Assembly: GCA_023264975.1 (NCBI GenBank)
Contig: JAHFUS010000033.1
Span: 1 to 42,900 of the forward strand
DNA: 42,900 nucleotides
Reading direction: 5' to 3'
Source of the DNA: Actinomycetes bacterium
GTDB taxonomy: Bacteria; Actinomycetota; Acidimicrobiia; Acidimicrobiales; GCA-2861595
Shown here: positions 1-42,900 of the stretch, one piece after another
Numbering within the stretch: position 1 is the stretch's first letter
How the letters are laid out: each line of letters begins with the position of its first letter
The notes under the pieces: generated by a model
Seen by the model: the letters and a program-made list of their open reading frames with translations, nothing else
Database searches by the model: none
Told to the model about the DNA's origin: nothing
Position numbers and translations under genes: made by a program

Positions 1-53
1 TGGCGGCTCGCATCCTCGAACTTCTCGACGTTGATCCCATCACCACCCGCTGA
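1..53 (+). CDS. 3' end of an unidentified gene (partial)
   Basis: The third forward frame is open from the window edge and reads AARILELLDVDPITTR before a TGA at 51-53. Its amphipathic, protein-like composition suggests a real C terminus, but too little is present to name a family. It would converge on hemL, which ends about 60 bases further on the other strand. Confidence 0.4.
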   Translation, partial: AARILELLDVDPITTR

Positions 54-72
54 CTGACCACCGGAGGAATCA

Positions 73-117
73 ATGGATAGGATCCGACGCCCGGCCATGT
101 GCGGAACGCAGGGCTAG
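73..117 (+). CDS. 14-codon micro-ORF with strong ribosome binding site
   Basis: An ATG at 73 follows a near-perfect Shine-Dalgarno GGAGG at 63-67 with a good spacing, and encodes MDRIRRPAMCGTQG before TAG at 115-117. That TAG overlaps the TAG of hemL on the opposite strand within one CTAG. No family is recognised. It may be a translated small peptide downstream of the partial gene, or a chance ORF behind a purine-rich stretch. Confidence 0.3.
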   Translation: MDRIRRPAMCGTQG

Positions 118-1397
118 CCGGGCGGCGGCACCGAGGCGATCGCCGCCCGCGCCTGGTCGAGCGTGTGCTCGATGTCGGCATGGGTGTGGGCCAAGCTCGG
201 GAAGATGGCCTCGTACGGACCGGGGGCCAGCGCCACGCCCCGCTCCAGCAGGGCCCGGAACAAGGCGGCGTAGAGGCCCGAGCCGCACGACGCCTTGGCC
301 TGTTCGTAGTCGGTGACCGGCGCATCGGCGAAGAACAGGCCGAGGAGGGGGCCGGCCACCGGGACCTGCACAGCGAAGCCGGCCTCTTCGATGACCCCGG
401 CCAGGGCGGGGCCGAGCTCGGCGGCCCGGCCGGCCAGCATCGTGAAGGCGGCCTCGTCGAGCAGGTCGAGCACGGCCAGGCCGGCGGCGGTGGCCAGCGG
501 GTTCCCCGACAGGGTGCCCGCCTGGTAGACGGGGCCGGCGGGGGCGAGCACGTCCATCACGTCGCGGCGCCCGCCGAAGGCGGCGAGGGGCAGGCCACCG
601 CCGATCACCTTGCCGAAGACCGACAGGTCGGGGCGCACGCCATAGACGCCCTGCGCGCCGCCGCTGCCCAGGCGGAAGCCGGTGATCACCTCGTCGAACA
701 CCAGGAGGGCGCCGGCCGCGTCGCACGCCTTTCGGAGGCCCTCGAGGAAGCCGGGCTGCGGGGGGACCAGGCCCATGTTGGCGGCCACCGGCTCGACCAG
801 CACGCAGGCCACGTCGCGGCCGACCTCGGGGACCCGGTTGTAGGGGGCGACGACCGTGTCGGCCACCGCCCCGGCGGGCACGCCGGCCGATGCGGGCAGA
901 CCAAGGGTGGCCACACCGCTCCCGCCGGCGGCCAGCAGGGCGTCGCTATGGCCGTGGTAGCAGCCGGCGAACATCACCACCCGGTCCCGGCCGGTGAAGC
1001 CGCGGGCGACCCGCACCGCGCTCATGGCCGCCTCGGTGCCGCTCGACACCAGGCGCACCATGTCGCAGCCGGGAACCCGCTCGGCGATGGCCTCGGCCAG
1101 CAGGACCTCGCGCTCGGTTGGGGCGCCGTAGCTGGTGCCCTCGCCGGCCGCCTTCCGGATCGCCTCGACCACGGCGGGGTGGGCGTGGCCCAGGATCGAG
1201 GCCCCGTAGGACTGGACGTAGTCGAGGTAGCGCTGGCCCTCCACGTCCCAGACGTGGGCGCCCTCGGCGCGGGCCACAAAGTACGGCGAGCCGCCCACCG
1301 AGCGGAACGAGCGCACCGGCGAACTCACCCCGCCGGGGATGACCTCGCACGCCCGCTTGTACAGCTGCTCATTACTGCGCCCGTGGCCGTCAGCCAT
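114..1397 (-). CDS. hemL: glutamate-1-semialdehyde 2,1-aminomutase
   Basis: This 427-residue protein has the usual HemL length and converts glutamate-1-semialdehyde to 5-aminolevulinate, the last step of the C5 route started by HemA in the same operon. It is a class III PLP aminotransferase: SSGTEAAMSAVRVARG and AGCYHGHSD form the cofactor pocket, VFDEVITGFR is the PLP-ring aspartate region, and FGKVIGGGLP carries the Schiff-base lysine (about K263). The N terminus SNEQLYKRACEVIPGGVSSPVR is typical. The ATG start overlaps the end of hemB by eight bases, so translation is probably coupled. It is the last gene of the rex-hem operon. Confidence in function is very high. Confidence 0.97.
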   Translation of the reverse strand: MADGHGRSNEQLYKRACEVIPGGVSSPVRSFRSVGGSPYFVARAEGAHVWDVEGQRYLDYVQSYGASILGHAHPAVVEAIRKAAGEGTSYGAPTEREVLLAEAIAERVPGCDMVRLVSSGTEAAMSAVRVARGFTGRDRVVMFAGCYHGHSDALLAAGGSGVATLGLPASAGVPAGAVADTVVAPYNRVPEVGRDVACVLVEPVAANMGLVPPQPGFLEGLRKACDAAGALLVFDEVITGFRLGSGGAQGVYGVRPDLSVFGKVIGGGLPLAAFGGRRDVMDVLAPAGPVYQAGTLSGNPLATAAGLAVLDLLDEAAFTMLAGRAAELGPALAGVIEEAGFAVQVPVAGPLLGLFFADAPVTDYEQAKASCGSGLYAALFRALLERGVALAPGPYEAIFPSLAHTHADIEHTLDQARAAIASVPPPG

Positions 1398-2376
1398 GCA
1401 GTGCCTCGGCCAGCTCCCGGGCCAGGTAGGTGAGAATCACGTCGGCGCCGGCTCGCTTGACGGCCAGGGTCAGCTCCAGGGCGGTGGCGGCCCCGTCGAT
1501 CCAGCCCCGTTCGGCCGCCGCCTTGAGCATGGCGTATTCGCCGCTCACCGAATACGCGGCCACCGGCACGTCGACCGCCGCCCGCACGGCGGCGATCACG
1601 TCGAGGTAGGCGAGGGCCGGCTTCACCATCACCATGTCCGCTCCTTCGGCCACGTCGGCCGCCACCTCGGCCAGGGCCTCCCGGGCGTTGCGGGGGTCCT
1701 GCTGGTAGCTGCGGCGGTCACCCTCGCCGCCGGTGATGGCCACATCGACGGCATGGCGGAAGGGCCCGTAGAGGGCGGAGGCGTACTTGGCCGCGTAGGC
1801 CAGGATGGCGGTGGACGGGAGGCCGGCGCCGTCGAGGGCGGTCCGGATGGCCGCCACCTGGCCGTCCATCATCCCGCTGGGCGCCACCACGTCCGCCCCG
1901 GCGGTGGCCTGGGCCACGGCGATGCGGGCGTACAGGTCGAGGGTGAGGTCGTTGTCGGGCTGTCCGGCGGCGTCGAGCACCCCGCAGTGGCCGTGGTCGG
2001 TGTACTCGTCGAGGCAGAGGTCGGCCATGAGGACGACCCGGTCGCCGACCTCGTCACGCAAGTCGTGCAGCGCCAGCTGGACGATGCCGTCGGGGTCCCA
2101 CGCCGCCGAACCGGTGGCGTCCCTTGCGGCGGGGATGCCGAAGAGGACGACGCCCGGCACGCCGAGCTCGGCCAGCTCCCGCACCTCCTTGGTAAGAGAC
2201 TCGCGGGTGTGCTGGACGATGCCGGGCAGCGAGGCGATCGGAACGGGGGCGTCGATGCCCTCACGCACGAACAGGGGCGCCACCAGGTCGTCTACGCCGA
2301 GCCGGGTCTCGGCCACGAGGCGGCGCAGGGCGGGCGTGCGGCGCAGGCGGCGCAGACGCTGGGCGGGGAAGGCCAC
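1390..2376 (-). CDS. hemB: porphobilinogen synthase (5-aminolevulinate dehydratase)
   Basis: The 328-residue HemB condenses two 5-aminolevulinates into porphobilinogen in the cytoplasm. The two Schiff-base lysines are visible in AYAAKYAS (about K197) and MVMVKPAL (about K252). The metal site reads CLDEYTDHGHCG: two of the three zinc cysteines of the E. coli type are kept and the middle one is aspartate, so the metal preference may differ from the classical zinc enzyme. The start is GTG at 2376, four bases after the hemD stop, and the end overlaps hemL. Family identity is certain; the metal-use remark is inference. Confidence 0.96.
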   Translation of the reverse strand: MAFPAQRLRRLRRTPALRRLVAETRLGVDDLVAPLFVREGIDAPVPIASLPGIVQHTRESLTKEVRELAELGVPGVVLFGIPAARDATGSAAWDPDGIVQLALHDLRDEVGDRVVLMADLCLDEYTDHGHCGVLDAAGQPDNDLTLDLYARIAVAQATAGADVVAPSGMMDGQVAAIRTALDGAGLPSTAILAYAAKYASALYGPFRHAVDVAITGGEGDRRSYQQDPRNAREALAEVAADVAEGADMVMVKPALAYLDVIAAVRAAVDVPVAAYSVSGEYAMLKAAAERGWIDGAATALELTLAVKRAGADVILTYLARELAEALHG

Positions 2377-2380
2377 CCTG

Positions 2381-3841
2381 TCAGCGTAGGGGGCCGAGGA
2401 GTTCGACCAGGGCGGCCACGAGGCCGTCGAGGGTCGACTCCTTCGCCGTGGTCGTGACCCCGACGCCGGCGGCGCGCACCGCGTCGGCCGTGATGGGACC
2501 GATGCAGGCCACCACGGGGGGCATCGCTCCGGCGCCGGCCGCCGTCACCCAGTTGGTGACGGAGGAGGCGGACGTGAAGGCGATGGCGTCGGCCGCCGCC
2601 GCCTCCGCCAGCAGGTCCGGCGTCGGCGTGACAGGGACGGTGCGGTAGGCCTCGACGACGTCCACCGTGAAGCCCCGGTCGCGCAACCCGTCGGGCAGGA
2701 CGTCACGGGCGGTGGCGGCCCGGGGGATGAGCACCGACGAGCCGGCGCCGGCCGGGGCGGGGAACGACTCCAGCAGGGACTCGGCCACGAAGCGCGTCGG
2801 CACCAGGTCCGGCACCAGGCACCGGCGCTCCAGCGCCACCGCCGTACCGGGGCCGATGACGGCGATGCGGGCCGCACCGAAGTCCCGGCCGTCGCGCAGG
2901 TAATCGAGGAACCACTCGACGGCATTGGCCGAGGTGAAGACCACCCAGTCGTAGGACGTGAGGCGGTCGACCGCATCGGCGACGGCGAGGCCGCCGTCGC
3001 CCGGCGGGCCGATGGCGATGGTGGGCACCTCGACCACGTCGGCGCCGGCGGATCGGAGCCGGGCGCTGAGCTCGCCCGCCTGGTGCCCGGCCCGGGTGAC
3101 CACGACCCGCCGGCCGAACAGCGGGAGGCGCTCGAACCACGACAGGTCGAGGCCGGCCACCCGGCCGATCACGATCGTCACCGGCGGCTCCAGATCGGCG
3201 TCGGGGAGCGCGACAAGCGTGGTGCGCAGGCTGCGCTGGTCCGGCCGGGTACCCCACCGCACGGCCAGCACCGGCGTGTCGGGGGCGAGGCCGCCGGCCA
3301 TGAGGCGGGGCACGAAGTCGGTCCGGTGGGCCACGCCCATGAGCACCACGATGGTGCCGCCCGCCCGGCCGAGCGCCTCCCAGTCGGTGGGGCGGTCGGC
3401 GCCGTGCTCGCGGTGGCCCGTGAGCACGGTGAACGACGTGGACAGCCCCCGGTGGGTGAGTGGCACGCCGGCGTAAGCCGGCGCCGCGAGTGCGGCCGAC
3501 ACGCCCGGCACCACCTCGAAGGGCACACCCGCGTCCAGGAGGGCCAGCGCCTCCTCGCCGCCCCGCCCGAACACGTACGGGTCGCCGCCCTTGAGGCGCA
3601 CCACCTGGCGTCCCGCCGACCCGTGCTCCACCAGCAGGGCGTTGATCGCCTCCTGGTCGACGGGCCCACCGGGACGCTTCCCCACATCGATGCGCTCGGC
3701 CTTCGCCGGCGCCAGGTCGAGCAACGAGGCCGACGCCAGCCGGTCGTGCAGCACCACGTCGGCCCCTGCCAGCACCTCGGCGCCCCGCACGGTGAGAAGG
3801 CCCGGGTCCCCCGGGCCCGCTCCCACCAGGTACACGGTCAC
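2381..3841 (-). CDS. hemD: uroporphyrinogen-III C-methyltransferase / uroporphyrinogen-III synthase fusion
   Basis: A 486-residue bifunctional protein. Residues about 1-240 are a SUMT (CobA) domain that methylates uroporphyrinogen III to precorrin-2: VGAGPGDPGLLTVRG is the SAM loop, followed by VVRLKGGDPYVFGRGGEE and VVPGVSAALAAPAYAGVPLTHRG motifs. Residues about 250-486 are a HemD domain, with WVVFTSANAVEWF and AIAFTSASSVTNW, which closes hydroxymethylbilane into uroporphyrinogen III. The open frame continues far upstream without making family-like sequence, so the GTG at 3841 that begins VTVYLVGAG is chosen. The fusion places the entry to siroheme and cobalamin next to the haem precursor step. 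A 91-base gap with a hairpin separates it from hemC. Confidence 0.93.
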   Translation of the reverse strand: MTVYLVGAGPGDPGLLTVRGAEVLAGADVVLHDRLASASLLDLAPAKAERIDVGKRPGGPVDQEAINALLVEHGSAGRQVVRLKGGDPYVFGRGGEEALALLDAGVPFEVVPGVSAALAAPAYAGVPLTHRGLSTSFTVLTGHREHGADRPTDWEALGRAGGTIVVLMGVAHRTDFVPRLMAGGLAPDTPVLAVRWGTRPDQRSLRTTLVALPDADLEPPVTIVIGRVAGLDLSWFERLPLFGRRVVVTRAGHQAGELSARLRSAGADVVEVPTIAIGPPGDGGLAVADAVDRLTSYDWVVFTSANAVEWFLDYLRDGRDFGAARIAVIGPGTAVALERRCLVPDLVPTRFVAESLLESFPAPAGAGSSVLIPRAATARDVLPDGLRDRGFTVDVVEAYRTVPVTPTPDLLAEAAAADAIAFTSASSVTNWVTAAGAGAMPPVVACIGPITADAVRAAGVGVTTTAKESTLDGLVAALVELLGPLR

Positions 3842-3866
3842 GGCGCCCGCCGACCGGCCCCGCCCG

Positions 3867-3914
3867 TTCTGGTACCGGGAATCGACCGGTGGCGGTCGGT
3901 TTCCGATACCAGAA
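3867..3914. repeat. 48-bp imperfect inverted repeat between hemC and hemD, also found after serS
   Basis: Two 24-base arms (3867-3890 and 3891-3914) pair at about 19 of 24 positions, starting TTCTGGTACCGGGAATCGACC on the left. A related palindrome with the same core (GAAACCGAC with GGTAC and TTCT ends) lies at 32797-32846 just behind serS. Both begin within 20 bases of a minus-strand stop codon. There is no U tract, so it is either a GC-type terminator or processing hairpin, or a small extragenic palindromic repeat family. Confidence 0.6.
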
Positions 3915-3932
3915 GGAGGCGGGCGGGGTGGG

Positions 3933-4832
3933 TCATGCGAGGCCCTGGAGGCTTTCGAGGAGCCAGGCGCCGCCGGACCGGTCGAGGAGGCGACGGGCGA
4001 GGGAGCGGCCGAGGGAGTCCGGGTCGTCCCCGGTGTCGGTGGCCTGGAGGACGACGTGGCCGTCGAGGGTGGCGAGCATGGCGGTGAGCGTGACGGTGTC
4101 GCCCGGGCCGACGGTGGCGTAGGCGGCCACCGGCAGGTCGCAGCCACCGCCCAGCTCCCGGAGGTAGGCCCGCTCGGCGTCGACGGCCAGGCGGCTCGGC
4201 CGGTGCTCGAGAAGGGCGAGGGCGGACAGCACCTCGGTGTCGCCCTCCCGCGCCTCGAGGGCGAGGGCGCCCTGACCGACCTGGGGGAGCATGAGGGCCG
4301 GGTCGATGAGGTCAGCCTGCTCCGAGCGGCCCAGGCGGACAAGGGCGGCGGCGGCGACCACGATGGCGTCGACGTCGGCGGCCTTGCGCAGGCGGGTCCC
4401 GATGTTGCCACGCAGGCCGCTGTAGGTGAGGTCCGGGCGCAGCGAGGCCAGCTGGGCCCGCCGGCGCACCGAGCCGGTGGCGACGCGGGCACCGGGCGGC
4501 AGGCCGGCGAGGGTGCAGCCCACCAGGGCGTCGCGGGGATCTTCGCGCTCGGGCACGGCCGCCAGCACCAGGCCGGGCGGCGGCAGCGCCGGCAGGTCCT
4601 TGGCCGAGTGGACGGCGAAGTCGGCCCGGCCGTCGAGGACGGCCGCCTGCACCTCCTTGACGAACACGCCCCGGCCGCCGATGTCCCCGATGGGGACGTC
4701 CTGGCGGCGGTCGCCCATCGTCTCCACCACCACCAGCTCGACCGGCCGGTCGATGAGCGACGCCACCGAGCGGGTCTGGGCCAGGGCCAGGGCGCTGCCA
4801 CGGGTGGCGGCCCGGAGCGGCCGGGATGCCAT
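3933..4832 (-). CDS. hemC: hydroxymethylbilane synthase (porphobilinogen deaminase)
   Basis: The 299-residue enzyme polymerises four porphobilinogens into hydroxymethylbilane. Clear family blocks are LRAATRGSALALAQT at the N terminus, DFAVHSAKDLPALPPPGL with the catalytic aspartate region, GSVRRRAQL and YSGLRGNIGTRLRK for substrate binding, and ELGGGCDLPVAAYA carrying the dipyrromethane cofactor cysteine (about C231). The ATG at 4832 shares one base with the hemA stop (TAATG), which implies translational coupling. It lies third after rex in the operon. Confidence 0.97.
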   Translation of the reverse strand: MASRPLRAATRGSALALAQTRSVASLIDRPVELVVVETMGDRRQDVPIGDIGGRGVFVKEVQAAVLDGRADFAVHSAKDLPALPPPGLVLAAVPEREDPRDALVGCTLAGLPPGARVATGSVRRRAQLASLRPDLTYSGLRGNIGTRLRKAADVDAIVVAAAALVRLGRSEQADLIDPALMLPQVGQGALALEAREGDTEVLSALALLEHRPSRLAVDAERAYLRELGGGCDLPVAAYATVGPGDTVTLTAMLATLDGHVVLQATDTGDDPDSLGRSLARRLLDRSGGAWLLESLQGLA

Positions 4833-6094
4833 TAGAGGTCGAACAGCGCCCGGAGGGACTCGGCCAGGCGCTCGCCGCCGGGGGAACCGGCTGCCTCCTT
4901 GAGGCGCACGGTGGGCTCGTGCAACACCTTGGCCAGGAGCGCCTTGGTGAGGGCCTCAACCGCCTCCAGCTGCTTGGGATCGAGCCCCTCGATACGGGGC
5001 GCGAAGCGCTCGAGCTCGGCCGCCCGCAGGTCCTCACCGCGCCGGCGCAGGGCCACAACAAGGGGCGCCAGCTCGCGGGCGGTGGCCACCGCGGCGTATC
5101 GCTCGACCTCCTCGTCGACGATCGCCTGCACCCGGTCGATCTCGCTGCGCCGGCCGGCCATCCCGGCGTCGGCGAAGGCGCGCAGGTCGTCCATATCGAG
5201 CAGGTCGACGCCCTCCAGCCTGCCCACGCCGGGGTCGACGTCGCGCGGCACTGCGATATCGACCACCAGGAGGGGACGGTCGGGGCGAGCCGCCATCACC
5301 GGCTCGAGGTCGTCGGCGTGGAGCAGGACGGTGGGCGAGGCGGTGGACGTGAGGAGCAGGTCGGCGTCCTCCAAGGCGGCGCCGAGGGCGCCAAGCTCCA
5401 CCGGCCGGCCGCCGACCTTGCCGGCCAGGGCCACGGCGCCGGCCCAGCTTCGGTTGGCGACCATCACATCGGCCAGACCCGGGGTGGCGGCCAGGGCGCG
5501 GGCCATACCCTCGCCCATGTCGCCGGCGCCGAGCACGAGGATGCGCCGGCCGGCGAGGCCTCCCAGGCGTTTCGAGGCCATGGCGACGGCCGCCTGCGAC
5601 ACCGACGTGGTGCCCCGGCCGATGGCCGTCTCCGACCGCACCCGCTTGCCCACCTCGACGGCGTGGCGGAACAGGTTGGCGAGCACGGGGCCGGCCGTAC
5701 CCTCGGCTGCGCACTTCTCCCACGCCCCGCGCACCTGGCCCAGGATCTCGCTCTCGCCCACCACGGCCGAGTCGATGCCCGACACCACCCGGAACAGGTG
5801 CGACGAGGCGCCGTCCTCGTAATAGGAGTACAGGTGGTCGGAGAAGTCCTCGGGAGCGGTGAAGCCGAGCTCGGCCAGGAAGTTGCGCACGTCGACCACG
5901 GCACCGTGGAACCGGGCGGCGGTGGCGTAGACCTCGGTGCGCATGCAGGTGGACAGCAGCACCACCTCGCCCAGGTTGACCCGCCCGCGCAGATCGGCAA
6001 GCGCCTTGGGGAGGCGCCCGTCGTTCACCGTCATGCGCTCGAGGATCTCGAGCGGCACGGTGCGGTGGTTGAGGCCTACGACGAGGACAGACAC
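4832..6094 (-). CDS. hemA: glutamyl-tRNA reductase
   Basis: The 420-residue enzyme makes glutamate-1-semialdehyde from glutamyl-tRNA with NADPH, the committed step of haem synthesis here. The N-terminal catalytic domain starts VLVVGLNHRTVPLEILE and has the nucleophile in LLSTCMRTEVY (about C50); the usual STCNR reads STCMR. GIDSAVVGESEILGQVR follows, then the Rossmann segment RILVLGAGDMGEGMA and the C-terminal dimerisation helix region. The start is GTG at 6094, inside the previous gene by 19 bases, and the stop overlaps the hemC start. Position right behind rex suggests NADH/NAD-dependent control. Confidence 0.97.
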   Translation of the reverse strand: MSVLVVGLNHRTVPLEILERMTVNDGRLPKALADLRGRVNLGEVVLLSTCMRTEVYATAARFHGAVVDVRNFLAELGFTAPEDFSDHLYSYYEDGASSHLFRVVSGIDSAVVGESEILGQVRGAWEKCAAEGTAGPVLANLFRHAVEVGKRVRSETAIGRGTTSVSQAAVAMASKRLGGLAGRRILVLGAGDMGEGMARALAATPGLADVMVANRSWAGAVALAGKVGGRPVELGALGAALEDADLLLTSTASPTVLLHADDLEPVMAARPDRPLLVVDIAVPRDVDPGVGRLEGVDLLDMDDLRAFADAGMAGRRSEIDRVQAIVDEEVERYAAVATARELAPLVVALRRRGEDLRAAELERFAPRIEGLDPKQLEAVEALTKALLAKVLHEPTVRLKEAAGSPGGERLAESLRALFDL

Positions 6095-6702
6095 GCCTGG
6101 AGGCGCTCCTTCGCTTGCTGGACCCGGCCGGACCGGATCAGTTCGAGCATGTCCGAGTCCAGCGCGCTGCGCCAGTCCACACCCTCGGTGGACCGGCCCT
6201 GCGCCCGTACGGCATCACGCTCTTCGGACAGGAGACCGGCCAGCACCTCGTACTCCGGGCCGATGTGGGCGCCGATGCGCTCCTTGAGCCACACCGCCAG
6301 CGCCGGGCTGTGGCCGCCGGTCGACACGGTGAGCACCACCGGGCCGCGCCGCACGACGGCCGGAAGGGTGAACGAGCAGTGCTCCGGGTCGTCGGCGCTG
6401 TTGACCCAGATGCCCGCCACCTCGCCGTCCGCGAACACGGCGGCGTCGACCTCGGCCACGCCGGTGGCGGTGACCACCAGCCGGGAGCCGGCCAGGTCAC
6501 CCGTCCGATAGGGGCGCTCGTCCCAGGTGACGTCCAGCGCCCGCATGTCGGCGCCGACCTGGGAGGCGACCACGTGGACGGTGGCGCCGCAGGCCAGCAG
6601 GCCCTCGGCCTTGCGGGCCGCGATCGGCCCGCCGCCCACCACGAGGCAGCGCCGGCCGGCCACCAGCAGGTTCACGGGGTAGAGGGGGACGTCGACAGGC
6701 AC
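6076..6702 (-). CDS. precorrin-2 dehydrogenase / sirohydrochlorin ferrochelatase (CysG-N/Met8-like)
   Basis: A 208-residue protein with the bifunctional CysG N-domain layout. YPVNLLVAGRRCLVVGGGPIAARKAEGLL is the NAD-binding Rossmann motif (about residues 8-36), and SADDPEHCSFTLPAVVRRGPVVLTVSTGGHSPALA is the signature of siroheme synthase N-domains (about 100-138). It would oxidise precorrin-2 made by the CobA domain of the HemD fusion and may insert iron to give siroheme. It starts with GTG at 6702, 11 bases after the rex stop, and overlaps hemA by 19 bases, so it is the second gene of the operon. Confidence 0.88.
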   Translation of the reverse strand: MPVDVPLYPVNLLVAGRRCLVVGGGPIAARKAEGLLACGATVHVVASQVGADMRALDVTWDERPYRTGDLAGSRLVVTATGVAEVDAAVFADGEVAGIWVNSADDPEHCSFTLPAVVRRGPVVLTVSTGGHSPALAVWLKERIGAHIGPEYEVLAGLLSEERDAVRAQGRSTEGVDWRSALDSDMLELIRSGRVQQAKERLQACLSSS

Positions 6703-6713
6703 CGGTTACCAGC

Positions 6714-7379
6714 CTAGGAGGCGGTGTTGGACTCGCTGCCCGGCACGGGGCGGCGTTGCTGGTAGAAGGACAGGATCTGCAACTCGATCGACAGGTCGAC
6801 CTTGCGCACCGACACGTGGGGAGGCACCGACAGCACCACCGGGGCGAAGTTGAGGATGGAGCCGACGCCGGCCGCCACCAGGCGGTCGGCCACGTCCTGG
6901 GCGGTGGACGCGGGCGTGGCGATCACCCCGATCGCGAGCGCCAGGGACTCGGCCAGGCCGGCCAAACGGTCGAGGTGGCTTATCTCGAGATCGCCGACGC
7001 GCTCGCCGACCTTGGCCGGGTCGGCGTCGAAGAGGGCGACGACGCGGAACCCGCGGGCCATGAAGCCCCGGTAGTTGGCAAGGGCGCGGCCCAGGTTGCC
7101 GAGCCCGATGATGGCGACCGGCCAGTCCTGGGTGAGGCCGAGCTCGCGGCTGATCTGGTACAGCAGGTACTCGACGTCGTACCCCACGCCCCGGGTACCG
7201 TAGGAGCCGAGGTAGGACAGGTCCTTACGGACCTTGGCGGCGTTCACGCCCGCCATCTCGGCCAGGCGCTCCGACGAGATGGTGCCGGGGCCGTCGGACA
7301 GCTCGTAGAGGCTGCGAAGGTAGATGGGCAGGCGGGCGACCGTGGCCTCCGGAATGCGCCGTCGCCCGCGGTCAGCCAT
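6714..7379 (-). CDS. rex: redox-sensing transcriptional repressor Rex
   Basis: The 221-residue Rex has an N-terminal winged helix (RRIPEATVARLPIYLRSLYEL, then SSERLAEMAGVNAAKVRKDLSYLGSYGTRGVGYDV) and a Rossmann domain with AIIGLGNLGRALANYRGF, which senses the NADH/NAD ratio. Longer upstream reading frame exists, but the ATG at 7379 gives the family N terminus. A TACCAT -10 element ends eight bases before this ATG, pointing to a leaderless mRNA. Rex heads the haem operon as in Streptomyces (rex-hemACD), where it autoregulates; a Rex-box half-site overlaps the promoter here. Confidence 0.95.
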   Translation of the reverse strand: MADRGRRRIPEATVARLPIYLRSLYELSDGPGTISSERLAEMAGVNAAKVRKDLSYLGSYGTRGVGYDVEYLLYQISRELGLTQDWPVAIIGLGNLGRALANYRGFMARGFRVVALFDADPAKVGERVGDLEISHLDRLAGLAESLALAIGVIATPASTAQDVADRLVAAGVGSILNFAPVVLSVPPHVSVRKVDLSIELQILSFYQQRRPVPGSESNTAS

Positions 7380-7387
7380 CGTCGCCA

Positions 7388-7417
7388 ATGGTAAGACTTC
7401 GTGCGTCAGTTCACAAA
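7388..7417 (-). promoter_or_regulatory. rex-hem promoter with candidate Rex operator
   Basis: On the minus strand TTGTGA (7416-7411) is separated by 17 bases from TACCAT (7393-7388). The -35 region lies in TTTGTGAACTGACGCACGAA (7417-7398), whose first half TTGTGAA matches the Rex box half-site TTGTGAA-N4-TTCACAA perfectly while the second half matches only about four of seven bases. Repression of the operon by Rex at low NADH is inferred. Confidence 0.55.
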
Positions 7418-7480
7418 GGGCCGGCCGGGCCTCGCTGCGCCTGATGGCGGGACGGCCGTTCCCGTCCCTACGCTGGCCGG

Positions 7481-8365
7481 GTGCTGCACACGGCTCTCGC
7501 CTCGGCCGCCGCGCTGGTGGCGCTGGCGTTCTCCATGTGCACCTTCGAGCGCTGGATGGCCCGGCACCGCCCGCACGAGCTGGCGTGGAGCGTGTCCCTG
7601 GCCCTGTTCGCCCTGGCCTCGGGCGCACTGGCGGCCGGGGCGGCCCTCGGATGGGGCCCGGTCACCTTCCGACTCTTCTACCTGTTCGGCGCCATCGTCA
7701 ACGTGCCGTTCCTCGCCCTCGGCACCGTGTACCTGCTGGCGCCAAGGCGCAGGGCCGACCTGTGCGCGGTCGGGGTGGTGGTGTTCTCGGCCTTCGCCGC
7801 CGGCGTGGTGGTGGTCGCCCCCTTCACCGCCGCACTCCCCCGCCACGAACTGGCCCGGGGCTCAGAGGTCTTCGGCCCACTACCCCGCATCCTGGCCGCC
7901 TCGGCGTCCGGTCTCGGTGCGCTGGTGGTGGTGGCGGGAGCCGTCTGGAGCGCGACCAAGGTGCGAAGGGCGCGGGTCGTGGTGGCCAACGTCCTCATCG
8001 CCCTCGGCACTTTGATCACCGGAGCCAGCGGGCTGTTCAACTCCGTGCTCGACGAGATGACCGGCTTCGCCGTCGCCCTGGTGGTGGGCATCACCGTCTT
8101 GTTCGCCGGCTTCCTGGTGGCCACCACCGGCGGGCGTCGACCGCCGCCGGCCCGGGCCCTGCCCGGCGGCGGAAATCGCTCCTACCTAGCCTCCGAGGAC
8201 GAGGAACTGGACCAGCGCGGCGCCGAGGATCAGCGCCAGCAGGATGACCACCACGAGAGTCGTGCCGGGTCTCATGCCGCCTCCAAGGTTACGGCGTCAC
8301 CCGGGCGTATGCGCAGCTCGGCCGCGGCCGACACCCTGTCGAGGGCGATCGAGACCAGCCCGTAG
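7481..8365 (+). CDS. seven-helix membrane protein, function unknown
   Basis: From a GTG at 7481 the first 225 residues contain seven hydrophobic segments (about residues 2-25, 33-57, 63-87, 93-117, 128-149, 163-185 and 192-215) separated by short loops, then a charged tail. A TACGCT -10 element ends six bases before the GTG, so the mRNA is probably leaderless. It is divergent from rex. The last 60 residues are polar and lie antisense to a 29-residue gene and the end of the SAM hydrolase gene, a convergent overlap of about 180 bases; the tail may be real or the protein may tolerate it. No family is recognised with confidence. Confidence 0.65.
   Translation: MLHTALASAAALVALAFSMCTFERWMARHRPHELAWSVSLALFALASGALAAGAALGWGPVTFRLFYLFGAIVNVPFLALGTVYLLAPRRRADLCAVGVVVFSAFAAGVVVVAPFTAALPRHELARGSEVFGPLPRILAASASGLGALVVVAGAVWSATKVRRARVVVANVLIALGTLITGASGLFNSVLDEMTGFAVALVVGITVLFAGFLVATTGGRRPPPARALPGGGNRSYLASEDEELDQRGAEDQRQQDDHHESRAGSHAASKVTASPGRMRSSAAADTLSRAIETSP
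8186..8275 (-). CDS. 29-residue single-pass membrane peptide
   Basis: An ATG at 8275 overlaps the TGA of the SAM hydroxide adenosyltransferase gene (ATGA), and the frame encodes MRPGTTLVVVILLALILG followed by AALVQFLVLGG and TAG. One hydrophobic helix spans nearly the whole chain after a short positive N terminus. The exact stop/start overlap argues for translational coupling to the enzyme. Function is unknown. Its coding strand is antisense to the tail of the seven-helix protein gene. Confidence 0.55.
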   Translation of the reverse strand: MRPGTTLVVVILLALILGAALVQFLVLGG

Positions 8366-9081
8366 GAATCCACCACCAAACCGACCTCCCCTGCCTTGAG
8401 CGCACCATAGGTGGCCGCCCGGCTGGCCGTGCGCACCTGGTCGAGCCCCCAGCGCAGGGTGACCCGGTCGCCGAGGGCCTCGATCTCGTCGGGGTCGACG
8501 TTCAGCTGGACGTTGCCGTAGTGGTCCACCCACAGGACCTCGCCCACGAGCTTGCCGTCCTCCTGGCGGGTGAGCGGCAGGATGCCGGGCCGCAGGGTGA
8601 TCGGGTCGACGGCGGGGCCCAACTCGGCCAGGTCGACCCCGTTGCACAGGTGGGCGACGGCGGGGCCGAAGATGTCCCTTCCGGCGAAGGTGGGGCCGGG
8701 CGCCGGCAGCTGGAACGCCTCGTTGGTCAGCTCCACCGCCCGCCCGGAGCCGCCCAGCATGGCCACGGCGGGCGCCAGCAGGCCGTTGTCGGGGCCCACG
8801 AGGGCGGCCTCGCCGGCGCCCACCTCCACCGCCACCGCCCGTCGGTCGGTGCCCACGCCGGGGTCCACCACCGCCAGCACCACACCCGGTGCCATGTACT
8901 GCACGCTGCGGACGAGGGCCAGCGAACCGGCCCGCACGTCGTGGGGCGGGATGTTGTGGGTGATGTCGACGACTGTGGCATGCGGCGCGATCGATCGGAC
9001 CACCGAGGTCACCACGCCGACGAACTCGTCGGTGAGGCCGTAGTCGGAGAGGAACGAGACGGTGTCGTGGTGGCGGCCCAT
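8272..9081 (-). CDS. S-adenosyl-L-methionine hydroxide adenosyltransferase family (DUF62)
   Basis: The 269-residue protein belongs to the family that includes fluorinase and chlorinase; members lacking the halide loop hydrolyse SAM to adenosine and methionine. The sequence shows VSFLSDYGLTDEFVGV at the N terminus, VVDITHNIPPHDVRAG, VVDPGVGTDRRAVAVE and VDHYGNVQLN, supplying the conserved Asp-Arg-His set. ATG at 9081 is preceded by TAGGTT nine bases upstream, so the mRNA is probably leaderless or nearly so. The stop overlaps a 29-residue membrane peptide. Family assignment is firm; the physiological role is not known. Confidence 0.93.
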   Translation of the reverse strand: MGRHHDTVSFLSDYGLTDEFVGVVTSVVRSIAPHATVVDITHNIPPHDVRAGSLALVRSVQYMAPGVVLAVVDPGVGTDRRAVAVEVGAGEAALVGPDNGLLAPAVAMLGGSGRAVELTNEAFQLPAPGPTFAGRDIFGPAVAHLCNGVDLAELGPAVDPITLRPGILPLTRQEDGKLVGEVLWVDHYGNVQLNVDPDEIEALGDRVTLRWGLDQVRTASRAATYGALKAGEVGLVVDSYGLVSIALDRVSAAAELRIRPGDAVTLEAA

Positions 9082-9110
9082 ATAACCGCCAACCTACCCA
9101 GCCGAGGGAG

Positions 9111-9317
9111 TCAGCCGGCCTCGGTGTACCGGTCGCCCAGGTACTTGTCGACGTCGTCCTCCCGTAGGCGGTACGACTTGCCCACCCGGACGGCGGCGAG
9201 CTCGCCGGCGCCGATCAGGCGGTACACCGTCATGTTCGAGACCCGCAAAAGGGCCGCGACCTCGGCAACCGTCAGGAATCGAGCCTTTGCATGGTCTTCC
9301 CGTGCCAGCGCAATCAC
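9111..9317 (-). CDS. excisionase/BldC-type helix-turn-helix DNA-binding protein
   Basis: A 68-residue protein with FLTVAEVAALLRVSNMTVYRLIGAGELAAVRVGKSYRLREDDVDKYL, the compact MerR-like winged HTH of the excisionase/BldC family. It has no sensor domain. A GTG start at 9317 follows a purine-rich GGAGAGGGG; a TACAGT -10 element lies at 9335-9340. It stands directly downstream of proC in the same direction, an arrangement common in actinobacteria. It is not linked to any prophage genes here, so a chromosomal regulator is more likely than an excisionase. Confidence 0.88.
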   Translation of the reverse strand: MIALAREDHAKARFLTVAEVAALLRVSNMTVYRLIGAGELAAVRVGKSYRLREDDVDKYLGDRYTEAG

Positions 9318-9379
9318 CCCTCTCCGCGGCCCGCACTGTACGACACCGTGGCTCCTGAGGGAAGTGGGGCGGATGTGAT

Positions 9380-10180
9380 TCAGCCTCTGGTGTCGCCGAG
9401 GGACCTGGAGCGCTCGGCGGCGGCCTGCACGGCGGCGATGAGGGCGGCCCGCACGGCCCGCTCCTCGAGGGCCTGGAGACCGGCTGCGGTGGTGCCACCG
9501 GGCGAGGTGACGGCGGCCCGCAGCGCCTCCGGACCCTGGCCCGACTCGGCCAGCAGGCGGGCGGAGCCGAGCAGTGTCTGCACGACGAGGGCGGAGCTGG
9601 TGGCCCTGGGCAGGCCGGCCAGCACGCCCGCGTCGATGAGGGCCTCGGCCATGAGGAACACGTAGGCCGGGCCGGAGCCGGACAGGCCGGTGACGGCGTC
9701 GAGCAGGTGCTCGGGCACCCGCACCACCGTGCCGACGGCCGACAGCAGCGCCTCGGCCCAGGCCAGGTCATCATCGGTGGCGGTGGTGCCGCCCGCGATC
9801 GCCGCCGCCCCGGCGCCCACCAGGGCGGGGGTGTTGGGCATGGCCCGTACCGCCCGCACGCCGCCTCCCAGCCAAGCCTCGAGGGAGGCGAGCGGGATGC
9901 CGGCGGCGATGGACAGGGCGACGGGGATGCCGGCGCGGGCCACGGCCCGGCACGCCGCCTCGACGTCGTCCGGCTTGACGGCGACCACGGCGCCGTCGGC
10001 CGCCTGCACGTCCCCGGCCACCACCAGGCCGGGGAAGCGGGCGCGCAGCTCCCGGCGACGGGCCTCGACCTTCTCCACCACGGCGACCTCGGCCGCCTCG
10101 CCCCATCCGGCACCGAGCAGACCGGCCACCAGGGCCTCACCCATCTTGCCGCCGCCCACAACCGTCAGTCGGATGCCCAC
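9380..10180 (-). CDS. proC: pyrroline-5-carboxylate reductase
   Basis: The 266-residue ProC reduces 1-pyrroline-5-carboxylate to proline with NAD(P)H. The Rossmann motif LTVVGGGKMGEALVAGLL begins the protein, VVAVKPDDVEAAC and AAGIPLASLEAWLGG follow, AMPNTPALVGAGAAAI is the family block, and AVTGLSGSGPAYVFLMAEALIDAGVLAGLPR is the C-terminal signature. The open frame extends upstream, but GTG at 10180 gives the conserved N terminus. A strong hairpin lies about 70-110 bases upstream. Confidence 0.96.
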   Translation of the reverse strand: MGIRLTVVGGGKMGEALVAGLLGAGWGEAAEVAVVEKVEARRRELRARFPGLVVAGDVQAADGAVVAVKPDDVEAACRAVARAGIPVALSIAAGIPLASLEAWLGGGVRAVRAMPNTPALVGAGAAAIAGGTTATDDDLAWAEALLSAVGTVVRVPEHLLDAVTGLSGSGPAYVFLMAEALIDAGVLAGLPRATSSALVVQTLLGSARLLAESGQGPEALRAAVTSPGGTTAAGLQALEERAVRAALIAAVQAAAERSRSLGDTRG

Positions 10181-10247
10181 GCCCCGAACGCTGGCGCACG
10201 GCCGCCACGACCGCAACTCGGTTGCACCACGGGGGCCGGACGCGACA

Positions 10248-10292
10248 GGGCTCCCGTCACCACCGTGGTGCGCACAGCGGTGACGGGAGCCC
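10248..10292 (-). terminator. perfect 14-bp hairpin between haloperoxidase-like gene and proC
   Basis: GGGCTCCCGTCACC (10248-10261) is perfectly complementary to GGTGACGGGAGCCC (10279-10292) with a 17-base loop. A second 8-bp GC-rich palindrome (GGCGCCGG/CCGGCGCC) spans 10315-10339. They fill the 234-base gap behind the haloperoxidase-like gene and ahead of proC. No T tract follows, so a GC-type terminator or an RNA processing or regulatory hairpin are both possible. Confidence 0.55.
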
Positions 10293-10414
10293 CGATCAGG
10301 GGCCGGATTTCTGCGGCGCCGGCCCCGGGTCCCGGCGCCTCGCCCAACAAACGCCGGGTGGACGGTACTCGGCCGGCCGGCGGGGCGCAGGGGACATCCG
10401 CGCAAGCGAGTTGG

Positions 10415-11932
10415 TCAGGTTCTGGAGACCTTGGGAGCGCCGTCGGCCTTGGCGTGCTCCACCACGAGCTTGCCGACCTTGGCGCCCACGTCCAGGCCGA
10501 CCGTGCTGTCGAGGGGCCAATGGATGCCGCCCCACGACCGGGAGTTGGCCGCCTCGAGCGCCTTGTCGCGGAAGTCCTTCTCGTCGACCGGGAAGATGTA
10601 GGACAGAACCTCGGCGATGGCCCCCGAGTAGGTGGCGTGGCCGGAGATGTAGGACGGGAAGAACGGCGTGTCGAACAGCGGCTTCCAGGTGGGGTCGACC
10701 CCCGAGTCCTGCACGCCGTTCTCGGGCCGGGGGTCCCAGTAGGCGTACTTGGCGTCCCAGGCAGCGATGCCGGCGTCGGCCATGGCCACGTTGGCCAGGG
10801 CCATCACCCGCTCCATCTGGGGCTCGCTGGGCTTGAGATCACGCAGGTAGGCGATGGTGACCTCGTTCCAGATGCCCGCCGGCAGGGGTGTGCCCTGACC
10901 GCCGGCCCAATAGATCGCCGCCTTGCGCTGGTCCTCGGTGAGGTTCTTCTGGATCTTCACCATCTCCTGGGCGGCCGCCGTGAACTCGGGCGTGCCGAAC
11001 ACCGGAGGCGCCGGCGGACGGAACTGGTCGCCCGACTTCAGCACCCAGGTCTTCCAGGTCCCGGCCGTGGGGGACACAGGGTTGGCAACCTTGCCCGTGG
11101 GCGGCTCCCAGTAGCGGGGCCGGCCACCGGGACGCTTGCCGTCCCAGGGCTTGTCGGAGCCGTCGGCCTTGGCGTGGGCGATGACCGCCTCGGCCACCTG
11201 CTTGCCGAGCGCCTGCCCGGCGTCCACGTCGCTGCGGCGGGCGGCGCCGGCCAGCACCCGAGAGTCGGCGGCCTGGTCGGCGTCCTCCTGGAGGCGCAGG
11301 GCGGGCCGCTCGGGGAACAGGTAGGCGATGACCTGGGAGGTGGCCTGGGCGATGGCAGCGTGCTCGTTCGGGTAGGACGGGTCAGGGCCGGCCTCGGCGA
11401 TCGTCTCGACCGAGTCGGGCGCCTTGCGGTTGTATTCGTACTTGTAGTGCCAGGTGGCGACCATGGCGTCATAGGCGGCCACGGCGACGTAGCCATAGGC
11501 CCGTGATGCTGCGGCAGGATCCTTCTCCCGGGCCGACACCAGCTCCAGGGCGGTGGCCATCCATGGTGCCGAGACGGGCTCGCCCTCGCCGCCCCATTTG
11601 TGGACGAAGTCGGCGACCTCGGGCGTGCGCTCGGCCACCAGGGCCTTGAGCTCGGTGTCTTCCGCCTTCTCCTCGGCCGAGCCAGCCGCCGGGGGCGCAG
11701 GCACGTCGAATTGGTCGGGCGATGTGAGGACCCAGGGCTTCCAGTCGCCCGCCGTCGGCTCCGCCTTGGCGGCTACGGTCCCGGCCGCCGCCGTCGTGTC
11801 GCTCGTGGCGTCGGACGATGTCTTGTCGTCACTCGAACAGGCGCCGACCACGAGGGCCACTGCAAGGACCAGCGCGACCGGGCGGAGCCGGTCGGCGCGG
11901 GCACGCCCGGGTGTGCGGGGAAGCATGGTCAC
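10415..11932 (-). CDS. exported vanadium-haloperoxidase/PAP2-like lipoprotein
   Basis: The 505-residue product starts with a signal peptide ending in a lipobox (VVGAC), so it is probably membrane-anchored outside the cell. The C-terminal half carries the full vanadate/phosphate pocket: K-x6-RP in KYAYWDPRP (about 394-402), SGH in SYISGHATYSG (about 430) and SR-x5-H-x3-D in SRSWGGIHWPLD (about 467-478). Members are vanadium-dependent haloperoxidases or acid phosphatases; which activity applies cannot be told. The phrase TAGxWKxWVLxSxDQFxxPAPP occurs twice, near residues 60 and 290, suggesting an internal duplication. GTG at 11932 or ATG at 11926 may be the start behind AAAGGGA. Confidence 0.88.
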   Translation of the reverse strand: MTMLPRTPGRARADRLRPVALVLAVALVVGACSSDDKTSSDATSDTTAAAGTVAAKAEPTAGDWKPWVLTSPDQFDVPAPPAAGSAEEKAEDTELKALVAERTPEVADFVHKWGGEGEPVSAPWMATALELVSAREKDPAAASRAYGYVAVAAYDAMVATWHYKYEYNRKAPDSVETIAEAGPDPSYPNEHAAIAQATSQVIAYLFPERPALRLQEDADQAADSRVLAGAARRSDVDAGQALGKQVAEAVIAHAKADGSDKPWDGKRPGGRPRYWEPPTGKVANPVSPTAGTWKTWVLKSGDQFRPPAPPVFGTPEFTAAAQEMVKIQKNLTEDQRKAAIYWAGGQGTPLPAGIWNEVTIAYLRDLKPSEPQMERVMALANVAMADAGIAAWDAKYAYWDPRPENGVQDSGVDPTWKPLFDTPFFPSYISGHATYSGAIAEVLSYIFPVDEKDFRDKALEAANSRSWGGIHWPLDSTVGLDVGAKVGKLVVEHAKADGAPKVSRT

Positions 11933-12036
11933 GAAGTCCCTTTCGGCAGCTCGCTTCGGAACATACGCCAGCCGCGTAAGCGGGCCGTAGTCAATGCGTA
12001 ATCACCCGGCGCCCGACCGACGGCGCCCTGGGCCCC

Positions 12037-12894
12037 TCAGGATGCCAGGACCGCTGCCGTGTAGGCGATCCGCACGGGAGCGCACCAGATCACGATCGAC
12101 TTGATCTTGTCGCGCGTCAGGCCGGCGGGAAGGAGGTAGTTCTCGCTGCCGACCGTGCTCTTCAGATTGCCCAGCTCCACGTATGGCGAGTCCACTGCGT
12201 CCTTGCTCGTCTTCGGAGCCGGCGACTCGCTGACCCACACGAACAGGTCGGTGTTGCTCGACACCTCGAACTGCTCGAGGCGCAGCGCAAGGGCGCCGTC
12301 GGGGAGCTCGAACAGCTTGGCCGTGCCCTTCCCCTTCATCTCGACGTTGTAGAACTCGCCCTGCCCCAGCACCTTGCCGGTGTCCATGCCGGGCAGCGGC
12401 GGCTCCACCAGGGGTGTGTCGATCTGCTGGTCGACCGTGATCTCCCACGCCGACGTGGCCTGCACTATCAGCTTCACCGTGCCGTCCACGATGCCGTAGC
12501 CGACCGCCTTATCGGGCTTGTCGGTCGAGACGGAGCAGGGGCTGTCGACCGTGGCCTGGGGGTGACGGGACCGCTTGGGGTCGCTGTCCACCCTGAGGTG
12601 CCCGGTCTCGCACTTCCAGCGGGCCCGCCACTGGATGGCGCCCTTCAGGATGTCGAATGTGGGCGTCGTCTCGTTCCCCGTGCCGTTGAAGGTGGTGACC
12701 GTCTCCCAGCGGGGCGCGGATGTCGGCCCGCGGGCCGTGGTGGGCGTGGTGTCCTCAGCCGTCGTGGTCGTCGTGCCCGAGGCGGTGGGCTCGTCTCGCG
12801 CGCGGCACGCGACCACGGTGAGCACCAGGACCAACAGCGTGGGTACGAGACTGCCACCGCCTCTGCTCGCCACCGATGATCCCCGGGCCCTCAT
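12037..12894 (-). CDS. DM13-domain lipoprotein
   Basis: A 285-residue protein with a short signal peptide and lipobox (LTVVAC), then a Thr-rich linker (TTTTTAEDTTPTTA) and a middle region with several cysteines (KCETGH, SPCSVS). The last 110 residues match the DM13 fold: GQGEFYNVEMKGKGTAKLFE, LRLEQFEVSSNTDLFVWVS, LGNLKSTVGSENYLLP and KSIVIWCAPVRIAYTAAVL, including the conserved IWC cysteine. DM13 domains are proposed extracellular redox or electron-transfer modules. A TACCGT element eight bases before the ATG at 12894 suggests a leaderless mRNA. Neighbouring genes are also cell-envelope proteins. Confidence 0.85.
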   Translation of the reverse strand: MRARGSSVASRGGGSLVPTLLVLVLTVVACRARDEPTASGTTTTTAEDTTPTTARGPTSAPRWETVTTFNGTGNETTPTFDILKGAIQWRARWKCETGHLRVDSDPKRSRHPQATVDSPCSVSTDKPDKAVGYGIVDGTVKLIVQATSAWEITVDQQIDTPLVEPPLPGMDTGKVLGQGEFYNVEMKGKGTAKLFELPDGALALRLEQFEVSSNTDLFVWVSESPAPKTSKDAVDSPYVELGNLKSTVGSENYLLPAGLTRDKIKSIVIWCAPVRIAYTAAVLAS

Positions 12895-12949
12895 CACCCG
12901 AGACGGTACTTGGCGGCGACGAAATCCACAGCGCGGGGAGTGCCAGCCC

Positions 12950-14110
12950 TCAGGGCAGGTAGCGCATGGGGTTCTGGGGCGAGCCCCCGACCCGGGTCTC
13001 GAAATGGAGGTGGGGCCCGGTGGAGTGCCCCGTCGAGCCGACGTAGCCGATGACCTCGCCCCCCTCGACTCTGGCGCCGTCATTGGTGCCTATTCGGCTC
13101 TGGTGGGCGTAAAGGGTGCTCAGGCCACCGCCGTGGTCGATGATCACGCAGTTGCCGTAACCGCTCATAGAGCCGGCGAAAATGACCTCGCCCGCCTTGG
13201 CCGCCCGGATCGGCGCGCCCGTGCCGGCACCGATGTCGATGCCCGCATGCAGGCGTCCCCAGCGGGAGCCGAAGCCCGACGTGATGCTGCCCCGGACAGG
13301 CCACGACAGGCCGGCGCCGGAGACGCGGCCGTCGGTCCCGGGATCGTCGGCGTCGCCCCGGGAGGCGCGGGCCGACTCGCGGGACCGGATCAGGGCGGTG
13401 AGGCCCGACTCCTGCGCGGCCACCGCGTCGGCCTCGGCCTGGTACTGGCGGATGCGGGCGTCGAGGGCGGCCGACAGGCGCCGCTTCTCCTTGCGGGCCT
13501 TCTGGAGCTCGGACAGCCGGGCCAGCACGACCTGGCGGCGCTTGGCGGCCAGGTCGCGGGCGGCATCGGCTTTGACCTTCTCGTCGCCCAGGTCCTCGCG
13601 CAGGGCACGTAGGCGGTCGAGCACGTCGCGGTCCCTGTTGGTGACCTGGGCCAGCAGCGAGCTGCGCCGGCTGGCATCGCCCAGGTCCTTGGCACCGATC
13701 ACGCCGACCAGGGCGTTGTCCTTGGGCCGGACGTACACCGACACCGCCCGGTTCACCACCGCTGTGTGCAGGGTCGTCATCTCGGTCTCGGTGGCGGCGA
13801 TCCTGGACTCGGACTCGGCCACCGCCGCCAGGGCAGCCATGACGGCCTGACGGGCGGCGTCGGCGCCCGCCTGCTGTGCCGCCACCTGACGGTCGAGCAC
13901 CTTGACGGCCGACGTGAGCTGTGCGTCGGTGGCCCGGAGGTGGTTCAGCTCGGCCGCCAGCGTGGCCCTCTTCTTGCGGGCCGCCTCGCGCTTGGCCTGG
14001 ATGGTGGCAGTGGATTCCTTGGCGCCGGCCGGCGGGGCGAGAGCGAGGACGAGGACGGCGATGACGACCAGCACGACGGCTCTGGACGTCTTCCCGTGCC
14101 CTGAACCCAC
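12950..14110 (-). CDS. exported coiled-coil M23 family peptidase (LytM/EnvC type)
   Basis: A 386-residue secreted cell-wall protein. After a signal sequence (VVLVVIAVLVLALAPPAGAKE) comes a long heptad-rich coiled coil (about residues 30-240), then a LytM domain: RWGRLHAGIDIGAGTGAPIRA with the zinc His and Asp, and STGPHLHFETRVGG with the HxH pair near residue 367. These cut peptidoglycan cross-links or activate amidases. The GTG at 14110 is chosen because AGGAGG sits nine bases upstream. A TACCGT -10 (14150-14155) gives a short leader. An AGTGAC-TCCC-GTCACT palindrome (14155-14170) overlaps that element and may be an operator. Confidence 0.9.
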   Translation of the reverse strand: MGSGHGKTSRAVVLVVIAVLVLALAPPAGAKESTATIQAKREAARKKRATLAAELNHLRATDAQLTSAVKVLDRQVAAQQAGADAARQAVMAALAAVAESESRIAATETEMTTLHTAVVNRAVSVYVRPKDNALVGVIGAKDLGDASRRSSLLAQVTNRDRDVLDRLRALREDLGDEKVKADAARDLAAKRRQVVLARLSELQKARKEKRRLSAALDARIRQYQAEADAVAAQESGLTALIRSRESARASRGDADDPGTDGRVSGAGLSWPVRGSITSGFGSRWGRLHAGIDIGAGTGAPIRAAKAGEVIFAGSMSGYGNCVIIDHGGGLSTLYAHQSRIGTNDGARVEGGEVIGYVGSTGHSTGPHLHFETRVGGSPQNPMRYLP

Positions 14111-14149
14111 CCGCGGCCCCCTCCTCGTGCCCCCGGCGGAGCTCAGGGA

Positions 14150-14170
14150 ACGGTAGTGACTCCCGTCACT
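14150..14170 (-). promoter_or_regulatory. promoter and palindrome upstream of the M23 peptidase gene
   Basis: TACCGT on the minus strand (14155-14150) would start a leader of about 33 bases that includes the AGGAGG ribosome site. Immediately upstream a 6-bp-arm palindrome AGTGAC-TCCC-GTCACT (14155-14170) overlaps the promoter, a plausible repressor site. The rest of the 14171-14369 gap shows no gene. Confidence 0.35.
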
Positions 14171-14369
14171 TAGCGCAACAACCACGTCAGCCGCGGGGCC
14201 CGGGCAGGCACCCTGCGACCGGACGCGCCGAGGCCCGAGAAACCTCCCGGCGTCATTCGCACTTCCCCGAACGAATGGCGCCGTTCCGCCCCTCGGGCCA
14301 CCGGCTTCGCCACCGTAGCGTCCACCTCAGGAGCCGACAAGGGGGAGCGCCTCCTTGTCATCGAGCGCG

Positions 14370-15590
14370 TCAGCGGCACTCCACGAGGGTGCGGGCCGTG
14401 AGCTCGGCGCACAGCGAGCGCAGGCGGGTCGCGGCGCCCGACCAGGTGTACCGGAGCGACCGTTCGGCCGCCCGGCGACCCATCTCGGCGGCCAGCTGGG
14501 GGTGGAGGAGGAGCTGCGCCGTGTGGGCCGCGTAGTCGGCCGGGTCGCGGCCCTCGACCAGGAAGCCGGTGCGCCCGTGGTCGACCAAGGTCCGGAGGCC
14601 GCCGACCGCCGCGGCCACGACCGGCGTGCCGCAGGCGGCCGCCTCCAGCGCCACCAGGCCGAACGACTCCGACCGGCTGGGCACCAGGCACACATCGGCC
14701 GCCCGGTAGTAGGTGGAGAGCAGCTCGTGGGGGGCGGGCGGCACCATGCGCACCCGGCCTGCGACACCGAGATCGGCGATCAAAGCGCGGATGCGGGCCA
14801 GCTCGGCGGCGCCATCCCGTCCGCTGGGGCCGCCGACCACCACCAGCGACGCATCGGGCACGCTGGGGAGGATCTCGGCCAGCGCCCATACAGCGACGTC
14901 GAGGCCCTTGAGGGCCTGGATGCGGCCGACGAACAGCAGCATCGGCCCATCGTTCGAAAGGCCGAGAGCACGCCTGGCCTGGGGCCGGTGGCCCGGCGAG
15001 AAGAAGGCATGGTCGACGCCCGGGGGCACGATCTCGATGCGGTGGGGGTCGGCGTCGTACAACGCCGCGATCTGGTCCGCCTCGACGGTGCACGACGCCA
15101 GCACGGCGTCCGAGCAGCCGATGACCTCCAGCTCCGCCTTGGTACGGCGGTCGGGGTCGACGTCGCCTTCCGCCTTCACCCGGGCGAGGGTGTGGAAGGT
15201 GGACACGAGCGGCAGGTCGAGGCGGTGCTTGAGGGCGTGGCCCACCACCCCGGACAGCCAGTAGTTGGCCGAGATGGCGTCGGCCGGGTACCCCCGCTCC
15301 ATGCGGGCCAGGACGCCCTCGGTGAACTCACCGGTGAGGGACGGGAGGTCCTCCTTGTCCACCTCGGCGAGGGGGCCGGCGGCCACGTGGTGGACCCGGA
15401 AGCCCGGCTCCACCTGCACCACGGCGGACAGCTCGGGCGACCAGGCCCGGGTGTACACGTCGCACCCCACGCCGCTGCGGGCCAGGGCGGCGGACAGCTG
15501 GCGCACGTACACGTTCATCCCGCCGCCGTCGCCCGCGCCGGGCTGGGCCAGCGGCGACGTGTGCATGGAGAGGACGGCGAGGCGGCGCAT
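14370..15590 (-). CDS. mshA: D-inositol-3-phosphate glycosyltransferase, mycothiol pathway
   Basis: The 406-residue GT4 enzyme transfers GlcNAc from UDP-GlcNAc to inositol phosphate, the first step of mycothiol synthesis. The N terminus LAVLSMHTSPLAQPG with GDGGGMNVYVRQL is characteristic of MshA, as are YWLSGVVGHAL and STFHTLARVKAEGD. The donor half has IVPPGVDHAFFSPG, LFVGRIQALKGLD and the E-x7-E block PSRSESFGLVALEAAACG (about 290-308). Mycothiol is confined to Actinomycetota, so this gene supports the host assignment. ATG 15590 is preceded by TAGGGT 12 bases upstream. Other msh genes are not in the window. Confidence 0.92.
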   Translation of the reverse strand: MRRLAVLSMHTSPLAQPGAGDGGGMNVYVRQLSAALARSGVGCDVYTRAWSPELSAVVQVEPGFRVHHVAAGPLAEVDKEDLPSLTGEFTEGVLARMERGYPADAISANYWLSGVVGHALKHRLDLPLVSTFHTLARVKAEGDVDPDRRTKAELEVIGCSDAVLASCTVEADQIAALYDADPHRIEIVPPGVDHAFFSPGHRPQARRALGLSNDGPMLLFVGRIQALKGLDVAVWALAEILPSVPDASLVVVGGPSGRDGAAELARIRALIADLGVAGRVRMVPPAPHELLSTYYRAADVCLVPSRSESFGLVALEAAACGTPVVAAAVGGLRTLVDHGRTGFLVEGRDPADYAAHTAQLLLHPQLAAEMGRRAAERSLRYTWSGAATRLRSLCAELTARTLVECR

Positions 15591-15675
15591 GGATCAACGT
15601 CAACCCTAGGCGGGGCCGTCGTCTTCCTTCCTCTCGCATCGGAGCGGGCCGGAACAGCCGCCGGCGGGGTGTGGC

Positions 15676-16212
15676 CTACGTGAGCAGGGAGTCCACGTTG
15701 GCCTCGCCCGACTTGTAGCGGCGGACGACTTCGGCCTGCAACGCGTCGAGGCGCTCGAACAGCTCGCGGCGGCGGGCGGACACGGAGCGCTCGAGCTCCA
15801 CCAGGGCGTCGGCGATGCGCCGCACCTCGACCTCGCCGGTCTCGGGCAGGGCGCCCGCCTTGTCGATGTCGATGATGGCGTCGAGGTCGGCGGTGAGGAG
15901 GGCGTGGTCGACGTCGGGCAGCATGAGGCTGGTCAGGCGGCCGGTGGTGGTGCGGGTGCCGCCCTCGGCCAGGATCTCACCCAGATGTTCGACCAGCTCG
16001 GACAGGTCGCCTGTGCCACCGGCGGCCCGGTTCTCGAGCTCGGCCAGCACGATGTCGAGGCGCACCTGCACCAGCCGGCGCAGGTAGGACAGAGCGCCCT
16101 CCGCCTCGCCGCACTCGGTCTTGCGGGCGCGGAGGTCGGCCATGGAGAGCCCGCCCAGGTCGGCTACGTAGTCGTCGGCCATGATCCGGTCGAAGTCGAG
16201 GACCTGGGTCAC
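15676..16212 (-). CDS. rsiG: RsiG-like coiled-coil anti-sigma / c-di-GMP-binding protein
   Basis: A 178-residue helical protein. Two helical stretches contain the RsiG signature E(x)3S(x)2R(x)3Q(x)3D: EGALSYLRRLVQVRLD at residues 38-53 matches every position, and ERSVSARRRELFERLD at 141-156 matches all but Q, which is F152. In Streptomyces, RsiG uses two such motifs to bind a c-di-GMP dimer and then sequesters the sigma factor WhiG. The opening ADDYVADLGGLSMADLRARKTE also fits the family. GTG at 16212 overlaps the stop of the protease gene (GTGA), so translation is coupled. No sigma factor or diguanylate cyclase is nearby; the partner is unknown. Confidence 0.82.
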   Translation of the reverse strand: MTQVLDFDRIMADDYVADLGGLSMADLRARKTECGEAEGALSYLRRLVQVRLDIVLAELENRAAGGTGDLSELVEHLGEILAEGGTRTTTGRLTSLMLPDVDHALLTADLDAIIDIDKAGALPETGEVEVRRIADALVELERSVSARRRELFERLDALQAEVVRRYKSGEANVDSLLT

Positions 16213-16655
16213 AGCCGCGATCCTACCCTCTGACCCTCCGTGGGCAGCGGGCGGCGGATCCGCCCGGCCCGGTCCGCGGGGCCGTACCGGTAAACGGCCC
16301 GGCCCCACACTCGCGGCAGCGGTCCGAAGGCGCGGCTGTCCGTGCTCGCCGCCGGGTTGTCCCCGAGCACGACGACGCCTCCGCTGCCGGTCATCGCCAC
16401 CCGTTTCACCAGCAGGCGGTCCGGCCGGCGGGGGTCACGCACCACGACCACGTCGCCGGGTCGGGGCCGTGCCGGGCGGACGGCGAGGATGCGGTCACCG
16501 GGCTGCAGGGTGGGTTGCATGCTCTCGCCCTCCACCTGGACCCGGCGGATCGGGCGGGCGGCGCAGGCCGCCGCCATCAGCGCGGCTGTTGCCCAGCGGA
16601 GCCAGGGGGTAGAAACGGGGTGTAGCCCTCGCACCCGTCGCACATGAAGGAGCAT
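16209..16655 (-). CDS. sodX: S26-type signal peptidase, nickel superoxide dismutase maturation protease
   Basis: A short (at most 148-residue) signal-peptidase-like protein. One N-terminal hydrophobic stretch (about 20-33) is followed by VEGESMQPTLQPGDRILA with the catalytic serine, DRLLVKRVA with the lysine, and VVLGDNPAASTDSRAFGPLP, the S26 box. Its place head-to-head with sodN matches SodX, which trims the SodN propeptide to expose the His-1 nickel hook. The ATG at 16655 lies in the sodN ribosome site, so a GTG at 16643 or 16634 may be the true start. The stop overlaps the rsiG-like gene. Confidence 0.85.
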   Translation of the reverse strand: MLLHVRRVRGLHPVSTPWLRWATAALMAAACAARPIRRVQVEGESMQPTLQPGDRILAVRPARPRPGDVVVVRDPRRPDRLLVKRVAMTGSGGVVVLGDNPAASTDSRAFGPLPRVWGRAVYRYGPADRAGRIRRPLPTEGQRVGSRL

Positions 16656-16660
16656 CGCCC

Positions 16661-17080
16661 ATGCCCACTGTCCTCCGCCTGCTCGAGTTCGCCGACCGCG
16701 TCCGCCCGCCGGTCACGGCGTCCGCCCACTGCGACGTCCCGTGCGGTGTGTACGACCCTGCCCAGGCCCGAATCGAGGCCGACTCGGTCCAGAAGATCAT
16801 CGAGAAGTACCACGCCTCCGCCGACGAGGCCTTCCGGACCCGCTGCCTGATCGCCAAGGAGGAGCGGGCCGAACTGGTCAAGCACCACCTGTGGGTGCTG
16901 TGGACCGACTACTTCAAGCCCGAGCACCTCGAGGCCCACCCCGACCTCCACGACCTGTTCTGGAAGGCCACCAAGGCGGCAGGCCAGGCCAAGCAGACCA
17001 CCGACGCGGCCAACGCCGAGAAGCTGCTCGGCCTCATCGACGAGATCGCCGCCATCTTCTGGAAGACCAAGGGCAAGTAG
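16661..17080 (+). CDS. sodN: nickel superoxide dismutase
   Basis: The 139-residue precursor dismutates superoxide. The nickel hook HCDVPCGVY starts at residue 23, so a 22-residue propeptide ending ASA would be removed by the adjacent SodX. The helical remainder (ARIEADSVQKIIEKYH, HHLWVLWTDYFKPEHLEAHPDL, LGLIDEIAAIFWKTK) matches the family four-helix bundle. ATG 16661 has AAGGAG eight bases upstream. No TTGCAA-N5-TTGCAA Nur box was seen in the short upstream region. Divergent from sodX by only a few bases. Confidence 0.97.
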   Translation: MPTVLRLLEFADRVRPPVTASAHCDVPCGVYDPAQARIEADSVQKIIEKYHASADEAFRTRCLIAKEERAELVKHHLWVLWTDYFKPEHLEAHPDLHDLFWKATKAAGQAKQTTDAANAEKLLGLIDEIAAIFWKTKGK

Positions 17081-17156
17081 CAACGCCGTAGCCGTACCTC
17101 GGTCGCTCGTCGTGTGGGGCTAGCTTCGCCCTGCACGACGAGAACGGGGGTTGGCC

Positions 17157-17885
17157 ATGGAGGTCTTTTCGCAGGCCGGTGGCGAGATGCTGTCGCGTTG
17201 GGGCCACTACATGGCCGGGGTCACCTGGATCGGGCTCCTGTACTACTTCAACTTCGTGCAGGCGCCGTCGTTCGCCGAGTTCGAGGCGGCCGCCCGCACC
17301 GAGGCGCTGACGAAGCTCGTCCCCCGGGCACTGTGGTGGTTCAAGTTCGCCGCCATGCTCACCCTGGCCACCGGGATCATGATCCTCGGCTTCCAGGAGA
17401 ACCTGAGCGGCGGCGAGTACTTCAAGACGGCGCCCGGCATCAGCATCTCCACCGGCATCCTGCTGGCGCTGGTGATGTTCGGGAACGTGTTCCGGGTCAT
17501 CCTTCCCAACCAGAAGAAGGTGATCGCCTCGGCGCAGGCGGTGGCGGCCGGCGGGCCCGCCGACCCTGCAGCTCCGGAGGCCTCCCGTCGCGCCCTGCTG
17601 GCCTCGCGTACCAACGCCTTCTTCTCGATCCCCATGCTGTGGTTCATGGGCGTCACGAGCCACCTGGCTCCCGCCTACGCCATCCATCCCGAGGGGGCCA
17701 GGCGCGGCATCTACTGGCTGATCACCCTGGCCCTCATCGTGGTGCTCGAGCTCAACGGCACGGGGCGCCTCGGCGGGACGGCGCCCGGCGGCACCCGCGC
17801 ATACCTCGACGACCACGTGAAGTCGATCGTCGCCGGGTTCGTGCTCTGGGCGGTGTTCCTGGTGATGTGGGAGGTGCTCTTCTAG
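17157..17885 (+). CDS. PuuD/urate-hydroxylase-type membrane protein (DUF989-like)
   Basis: A 242-residue protein with about six membrane helices. RWGHYMAGVTWIGLLYYFNFVQAPSFAEFEA at residues 13-43 is the signature of the family related to the membrane part of bacterial urate oxidase PuuD; FFSIPMLWFMGVTSHLAP holds further conserved residues. The cytochrome c domain of full PuuD is missing, so urate oxidation is not assured. ATG 17157 follows AACGGGGG; a TTG two codons earlier is possible. A TAGCTT -10 candidate lies at 17121-17126. No purine genes are near. Confidence 0.8.
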   Translation: MEVFSQAGGEMLSRWGHYMAGVTWIGLLYYFNFVQAPSFAEFEAAARTEALTKLVPRALWWFKFAAMLTLATGIMILGFQENLSGGEYFKTAPGISISTGILLALVMFGNVFRVILPNQKKVIASAQAVAAGGPADPAAPEASRRALLASRTNAFFSIPMLWFMGVTSHLAPAYAIHPEGARRGIYWLITLALIVVLELNGTGRLGGTAPGGTRAYLDDHVKSIVAGFVLWAVFLVMWEVLF

Positions 17886-17919
17886 TCCTGGTGGGGTGCG
17901 AAAGCGGAGATTCCGCCCG

Positions 17920-18804
17920 CTACTCCAGTACCAGCGCCGCCACCAGGCACCACACCGGCGCCAGCACGAGCAGCGAGTCGATACGCCGCAGGGCGGGGAC
18001 GTTGGCCCGCCGGTCCCCCATCAGCGCCGAGGCGACGTACGGGCCCAGGGGCGCGAGCACGATGGCGATGCCACCGAGGATCCACGGGGTGGCTCCTCGG
18101 AAGGGCGGCACGAGGACGGCGGCCACGCCGAGGGTGACGGCGGCGATACTGGCGGCGCCGGCCGCCGGCCCCTCCCATGCACTGCCGGCGCCGGTGCCCA
18201 CCACGTAGGCGCTGGCGTCGTAGACAGCGGCGAAGGTGAGCAGGACGAACACCGGCACGATGCCGCTCTGGAGGAGGAGCACGGGTGAGGCGCAGGCCAG
18301 GCCGATGACGCCGGCGGCCACGAGCGTGCCCACGGGCTCGACCTTGGCGTTGCCACCCACCACCACGCCGGCGACCACGGTGCCGACCACTGCCAGCGCC
18401 ACGACTCCTACCGCCAGCGGGCCGGCGGCGGCGCCGACCACGAGCAGCGCGGCCCCGGCGCCGGCCACCGGCGCCGACGGCCGGGGATGGGCCCGGCGTG
18501 AGCGGACCGCCTGCAGGGCGGCCAGACCGGCGCACGGGGCGAGCAGGACGACGAGGCCCGGCCGGCCGGCGGCCAGGGCCGCCATCGTCAACACGAACCA
18601 CACGAGGCCGAGACGGGCGTGCGGCCCCACGACCCGCGGTCGCTCCTCCAGGGCCCGCACCCTGGCGAGCCACCCGGCGCGGCCGGCGGCGGTCGCCGGT
18701 CCTGTCGCGTCGCCACCGCCGGGCGCCGCCAGCCGCGACCCGGCCCTTCGGGGCGTGTCGCCCGCTGGGGCGACCTCGCCCAACCGGACGGAGCGATCGG
18801 CCAC
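17920..18804 (-). CDS. CdsA-like membrane protein (degenerate phosphatidate cytidylyltransferase)
   Basis: A 294-residue protein with a polar 60-residue N terminus and about seven hydrophobic segments. The C-terminal half resembles CTP:phosphatidate cytidylyltransferase: FAAVYDASAYVVGTGAG aligns with the SD-x-AY-x2-G region, and SALMGDRRANVPALRRIDSLL with the S-x-x-KR...DR-x-DS signature. The lysine-rich and KD-x-x-PGHGG parts are missing, so catalytic activity is doubtful. It lies two bases from the MoaD-like gene, probably in one transcript with it and the MaoC gene. Confidence 0.65.
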   Translation of the reverse strand: MADRSVRLGEVAPAGDTPRRAGSRLAAPGGGDATGPATAAGRAGWLARVRALEERPRVVGPHARLGLVWFVLTMAALAAGRPGLVVLLAPCAGLAALQAVRSRRAHPRPSAPVAGAGAALLVVGAAAGPLAVGVVALAVVGTVVAGVVVGGNAKVEPVGTLVAAGVIGLACASPVLLLQSGIVPVFVLLTFAAVYDASAYVVGTGAGSAWEGPAAGAASIAAVTLGVAAVLVPPFRGATPWILGGIAIVLAPLGPYVASALMGDRRANVPALRRIDSLLVLAPVWCLVAALVLE

Positions 18805-18806
18805 CG

Positions 18807-19160
18807 CTAGCCGCTCCCGCCCGGCAGTGGCACCAGGGCGCCGGCGCCGCTCCCATCGCCAACCCGCTTCAGGGCGGAATCGCCGCTCCCGCCGGCAGCC
18901 GGGTGCCGGACTACGTCGTCCCCGCTCCCGCCCGACACGGGGGGCAGCACGGCCACCTCGTCGCCTTCTCCCACCGCCACGTCCCCGTCCGCCGGCTCAC
19001 CGTTCACCCACACCCTGGCGGTGCGCAGCACGGATGTGAACGGCTCGCCGTACCGGGCGCGGGCGGCGCTCAGGACGTCGGCCACCGTGGCCCCGTCGAC
19101 CTCGTCCCGTCCGGTGCCGGCGGCCTCGCGGGCGGATGCGAACAGTCTCAGCACCGGCAC
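18807..19160 (-). CDS. MoaD/ThiS-family sulfur carrier with C-terminal extension
   Basis: Residues 1-80 form a beta-grasp MoaD-like domain: VPVLRLFASAREAAGTGRDEV, ATVADVLSAARARYG, VWVNGEPADGDVAVGEGDEVAVLPPVSGG. Normal MoaD ends at the GG that becomes a thiocarboxylate. Here the frame runs about 36 residues past PPVSGG, with more GGSG/GSG patches and a final LPGGSG. Processing would be needed for a standard sulfur carrier; otherwise the extension may have another role. The GTG at 19160 gives the family start. It follows the MaoC gene by 19 bases. Confidence 0.78.
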   Translation of the reverse strand: MPVLRLFASAREAAGTGRDEVDGATVADVLSAARARYGEPFTSVLRTARVWVNGEPADGDVAVGEGDEVAVLPPVSGGSGDDVVRHPAAGGSGDSALKRVGDGSGAGALVPLPGGSG

Positions 19161-19179
19161 GGCCGGGCTCCCCGCTCGC

Positions 19180-20028
19180 TCAGGGCGAGACCTCCGCCCG
19201 CCCGTTGGAGATGACCAACTCACCACCGCTGTGCGCCTCGAAGGCGTAGAGGTGTCGGCCGTCCCCCGGGCCGGCGTCGTAGAGGCTGGTGACCACGTCG
19301 GTGCCGGGGAAGACGGGCCGGGAGAAGCGCACGGCCAGCCGTCGCAGCCGCCCGGGGTCGCCGCCGGCGACGGAGCCGATGACCGCCTGGCTGGTCATGG
19401 CCATGGTGCACAGGCCGTGCACGATGATCCCCGGCAGGCCGGCGGCAACGGCGACCGCTGCGTCGAGGTGGATGGCGTTGTCGTCCCCTGACGCCTCCTT
19501 GTAGCGGTAGGTCTGGTCGTCGTCGACGTGGACGCCGAAGGTGCCGAGCGGCTGCGCCCGGGCGCCCCTCGGGAATCCGTGCTCGGGCTTGTCGGGGCCG
19601 GCGGACTCCCCGTCGCTCATGCCCCGGATGAACATGGTGACGTACTGCTCGAGCACCAGCGATCCCGTCGTGGTGTCCTCGCTGAGGACCTTCATCGTGT
19701 ACCGGGTGCCGGACCGCCCGACCCGCACGCTGAACGCCTCGGCCGCCGTCGCGAGGAGCTGCCCCGGCGCCAGGGGCTGGTGGAAATGCATGTCCTGTTC
19801 GCCGTGCACGATCATCAGGAACGCCTCGGGTGGCACCATCGACGTGAGTGCGTCGCTCATCGACCGCCACGTGGGCACCACGCCGAACACGGGCGGGGCC
19901 AGGGTGCCCGACGCGTACGCCGGGTTGGGGTCGTTTGTGGCCGCCGCGTAGGAGCGGGCGCGGTCGGCGTCGACCTCCTCGACCTCGCCCGACCACCTCG
20001 TGCCCAGCTTCTCGGTGGCCAGCGCCAT
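19180..20028 (-). CDS. MaoC family double hot-dog dehydratase
   Basis: A 282-residue protein with two hot-dog domains. The N-terminal half (ATNDPNPAYA, TLAPPVFGVVPTW, EQDMHFHQPLAPGQLLATAAE) is of the MaoC-like N-domain type, and the C-terminal half carries the hydratase-2 motif in YKEASGDDNAIHLDAAVAVAAGLPGIIVHGL (about residues 170-200). It probably hydrates enoyl-CoA or dehydrates 3-hydroxyacyl chains. The ATG at 20028 is six bases behind TACCGT (20035-20040), so the mRNA looks leaderless. It is divergent from the histidine phosphatase gene. Confidence 0.88.
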   Translation of the reverse strand: MALATEKLGTRWSGEVEEVDADRARSYAAATNDPNPAYASGTLAPPVFGVVPTWRSMSDALTSMVPPEAFLMIVHGEQDMHFHQPLAPGQLLATAAEAFSVRVGRSGTRYTMKVLSEDTTTGSLVLEQYVTMFIRGMSDGESAGPDKPEHGFPRGARAQPLGTFGVHVDDDQTYRYKEASGDDNAIHLDAAVAVAAGLPGIIVHGLCTMAMTSQAVIGSVAGGDPGRLRRLAVRFSRPVFPGTDVVTSLYDAGPGDGRHLYAFEAHSGGELVISNGRAEVSP

Positions 20029-20085
20029 GCCCGAACGGTACCGGACGCCACCTGCCCACTTCCGGGCCGGCCCTACGCTGGGTCG

Positions 20086-20703
20086 GTGCCCCCCGTCCTC
20101 CTACTCCGCCACGGGCAGTCCACCTGGAACGCCGAGGGCCGCTGGCAGGGGTGGGCGGACGCCCCGCTGTCGGACGAGGGCCTGCGCCAGGCGGTGGAGA
20201 TGGCCACCCGGCTGGCGTCAGCGGACGTGCGGTTCACGAGGGTGGTCTCGTCGGACCTGAGCCGCTCCATCGACACGGCCGCCGTCATGGCGCAGGCTCT
20301 GGAGTTGGGCGACGTGGCGCTGGAGCCGGACCTGCGCGAGCGCGACGTGGGCGACTGGAGCGGGCGCACCACCGAGGAGATCGACATCATCTGGCCGGGC
20401 GCCGTCGCCGCCTGGCGTGAGGGCCGGCTCGACCGGCCTCCCGGTGGCGAGCTCGACCCGGCGTTCCGGGCGCGGGTGGTACGGGTGGTCGAGCGCCTGG
20501 CCGCCGGCCCGGACGGCCTGGTGCTGGCAATCACCCACGGCGGCGTGATCCGGGCCCTCCATCGTCATCTCGGCGTCGAACCGCCCAGCACGCAGAACCT
20601 CGGCGGCCGCTGGTTCGATCTGGCGGCGGACAAGCGGCTGCGGGCGGGCGAGCACGAGGGCCTCCCCGAGGTGCCCGAGGAGACCATCACCACGGCCCTG
20701 TAG
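20086..20703 (+). CDS. histidine phosphatase family protein (phosphoglycerate mutase-like)
   Basis: A 205-residue branch-1 histidine phosphatase. LLLRHGQSTWNAEGRWQGWADAPLSDEG holds the catalytic RHG (residues 8-10), VVSSDLSRSIDTA the second arginine region, LRERDVGDWSGRT the acid, and LAITHGGVIRAL the second histidine. Such enzymes act on sugar phosphates, nucleotides or cofactor intermediates; the substrate is unknown. GTG 20086 is chosen because TACGCT ends six bases before it, matching the leaderless pattern, and because it precedes the conserved strand. Confidence 0.9.
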   Translation: MPPVLLLRHGQSTWNAEGRWQGWADAPLSDEGLRQAVEMATRLASADVRFTRVVSSDLSRSIDTAAVMAQALELGDVALEPDLRERDVGDWSGRTTEEIDIIWPGAVAAWREGRLDRPPGGELDPAFRARVVRVVERLAAGPDGLVLAITHGGVIRALHRHLGVEPPSTQNLGGRWFDLAADKRLRAGEHEGLPEVPEETITTAL

Positions 20704-20753
20704 CCGGGCCCATCCACCCGGAACGTCACGTGGGGGCGCTACCTTCCCGTGCC

Positions 20754-21230
20754 GTGGACGTCGAGGTGATCCGCAGCCCCCGCAGGCGCAAGACGGTGCA
20801 GGCCCGGAAGGTGGACGGCGTCCTCCGGGTCTCCGTCCCGGCCTCCATGAGCAAGGCCGACGAGCAGCGCCACGTGGCCGAGATGGTGCGGCGCATGGAG
20901 CGCCGGTCGGAGTCGTCGGTCGTCGACCTGACGGGCAGAGCCGCCGCCCTGGCGTCGGCCCACGGCCTGCCCCGGCCCGCGTCGATCCGCTGGGTCGACA
21001 ACCAGGAGTGGCGGTGGGGGTCGTGCACCCCGTCCGACGGCACGATCCGCATCTCGACCCGCCTGGCCACCGAACCCTCCTGGGTGCTCGACTACGTGAT
21101 CATGCACGAGCTGGCCCACCTGGTCGTCCCCGGGCACGGCCCCGCCTTCTGGCGGGTGGTAGAGCGCTACCCCCGCACCGAGCGGGCGCGCGGCTTCCTC
21201 ATGGCCCGGGGGCTGGAGCACGCCGGATGA
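20754..21230 (+). CDS. YgjP-type M48 metallopeptidase (DUF45)
   Basis: A 158-residue soluble metalloprotease. DVEVIRSPRRRKTVQARKVDGVLRVSVPA is the family N terminus, WRWGSCTPSDGTIRIS the central block, and YVIMHELAHLVVPGHGPAFWRVVERYP contains the HELAH zinc site (about residue 118) and the second GHG part. The GTG at 20754 lies eight bases after TACCTT (20740-20745). Its TGA overlaps the ATG of a 15-residue micro-ORF that leads to the next gene. Confidence 0.9.
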   Translation: MDVEVIRSPRRRKTVQARKVDGVLRVSVPASMSKADEQRHVAEMVRRMERRSESSVVDLTGRAAALASAHGLPRPASIRWVDNQEWRWGSCTPSDGTIRISTRLATEPSWVLDYVIMHELAHLVVPGHGPAFWRVVERYPRTERARGFLMARGLEHAG

Positions 21231-21274
21231 GTGATCCGGGCGCCCGGTCGACAGGCTCGACGGTGCGCCGGTGA
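21227..21274 (+). CDS. 15-residue bridging micro-ORF
   Basis: The ATG at 21227 overlaps the TGA of the metallopeptidase gene (ATGA) and the frame MSDPGARSTGSTVRR stops with a TGA at 21272-21274 that overlaps the GTG of the next gene (GTGA). It can hand ribosomes from one gene to the other. Its first residues resemble those of the downstream protein (MSDPAANG). It also contains GTCGA-CAGGC-TCGAC, a small hairpin. Whether the peptide has a role is unknown. Confidence 0.4.
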   Translation: MSDPGARSTGSTVRR

Positions 21275-21519
21275 GCGATCCGGCAGCCAACGGCGCTGCG
21301 CCGCCCGGCAAGCGCCCGTCCACCCCGTTGCCGCTCATCCTGTCGTGCGTCGCCGGCGCCGTGGGCCTGGTGCTGCTCGTCGCAGGGGCCGTCGCAGGCA
21401 GCACGGCCCTGTCGGTGGCGGGCGTGGTGGCCGGTTCCGCCTCGCTCGGCGCCGCCCTGTACTGGCGCTCGCTGCTGATCAGCTCGTACGCGGCCCAGAA
21501 ACGGGGCCGGCCCCGCTGA
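21271..21519 (+). CDS. small two-helix membrane protein
   Basis: An 82-residue protein: a Pro-rich cytoplasmic start, two hydrophobic segments (about residues 19-41 and 44-62) joined by a very short turn, and a basic tail QKRGRPR. It starts with GTG overlapping the stop of the bridging micro-ORF. Its last 41 bases overlap the converging alpha/beta hydrolase gene. No known family is recognised. Confidence 0.65.
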   Translation: MSDPAANGAAPPGKRPSTPLPLILSCVAGAVGLVLLVAGAVAGSTALSVAGVVAGSASLGAALYWRSLLISSYAAQKRGRPR

Positions 21520-22462
21520 GGTCGTCGCCTGCATCGCCGCCGCCCTCCGGGCCGGCGCCGGCCGCCGCCTCGGCCAGCCGGAGGGCCGTCTCGGCCATGA
21601 TCCGCTCGGCCAGTTCCTCGGTGAGCAGGTCGCCACCATGGCCGGCGTTCTCGTACCACCACAGCGCCTTGGGCTCGTTCGCCCATTCGTAGATGCTCTC
21701 AGCGTGCTGGGGGCCGAAGTACCCGTCGTCGGGATCGTGGGCGACAACGGTGAAGGCAGGGGCGATGTTCGCCACCAGCGATCCGGCGTCGGGCAGGTAG
21801 ATGCAGTCGGGCCCGACCCGCGTGCGCAGGGCGGCGGCCAGCACCACGCGGCCGACCCGACCGCTGACCAGCTTGCGCACCCGGTGGGTACCGACCCGGT
21901 CGAGGTCACCCCGGGCCGGCGCGCTGATGCCCACCACCCCCGCGACGGTGCCGGATGCGCCGGCGTGCATCAGCACGGCGGCGCCCCCCAGGCTCGTGCC
22001 GATGGTCACCACCGGCAGCCCCGGCGGGGCGGCGGCGACCGCCGCAGCCACGTCGAGGGGCTCGTTGCGGCCCATCGAGCACAGCCCGCCCGATCGCCCG
22101 TGGCCCCGCATGTCGGGCACGATCACGTGGCCCCGGCGGGCCAGCAGGTGGGCGAAACGGTGGACGCCCGGCGAGCGGGACGAGTTCACGAAGCCGTGCA
22201 CGAGCACGAAGGTGCACAGGGCGTCCGCCGGGCCGTCGAGGCGCCACGCGTTGAGACGGACACCGTCGGCCGTCGTGAGGGTCAGCTGCTGCTCGGGGCG
22301 GTACCGGGGCGGTGCCACGTACAGGCCGTAGTAGCGGGCGAGCCGCCCCTTGGCGAGGGCGGCGCCGGCCTGCGCCAGGAGGCCCTGCGCCAGGAAGCGT
22401 CGTTCGGCGACAGGTCGTGGCCCACGGACACCGTCCGGCCGGCGAGCCGGCCGGCCCAGCAC
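21479..22462 (-). CDS. alpha/beta hydrolase
   Basis: The C-terminal 260 residues form an alpha/beta hydrolase fold: CTFVLVHGFVNSSRSPGVHRFAHLLARRGHVIVPDMRGHGRSGG, then VTIGTSLGGAAVLMHAG with the GTSLGG nucleophile elbow, AHDPDDGYFGP for the acid and NAGHGGDLL for the histidine. The substrate is unknown; many such proteins are esterases or lipases. The open frame extends far upstream as a shadow of the kinase gene, so the start is uncertain; GTG at 22462 is the first good choice after the kinase stop. The gene follows the ABC1 kinase gene in the same direction. Confidence 0.82.
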   Translation of the reverse strand: MLGRPARRPDGVRGPRPVAERRFLAQGLLAQAGAALAKGRLARYYGLYVAPPRYRPEQQLTLTTADGVRLNAWRLDGPADALCTFVLVHGFVNSSRSPGVHRFAHLLARRGHVIVPDMRGHGRSGGLCSMGRNEPLDVAAAVAAAPPGLPVVTIGTSLGGAAVLMHAGASGTVAGVVGISAPARGDLDRVGTHRVRKLVSGRVGRVVLAAALRTRVGPDCIYLPDAGSLVANIAPAFTVVAHDPDDGYFGPQHAESIYEWANEPKALWWYENAGHGGDLLTEELAERIMAETALRLAEAAAGAGPEGGGDAGDDLSGAGPVSGPRTS

Positions 22463-22539
22463 GCCGGCGGCGGCGTCGAGCAGGCGGTCGGCACACAGGC
22501 GGCTGCGCCGCCGCCGGGCCGCCGGAACGCCGCCGTGGC

Positions 22540-24000
22540 CTACCGCTTCGCCGCTGCCGCGCTCCACCACTCCGCCTCGATGCGGCCCAGTTCGGTGGAG
22601 GGAGGCGTGCCCTTGCGGTACTCCGACAGGATGCCCCGCCAGGTGTTGGTGGCCTCCAGCCGGCTGAGCAGGGCGCTCACGCCCCACACCACCCGGTCGA
22701 GGATCACGTACGACGTGGGCATGTTCAGCGCCTTGATGAGATCGCCGTAGCGGCCCTGCACGTCGACCACCGTCTGAAGGGCCTTGCCGGTCGAGTCCCG
22801 CGTGTAGGTGAACCTCTCGGTCATGAACGGCTCGTACGGCCCCCGCACGTACTCGAACACGAAGTCCGGGTCGAAGCCATGGTCGGGCGCCAGGAAGCGC
22901 GCCGTCACCGCCCGCTCCACCAGGGCCTCGGGGTCCTCGTCGAGGATGGCGTCGAGGAGCGGCCCGAGGCGTTCGAACTCGCCCGGCGCCCAACGCTTCA
23001 CCAGGCCGAAGTCGAGGAACGTGACCGAGCCGTCGTCGTGGAAGCGGTAGTTCCCGGGATGGGGGTCGCCGTTGAACACGCCGTCGCGGTGGATCGAGCC
23101 CTGGGCGAAGCGCAGGATCACCTCGCCCGCCCGGTCCTTGGCCGCCTGGTCCGAGCGCTCCAGGAACTCGTCCCAGCGCATGCCGTCGACCCACTCGCTG
23201 GTGATCACCCGCCGGCTGCTGCGCTCGGGCACCACCCGCGGCACGTGGATGAAAGGGTGGTCGGCGTAGCGCTCGGCGAACTCGGTCTGGCATGCCGCCT
23301 CATAGCGGTAGTCGAGCTCGTCGGCCATGCGGGCCCGCAGCTCGTCGACCAGGGCCTTCACCTCGAGGTTCTTCAGGGCGAACTGGGCGAAGATGCCGTA
23401 CAGCATCTCGGCGTTGTCGAGGTCGCTCTTGATGGCCCCGTCGACGCCGGGGTACTGGACCTTCACGGCCACGATGCGCCCGTCGGGCATCACCGCCCGG
23501 TGCACCTGGCCGATCGAAGCGGCGGCCACGGGCACAAGCTCGAAGTCGAGGAAGAGCTCGTGGGGATCCGCTCCGAGCTCGTCGCGGATGACGCCTTCGG
23601 CCAGCCGGGGCGCCATGGGCGACACGTCGGCCTGGAGGGTGGCGAGTGCGGCCTTGGCCTCGGGCGGCAGCCCGTCGGCGATGAAGGACAGCATCTGCCC
23701 GGCCTTCATGATGGCGCCCTTCATCCCGCCGAGAACCCTGGCCACGTCCTCGGCCGAGCGGATGGCGAACTGCTCCTCGAGCCGGGCCCGCTCATCCTCG
23801 GTGGCCCGGCGACCCTTGATCTTGACCTGGGTGTAGTGCAGGGCCCGTCGGGCGGTGAGGCGCCACACGCGCATCTGGCGCTCGAGATGGACCCGTCGCG
23901 ACTGGTCGCGAATGGCGACACTCACCGCTGCGCCGGCGGCGGCCGTGCCTGCGGCTGCGCCCAGGACGACGGCGCGGCGGCGGGTCCTACGGGTTCCCAC
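22540..24000 (-). CDS. ABC1/UbiB (AarF) atypical kinase family protein
   Basis: A 486-residue protein with an N-terminal hydrophobic helix (VVLGAAAGTAAAGAAVSVAI). The family marks are the KxGQ motif in IMKAGQMLSFIADGLP, the lysine of IVAVKVQYPG, and FNGDPHPGNYRFHDDGSVTFLDFGLVKR (about residues 305-332). ABC1 proteins are ATPases linked to ubiquinone or other isoprenoid-lipid metabolism. The GTG at 24000 lies 14 bases inside the DksA-like gene, so the two are translationally coupled. Confidence 0.92.
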   Translation of the reverse strand: MGTRRTRRRAVVLGAAAGTAAAGAAVSVAIRDQSRRVHLERQMRVWRLTARRALHYTQVKIKGRRATEDERARLEEQFAIRSAEDVARVLGGMKGAIMKAGQMLSFIADGLPPEAKAALATLQADVSPMAPRLAEGVIRDELGADPHELFLDFELVPVAAASIGQVHRAVMPDGRIVAVKVQYPGVDGAIKSDLDNAEMLYGIFAQFALKNLEVKALVDELRARMADELDYRYEAACQTEFAERYADHPFIHVPRVVPERSSRRVITSEWVDGMRWDEFLERSDQAAKDRAGEVILRFAQGSIHRDGVFNGDPHPGNYRFHDDGSVTFLDFGLVKRWAPGEFERLGPLLDAILDEDPEALVERAVTARFLAPDHGFDPDFVFEYVRGPYEPFMTERFTYTRDSTGKALQTVVDVQGRYGDLIKALNMPTSYVILDRVVWGVSALLSRLEATNTWRGILSEYRKGTPPSTELGRIEAEWWSAAAAKR

Positions 24001-24370
24001 CGGGCAGCCGGACCTCCCGCTCGGCGGTGGCCTGGTCCTCGAGGCAGAAGCGCGCCGCCGGCAGGGCCTCGAGCCGGCTGTCGTCGATCACCGTGCCGCA
24101 CGCCTCGCAGGTGCCGTAGGTGCCGTCGTCGAGGCGCTGCAAGGCATGCTCGACGTCGGCCAGCTCGGCCTGCACGCGTTCGAGGATCGACAGGTCGCGC
24201 TCGCGGTTGAACGTCTCCGTGCCGATATCCGCCTGGTGCTGAGACGACAACTCGCCGAGGCTCTCGTCCTCGGATTCGGACGTGAGCCCGTCGGCGACGA
24301 ACCCGTCGCGGATCCCGCCGAGGCGGCTGCGCTCCTCGTCGAGCCGGGTCCGGGCCGCGTCCTGTTCCAT
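23987..24370 (-). CDS. DksA/TraR-like zinc-finger protein with incomplete finger
   Basis: A 127-residue helical protein ending in a DksA-type finger, YGTCEACGTVIDDSRLEALPAARFCLEDQ. Three cysteines are kept but the fourth, expected three residues after FC, is aspartate. Such CCCD fingers may still bind zinc or hold shape without it. DksA/TraR proteins act in the RNA polymerase secondary channel; small actinobacterial members are less understood. ATG 24370 sits seven bases after TACGAT (24378-24383), indicating a leaderless mRNA. It overlaps the ABC1 kinase gene. Confidence 0.85.
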   Translation of the reverse strand: MEQDAARTRLDEERSRLGGIRDGFVADGLTSESEDESLGELSSQHQADIGTETFNRERDLSILERVQAELADVEHALQRLDDGTYGTCEACGTVIDDSRLEALPAARFCLEDQATAEREVRLPGGNP

Positions 24371-24435
24371 CGATGCGATCGTAGCGGTGCCGCCACCCAA
24401 CGCCGGCCCCAGGGGCACCGAGGGAGCTGGGAGCG

Positions 24436-24795
24436 CTACGAGGGCCGGAACGCTCCCAGCAGCGCCGAGGGCCGGGCGTTCACCCCCAGGCTGTCGAGGT
24501 CGACGATAAGCGGTGCGTCACCACCGCCTGGGGCCGGCGCCACTTCGACGTCCGCCACTTCGACGTCGTCGTCGTCGTACGGGAGCGGCTCCGGCACGAG
24601 GGGCCGGCGCAGCGTCATCACGATCACCCCGTTCATCGCAACCGTGGTCACCAGCTCCCACCCGTCGGTGCCCAGGGACTGCAACTGGCGGCGCAGGCCC
24701 GAGAGCCCGGCGTCGCCGTTCCAGATGAGTTCGTAGTCCCATGCGTCGGCCGTGCGAACCACCCCCCATGCGTGCGCGTGCAGTTTCCCAGACAT
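24436..24795 (-). CDS. DUF4177-like small protein with acidic tail
   Basis: A 119-residue protein. The first 65 residues (WDYELIWNG, LRRQLQSLGTDGWELVTTVAMNGVIVMTLRRPL) match the DUF4177 layout, in which a GWELV segment and a final strand are conserved. The rest is acidic and Pro/Gly-rich (PYDDDDVEVADVEVAPAPGGG). ATG 24795 has GAGGA five bases upstream, so it uses a normal ribosome site. Function is unknown. Confidence 0.75.
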   Translation of the reverse strand: MSGKLHAHAWGVVRTADAWDYELIWNGDAGLSGLRRQLQSLGTDGWELVTTVAMNGVIVMTLRRPLVPEPLPYDDDDVEVADVEVAPAPGGGDAPLIVDLDSLGVNARPSALLGAFRPS

Positions 24796-24911
24796 GACGG
24801 TCCTCGTTCAAGGCGCTTCGTTCAAGGAGCTTCCGGCGTCAGCGTCGCCGTCCTGCCACCGCGGTGCGAGGCCGACGGCAGAGAACGCCCGGAAGCGAGC
24901 CGGTTTGAGCG

Positions 24912-24983
24912 TGGGGGCGGGGAGGATCGAACTCCCGACGCCGAGATTAAAAGTCTCGCGGTCTACCACTGACCTACGCCCCC
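24912..24983 (-). tRNA. tRNA-Lys (anticodon TTT)
   Basis: The minus strand folds as a complete 72-base cloverleaf: acceptor GGGGGCG/CGCCCCC, D stem GGTC/GACC with loop AGTGGTA, anticodon stem CGAGA/TCTCG with loop CTTTTAA (anticodon TTT, lysine), five-base variable loop, T stem GGGAG/CTCCC with loop TTCGATC, and discriminator A. CCA is not encoded. A TACCCT -10 candidate lies about 16 bases upstream on the minus strand. Confidence 0.96.
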
Positions 24984-25134
24984 GGGGAGCTGCACCCAAA
25001 GGGTAGGCGGCGGTGTGCGCGGAACTCCCGGGAGTGCAACCGTACCGGGCGGCGTGAACGGGGCGGGGCGTGGGCTCAACCTGGGCTGCTCGCCGACGGC
25101 CCTGCGCCCTCAGGCGGTCGTCGGGGATACCGGT

Positions 25135-25172
25135 CATCCGGCGTAACCATCGCCATCCGGCGTAACCATCGC
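25135..25172. repeat. 19-bp perfect tandem duplication
   Basis: CATCCGGCGTAACCATCGC occurs twice head to tail (25135-25153 and 25154-25172). It is in the gap between tRNA-Lys and a 19-residue peptide gene, downstream of the latter. It looks like a recent slippage or recombination event; the rest of 24984-25192 holds the tRNA promoter and a 12-bp palindrome ACTCCCGGGAGT at 25024-25035, and no gene. Confidence 0.85.
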
Positions 25173-25192
25173 CAACGGTGCCCGGTGGTGCG

Positions 25193-25252
25193 CTACGTGA
25201 GGATCAGGATCAGGATGATGATGAGGATGAGAGTTCCGACACCGATGTACAC
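25193..25252 (-). CDS. 19-residue hydrophobic peptide
   Basis: A GTG at 25252 follows AGGAGGAGG with five bases spacing, one of the best ribosome sites in the window. The frame encodes MYIGVGTLILIIILILILT and TAG: almost entirely Ile/Leu, one membrane helix. Very short hydrophobic proteins of this style occur in many bacteria; some act as membrane regulators and some as toxins. No antisense RNA or partner is evident. Function unknown. Confidence 0.5.
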   Translation of the reverse strand: MYIGVGTLILIIILILILT

Positions 25253-25320
25253 GCTTGCCTCCTCCTGCGTCGAGATCACTCGATCCCTTGCAGGATCGGT
25301 GGTGCCCGTTCGGCCGCAGC

Positions 25321-25344
25321 CGCAAACCTGACCGCAAACCTGAC
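25321..25344. repeat. 12-bp perfect tandem duplication
   Basis: CGCAAACCTGAC occurs twice in tandem within the 25253-25493 gap. Nothing else in that gap looks like a gene; a CCCGTG-GCGATG-CACGGG hairpin lies at about 25464-25481, just before the next small gene. Confidence 0.8.
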
Positions 25345-25493
25345 GAAGCCGGGTCCGCTGGGCCTGCTCCCGGGCATTCTCGGTACGGAATCTCACGCAG
25401 CAGAGCCTGAGATCCGCACCTGGAACCCCGCAGGCCCGGCCCTGCACCGACGCAGGTCGTTTCCCGTGGCGATGCACGGGGAACAGCCGAGGC

Positions 25494-25733
25494 ATGATCG
25501 CCTTCTTCGTCATCCTGGTACTGCTGATGGTGCTGGTCGCGTTCGCAGGCCAGTGGAGCGGCGGGCGCCGGCGACGGGTGATCTACGACCGGGACGTCAT
25601 CGTCGACCGCCGGCCGACCGTCGTCGAGCGCGGGCCCGACATCATCGATGGGCCCGACGTCATCGAGGAGATCGTCGAGGACCCCTACCCGGCGGCGCGG
25701 TCCCGCCGGGTGGTGCGCCGCCGCATTCGCTGA
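25494..25733 (+). CDS. small membrane-anchored basic/acidic protein
   Basis: A 79-residue protein: an N-terminal membrane helix (MIAFFVILVLLMVLVAFAG), a basic patch GGRRRRV, a middle with many Asp/Val (YDRDVIVDRRPTVVERGPDI), and a very basic end RSRRVVRRRIR. Weak GAGG precedes the ATG. It converges with egtD, leaving five bases between the stops. No family is recognised. Confidence 0.6.
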   Translation: MIAFFVILVLLMVLVAFAGQWSGGRRRRVIYDRDVIVDRRPTVVERGPDIIDGPDVIEEIVEDPYPAARSRRVVRRRIR

Positions 25734-25738
25734 CCGGC

Positions 25739-26719
25739 CTAGCCGGCGAAGGAGAGCGAGAGGCCGAAGTCGCCACCCTCGTCTGTCCACCACTCGGCCG
25801 GCCTCAGGCCGGCGCCGGCCAGCTCGGCCTCGACGCTGCGGCGGCGGAACTTGGCGCTGATCTCGGTGACGACGGTCTCGCCCGCCGCCAGTTCGATCGT
25901 GAGCCCGGGGTCGGGGATGTGCACCGTCTGCGCCTTCCGGCTCCGCAGGCCGAGTTCGATCCACTCCTCGGCGGCGTCGAAGCGGGCCGAGTGGTCGAAC
26001 TGGGTGACGTCGAAGTCGGCGCCCAGTTCCCGGTTCAGCACGGTAAGCACGTTGCGGTTGAACGCCGCCGTGACCCCGGCGGCATCGTCGTAGGCCGCCT
26101 CCAGCCGGGCGGCGTCCTTCACCAGGTCGGTGCCGAGCAGGAAGCTTTCACCGGGCGCCATCTGCGAGGCCGCGTCAGCCAGGAAGCGCTTGCGCTGGGC
26201 GGGCCGCAGGTTGCCGATGGTGCTGCCGAGGAAGGCGACGAGGCGACGACCGCCGGTGGGCAGCAGCCCGAGGTGGTGGTCGAAATCGCCCACCACGCCG
26301 TGCACCTCCGTCCCCGGGTACTCCCGGGCCAGGGCCGTCACGGCCAGCCGGATGGTGGGCTCGCTCACGTCGAACGCAACGATGCGGCGGAGGGCGCCGG
26401 CGGCAGTCATTGCGTCGAGCAGCAGGCGTGTCTTCTCCGACGTGCCCGACCCGAGCTCCACCAGTGTGTCGGCGCCGGTCAGCCGGACGATGGCCGCCGC
26501 CTCCCGGGCGAGGATTTCGCGCTCCCGCCGGGTCGGGTAGTACTCCGGCAGGCGGGTGATCTCGTCGAACAGGTCGCAGCCCCGCTCGTCGTAGAACCAC
26601 TTGGGCGGCAGCTCCCGCGGCGCCCGGTCGAGACCGTGGCGCACGTCGTCCCGCAGGCTCTGCGCCAGTACATCGGGAGGGAGGTGGACGTCGACCCTGG
26701 GGCCGCTCTGGCCGTGCAT
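25739..26719 (-). CDS. egtD: L-histidine N-alpha-methyltransferase (ergothioneine synthesis)
   Basis: The 326-residue EgtD makes hercynine from histidine with three SAM. Family blocks: LPPKWFYDERGCDLFDEITRLPEYYPTRREREIL, VELGSGTSEKTRLLLDAM for SAM, FDVSEPTI, FLGSTIGNL, and LGTDLVKDAARLEAAYDDAAGVTAAFNRNVLTVLNRELGADF. ATG 26719 is preferred over ATG 26725 because AAGGGG abuts the latter but sits six bases from the former. The usual egtA, egtB and egtC are absent around it; the upstream neighbour is an esterase gene. Confidence 0.95.
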   Translation of the reverse strand: MHGQSGPRVDVHLPPDVLAQSLRDDVRHGLDRAPRELPPKWFYDERGCDLFDEITRLPEYYPTRREREILAREAAAIVRLTGADTLVELGSGTSEKTRLLLDAMTAAGALRRIVAFDVSEPTIRLAVTALAREYPGTEVHGVVGDFDHHLGLLPTGGRRLVAFLGSTIGNLRPAQRKRFLADAASQMAPGESFLLGTDLVKDAARLEAAYDDAAGVTAAFNRNVLTVLNRELGADFDVTQFDHSARFDAAEEWIELGLRSRKAQTVHIPDPGLTIELAAGETVVTEISAKFRRRSVEAELAGAGLRPAEWWTDEGGDFGLSLSFAG

Positions 26720-26730
26720 CGCCATCCCCT

Positions 26731-27414
26731 TCAGGAGACGGCCAGGCGCTTGCCGAGCCAGACCGCGGCGTGCTGGACAGCCTCGTCGGGGATCTCGTGG
26801 CCCACGTCGTACCAGTGCAGCTCGACGTCGGCGCCGGCAGTGACGAGTCCCTCTACCAGCTCCTCGTAGTCGTCGATGGTGACCAGCTCGTCGTTGCGCC
26901 CGGTGGCGCAGAAGATCTGCTTGTGGTCGAGCACCCGGCCTCCGGGCGGGCGGAACGACGGCTTCCCGCTCAGGATGACGGCGCCGGCGACGGCATCGGG
27001 ACGGTCGAGGAAGAGCGCAGCAGCGGCGGTCGCGCCGTCGGAGAAGCCCAGCAACCAGATGTCCTCGGAGTCGAGGTCGAGCGCCTTGCAGGCGTCCGTC
27101 AGGAAGCCGGCCAGCTCGCCGACGGCCTCGTGCACGGCGATGGCCCATGGCGTGGGGAGGTCGGGGTCCAGCTCCTCCTCGTCCTCGGCCGGCGGACGCC
27201 GGGGCAGGTGGCGGAAGCCACCGTCCTCGTCGTCAAGTCGGCCGCGGGGGCTGAGGACGGCGACGCCGGGCGAGATCCGCCGGGCCACGTCGACAAGGTC
27301 GTCCTCGGTGCCGGCCGCCCCGTGCAGGGCGAAGACGGTGATGCCGCCGGTCTGGTCCTCGCCGGTCGCCGGGTCGAACCTGTAGGGGACGCCGAGATCG
27401 GGAAGGTCAGCCAT
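26731..27414 (-). CDS. phospholipase/carboxylesterase-type hydrolase
   Basis: A 227-residue alpha/beta hydrolase of the carboxylesterase/thioesterase (YpfH-like) group: VFALHGAAGTEDDLVDVARRI, WLLGFSDGATAAAALF with the GFSDG nucleophile, then CATGRNDELVTIDDYEELVEGL for the acid and WYDVGHEIPDEAV for the histidine. ATG 27414 is seven bases from TAGCGT (27422-27427), so the mRNA looks leaderless. It likely shares a transcript with egtD, which begins 12 bases after its stop. Substrate unknown. Confidence 0.88.
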   Translation of the reverse strand: MADLPDLGVPYRFDPATGEDQTGGITVFALHGAAGTEDDLVDVARRISPGVAVLSPRGRLDDEDGGFRHLPRRPPAEDEEELDPDLPTPWAIAVHEAVGELAGFLTDACKALDLDSEDIWLLGFSDGATAAAALFLDRPDAVAGAVILSGKPSFRPPGGRVLDHKQIFCATGRNDELVTIDDYEELVEGLVTAGADVELHWYDVGHEIPDEAVQHAAVWLGKRLAVS

Positions 27415-27441
27415 CCGCGAGACGCTACCTGCGACGTCCCG

Positions 27442-27840
27442 TCATGAGGAGAACGTGACGATGGTGAGCGTGCCGTAGGCGAGGAGGGCGAACGACACCG
27501 AGTACAGGACCGCCTTGGTGGCGGCCCGCTTGACCGGCGAGCGCACGTAGTCGTCGATGATCCAGCGCAGGCCGTTGAGGCCGTGCAGCAGCGCCAGCAC
27601 GAGCAGGGCCCCGTCGAACAGGCGCCACAGCGGGTTGTCCCAGCGCTCGGCCACGAAGCGGGCGTCGGTGTCCGTGACGTCGTTGAGGATGTGGGTGATC
27701 GAGAAATGGACGAGGGCCAGGAACACCAGCACCAGGCCCGAGATCCGCATGAAGAACCACGACCACACCTCGCTGTTCTGGCGGGGGCGGCGCTGCTGCG
27801 GCGTGCCCCGGTCGGCCGGCGTGGCGGTGGGCGCGCTCAT
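27442..27840 (-). CDS. sdhD: succinate dehydrogenase membrane anchor subunit
   Basis: A 132-residue protein with three membrane helices (WFFMRISGLVLVFLALVHFSITHIL, LFDGALLVLALLHGLNGLRWII, VLYSVSFALLAYGTLTIV). The conserved HxxxxxH and LLHGLNGLR motifs for haem and quinone binding mark SdhD. The ATG at 27840 overlaps the TGA of a 30-residue micro-ORF that begins inside the sdhC stop. sdhA and sdhB do not follow; the next gene is the esterase. Confidence 0.92.
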   Translation of the reverse strand: MSAPTATPADRGTPQQRRPRQNSEVWSWFFMRISGLVLVFLALVHFSITHILNDVTDTDARFVAERWDNPLWRLFDGALLVLALLHGLNGLRWIIDDYVRSPVKRAATKAVLYSVSFALLAYGTLTIVTFSS

Positions 27841-27929
27841 CGGCCCGCCATCCCTGCGGAATGGCCGACCCATGGTTCTTCCCCCTCGAAGGGCCGCCCG
27901 GGCCCCGCCCGCCCTTCGGGCGTGCTCAC
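27837..27929 (-). CDS. 30-residue bridging micro-ORF between sdhC and sdhD, repeat-derived
   Basis: A GTG at 27929 overlaps the sdhC stop (GTGA) and the frame ends in a TGA overlapping the sdhD ATG (ATGA). The product starts VSTPEGRAGPGRPFEG and is Gly/Pro/Arg-rich. A 27-base block (27891-27917) is 25/27 identical to one in the same position of the 17-residue micro-ORF at 36861-36914. It looks like a mobile or repetitive linker that keeps ribosome traffic between the two genes. Confidence 0.5.
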   Translation of the reverse strand: MSTPEGRAGPGRPFEGEEPWVGHSAGMAGR

Positions 27930-28306
27930 AGGATGCGCCCGTCGATGAAGGGCTTCATGATCACGTAACCGCCGACCAGCGTGAACACGATGGTGATGAA
28001 CAGCACCGTGCTCAGGGCCCGCTTCTCGTTGCGGATGCCGCCCGGGAAGAAGTCGACCATCACGATGCGCAGGCCGTTGAGCGAGTGGAAGACGAGGCCG
28101 AACAGCAGGCCCACCTCGAACAGGCGCAGCACCACGTTGCCGTACAACTCGTGGACCTCGTCGTACAGGTCGGGTCGGGAGACGAGCGACACGTCGATGA
28201 TGTGCAGGAGGAGGAAGAAGAAGACGAGGAAGCCGGTGATGCGGTGGGTGACGAACGCCCACTGCCCCGAACGGCCCCGGTAGACGCTTCCCCTCCCGGC
28301 GCTCAA
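27926..28306 (-). CDS. sdhC: succinate dehydrogenase cytochrome b subunit
   Basis: A 126-residue three-helix protein: GSVYRGRSGQWAFVTHRITGFLVFFFLLLHIIDVSL at the N terminus with the quinone-site HR and haem-ligand histidine, then GLLFGLVFHSLNGLRIVMVDF and TVLFITIVFTLVGGYVIM. The likely start is TTG at 28306, overlapping the stop of the 43-residue ORF upstream (TTGA) and giving the family N terminus; an upstream GTG would overlap that ORF. It ends overlapping a bridging micro-ORF before sdhD. Confidence 0.9.
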   Translation of the reverse strand: MSAGRGSVYRGRSGQWAFVTHRITGFLVFFFLLLHIIDVSLVSRPDLYDEVHELYGNVVLRLFEVGLLFGLVFHSLNGLRIVMVDFFPGGIRNEKRALSTVLFITIVFTLVGGYVIMKPFIDGRIL

Positions 28307-28434
28307 CGCCGCCTCCGTCGCCGCACCCAGCGGCCCGCCCACATGGTGGACGACAGTACGTAGAGGGCGAACGCGGTGATCAGCAGGGTGACGGCGCCGA
28401 GGGCGGTGGCGAACAGCGCCTGGGCCGTTGTCAT
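28303..28434 (-). CDS. 43-residue single-pass membrane protein heading the sdhCD operon
   Basis: ATG 28434 opens a frame with a helix ALGAVTLLITAFALYVLS and a C-terminal tail of WVRRRRRR, ending in a TGA that overlaps the sdhC TTG. A TAGCGT -10 element (28443-28448) ends eight bases before the ATG, the same leaderless layout as other genes here, which is the main evidence that it is expressed and that the operon starts at it. It is not a known Sdh subunit; the arginine tail predicts an N-out, C-in topology. Role unknown. Confidence 0.6.
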   Translation of the reverse strand: MTTAQALFATALGAVTLLITAFALYVLSSTMWAGRWVRRRRRR

Positions 28435-28513
28435 CAGAAGCGACGCTACCCGGCGTCCGTTGGCCACGGTGCAACCTGGCGCCGGTGTGACGCCGACCGG
28501 TTGCGACCCACGG

Positions 28514-29380
28514 TCAGCGGAGGTGGGAGCCGGGGACGACGGTACGGCCCGGCGCCTTGCCGGCGCGGTGCAGGAGCCGGTCGGCGACGAGGGAGGTCAC
28601 GGCGAACACGGCGGCCGCCGTCAACACGATGGTTCCGCCGGGCGGAAGCGCCCAGACCCGCGCGATGCCGAGGCCGACGACGCACGACGCCATCCCGACC
28701 GCCATGGCCACCGCCACGGCGGCCCGGAACGAGCCCGCCACCAGCTGCGATGTGGCCACCGGCAGCACCATCAGGGCGGCCACCAGCAGGAGCCCGACGA
28801 CGCGCATGGCCCCCACGATGGCGATGGCGGCGAGGGCGGCCAGCACCGTGTTGAGCGCCTCGACCGGCAGGCCCGCCACCCGGGCCGACTCCTCGTCGAG
28901 GACCACAGCGAACAGCGCTCGGCCCAGCACCGCCATGATCACCACGATGGCAGCACCCAAACCGACCACCGTCCATGCGTCGGCCGGCGACACCGTGAGG
29001 ATCGACCCGAAGAGGTAGCTGAGGACACTGGCGTCGAGCCCACCTGAGGCGCCCACCATGACGACGCCGGCGGCGATCCCCGAATAGAAGAACAGGGCGA
29101 GCGCGAGGTCACCGCTGGCCCGCCCCCGGGACCGCAACCGCTCGATGCCGACAGCGCCCGTCACCGCCACGACCAGGGCGGCGGCCACCGGCCACACGCC
29201 CAGCAGCAACCCGGCGGCCACGCCGGCGAAGGCCAGGTGCCCGATGCCGTCGCCCATGAGGGACAGGCGCTTTTGGACCAGGAAGGCCCCGATCAGGGGC
29301 GCCGATGCCCCCACGGCGACGGCCGCCACCAGCGCCAGCTGCATGTAGCCGCGGTCGAACGGATAGGGCAGGGACAGCAC
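28514..29380 (-). CDS. znuB: zinc/manganese ABC transporter permease (ABC-3 family), system 1
   Basis: A 288-residue protein with about eight membrane helices. GAFLVQKRLSLMGDGIGHLAFAGVAAGLLLG (about residues 31-61) and the later AGLPVEALNTVLAALAAIAIVGAMRVVGLLLVAALMVLPVATSQL are family signatures. It pairs with the ATPase gene four bases upstream and the binding-protein gene beyond it, and so imports a transition metal, most likely zinc. GTG start at 29380. Confidence 0.92.
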   Translation of the reverse strand: MLSLPYPFDRGYMQLALVAAVAVGASAPLIGAFLVQKRLSLMGDGIGHLAFAGVAAGLLLGVWPVAAALVVAVTGAVGIERLRSRGRASGDLALALFFYSGIAAGVVMVGASGGLDASVLSYLFGSILTVSPADAWTVVGLGAAIVVIMAVLGRALFAVVLDEESARVAGLPVEALNTVLAALAAIAIVGAMRVVGLLLVAALMVLPVATSQLVAGSFRAAVAVAMAVGMASCVVGLGIARVWALPPGGTIVLTAAAVFAVTSLVADRLLHRAGKAPGRTVVPGSHLR

Positions 29381-29384
29381 GGGC

Positions 29385-30167
29385 TCAGGTGCCGTTGTCG
29401 GGCTTGACGAGGCCTTCGAGCCACAGGGGGAGGTCGTCGTGGTGCACGCCGAGGCTCACGCCGGTGGCCACCAGGTCGGCAGGTGGCCCGTCGAAGTACA
29501 CCTTGCCCCGCCGCATCACCACCACCCGGTCGAGGTCGTCGGCCACGGCGCCGAGTTCGTGGGAGACCAGCAGCACGGCGGCCGAGTGCTCGGCCACCAG
29601 GTGGGTGAGCGAGTCACGGAAGCGATGCTGGGACTCGGCGTCGACCCCGGCCACCGGCTCGTCCAGCACCAGCAGCTCGGGCTGGGCGGCCAGCGCCTTG
29701 GCGATGAACGCCCGCTGCTGCTGGCCGCCCGACAGCTCGCTGACCCGGCGGCGCCGGTGCTCGAGCAGGGCGACCGACGACATGGCGTGCTCGATCTCGG
29801 TGCGATCGGCGGCGTCGAAGCGCCGGCGCCATCCGCTGCGGGCCAGACGACCGGCTCCCACGACCTCCTCCACGGTCGCCGGCATCTCCCGGGCCAGGGC
29901 GGCCCGCTGGGGCACGTAGCCGAGGCGCCACCGATGGCGCAGGTCGGCCGGCGCAGCGCCGAAGAGGCGCACCTCCCCGGCCCGTGGCTTCAGCAGACCC
30001 AACAGGCAGCGCAGGAGCGTGGACTTGCCCGAGCCGTTCGGTCCCACCAGGGCCACGAACTCACCCGGCGCCACCGTGAGGCTCACCCCGTCGAGGACAG
30101 GCTCGTGGCCGTAGGAGAAGGACAGGTTCTCGGCTTCGAGGACGGGCTCTGCAGCGTGGTCATTCAT
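29385..30167 (-). CDS. znuC: zinc ABC transporter ATP-binding protein, system 1
   Basis: A 260-residue ATPase: Walker A GPNGSGKSTLL, Q-loop YVPQRA, signature LSGGQQQRAFIAKALA, Walker B LLVLDEPVAGVD and switch SHELG. The ATG at 30167 is chosen because GGGAAG lies seven bases upstream; TTG 30182 and ATG 30173 are alternatives. It stands between the binding protein gene and the permease gene on the same strand. Confidence 0.93.
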   Translation of the reverse strand: MNDHAAEPVLEAENLSFSYGHEPVLDGVSLTVAPGEFVALVGPNGSGKSTLLRCLLGLLKPRAGEVRLFGAAPADLRHRWRLGYVPQRAALAREMPATVEEVVGAGRLARSGWRRRFDAADRTEIEHAMSSVALLEHRRRRVSELSGGQQQRAFIAKALAAQPELLVLDEPVAGVDAESQHRFRDSLTHLVAEHSAAVLLVSHELGAVADDLDRVVVMRRGKVYFDGPPADLVATGVSLGVHHDDLPLWLEGLVKPDNGT

Positions 30168-30216
30168 GAGCATGCTTCCCAATACCCTGGGTCAGGGTCG
30201 CCACCGGTGCGCTCTC

Positions 30217-31068
30217 TCATGTGCAGCCGAGGGCGGTGCGGAGCACCCCCAGGTTGCGCCGCATGGCATCTCCATAGCCGCCATCGAGGCGGCCTTCAAG
30301 CGGATCGAGCACGGCAACCTTCACCCCTGCCTCGCGGGCCAGCGCCCGGGCGACCCTGGGCGACACGAGGCGCTCGGTGAACACGGTCGTCACTCCTTTG
30401 GCGCGGACCAGGTCGACGAGGTCGGCCAGCCGGTCAGGGTCGGGTTCCGCCTCGGGGGAGATGCCGGTGATCGGCTCCTGGACGAGGTCGTACCGACGCG
30501 CCAGGTGCCCGAACGCCTCGTGGGCGGTCACGAGCTCCCGGCGCTCGCAGGTCGCCAGCCCGGCGGCCATCTCCTGGTCGAGGGCGGCCAGCTCGTCACG
30601 GAAGGCGGCGGCTCGCCGGCGGTACCCATCCGCGCCCGCCGCGTCGATCGCCACCAGCTCCCGGTAGACCACCGTCGCCGCCTCGGCGAGGCGCTGCGGG
30701 TCGAGCCAGATGTGCGGGTCCTTGCCGTCCTGCGCCGTCAGGAGGTCGACCGCCCTGCCCGCCCGCCGCGACGCCGCGGCCAGGCCGGGCTGGAACCCGC
30801 CGCCGAGGTAGAGCACCAGATCGGCGTCGTCCACGGCGTCGATCTCGTCGGACGTCAACTCGAGATCGTGGGGCTCGGCGCCCGGCGGTGTGAGGTCGGT
30901 GACGGCGACGCCATCCCCGCCGATGCGCTCGGCGACCTCGGCCAGGCGGGCGAAGCCGGCCACGACCCGCACCCGACCGTCGTCGCCGGCCCCGCCCCCG
31001 GAGCCGCAGGCGGCCATGGCCGCGGAGAGGAGCACACTCGACGCGAGGACGGCGATCGAACGGCGCAC
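30217..31068 (-). CDS. znuA: zinc-binding substrate-binding lipoprotein, system 1
   Basis: A 283-residue lipoprotein with signal peptide and lipobox (SAAMAAC). Metal ligands of the cluster-9 family are visible as histidines in AEPHDLELTSDEID, GKDPHIWLDPQR and VTAHEAFGHLARRYDL, with an acidic fourth ligand in the FTERL to LDPLEG region. Three histidines favour zinc. GTG 31068 lies seven bases after TAGGCT (31076-31081), so the mRNA is probably leaderless. A Zur-type palindrome sits just upstream of that element. Confidence 0.92.
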   Translation of the reverse strand: MRRSIAVLASSVLLSAAMAACGSGGGAGDDGRVRVVAGFARLAEVAERIGGDGVAVTDLTPPGAEPHDLELTSDEIDAVDDADLVLYLGGGFQPGLAAASRRAGRAVDLLTAQDGKDPHIWLDPQRLAEAATVVYRELVAIDAAGADGYRRRAAAFRDELAALDQEMAAGLATCERRELVTAHEAFGHLARRYDLVQEPITGISPEAEPDPDRLADLVDLVRAKGVTTVFTERLVSPRVARALAREAGVKVAVLDPLEGRLDGGYGDAMRRNLGVLRTALGCT

Positions 31069-31075
31069 GCCCGTG

Positions 31076-31098
31076 AGCCTATCTGAGAATGAGTCTCA
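31076..31098 (-). promoter_or_regulatory. znuA promoter with Zur/Fur-type operator
   Basis: TGAGAATGAGTCTCA (31084-31098) is a 15-bp palindrome close to the actinobacterial Zur consensus (TGAAAATGATTTTCA-like; about 12 of 15 match). It is three bases upstream of the TAGGCT -10 (31081-31076) of znuA, so a bound regulator would block polymerase. It also contains the stop codon of the upstream regulator gene, a compact arrangement. Confidence 0.7.
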
Positions 31099-31533
31099 AT
31101 CGCAACGGGCACAGACCCCGACCAGGTCCAGCCGGTGGGTCTGGGGTCGAAAGCCGGTGGCCGCCGCCGCCTGCGCCACCGCCCGCGCCACCGTCTGCTC
31201 CAGGCGCAGCGACGCCGGAACGTCCTCCACCGTGCCACAGCTGGTGCACACCAGGTGGTGGTGGTGCTCGGTGAGCGCCTCGGCCAGCTCGTGACGGGCG
31301 AGGCCGTCCGGGCCGAGCATGCGGTGAACCACGCCCGCCTCCTCGAGCACACCCAGGGACCGGTAGACCGAGCTCTGGGCCAGGCCCGACCCGGCGTCGA
31401 GCAGCTCGACCATCGACACCGGCCGGGCCGTCGCCACCAGCACGTCCACCACGGCGCGCCGCACCGGGGTGTACCGCTGGCCCACGGCCCGGAGCCGCTC
31501 GCCGACGGTCGCGTGGAGCTCGGTGTCCTGCAC
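31096..31533 (-). CDS. zur: Fur-family metal regulator, probably Zur
   Basis: A 145-residue Fur-family protein. The winged helix is GQRYTPVRRAVVDVLVATARPVSMVELLDAGSGLAQSSVYRSLGVLEEAGVVHR; the metal domain has HHHHLVCTSCGTVEDV and ends VCARCD, giving two CxxC pairs for structural zinc. Its place upstream of znuACB and the operator next to it point to zinc control. GTG 31533 lies seven bases after TACGCT (31541-31546), again leaderless. Confidence 0.88.
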   Translation of the reverse strand: MQDTELHATVGERLRAVGQRYTPVRRAVVDVLVATARPVSMVELLDAGSGLAQSSVYRSLGVLEEAGVVHRMLGPDGLARHELAEALTEHHHHLVCTSCGTVEDVPASLRLEQTVARAVAQAAAATGFRPQTHRLDLVGVCARCD

Positions 31534-31579
31534 GATGTCGAGCGTACCCAGCCGGCGATGGGCCGACGTCGCCCGCCCC

Positions 31580-32773
31580 TCACTCCGCCCGGTTCCAGCG
31601 GCCGCCGCCCACCACGGCGGCGGCGAGAGCGGTGGTGATCGGCACCGACGCCACCAGTCCCACGCTGCCGACGAGCGTGCGCACGATCTCGCCGGCGACG
31701 ACCTCGCCGGTGAGCACGTCGGACACCCGCCGGTTCGCCTGCACCAGCAGGATCAGGAGGGGTAGGGAGGCGCCGGCGTAGGCGAGCACCAAGGTGTTGA
31801 CGGTGGACGCCACGTGGTCGCGCCCGATGCGCAGGGCTGCGCGGTACAGCTCGGCCGGGCCCATGGCCGGGTTGGCGAGGTGCAGCTCCCATACGGCGGA
31901 CGCCTGGGTGACGGTGACGTCGTCGAGTACCCCGAGCGAGCCGATGATGATGCCGCCGAGGAGCAGCCCCTGCAGGTTGACGCGGGCCGACGCGGCCTGG
32001 AGGAACGACGCCTCTTCGGTGCCCATGCCGGTGAGGTGGGTGGCGCCCACGAACACGACGGCCAGGACACCGATGAGGGCCAGGCTGGCCAGCGTTCCCA
32101 CCACTGCCGTTGTGGTGTGCAGGTTGTTGCCGTGTGACAGGTACAGGTTCACGAGGATGATGGCTGACGCCGCCACGATGGCCACCGCCACCGGGCTCTC
32201 CCCCTCCAGCACGGCCGGGATGAGGAACCACACGAGCACGGCCAGGGTGAAAGCCAGGGCCAGCAGGGCGCGGGCGCCCCGGGCCCGTCCGAGCACCACC
32301 ACGGCGAGTACGAAGACGAGGGCCAGGAGCAGCATGGGGCCACGGCGTTGGAAGTCGGCCAGGTAGTACTGGTTCCCCCTTGTCGCGTCGGCGGTGAAGC
32401 CGAGGACGACGCGATCCCCCTCCTTCACGGTGGGCGTACCCGGTCCCTCGGCCAGGCTCAGCTGGATCGCCGTGCCCTTGTCCGGTCCGCTCGACGGCAC
32501 GACGGTGACCTCGTTGCACTTCACCCCGGCGTTCGTGGTGGTGCCGGCGCACGGCACGCGGTCGACCGCCTCCACCTTGGCCGGGACCAGGTCAGCGGGC
32601 GGGCCGAGATAGCGGGCGATGCCCGTGTCCTTCCCGGTCGGCCACATCACGGCCGCAGCCACCATGGTCGCCGCCGCAGCCATGCCGACAATGGCCAGCA
32701 GGAGCCGGTGGGTGAGCAGTGCCGCGCCCTCGGCCCCGGCGAGGTCGGGAGGATGGGCGTGCGGACCGCTCAC
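31580..32773 (-). CDS. YibE/F family multi-pass membrane protein
   Basis: A 397-residue protein with an N-terminal helix, an extracytoplasmic beta-rich part (GPPADLVPAKVEAVDRVPC to GNQYYLADFQRRGP, about residues 55-165) and about seven more helices. LLGGIIIGSLGVLDDVTVTQASAVWEL (about 265-292) and GRDHVASTVNTLVLAYAGASLPLLLL-type sequence are the YibE/F signature. The role is unknown; export has been suggested for the family. GTG 32773 is six bases behind TAGGGT (32780-32785). Confidence 0.9.
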   Translation of the reverse strand: MSGPHAHPPDLAGAEGAALLTHRLLLAIVGMAAAATMVAAAVMWPTGKDTGIARYLGPPADLVPAKVEAVDRVPCAGTTTNAGVKCNEVTVVPSSGPDKGTAIQLSLAEGPGTPTVKEGDRVVLGFTADATRGNQYYLADFQRRGPMLLLALVFVLAVVVLGRARGARALLALAFTLAVLVWFLIPAVLEGESPVAVAIVAASAIILVNLYLSHGNNLHTTTAVVGTLASLALIGVLAVVFVGATHLTGMGTEEASFLQAASARVNLQGLLLGGIIIGSLGVLDDVTVTQASAVWELHLANPAMGPAELYRAALRIGRDHVASTVNTLVLAYAGASLPLLILLVQANRRVSDVLTGEVVAGEIVRTLVGSVGLVASVPITTALAAAVVGGGRWNRAE

Positions 32774-32796
32774 CGGGTCACCCTACCGGTGCGGTT

Positions 32797-32846
32797 TTCT
32801 GGGTACAGAAACCGACGTTGTGCAGCGTGCGTTTCCGTACCGGGAA
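32797..32846. repeat. imperfect inverted repeat behind serS, related to the one behind hemC
   Basis: Arms 32797-32816 (TTCTGGGTACAGAAACCGAC) and 32827-32846 pair at about 15 of 20 positions around a 10-base loop. The arm shares GAAACCGAC and the TTCTGG start with the repeat at 3867-3914. It starts five bases after the serS stop and ends 11 bases before the -10 of the YibE/F gene, so it could end serS transcripts or affect the next promoter. Confidence 0.55.
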
Positions 32847-32851
32847 CGTGC

Positions 32852-34144
32852 TCAGCAGATCGGGGCGGGAATGACGAGCTGGCCCCGCAGGTACGGCGCC
32901 AGCACATCGGGCAGGCGCACCGAACCGTCCGGCTGCCGGCCGGTCTCCACCAGCGCCGCCCACACCCGGGGCACGGCCAGGGCCGACCCGTTCAACGTGT
33001 GCACGAAGGCGGTGCCCCTGCCGCCGGCCGGGCGGTAGCGGATGTTGGCCCGGCGGGCCTGGTAGTCGCTGAACCACGACACCGACGACACCTCGAGCCA
33101 CTGGTCGACGCCCGGCGAGTACACCTCGAGGTCGTAGGCGCGGGCGTGCGACTGGCCGAGGTCGCCGGTGCAGATGTCGACCACCCGATAGCCGAGCCCG
33201 AGTTCGCGGAGCACGCCTTCCGCCCGCCGAAGGAGGTCGGCGTGCACCTTCTCCGCCTCCTCGGGAGTGGTGAAGGCGAGGATCTCGACCTTGTCGAATT
33301 CGTGCACCCGGAGCAGGCCTCGGGTGTCCCGACCGGCCGAGCCCGCCTCCCGGCGATAGCAGGTGGTGTGGGCCATGAGGCGCACCGGCAGGTCGGCCTC
33401 GTCATAGACCTCGTCGCGCCCCATCGAGGTGAGCGGCACCTCGGCGGTGGGGATGGCCCACAGGTCGTCGCGCTCGAGGTGGTAGGCGTCGTCGGCGAAC
33501 TTGGGCAGCTGGCCCGTGGCCGTGAGGGTGTCGGTGCGCACCAGCGTGGGCGGGCGGATCTCCTCGAAGGCGTCGGCGTTGCGGTCGAGGGCCAGCTGGC
33601 ACAGGGCCCGCACGAGCGTGGCCCCCATGCCCCGGTAGACCACGAACATCGACCCCGAGATCCTGGCGCCCCGTTCCAGGTCGAGGATCCCGAGCTGGGC
33701 GCCGATGTCCCAGTGCGGCACGCGCTGGTGGGCGGCGAAGGCGTCGGGGTCGTGGCCCTCGATGCGGAGCACCGGGTTGTCGTCCGCCGACGCCCCGTCG
33801 GGCGCGTCGGGCGACGGCAGGTTGGGGATGTGCAGGAGCAGGTCGTGCAGCTGCGCCTCGACCTCGCCCGCCTCGGCGTCGATCGAGTGCTCGTCGCCTC
33901 CCAGGGCCCGGCTCTCGGCCGCCAGGGCGTCGGCCGTCGCTTGATCGCCGGCTCGCCGGGCCTTGCCCACCTCCTGCGAGAGGCCCTTCACCTTGGCCCT
34001 GATCACGTCCCTGCGGCCGGCCAGCTCCCGGCGGCGGACGTCGAGGTCGACGGCCCGGTCGACCTCGGCCGGGTCGACCTTCTTGCGGACCAGCGCCGCC
34101 TTCACCGCGTCCGGTCCGGTGCGCAAGAGGCGGACGTCGATCAT
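32852..34144 (-). CDS. serS: seryl-tRNA synthetase
   Basis: The 430-residue class II synthetase begins MIDVRLLRTGPDAVKAALVRKKVD, with the N-terminal coiled-coil arm (about residues 25-105) that holds tRNA-Ser. Motif 2 is CYRREAGSAGRDTRGLLRVHEFDKVEI, and the final part has EVSSVSWFSDYQARRANIRYR and LNGSALAVPRVWAALVETGR. A longer open frame upstream is a shadow of the divergent ABC gene. ATG 34144 lies nine bases from a TACCGT element that overlaps the -10 of the opposite gene. Confidence 0.97.
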   Translation of the reverse strand: MIDVRLLRTGPDAVKAALVRKKVDPAEVDRAVDLDVRRRELAGRRDVIRAKVKGLSQEVGKARRAGDQATADALAAESRALGGDEHSIDAEAGEVEAQLHDLLLHIPNLPSPDAPDGASADDNPVLRIEGHDPDAFAAHQRVPHWDIGAQLGILDLERGARISGSMFVVYRGMGATLVRALCQLALDRNADAFEEIRPPTLVRTDTLTATGQLPKFADDAYHLERDDLWAIPTAEVPLTSMGRDEVYDEADLPVRLMAHTTCYRREAGSAGRDTRGLLRVHEFDKVEILAFTTPEEAEKVHADLLRRAEGVLRELGLGYRVVDICTGDLGQSHARAYDLEVYSPGVDQWLEVSSVSWFSDYQARRANIRYRPAGGRGTAFVHTLNGSALAVPRVWAALVETGRQPDGSVRLPDVLAPYLRGQLVIPAPIC

Positions 34145-34153
34145 GAGGTGGGA

Positions 34154-34163
34154 ACGGTAGCGT
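34154..34163. promoter_or_regulatory. overlapping divergent -10 elements of serS and the ABC exporter gene
   Basis: The start codons of serS (34144, minus) and the ABC gene (34172, plus) are 27 bases apart. ACGGTAGCGT between them contains TACCGT on the minus strand (34159-34154) and TAGCGT on the plus strand (34158-34163), sharing two base pairs and each at 8-9 bases from its start codon. Polymerase could not occupy both at once. Confidence 0.55.
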
Positions 34164-34171
34164 GCGCCGCC

Positions 34172-35911
34172 ATGGCGGCCGTCGAAATATCCGACCTTGT
34201 CGTCCGCTTCGGCGAGGTCACGGCGGTGGACGGCCTGTCCTTCCGGGCGGCCGCCGGCGAGGTGGTCGCCCTGCTCGGGCCCAACGGCGCCGGCAAGACC
34301 ACCACCATCGAGACGCTCGAGGGCTACCGCCGGCCGGCGTCCGGCTCGGTGCGGGTGCTCGGTCTCGATCCGGTGGCGTCGCGCACAGACCTCACGCCCC
34401 ACATCGGCGTGATGCTGCAGGTGGGCGGCGTCTATCCGGCCATGAACGCGCTGGACGCGGTGCGCCTGTTCGCCGCGTACCACGCCGACCCGGAAGACCC
34501 GGAGGAACTGGTGGAACGGGTGGGGTTGACGGCGGTCCGCCGGACCCGGTGGCGCCGGCTGTCGGGCGGGGAGCAGCAGCGACTGTCGCTGGCGCTGGCC
34601 CTGGTGGGCAAGCCGTCGGTGGTGTTCCTCGACGAGCCCACCGCCGGAGTCGACCCGGTGGGGCGGCTGGCCATCCGCTCGGTGATCACCGACCTGCGGG
34701 AGCGGGGGGCGTGCGTCCTGCTCGCCACCCACGAACTCGACGAGGCCGAGCGGCTGGCCGACCGGGTCGTCATCGTCGACAAGGGACGGGTGGTGGCTTC
34801 GGGCTCACCGGCCGAGCTGCGGGCGGGCGGCGACGAGCGCCGCATCCGTTTCTCGGCGCCCGCCGGGGTCGACACCGGTGCGCTGGGGGACGCGCTCGGC
34901 GCCCCGGTGACGGAGGAGTCGCCGGGCGAGTACCTGGCCGGCGCCGAGCCCACCCCTGCCAACGTCGCCCGCCTCACCGCCTGGCTGGCCGAGCACGACC
35001 TCGCCCTCGCCGACCTGCACACGGGCCGCCAGACGCTGGAGGAGGCCTTCCTACGCGTCACCGGTCCCGATGCCCGGCGCCCGCCGACCGGCGGCGGCGT
35101 GCACAGCGAGTCGTCCCATGGCGGTGCGGCGGCCGGCGGCGGCGGCGGCGGGGCGGAGACCCCGCCGCCTCGGGGCGAGCGGGGCACCCTGGGCCGCCTC
35201 GCCGCCCAGACGAGGGCGGAGGTCACCATGACCCTGCGCCGGGGCGAATCCGTGCTGTTGGCCCTTGGCATCCCCGTCCTCCTGCTGGTGTTCTTCTCGT
35301 TGGTCGACGTACTGCCCACCGGCACCGACCAGCCGGTGGACTTCCTCGCCCCCGGCATCCTCGCCCTGGCCGTGATGTCGACGGCGATGGTGGGCCTCGC
35401 CATCGCCACCGGCTTCGAGCGGGAGTACGTGGTGCTGAAGCGCCTGGGCACCACCCCCCTGCGCCGGGGCGAGCTGCTGGCGGCCAAGACGGCCGGCGTG
35501 CTGGCCGTGCTGTGCGTGCAGCTGGCGGTACTCCTGCCGGTCGCCCTCGCCCTCGGCTGGCGGCCCGGCGGGAACGCTGCGCTCGCCTTGGGGGCCGTGC
35601 TGCTGGCGACCGTCGGGTTCGCCGGCCTCGGCCTCACCATGGCCGGCGCCCTCGCGGCGATGACCACCCTGGCCGCTGCCAACGGGCTCTACCTCGTGCT
35701 CCTCCTCCTCGGCGGCATGGTCGTCCCCCTCGAGAAGCTGCCAGGAGGCCTCCGGACCATCGCCCGCGCCCTCCCCGCCGCCGCGCTCTCCGACGCCCTC
35801 CACGGCGCTCTGGCGACGGGCGGCTCCGTGCCGGCCCGGGCGTGGACCGTGCTCGCAGCCTGGGCGGTTGTCGCCCCCGCCGTCGCCGCCCTCACCTTCC
35901 GCTGGGAGTAG
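34172..35911 (+). CDS. ABC-2 type exporter, ATPase and permease fused
   Basis: A 579-residue single chain. Residues 1-300 are a DrrA/CcmA-like ATPase: Walker A GPNGAGKTT (36-44), signature LSGGEQQRLSLALAL, Walker B VVFLDEPTAGVD, switch ATHELDEAE. A Gly/Ala/Pro-rich linker (about 306-340) leads to an ABC-2 permease of six helices with LAPGILALAVMSTAMVGLAIATGFEREYVVLKRLGTTPLRRGELL. These are normally separate genes. It probably exports a lipid, drug or peptide as a homodimer. ATG 34172 is eight bases after TAGCGT. Confidence 0.92.
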   Translation: MAAVEISDLVVRFGEVTAVDGLSFRAAAGEVVALLGPNGAGKTTTIETLEGYRRPASGSVRVLGLDPVASRTDLTPHIGVMLQVGGVYPAMNALDAVRLFAAYHADPEDPEELVERVGLTAVRRTRWRRLSGGEQQRLSLALALVGKPSVVFLDEPTAGVDPVGRLAIRSVITDLRERGACVLLATHELDEAERLADRVVIVDKGRVVASGSPAELRAGGDERRIRFSAPAGVDTGALGDALGAPVTEESPGEYLAGAEPTPANVARLTAWLAEHDLALADLHTGRQTLEEAFLRVTGPDARRPPTGGGVHSESSHGGAAAGGGGGGAETPPPRGERGTLGRLAAQTRAEVTMTLRRGESVLLALGIPVLLLVFFSLVDVLPTGTDQPVDFLAPGILALAVMSTAMVGLAIATGFEREYVVLKRLGTTPLRRGELLAAKTAGVLAVLCVQLAVLLPVALALGWRPGGNAALALGAVLLATVGFAGLGLTMAGALAAMTTLAAANGLYLVLLLLGGMVVPLEKLPGGLRTIARALPAAALSDALHGALATGGSVPARAWTVLAAWAVVAPAVAALTFRWE

Positions 35912-35976
35912 GCGGTTCGTCGCCTCCTTGCGCTCGCATGGCGCGCCCGATCAGAGGGGGGATCCCTTCGGCGCCT

Positions 35977-36864
35977 TCAGCGGTGGACGGCGGGCCCCGT
36001 CGCAGTGAGCGTCGCCGGCGCCGCGTGGGCGTCGAAGTGGGCGACCCGACGGCGACCCCGCACGCCGGTCGCCGCGAACACCACGGCGAACAGGGCGGCG
36101 CCGACAAGGACGATGGTGGGGCCCGACTGCACGTCGAGGTGGTAGCTGAGGTTCATGCCGAAGAAGCCGCACAGCGCCCCGATCCCCGTGGCCAGCACCA
36201 GCATGCGGCCGAAGGAGTTGGTGAGCATGCGGGCGACGGTGGCGGGGATGACGAGGGTGGCGGCGATGAGGGTGACGCCGAGCACCTGCATGGTGGCCAC
36301 GATCGAAAGGGCCAGGACAAGCATCAGCAGAGCGTCGATGCGGCTGGTCGAGACGCCCGACACCTCGGCGACATCGGGGTCGAAGGTGGCGAACAGCAGG
36401 GGCCGGTAGGCGAAGAACACGACGGCGGCGGCGACGGCGGCCACGGCCACCACCGCCCAGACATCGGCGGTGGACACGCCGAGGATCGACCCGAACAGGG
36501 CGGCGTCGAAGCTGCGCCCGGCCCGTCCGAAGACGGCGAACAGGGCCAGGCCCAGTGCGAAGGAAGCGGTGGTGATGACGCCGATGGCTGCGTCGGCGCC
36601 TATCACCCGGCGCCTCGTCACCCCGTTCACCATGAGCGCCGACGCCACGCCCCACACTCCGGCGCCGAGCAGGAAGTTCACCCCGAGCAGGGCCGACGCG
36701 GCGAAGCCACCGAAGATGGCGTGCGACAGGCCGTGGCCGATGTAGCTCATCCCCTTGAGCACCACGTATACGCCGATGAGCCCGCACAGGGCGCCGGCGA
36801 CGGTGGCCACCATCAACCCGTTGCGGAAGAACTCGAACTCGAAGGGGCGCAGCAACTCGCTCAT
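35977..36864 (-). CDS. metal ABC transporter permease (ABC-3 family), system 2
   Basis: A 295-residue protein with about eight helices and the family motifs GVYVVLKGMSYIGHGLSHAIFGGFAAS and VSTSRIDALLMLVLALSIVATMQVLGVTLIAATLVIPATVARML. It is the last gene of a second metal uptake operon. The ATG at 36864 overlaps the stop of a 17-residue micro-ORF (ATGA), which itself begins in the ATPase stop. Metal specificity (zinc, manganese or iron) cannot be read from the permease. Confidence 0.92.
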   Translation of the reverse strand: MSELLRPFEFEFFRNGLMVATVAGALCGLIGVYVVLKGMSYIGHGLSHAIFGGFAASALLGVNFLLGAGVWGVASALMVNGVTRRRVIGADAAIGVITTASFALGLALFAVFGRAGRSFDAALFGSILGVSTADVWAVVAVAAVAAAVVFFAYRPLLFATFDPDVAEVSGVSTSRIDALLMLVLALSIVATMQVLGVTLIAATLVIPATVARMLTNSFGRMLVLATGIGALCGFFGMNLSYHLDVQSGPTIVLVGAALFAVVFAATGVRGRRRVAHFDAHAAPATLTATGPAVHR

Positions 36865-36914
36865 TCCCGCTCAGGGGGCCGCTCGGGCCCCGCTCGCCCT
36901 TCTGATTCGCTCAT
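36861..36914 (-). CDS. 17-residue bridging micro-ORF between ATPase and permease genes, repeat-derived
   Basis: ATG 36914 overlaps the ATPase gene stop (ATGA) and the TGA at 36863-36861 overlaps the permease ATG (ATGA). The product is MSESEGRAGPERPPERE. The block 36876-36902 is 25/27 identical to 27891-27917 in the sdhC-sdhD micro-ORF, at the same offset of 12 bases from the start codon, and both encode EGRAGPxRP. Confidence 0.5.
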   Translation of the reverse strand: MSESEGRAGPERPPERE

Positions 36915-37708
36915 GAGCCCGACGCCCGGCGCATCTTCACCACGTTCGACGGCTGGTACTGGTCCACCACGATGGGCATGCCGCCGTGCTCGAGCACGTC
37001 CATGGTGGACCCGTAGGTGCGCTCCAGGACGGCCGGCGTGAGCACGTCGCGGGGCGCCCCGGAGCCCAGCACCTGCTTGTTGAGGCACACCAGGTGGGGC
37101 AGGTGGGCGGCGATGCCGTTGAGGTCGTGGGTGGTGAGCACAATGGCGAGGCCGTCGCCGTTGAGATCGTCGAGGAGGTGCAGGACTTCGTGGCGGGTCC
37201 GGACGTCGACGCCCGAGGTGGGCTCGTCCAGCAGCAGCAACTCGGGCCGGCCGAGCAGGGCCCGGGCGACGAACATGCGCTGCTGCTGACCGCCGGACAG
37301 CTCGCGGATGTGGCGCTCGCCCAAGTCGCCCAGCTCCAGCCGGTCGAGGACGGCCGCCACCTCGGCCCGCTCCGCCCGGCTCGGCCACGGCAGCCGGCGC
37401 CCGGACGTCCGGGCCATCAGTACGCACTCGGCCACCGTGACGGGGAAGCTCCAGTTCACCGTCTCCACCTGGGGCACGTAGGCCACCCGCAGCCCCCGCC
37501 GGCGCACCACGGACCCGGCTGAGAGGGGCACCGTCCCGGTGACGACCCGCAGCAGCGTGGTCTTGCCGGACCCCGAGGGACCCACGACACCGGTGAACTG
37601 ACCGGGCGCCACCTCCAGGTCGACGTCCACCAGCGCCGGCCCGTCGCCGGTGCGGTACGCGCAGGTCACGTGGCGGAGCTCGACCAGGGCCTGCTCGGCG
37701 CGGCTCAC
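36911..37708 (-). CDS. metal ABC transporter ATP-binding protein, system 2
   Basis: A 265-residue ATPase: Walker A GPSGSGKTTLL, Q-loop YVPQVETVNWSFPVTV, signature LSGGQQQRMFVARALLG, Walker B LLLLDEPTSGVD and switch TTHDLN. The NWSFPVTV-type Q-loop is typical of manganese/zinc importers. GTG 37708 overlaps the stop of the binding-protein gene (GTGA), so the two are coupled. Confidence 0.93.
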   Translation of the reverse strand: MSRAEQALVELRHVTCAYRTGDGPALVDVDLEVAPGQFTGVVGPSGSGKTTLLRVVTGTVPLSAGSVVRRRGLRVAYVPQVETVNWSFPVTVAECVLMARTSGRRLPWPSRAERAEVAAVLDRLELGDLGERHIRELSGGQQQRMFVARALLGRPELLLLDEPTSGVDVRTRHEVLHLLDDLNGDGLAIVLTTHDLNGIAAHLPHLVCLNKQVLGSGAPRDVLTPAVLERTYGSTMDVLEHGGMPIVVDQYQPSNVVKMRRASGS

Positions 37709-38733
37709 TGGGGGTAAGCCGCCGTGTCGCCGGCGCCCAGGGCGATATCGACCGCTTCGAGCGCGGAGGCGTCGCCACCGAGCGCGCTGGTGATGGTGGC
37801 GTAGTCGAACCGCATGAGACCGGCCCACGAATGCTCCGGCGCGCCCGGCCTCCCGGGCAGGTCGTCGTCGCGGAGCACGTCGACGTAGGCCGCGCCGGCC
37901 TCCCGCCCGATCTGTTCGAGCACGGGGCTCGGGAAGACCTCGCTGCCGAAGATGGCGGGCACGCCCTGGCTCCTCACCTGGTCGATCAGGCGCGCCACCT
38001 CCCGGGGGGTGGGGTCCTCGAAGTCGGAGACCTGGATGGCCCCCACGACGTCCCAGCCGTACTCCTCGGCGAAGTACGCGTACGCGTCGTGGTAGGTGAG
38101 CAGCTTGCGGTCGCCCTCTGGGATGGTGGCGAATGCCCGGCGCATGGCCGTGTCGAGCCGGCCGACCAAGTCCGAGAAGGCTTCGTAGTTGGCGTCGTAG
38201 GCGGCGGCATTGGCGCGGTCGCGCCGCACAAGGGTGTCCCGGACGACGCGCGCATAGCTCACTGCGTACTTCGGATCGGTCCACAGGTGGGGATTGGGCT
38301 TCCCGTCCTTCTTCGGGAACGAGAAGTCGTAGATGTACCGGTCCTCGGGGATCGACTCGGTGCCCAGCTCGACCACCTCCGCTCCGTCCTTGATGCTCGA
38401 CCGGGCCAGCTCGACGGTTGGCTCCTCGAGTCGCAGCCCGTTGACGAACACCACGTCAGCGGTGGCGAGCAGCTCGGCCGCGCTCGGCTTCGGCTCGAAC
38501 GTGTGCGAGTTGGTGCCCTCCGGGACGATGCCGGTGATGTCGACCTTGTCACCGCCCACGGCCGCCACGATGCTGGTGATCGGCGCCACCGTGGTGACCA
38601 CCCGCAGCCCGCCGGAGCCACCGGTGCCTCCCTCTTCGGCGCCAGAGCTTCCGCATCCGGTGGCCGAGGCGGCGAGCACCGCCGCGGCCACGCCCATCCG
38701 CCACCTTGGGCGGCCATGAGTCCCTAGCGGCAC
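37705..38733 (-). CDS. metal-binding substrate-binding lipoprotein, system 2
   Basis: A 342-residue cluster-9 lipoprotein. A basic start (RPRWR) and hydrophobic stretch end in a lipobox (ASATGC). Metal ligands: NSHTFEPKPSAAELL, NPHLWTDPKYA, TYHDAYAYFAEEYGW, and an acidic residue near IFGSEVFPSPVLEQIGREAG or DVLRDDDLPG. A third histidine rather than glutamate leans to zinc, though manganese is possible. GTG 38733 is chosen because TAGGCT (38741-38746) lies seven bases upstream, as in znuA; an ATG at 38697 with AAGGTGG upstream is the alternative. Confidence 0.9.
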   Translation of the reverse strand: MPLGTHGRPRWRMGVAAAVLAASATGCGSSGAEEGGTGGSGGLRVVTTVAPITSIVAAVGGDKVDITGIVPEGTNSHTFEPKPSAAELLATADVVFVNGLRLEEPTVELARSSIKDGAEVVELGTESIPEDRYIYDFSFPKKDGKPNPHLWTDPKYAVSYARVVRDTLVRRDRANAAAYDANYEAFSDLVGRLDTAMRRAFATIPEGDRKLLTYHDAYAYFAEEYGWDVVGAIQVSDFEDPTPREVARLIDQVRSQGVPAIFGSEVFPSPVLEQIGREAGAAYVDVLRDDDLPGRPGAPEHSWAGLMRFDYATITSALGGDASALEAVDIALGAGDTAAYPQ

Positions 38734-38801
38734 AGGGACGAGCCTATAGGCGAGCTGGAGGTAACTGCGTCCAGATCGCAATACTTCGGTAACCTGCTGT
38801 G
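38734..38801. promoter_or_regulatory. divergent promoter region of metal system 2 and its regulator
   Basis: Leaderless-type -10 elements face out: TAGGCT (38746-38741, minus) and TAACCT (38790-38795, plus). In the middle is a weak 15-bp dyad TGCGTCCAGATCGCA (38766-38780), and GGTAAC occurs directly repeated at 38760 and 38788. One of these may bind the adjacent Fur-family regulator. Confidence 0.4.
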
Positions 38802-39230
38802 GTGAACGGACAGCTGACCGGTCTGCTGGCGCTGCTCCGGGAGAACCGGGTGCGCGTCACCGTGCCCCGCCGGGCCATCCTCGAGTCGCTGGTGGAGCTG
38901 GGCCCCCATGTCACCGCCGAGGAGCTGGCCGGCCATGTCCAGGCTCGCTATCCCGAGGTGCACGGGTCCACCGTGTACCGCACGCTCGACCGGCTCACGG
39001 TGCTCGGCGTGGTGGAGCACGTCCACCTCGGCCACGGCCGCGCCGTCTTTCACGTGGCCGACGCCGGCCACCAGCACCTCCACTGCGACGGCTGCGGCGT
39101 CGTGGTCGAGGCTCCGGACGAGCTGTTCAGCGACCTCGTCCGGGCCGTCGAGGAGCGCTACGGGTTCGAGCTCGGCCTCGATCACTTCGCCCTGGGCGGG
39201 CGCTGCCGGCTCTGCCGGTCGGCCGGCTGA
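38802..39230 (+). CDS. Fur-family metal regulator, system 2
   Basis: A 142-residue Fur-family protein. NRVRVTVPRRAILESLVELGPHVTAEELAGHVQARYPEVHGSTVYRTLDRLTVLGVVEHVHLG is the DNA-binding part; AGHQHLHCDGCGVVVEAPDELF and FALGGRCRLC hold the metal and CxxC sites. It shares a short promoter region with the binding-protein gene, so local control is likely. The GTG at 38802, six bases behind TAACCT, is preferred over GTG 38799. Which metal it senses is unknown. Confidence 0.9.
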   Translation: MNGQLTGLLALLRENRVRVTVPRRAILESLVELGPHVTAEELAGHVQARYPEVHGSTVYRTLDRLTVLGVVEHVHLGHGRAVFHVADAGHQHLHCDGCGVVVEAPDELFSDLVRAVEERYGFELGLDHFALGGRCRLCRSAG

Positions 39231-39237
39231 GTCCGGG

Positions 39238-39738
39238 CTACCAGCCCTCGGTGCCCGGCGCTCCCTTGAACGGGCCCACGATGCCGGACGTGATCCACCC
39301 GCCGTAGAACCCGCCCTGCTGCGCCTGCACTGGCTCCAGGCCGATCACGCACAGCTCGACCCGAGCCGGGTAGAAGGCCACGAGGCCGGCCAGCTCCTCG
39401 TAGCCCGGAGACGGCTCGAGGTAGGTCCACGCCGCGTCGATCGAGGTCTGCTTCTTGTGGGTGAGCGTGAGGTACGTGGCGACGCCCTTGTACTCGCAGA
39501 AGCTCGTGCGGCCACTCGGCTGCAGCGCGTCGGGGAGGATGTTGCCCGGGGGCAGGTAGTAGACCGGCGGGTGGCTGGTCTCGAGCACCCGGTAGGACGA
39601 CAGCGTGACGGCGATCGTCTCCGCCGCGAACACCACTTCGACCTGCTCGGTGCGGTGCTCGACGCGGGGCGGGCGGGGGTAGTCCCACACCGATTCCTGG
39701 TCGGGCCCGGGCGGGACGGGTTGCGGTCGGGGCGCCAT
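39238..39738 (-). CDS. DUF427 domain protein
   Basis: A 166-residue protein. ESVWDYPRPPRVEHRTEQVEVVFAAETIAVTLSSYRVLETSHPPVYYLPPGNI and FCEYKGVATYLTL, plus WTYLEPSPGYEELAGLVAFYPARVEL, match the DUF427 beta-tent fold throughout. The biochemical role is unknown. A TAGGAT element lies ten bases before ATG 39738. It converges with the regulator gene of metal system 2. Confidence 0.9.
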   Translation of the reverse strand: MAPRPQPVPPGPDQESVWDYPRPPRVEHRTEQVEVVFAAETIAVTLSSYRVLETSHPPVYYLPPGNILPDALQPSGRTSFCEYKGVATYLTLTHKKQTSIDAAWTYLEPSPGYEELAGLVAFYPARVELCVIGLEPVQAQQGGFYGGWITSGIVGPFKGAPGTEGW

Positions 39739-40156
39739 GTCGGACCGGATCCTACGGGCGGGGCGGCGTTTCCGGTGGCGGGAGGTGGCGCCGGCGGCTG
39801 GCCGCCACGGCGTCGGGGGCGGCGTGGTCCGCCCGCTGGGGCGACTGCTCCCGGGCCCAGGTCGCGGTAGGCGGGTCGGGCGCCCTGGAGCACGAACACG
39901 GGCCGGCCCGACACCGCCATGGCCACGCCGCCCTCGTCCAGCGTCGCCCCCTTCACCGGCGCGGCGGTGACGGTGGCGTTGCCCTTCTTCAGCGCCGAGG
40001 TGGCCAGCTGCACCACCTGCGCCCCGTAGCGGACCGTGCCGCGGGACAACGACCCCCGACGAGCCCACGACCACAGCCGGCGCGACACCGAGGTCGTCTT
40101 CCGGCGCACCGTCGGCCCCGGGTCCCGGGGCGGAGCGTCAGTGTGGTCGGCTTCAT
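39739..40156 (-). other. unassigned stretch with a possible small or decayed gene
   Basis: No confident gene fills these 418 bases. A leaderless-type TACTCT (40164-40169) lies seven bases before an ATG at 40156, but that frame gives an Arg/Cys-rich 53-residue chain. Another minus frame, open from GTG 40109, reads protein-like (GTVRYGAQVVQLATSALKKG, then ATLDEGGVAMAVSGRPVFVLQG) before turning Pro/Arg-rich and running into the DUF427 gene. A frameshift linking the two would make one gene, so this may be a broken or mis-sequenced ORF. Confidence 0.3.
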
Positions 40157-40180
40157 GCGCCGGAGAGTACGGAGGGCGTC

Positions 40181-40251
40181 CTGAACGGGGCTGAAGGGGC
40201 AGAGCGCCTACCGTCTCGTTCAGCGGCGCTTCAGCTGCGGTCGGCGACCAT
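40181..40251 (+). promoter_or_regulatory. promoter region of the two-component operon with direct-repeat operator
   Basis: TTCAGCGGCGCTTCAGC (40219-40235) is a direct repeat with 11-base period, the usual layout for OmpR/PhoB-family sites. A divergent pair CTGAACGGGGCTGAA lies at 40181-40195 on the other strand sense. A -10-like GACCAT (40246-40251) starts 27 bases after the repeat. A near copy stands before the PepSY gene at 42375, which supports autoregulation. Confidence 0.55.
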
Positions 40252-40293
40252 CGCCGGCACGGCTCGGGCCCCGATGCCGCGGAGGGGCGCTCC

Positions 40294-40971
40294 ATGCGGA
40301 TCCTGGTGGTCGAGGACGAGAAGCGGTTGGCGGCCGGACTGCGCAACGGTCTGGAGGCGGACGGCTTCGCCGTCGACGTCGCCCTCGACGGTACGGACGG
40401 CCTCTGGATGGCACGCGAGCACGCCTATGACGCCATCGTCCTCGACATCATGCTCCCGGGGCTCAATGGCTTCCGCGTCTGCGCCACGCTGCGGGAGGAG
40501 GGCGTCTGGTCGCCCATCCTCATGCTGACGGCCAAGGACGGCGAGTGGGACGAGGTGGAGGCGCTCGACACCGGCGCCGATGACTACCTCACCAAGCCCT
40601 TCTCCCACGCCGTCCTCGTCGCCCGCCTCCGCGCCCTGCTGCGACGGGGCGCCGAGAAGCGCCCGGCCATACTCGAGGCCGGGGACCTCCGGGTCGACCC
40701 GGCGTCCAGGCGGGCATGGCGGGGCGAGGTCGAGGTCGAGCTCACGACCCGGGAGCTGGCGCTGCTGGAGTTCCTCGTGCGGCGACGGGGCGACGTCGTG
40801 TCGAAGCGCGAGATCCTCGACCACGTGTGGGACTACGACTTCGAGGGCGACGACAACATCGTGGAGGTGTACGTGCGGCACCTGCGCGACAAGCTCGACC
40901 GCCCCTTCGGGCGCGAGGCCATCGAGACGGTCCGGGGCGCCGGCTACCGGTTGGCGGCCGGGGGCGGATGA
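40294..40971 (+). CDS. OmpR/PhoB-family response regulator
   Basis: A 225-residue regulator. The receiver domain (1-118) begins MRILVVEDEKRLAAGL with the acidic pair, has phosphoacceptor D51 in VLDIMLPG, the T in MLTAKD and lysine in LTKPFS. The winged-helix effector (about 128-222) shows ELTTRELALLEFLVRRRGDVVSKREILDHVWDYDFEGDDNIVEVYVRHLRDKLD and TVRGAGYRL. ATG 40294 follows GGAGGGG. The stop overlaps the histidine kinase start (ATGA). Confidence 0.97.
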   Translation: MRILVVEDEKRLAAGLRNGLEADGFAVDVALDGTDGLWMAREHAYDAIVLDIMLPGLNGFRVCATLREEGVWSPILMLTAKDGEWDEVEALDTGADDYLTKPFSHAVLVARLRALLRRGAEKRPAILEAGDLRVDPASRRAWRGEVEVELTTRELALLEFLVRRRGDVVSKREILDHVWDYDFEGDDNIVEVYVRHLRDKLDRPFGREAIETVRGAGYRLAAGGG

Positions 40972-42368
40972 CCGGGCGCTCCGCGGGCGATGGCCGGAGC
41001 GACGGTGTGAGGCCCCTGCGATCGAGGTTGGGCACGGTGCGGTTCCGCACGACCGTCGCCGCTGTTTTCGTCGTCGCCATCGCCTTGCTGGCCGGCGGCG
41101 CCGCCCTCGTCGTCGCCATGAGCCACATCCTCACCGACGAGGCCCGCACGGCCGCATCCCTGCGCGCCGCCGACGTGGCCGCCGCCCTCGGGGCGGGGGC
41201 GGGGCCCGCCCAGCTGGCGGTCGGCGACGCCGAGGAGCTCGTCATCCAGGTGGTGGACGCCGGCGGGGCGGTGGTGGCGTCGAGCCCCAACGTCCGGGGC
41301 CGGCCTGTGATCGCTCGGCTCCGGCCCGGCCGGTCCACCACGGTCGACCTCGCCCTCGACGACCATCCGTTCGTCGCCGTCGCAGCGGCCGCCGACACGG
41401 GCGCCGGGCGCCTCACCGTCATCGTGGCCCGCACGCTCGACACCGTCGACGAGTCCACCGCCGCGGTGACGCGCCTGCTGGCGGTGGGCCTGCCGCTCCT
41501 GCTCCTCGTCGTGGCCACCACCACGTGGAAGGTCGTCGGGCGGGCGCTCGCCCCCGTCGAGTCGATCCGAAAGGAGGTCGACGGGATCTCCGCCGCCGAG
41601 CTCCACCGCCGCGTCCCCGAGCCCGCCGGCACCGACGAGGTCGGCCGGCTGGCGGGCACCATGAACCGGATGCTCGACCGGCTCCAGGGCGCCCAGGAGC
41701 GCCAGCGCCGGTTCATCTCCGACGCCTCCCACGAGCTCCGGTCACCCGTCGCCACCATCCGCCAGCACGCCGAGGTCGCCCTCGCCCATCCGGCCCGCAC
41801 GGAGGTGGGTGACCTGGCGGGCACCGTCCTGGCCGAGGGTCTGCGACTGCAGTCCCTGGTGGACGACCTCCTGCTGCTGGCCCGGGCCGACGAGCACACC
41901 CTGCAGCTGCGCCGCCGCCCCGTCGACCTCGACGACCTGGTGCTCGACGAAGCCCGGCGGCTTCGCTCCCACGCCTCGCTCGGCGTCGACACGTCGGCGG
42001 TCTCAGCCGGCCGCGTCGAGGCCGACATCGCCTCGTTGCGCCGGGTGCTGCGCAACCTGGTCGACAACGCCGCCCGCCATGCCCGCACGCGGGTGGCGTT
42101 CTCCTTGGCCGAGCACGACGGCCACGTGGTGCTCGACGTGGACGACGACGGGCCGGGCATCCCGGCCGCCGAGCGCGGTCGGGTCCTCGAGCGCTTCGTA
42201 CGCCTGGACGACGCCCGGGCCCGCGATGACGGGGGTCGCGGCCTCGGCCTCTCCATCGTGTCCGAGCTGGTGGCCGCCCACGGCGGCACGGTGTCGGTCG
42301 CCGAGAGCCCCTTGGGCGGCGCCCGGATCCGGGTCAGCCTCGCCGGCCTCGCCGATCGGGATGGCTGA
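40968..42368 (+). CDS. sensor histidine kinase
   Basis: A 466-residue membrane kinase: helix 1 (about 26-50), an extracytoplasmic sensor region of about 110 residues, helix 2 (about 165-185), a HAMP linker, then the H box FISDASHELRSPVATIRQHAEVA (H255), N box LRNLVDNAARHA, G1 DVDDDGPGIP and G2 GGRGLGLSIVSELVAAHGG. It should phosphorylate the regulator encoded just upstream, with which it is translationally coupled. The stimulus is unknown; the PepSY gene downstream suggests an envelope-related cue. Confidence 0.96.
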   Translation: MTGRSAGDGRSDGVRPLRSRLGTVRFRTTVAAVFVVAIALLAGGAALVVAMSHILTDEARTAASLRAADVAAALGAGAGPAQLAVGDAEELVIQVVDAGGAVVASSPNVRGRPVIARLRPGRSTTVDLALDDHPFVAVAAAADTGAGRLTVIVARTLDTVDESTAAVTRLLAVGLPLLLLVVATTTWKVVGRALAPVESIRKEVDGISAAELHRRVPEPAGTDEVGRLAGTMNRMLDRLQGAQERQRRFISDASHELRSPVATIRQHAEVALAHPARTEVGDLAGTVLAEGLRLQSLVDDLLLLARADEHTLQLRRRPVDLDDLVLDEARRLRSHASLGVDTSAVSAGRVEADIASLRRVLRNLVDNAARHARTRVAFSLAEHDGHVVLDVDDDGPGIPAAERGRVLERFVRLDDARARDDGGRGLGLSIVSELVAAHGGTVSVAESPLGGARIRVSLAGLADRDG

Positions 42369-42374
42369 GGGCCG

Positions 42375-42407
42375 TTCAGCCCGGCCTCAGCAGCCGCGTG
42401 TCACCCT
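42375..42407 (+). promoter_or_regulatory. direct-repeat operator and promoter of the PepSY gene
   Basis: TTCAGCCCGGCCTCAGC (42375-42391) matches 13 of 17 bases of the repeat before the response regulator gene. It starts 72 bases before the PepSY ATG, compared with 75 bases in front of the regulator gene, and CACCCT at 42402-42407 takes the place of GACCAT at the same 27-base offset. It lies six bases after the kinase stop codon. Confidence 0.55.
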
Positions 42408-42446
42408 GTCCTTGCCGGGAGATCCGGCGTTGAAGGAGGAACGGAC

Positions 42447-42782
42447 ATGACGAAGAGGAAGTGGATCGCAGCAGCGGTGGTCGCAGTGGCGGTGACGGGA
42501 ACCGGCGCCGGCCTGGCCATGGCCAACGGCGGTGGCGACGACAGCGACGGGCCCATCACCGGCACGGCGCTGGAGCAGGCGACAACCGCGGCACTTGCCT
42601 CCACCGGCGGTGGTCGGGTCACCGACACCGAGGTCGGCGACGAGGAGAGCTACTACGAGGTCGAGGTCACCCTGGCGGACGGCAGCCAGGTCGACGTGCA
42701 GCTCGACGAGAGCTTCAACGTCGTCGGCTCCAAGGCCGACCGCGAAGGCGCCGAGGACGAGAACTCGGCCGACGGCGATTAG
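42447..42782 (+). CDS. exported PepSY-domain protein
   Basis: A 111-residue protein with a signal peptide (KRKWIAAAVVAVAVTGTGAGLAMA), then one PepSY module: ITGTALEQATTAALASTGGGRVTDTEVGDEESYYEVEVTLADGSQVDVQLDESFNVVG. The tail is acidic (EGAEDENSADGD). PepSY proteins are thought to inhibit or modulate extracellular proteases or to feed back on two-component sensors. ATG 42447 has GGAGG seven bases upstream. It probably belongs to the regulon of the two-component system before it. Confidence 0.9.
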   Translation: MTKRKWIAAAVVAVAVTGTGAGLAMANGGGDDSDGPITGTALEQATTAALASTGGGRVTDTEVGDEESYYEVEVTLADGSQVDVQLDESFNVVGSKADREGAEDENSADGD

Positions 42783-42900
42783 CCCCGATCATTCACCCGA
42801 CGATCCCATTCGCCGAACGGACGCAGGAAACGCGCTCGTGTTGGGGTGGGGGGAGTCGATCGCCATAGCTGCGGCACGGGCGCGGCCGTCGGCACGCGCG

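Follow-up and report, generated by a model that had tools for sequence, protein, structure and literature searches.

According to PMC8325347, no sigma-anti-sigma pair other than WhiG (the sigma factor) and RsiG (the anti-sigma factor) is known to be a target of c-di-GMP. In the solved RsiG structures discussed there, the glutamine of the E(x)3S(x)2R(x)3Q(x)3D motif stacks on guanine, the arginine and aspartate provide guanine specificity, and the glutamate and serine bind ribose; the authors accept histidine for the same stacking role. In the Streptomyces venezuelae structure, WhiG contacts c-di-GMP through K57, G61 and R62 (PMC8325347). For Rubrobacter, the same paper assigns to WhiG a set of type IV pilus genes and DGC/PDE genes, whose promoters are of the form TAAA/GCCGATAA. 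Here we compare with these systems an RsiG-like gene from an Acidimicrobiales bacterium, located in a stretch of DNA of 42,900 nucleotides (hereafter the window, meaning the whole stretch analysed).

The gene occupies positions 15676..16212 of the minus strand and encodes 178 amino acids from a GTG start at 16212. Its product matches the Pfam family RsiG (PF22802) in two stretches, with E=4.3e-23 and 81.2 bits, above the gathering cut-off of 27. In a sequence search of the PDB it aligned over the whole length with the S. venezuelae RsiG chain 6pfj_T (E=1.1e-14), and the only relatives at E<=1 were S. venezuelae RsiG and three single-motif RsiG chains (E about 0.002). AlphaFold2, run with 44 class homologs, returned a model with pLDDT 88.5, in which an antiparallel two-helix coiled coil with a connecting linker is present; the long helices span residues 24-63 and 127-168 and bear one motif each. 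When this model was compared to the PDB with Foldseek, four chains were found at E<=0.001, all of them S. venezuelae RsiG (TM 0.65-0.68 by query length), and the next match had an E of 1.2. The sequence-only reading, which had proposed an RsiG-like protein with c-di-GMP motifs, is thus borne out by the Pfam family, the PDB sequence match and the predicted fold. The gene is the sole member of its family in the 3.78 Mb genome (98.2% complete), the third match falling far under the cut-off. We conclude that it is a normal, twin-motif relative of RsiG.

Downstream of rsiG lies an mshA-like glycosyltransferase gene (14370..15590, minus strand; TIGR03449, 421 bits, under the cut-off of 462.5). Upstream lies sodX, encoding a Ni-SOD maturation protease (16209..16655, minus strand; TIGR02754, 77.8 bits, cut-off 63.25), followed by the divergent nickel superoxide dismutase gene sodN (16661..17080, plus strand; TIGR02753, 156.9 bits). 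The proposed coupling to sodX holds, as the rsiG start codon and the sodX end overlap by 4 nt. The start codons of sodX and sodN, as called, are 5 nt apart and point in opposite directions (16209-17080); the true sodX start may be further in, because the family match begins at residue 40. A membrane-protein-like ORF at 17151-17885, with a partial Urate_ox_N match, is kept near rsiG in some relatives. We surveyed 131 related loci, 59 from a class survey and 72 from named organisms. A same-strand downstream MshA match above 300 bits was found in 103 of them (42/59 and 61/72, respectively), so that the order rsiG-mshA is widely conserved in the class. SodX lies directly upstream (<400 bp) in 39/131 (8/59 and 31/72), and is a minority neighbour of rsiG. 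Both the overlap with sodX and the frequency of these neighbours would fit a recruitment of RsiG to a redox job with sodX/sodN and mshA, instead of WhiG. We consider this extremely improbable: against it stand the minority status of the SodX arrangement and the presence and absence of RsiG, which follow those of WhiG in the 295 class genomes described below.

No sigma gene was matched on C126, the contig of the window, in agreement with the earlier remark that sigma genes are far away. Since mshA is its usual neighbour in related loci, a location of rsiG away from whiG is ordinary. A search of the genome for a WhiG-type sigma factor and for diguanylate cyclases had been proposed beforehand, and it returned both: 26 GGDEF domains, and a WhiG ortholog at C41:19547-20221, so the genome is not without a sigma factor of this type. 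The ortholog scores 270 bits with TIGR02479 (FliA_WhiG, cut-off 189.6) and matches S. venezuelae WhiG (6pfj_A) with E=5.9e-101. Its gene is flanked by dprA/Mg-chelatase genes on one side and by an M23 peptidase gene on the other, a placement that resembles the one in Streptomyces. K61, G65 and R66 of the ortholog correspond to K57, G61 and R62 of the S. venezuelae protein, and all three c-di-GMP contacts on the sigma2 helix are kept. Of 31 class WhiG proteins, 30 have KGR at these places and one has KSR; the 31 include one locus (L146) that is a whiG site and was left out of the RsiG counts.

The co-occurrence of the two proteins was assessed in 295 genomes of Acidimicrobiia, counting WhiG as present at E<=1e-55. 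RsiG was matched in 194 genomes, 187 of them also having WhiG; seven had RsiG alone, 13 WhiG alone and 88 neither (Fisher p 9e-52, uncorrected for kinship). Some of the WhiG-alone matches are weak (1e-56 to 1e-70). The suggestion that c-di-GMP might control a different sigma factor is unsupported as a first choice, given an ortholog elsewhere in the genome that keeps K, G and R, and given mshA as the usual rsiG neighbour.

If the sigma factor is the ordinary one, what is to be made of the altered motif? The pair of motifs was confirmed as first described, with an exact copy at residues 38-53 and a Q-to-F copy at 141-156. Motif 1, EGALSYLRRLVQVRLD (16054..16101, minus strand), conforms exactly to E(x)3S(x)2R(x)3Q(x)3D with E38, S42, R45, Q49 and D53, and lies within the first long predicted helix. 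Motif 2, ERSVSARRRELFERLD (15745..15792, minus strand), lies within the second and keeps E141, S145, R148 and D156, with F152 in the guanine-stacking place. We compared 90 class proteins, namely that of the window and 89 homologs (30 from the best-scoring loci, 33 more from the same order and 26 from other orders). In motif 1 the serine and arginine are invariant and the Q place holds Q in 67 proteins and H in 23. In motif 2 the glutamate, serine and arginine are invariant in 90/90 and the aspartate is kept in 84/90, by which a broken motif 2 was ruled out. Its Q place holds H in 52 proteins, F in 24, Q in 10 and Y in 4, so that H, F or Y occurs in 80/90, and over both motifs all 180 Q-place cells are Q, H, F or Y. 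The set of 73 named-organism loci, one of them lacking motif 2, was kept out of these frequencies because the patterns used to find them had demanded Q in motif 1 or F/H in motif 2.

A tree of 96 proteins was made with both Q-place columns removed; on it, the motif 2 place changes between F and other residues at least 8 times, and 14 times when scored as a four-state character. In motif 1 the Q place changed only twice and gave 1-2 pairs in an independent-pairs test; covariation of the two stacking places was dropped, since so few pairs carry no information. No Q/Q pair at the two stacking places was found among the 90 class proteins, but its absence is not absolute, because a named locus that groups near Acidimicrobiia (L220) is Q/Q.

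Because F occurs in 24/90 class homologs and the serine and arginine never vary, F152 appears from the alignment to be a usual residue in the class rather than the mark of a lost site. The parts of PMC8325347 that deal with the stacking place discuss Q and H only, and F is chemically different. The substitution might thus weaken one half-site, leaving the protein to hold one c-di-GMP or to need a higher c-di-GMP level. This we regard as quite improbable: motif 2 retains its E, S, R and D, the Q place changed repeatedly on the tree without loss of the other motif residues, and the role published for the residue at this place is stacking (PMC8325347), for which F and Y would be suited. A stoichiometry altered by F, as had been considered earlier, is likewise unsupported by the residue frequencies. 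Neither a different sigma factor nor a changed stoichiometry is needed, because the genome encodes 26 GGDEF domains and a WhiG ortholog that keeps all three contacts, RsiG and WhiG co-occur, and F is usual.

FlhA had no match in the genome, and flagella were dropped as an output. A genome-wide scan with the first promoter pattern gave no sites without mismatches. With up to 2 mismatches, a spacing of 15 gave 14 sites against 12 for the reversed pattern, thus no excess and no clear targets, and a spacing of 16 gave 28 against 15, a weak enrichment. Most of the genome-wide matches fall inside genes. A type IV pilus cluster (C133:25025-35312; L250, L251) carries two of the 28 spacing-16 sites on its forward strand; it has a DUF4388 gene at its head, a pair of MshEN-domain ATPases and two pilA copies that are nearly identical. 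The first site ends 33 nt before the DUF4388 gene, which opens a pilB operon; the genes behind it encode two MshEN/T2SSE ATPases, a T2SSF protein and two prepilins. The second ends 10 nt before a prepilin-like start, behind a prepilin peptidase gene, and a third match in the cluster is antisense within a gene. Elsewhere, a candidate site lies 31 nt before a small ORF that is followed by the best GGDEF match of the genome (C38:33619), which we read as an operon, and another lies 6 nt before a response-regulator gene (C54:69696). The best-matching site (C58:68007, 1 mismatch) is 124 nt before another response-regulator gene. Eight GGDEF loci with 1.5-kb flanks contained no site.

Conservation of the pilus promoter was examined in the order, in which 60/128 genomes have pilB orthologs. 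Of 30 pilB loci examined, 12 have a DUF4388 gene upstream, and 10 of these have enough upstream sequence. A site within 2 mismatches, with spacing 16 and ending 25-45 nt before the start, was present in 5/10 loci, the genome of the window included, compared to 0.002 on average, and never more than 1, over 2000 shuffles. In all 10 loci the best site has spacing 16 (with ties broken towards 16). After the two remaining loci were added from longer stretches, GCCGA was the only invariant part, in 12/12, a figure that is partly selected since the sites are best matches; the shuffle test is not so selected. Among pilB loci without a detected upstream DUF4388 gene, 1/18 had a site (three of the 18 have less than 450 nt upstream).

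A matrix built from the ten sites found, at a score of at least 14, 14 further sites against 1 for the reversed control in 15 stretches of the DUF4388-pilB cluster type; several of them lie ahead of pilA or prepilin genes, and one of these is the above prepilin promoter in a genome of the same genus (L324). At the same threshold, 17 further pilus stretches from RsiG-positive genomes gave 22 sites against 15 in the control, and the pattern is therefore not established for all pilus types. As a contrast, a small and distant set of four pilus loci of RsiG-negative genomes gave 2 sites against 2 at this score; one site precedes a prepilin gene in an RsiG-negative genome (L340). Judged by these comparisons, the promoter before the DUF4388-pilB operon is a strong, conserved candidate of the sigma28/WhiG type, and it suggests that the output of the switch here may be type IV pili instead of sporulation.

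Such promoters could in principle have another reader. WhiG and the flagellar sigma clade share the same promoter specificity (PMC8325347), and the genome encodes a second sigma28-like factor (C38:80945-81592; L033:8741-9706) which scores 178.4 bits with TIGR02479, under the cut-off. Its gene is close to a FlgN-domain gene, although FlhA was not found. The main rival explanation is accordingly that RsiG and WhiG form a c-di-GMP switch for other genes, while the pilus promoters are read by this paralog. We find it unlikely: the paralog has D, N and H at the three WhiG contact places, so that the published RsiG contact would not form, and it is WhiG to which the pilus regulon of Rubrobacter has been assigned (PMC8325347).

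We therefore think it probable that the window gene belongs to an RsiG-(c-di-GMP)-WhiG switch with a working F152 site, controlling type IV pili. In such a switch, the two long antiparallel helices of RsiG, with one motif each, would together clasp a c-di-GMP dimer, and the loaded protein would sequester the WhiG ortholog as an anti-sigma factor. The aromatic ring of F152, in place of the second stacking glutamine, could still lie on guanine, and for that reason the motif 2 site should stay functional. A drop in c-di-GMP would free WhiG, which, rather than the paralog, would then transcribe from TNAA-N15-TGCCGAT promoters the type IV pilus operon, the prepilin gene and the GGDEF operon on C38. 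Expression of the latter would refill c-di-GMP and re-arm RsiG. In Streptomyces a phosphodiesterase can stop RsiG from binding WhiG (PMC13232838), and by analogy this block may apply here too.

In the open-licence literature we found no report of RsiG-WhiG control of type IV pili in Acidimicrobiia. To the broader proposition, that throughout the class type IV pili are controlled, via WhiG, by a twin-motif RsiG whose second stacking residue is aromatic, we give about even chances. If the pilus promoters are real WhiG targets, twin-motif RsiG is linked to pili, which bears on the role of the switch before sporulation. Under the class-wide proposition, the variation between H, F and Y would represent tuning of the c-di-GMP clasp. 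The natural variants Q, H, F and Y offer a ready set for probing which motif parts set affinity.

Twin-motif RsiG was found in three of four Acidimicrobiales species in the published distribution; the sections of PMC8325347 that treat the order give no regulon for it and do not describe F or Y as the second stacking residue. S. venezuelae RsiG (AmfC, 6pfj/6pfv) is, like the window protein, a single chain with two helices bearing two E(x)3S(x)2R(x)3Q(x)3D motifs, but the two share ~30% identity, the second stacking residue is Q there and F here, and the predicted output here is pili, not sporulation. The RsiG of Rubrobacter radiotolerans (7lq2-7lq4) has the same motif and its switch is tied to sigma28-type promoters of type IV pilus and DGC/PDE genes (PMC8325347), but it is a single-motif homodimer, whereas the window RsiG is twin-motif. 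If the class-wide proposition holds, then, taken together with Rubrobacter, the ancestral switch would have governed surface pili and c-di-GMP enzymes, and its sporulation output in Streptomyces would be derived.

Follow-up and report, generated by a model that had tools for sequence, protein, structure and literature searches.

The closest described systems are the MIRUs of mycobacteria (Supply 1997, as covered in a review, PMC12548453), which are short and seemingly mobile repeats that insert at start codons and carry an internal ORF coupled at -4 nt. In the view of the same review, this architecture probably serves to spare the host gene damage. Published MIRU unit sizes are 77 and 53 bp (PMC2453075, PMC4213456). 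The RU elements of enterobacteria are small MITE-like repeats that are readable as ORFs (PMC2759123). Ordinary translational coupling proceeds by termination-reinitiation at ATGA or GTGA overlaps (PMC6728339, PMC10666635).

The element described here occupies the junction between sdhC and sdhD in a 42,900-nucleotide stretch of DNA (the window) from an Acidimicrobiia genome of 3.78 Mb in 139 contigs. The spacer is probably (at roughly 80%) one copy of a dispersed repeat, modular and non-autonomous, that entered a 4-nt GTGA overlap and relays ribosomes across itself by termination-reinitiation. Gene calls are our own, made from codon usage (codon log-odds) on the MAG contigs, with inferred gene starts, and flanking genes are named by inspection save where tested against Pfam.

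The sdhC-sdhD junction

The upstream gene, sdhC (27926 to 28474, minus strand), encodes a succinate dehydrogenase membrane subunit (Pfam Sdh_cyt, E = 2.9e-17) and ends on the minus strand in ATCCTGTGA, with codons ATC CTG TGA. Its stop is shared with the GTGA start of a 30-codon relay micro-ORF (27837 to 27929, minus strand), whose frame, GTGAGCACGCCC...GCCGATGA (translated, MSTPEGRAGPGRPFEGEEPWVGHSAGMAGR and stop), terminates in the ATGA of the downstream gene, sdhD (27442 to 27840, minus strand; Sdh_cyt, E = 1.9e-15). The first sdhD codons are ATG AGC GCG (MSAPTATPADRG...), and this start matches that of SdhD in the related genomes G001 and G003. Direct reading of the sequence confirms the 30-residue frame given in the preliminary description. 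From GTGA to ATGA the distance is 89 nt, a length of the form 3n+2, and the element fills all of it; it is thus larger than the 27-base core recognized earlier, and its 3' half is itself repeated.

The element has two modules. The 5' module (27880 to 27929, minus strand; GTGAGCACGCCCGAAGGGCGGGCGGGGCCCGGGCGGCCC...) belongs to family A (sequence model R2, E = 2.3e-12) and has the core hairpin GGGCC-CGGGC-GGCCC. The 3' module (27837 to 27877, minus strand) terminates exactly on the sdhD ATGA and is kin to the 3' hairpin of a second family, B. When a profile built from 26 family B 3' halves was run against both strands of the whole window, the sdhC-sdhD spacer was the top match (E = 8e-4), with the same terminal TGA; the element is accordingly read as a composite, with its 5' module from family A and its 3' hairpin of the family B type. 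A strict sequence search with the 3' hairpin retrieved nothing except itself. The predicted fold of the junction places the sdhD ATG in a paired region at the base of the hairpin. The element also contains an alternative ATG in the sdhD frame, at 27873, which is preceded by GGGGGAAG and stands 33 nt before the likely sdhD start; automatic gene calling may begin sdhD there, with 11 extra N-terminal residues.

A second, short family A element is present at 36861 to 36914 (minus strand; R2, E = 1.8e-14), between an ABC ATPase gene and the downstream gene for an ABC-3 metal transporter permease (35977 to 36864, minus strand; Pfam ABC-3, E = 2.6e-61). Its 17-codon relay micro-ORF (MSESEGRAGPERPPERE and stop) has ATGA at both ends. 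As reported previously, the core at 27891 to 27917 is 25/27 identical to 36876 to 36902, differing at 2 of the 27 positions, and both stretches lie 12 nt past the start of their micro-ORFs. The window holds two matches to the core, against 0.02 expected from shuffling.

Further micro-ORFs in the window include a 32-codon relay (3838 to 3936, minus strand) with a different dispersed palindrome, family C, and two for which no repeat family was recognized: a 15-codon frame (21227 to 21274, plus strand; ATGA to GTGA) and an 18-codon frame (30164 to 30220, minus strand; ATGA to ATGA), each linking two same-strand genes. Family C is a near-perfect palindrome of about 50 nt (GTTCTGGTACCGGAAAYCGACCGCC...) found at roughly 15-17 sites in this genome and about 12 in G001. 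Its sites (L374, L368, L370 and L410; L369 and L377 in G001) include some in relay spacers and others between convergent genes. At the G001 junction orthologous to 3838-3936, the palindrome is the same except for paired changes in its arms; from one species to the other, the letters of the two arms have changed together (TAC/GTA to CAG/CTG).

Family A in this genome and its relatives

Allowing up to three mismatches, the core has seven matches genome-wide, and a reversed control has none. A search with the sequence model gave 10 matches, with E values down to 3e-15, which together with the core matches define nine sites (about nine copies): sdhC-sdhD, ABC ATPase/ABC-3, ccmB-ccmC, dnaX-ybaB, an ABC ATPase-permease pair, plsC/membrane protein, a gene pair on contig C83, fmt-rsmB and a NUDIX gene. 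The flanking genes are codirectional at all nine, and at eight the micro-ORF start overlaps the upstream [AG]TGA stop (GTGA or ATGA). Copies of the core beyond the two in the window thus do lie at same-strand junctions with overlapping stop and start codons, as the preliminary description anticipated. At ccmB-ccmC, two units of 54 nt form an in-frame fusion with CcmC. Copy L176 lacks a start on [AG]TGA, and copy L006 has an early TAG, so the relay is broken there.

A search of 84,980 species for the exact 22-nt core gave 13 matches. Twelve are on Acidimicrobiia/Actinomycetota MAG contigs, all at micro-ORFs starting on DTGA; the other, in Hymenobacter, is attributed to chance. The relative G059 has about 30 sites with 29 distinct open units, which read MSEP(x8)RRAGPERPGAKRQERE and stop, or variants; its micro-ORFs have 17-33 codons, and DTGA is present at both ends in 16 of 22 analysable sites. 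In G033, from the same order, 51-nt tandem units are fused in frame to a prmC-like gene. The tandem units seen measure 86, 51, 54, 65 and 68 nt. The family A model matches 27 of the 397 genomes of the order, and in several of these the core is a plain intergenic repeat away from overlaps, for example just after a tRNA gene. Other families of the order have a related core, GTGGCCCGAGCGGCCCGTGAGCGCAGCGAACAAGAGCGGGAAA, which is scattered through their genomes as an ordinary intergenic repeat (L126, L124, L128 and L116; G347, G262, G201 and G104). In G033 (L036, contig C68), a family A-like unit lies in frame within an SNF2-type helicase gene (...GGQAGPERPSERATG...), which recalls intragenic palindromic elements.

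Between three and four of 10 G059 copies resemble the start of their own downstream gene (first ~36 nt; permutation p = 0.0007 for local and 0.013 for ungapped comparison). A long target-site duplication of the downstream gene start was considered, but tandem duplication followed by deletion of the core (L087) explains the likeness equally well, and target-site duplication is therefore not claimed.

Empty sites in sister genomes

The family A model has no matches in the same-genus genome G001, where the sdhC-sdhD junction is a bare 4-nt GTGA overlap (CTCCTGTGACC; ...CTCCTGTGACCGCG); G003 is identical in this respect, and further relatives have TGATG or TAGTG. Bare overlaps are also found in G001 at fmt-rsmB (GTCGTGACC), the ABC ATPase-permease pair (TCCGTGACC), ccmB-ccmC (ATCGTGAGC) and, fifth, the C83 pair (GCGATGAGG). 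Since these junctions are bare, the repeat appears to have been gained within existing overlaps in the lineage of the genome studied here, and insertion into a pre-existing overlap, a mark of MIRUs, is thus seen at five sites. Loss in G001 instead of gain is possible, but the outgroups too are without the repeat at sdhC-sdhD. The copies and the empty sites together bear out the earlier proposal of a dispersed insert that preserves stop/start hand-over between same-strand, presumably cotranscribed, genes.

At dnaX-ybaB and ABC-3, G001 (L228, L216) and G003 (L229) have short repeat-free spacers that are themselves relays, 8-9 codons long (8 in G001) and bounded on either side by DTGA. In G005, the insert at the sdhC-sdhD junction (L060) is another inverted repeat (CGGAACTACCGGGCATGTTCG ... 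CGAACATGCCCGGTAGTTCCG), and the frame inside it runs to a TAGTG; it may be that hand-over was kept here once more by an unrelated insert.

Family B

Family B was found by scanning same-strand junctions in 423-733 kb of the genome for repeats in relay spacers. Its 68-nt unit ([AG]TGACCGGCCCGGGAGGACGGTCCATCAGCAACTCGCTGGTGCGACATCCCGAAGGGATGGTGCACCAGTGA) is commoner than family A, with about 40 copies, and its pattern has 41 matches in the genome versus none in the reversed control. At 23 of 35 sites the upstream stop is the element's own TGA; such stops are 1.9% of all [AG]TGA (p about 1e-31, with copies treated as independent). Several sites do not start on an [AG]TGA. The genes are codirectional at 26 of the 35 sites, most of the others being unclassified, and the spacer is bridged by one hop at 14, by two hops at 5 and in frame at 2. 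All six family B sites of G003 are bridged by 23 codons. An operon in G033 contains three consecutive 65-nt units and, one gene further, a minimal form, ATGACCGGCCCGGGAGGCCGGTCATGA; tandem spacings in different genomes are 65, 59, 50 and 68 nt. The 3' hairpin has 85% of cells paired and 17 double changes, against 7.9 in shuffles (none of 500 reaches 17). In the G059 units described above under family A, the second hairpin has G-C swapped to C-G in 9 of 22 copies; an AGGAG stands between it and the next start.

Length and frame

If -4 overlaps are kept at both ends of an insert, the unit length must be 3n+2. This is the case for 20 of 25 distinct length classes drawn from several families and genomes (p = 2e-6), and both MIRU sizes, 77 and 53 bp, have this form. 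A frame test independent of any repeat was also applied genome-wide to [AG]TGA stops followed by a spacer: the downstream gene is in the one-hop relay frame in 44 cases versus 14, compared with 51 versus 64 after other stops (Fisher p = 9e-5). These control stops argue that the frame bias is not a trivial property of spacers. Elsewhere, the counts are 11 versus 1 in G059, 8 versus 4 in G007 (non-significant) and 5 versus 7 in G001, where the bias is absent. The bridging rate at the other stops is high (62 of 155), and for this reason the argument is built on the frame test and its control.

Proposed mechanism and alternatives

Sequence comparison shows insertion relative to the sister genomes, placement on [AG]TGA, the length rule, the open frame and the involvement of more than one family. 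Because a 3n+2 length is combined with a frame open from the upstream stop, both borders of a filled site are [AG]TGA overlaps, and ribosomes probably cross the inserts by way of these tiny reading frames. On finishing sdhC, a ribosome would reinitiate at the GTG that overlaps its stop, read the 30 codons across the hairpins, terminate at the sdhD ATGA and begin again there. It is plausible that the paired sdhD start would be opened by the ribosome translating the micro-ORF. With two hand-overs across the insert, the SdhC and SdhD subunits would therefore stay translationally coupled. For this model we infer cotranscription, translation of the micro-ORF, reinitiation and opening of the start codon by a passing ribosome. 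The repeats would either land on translationally coupled junctions, perhaps directed by a targeting enzyme, or survive only there, with selection removing all other insertions.

That last choice bears on the best-surviving alternative, in which there is no insertion bias: copies would arise anywhere, and only the survivors in gene-dense, coupled operons would be seen. Selection by itself could yield the 3n+2 lengths and DTGA ends, and some copies form in-frame fusions (ccmC, prmC) or are intragenic (the SNF2-type helicase copy, L036). Few copies of families A and B, however, lie in the convergent or divergent gaps of G000, where insertion should be harmless, and the ends of the elements fall on [AG]TGA itself. 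We give this account a considerable chance of being correct, although somewhat less than even.

It is less probable, and on balance unlikely, that the elements are REP/BIME-like hairpins acting at the RNA or DNA level (mRNA processing, stability or protein binding), with the open frame kept because untranslated gaps in operons are costly. Paired changes in the hairpins of both modules would fit such a role, as would the related cores that are plain intergenic repeats elsewhere in the order; but this alone predicts neither the exact start on the upstream stop nor the 3n+2 lengths. Mobilization by RAYT was rejected, as the Y1_Tnp transposase domain (PF01797) is present in none of six genomes while control genomes are positive. 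Six copies with flanks gave no Rfam match above the gathering score.

A conserved microprotein gene, in which the MSEP...RAGPERP...QERE peptide matters and the overlaps are incidental, is very improbable. The RAGPERP frame is common to most copies in four genomes, and the variable stretch has an elevated third-position GC content, yet third codon positions are no more variable than first and second ones (0.31 versus 0.42/0.48 in the variable part; 0.03 versus 0.12/0.03 in the core). These codon-position counts led to the rejection of peptide conservation; what is conserved instead is the open-frame connection. The preliminary description had treated the shared EGRAGPxRP coding as meaningful, a reading that does not survive comparison with other genomes: the core translates as SERSERGPSGP in G252/G084, and in two G059 copies (L074 and L086) it has moved to another frame, with the end frame restored and the end still on DTGA. 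Because the core frame varies while both ends match, the peptide is not what is kept, and the unrelated family B peptide obeys the same rule. Chance likeness of GC-rich linkers combined with ordinary overlapping genes would be helped by the very GC-rich genome and its frequent -4 overlaps (91 in 733 kb), but has a negligible probability given reversed controls of 0, model E values to 3e-15, the empty sites, and placement p values of about 1e-25 and 1e-31, in which copies are treated as independent.

Beyond the insertion and relay proposed for sdhC-sdhD, a broader reading is offered tentatively, and we would doubt it somewhat more than we would believe it: several unrelated Acidimicrobiia repeat families could form a distinct "ribosome-relay" class that targets the stop/start overlap and brings a ready-made 3n+2 frame as an adaptor, that has reshaped many operons in some lineages, and whose modules recombine, as in the sdhC-sdhD copy. 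One arithmetic rule across different repeats (3n+2, open frame, DTGA ends) provides a natural replicated test of the bacterial need for ribosome hand-over, and relay repeats would offer simple natural adaptors for gene coupling. In annotation, relay spacers can easily be mistaken for hypothetical genes or for N-terminal extensions.

Comparison with known systems

With ordinary coupling the elements share the proposed hand-over step, which is the same at each end of the insert; they differ in that two serial hand-overs span an inserted repeat, in place of one direct overlap. The REP/BIME elements and their RAYT are similar in that small hairpin repeats are dispersed between genes, whereas the elements here sit on a stop/start overlap with an open frame and not just in intergenic gaps, and RAYT is absent from the six genomes. 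For RU elements, starts and stops placed on the overlaps of neighbouring genes are not mentioned in the abstract that describes them (PMC2759123).

The likeness to MIRUs is closest. Both are short dispersed intercistronic repeats whose internal ORF is coupled to the following gene at -4 nt, and both have 3n+2 units and copies in tandem. Both occur in multiple copies between same-strand genes (all nine family A sites; 26 of the 35 family B sites codirectional), and the internal small ORF overlaps the upstream stop and the downstream start at sdhC-sdhD, at 36861-36914 and in most copies of families A and B. The preliminary description's "new kind of linker element" must be qualified accordingly, as the mycobacterial MIRUs of 1997 share this architecture (PMC12548453). 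No report of such elements in Acidimicrobiia was found in the literature searched, largely open-access papers; this is weak evidence. As far as can be told, the novelty lies in the lineage, in the occurrence of several families and modular joins within a single genome, and in the frame rule measured here. The elements differ from MIRUs in belonging to another bacterial class, in their unit lengths of 50-98 nt, in having more than one family and modular joins within one genome, and in their strong hairpins and, in the G059 version, an RBS-like AGGAG. They would thus work like MIRUs, to which they are likened by architecture and not by sequence, and they are not filed as members of that group; the resemblance suggests that a MIRU-style life inside operons is not a mycobacterial oddity.
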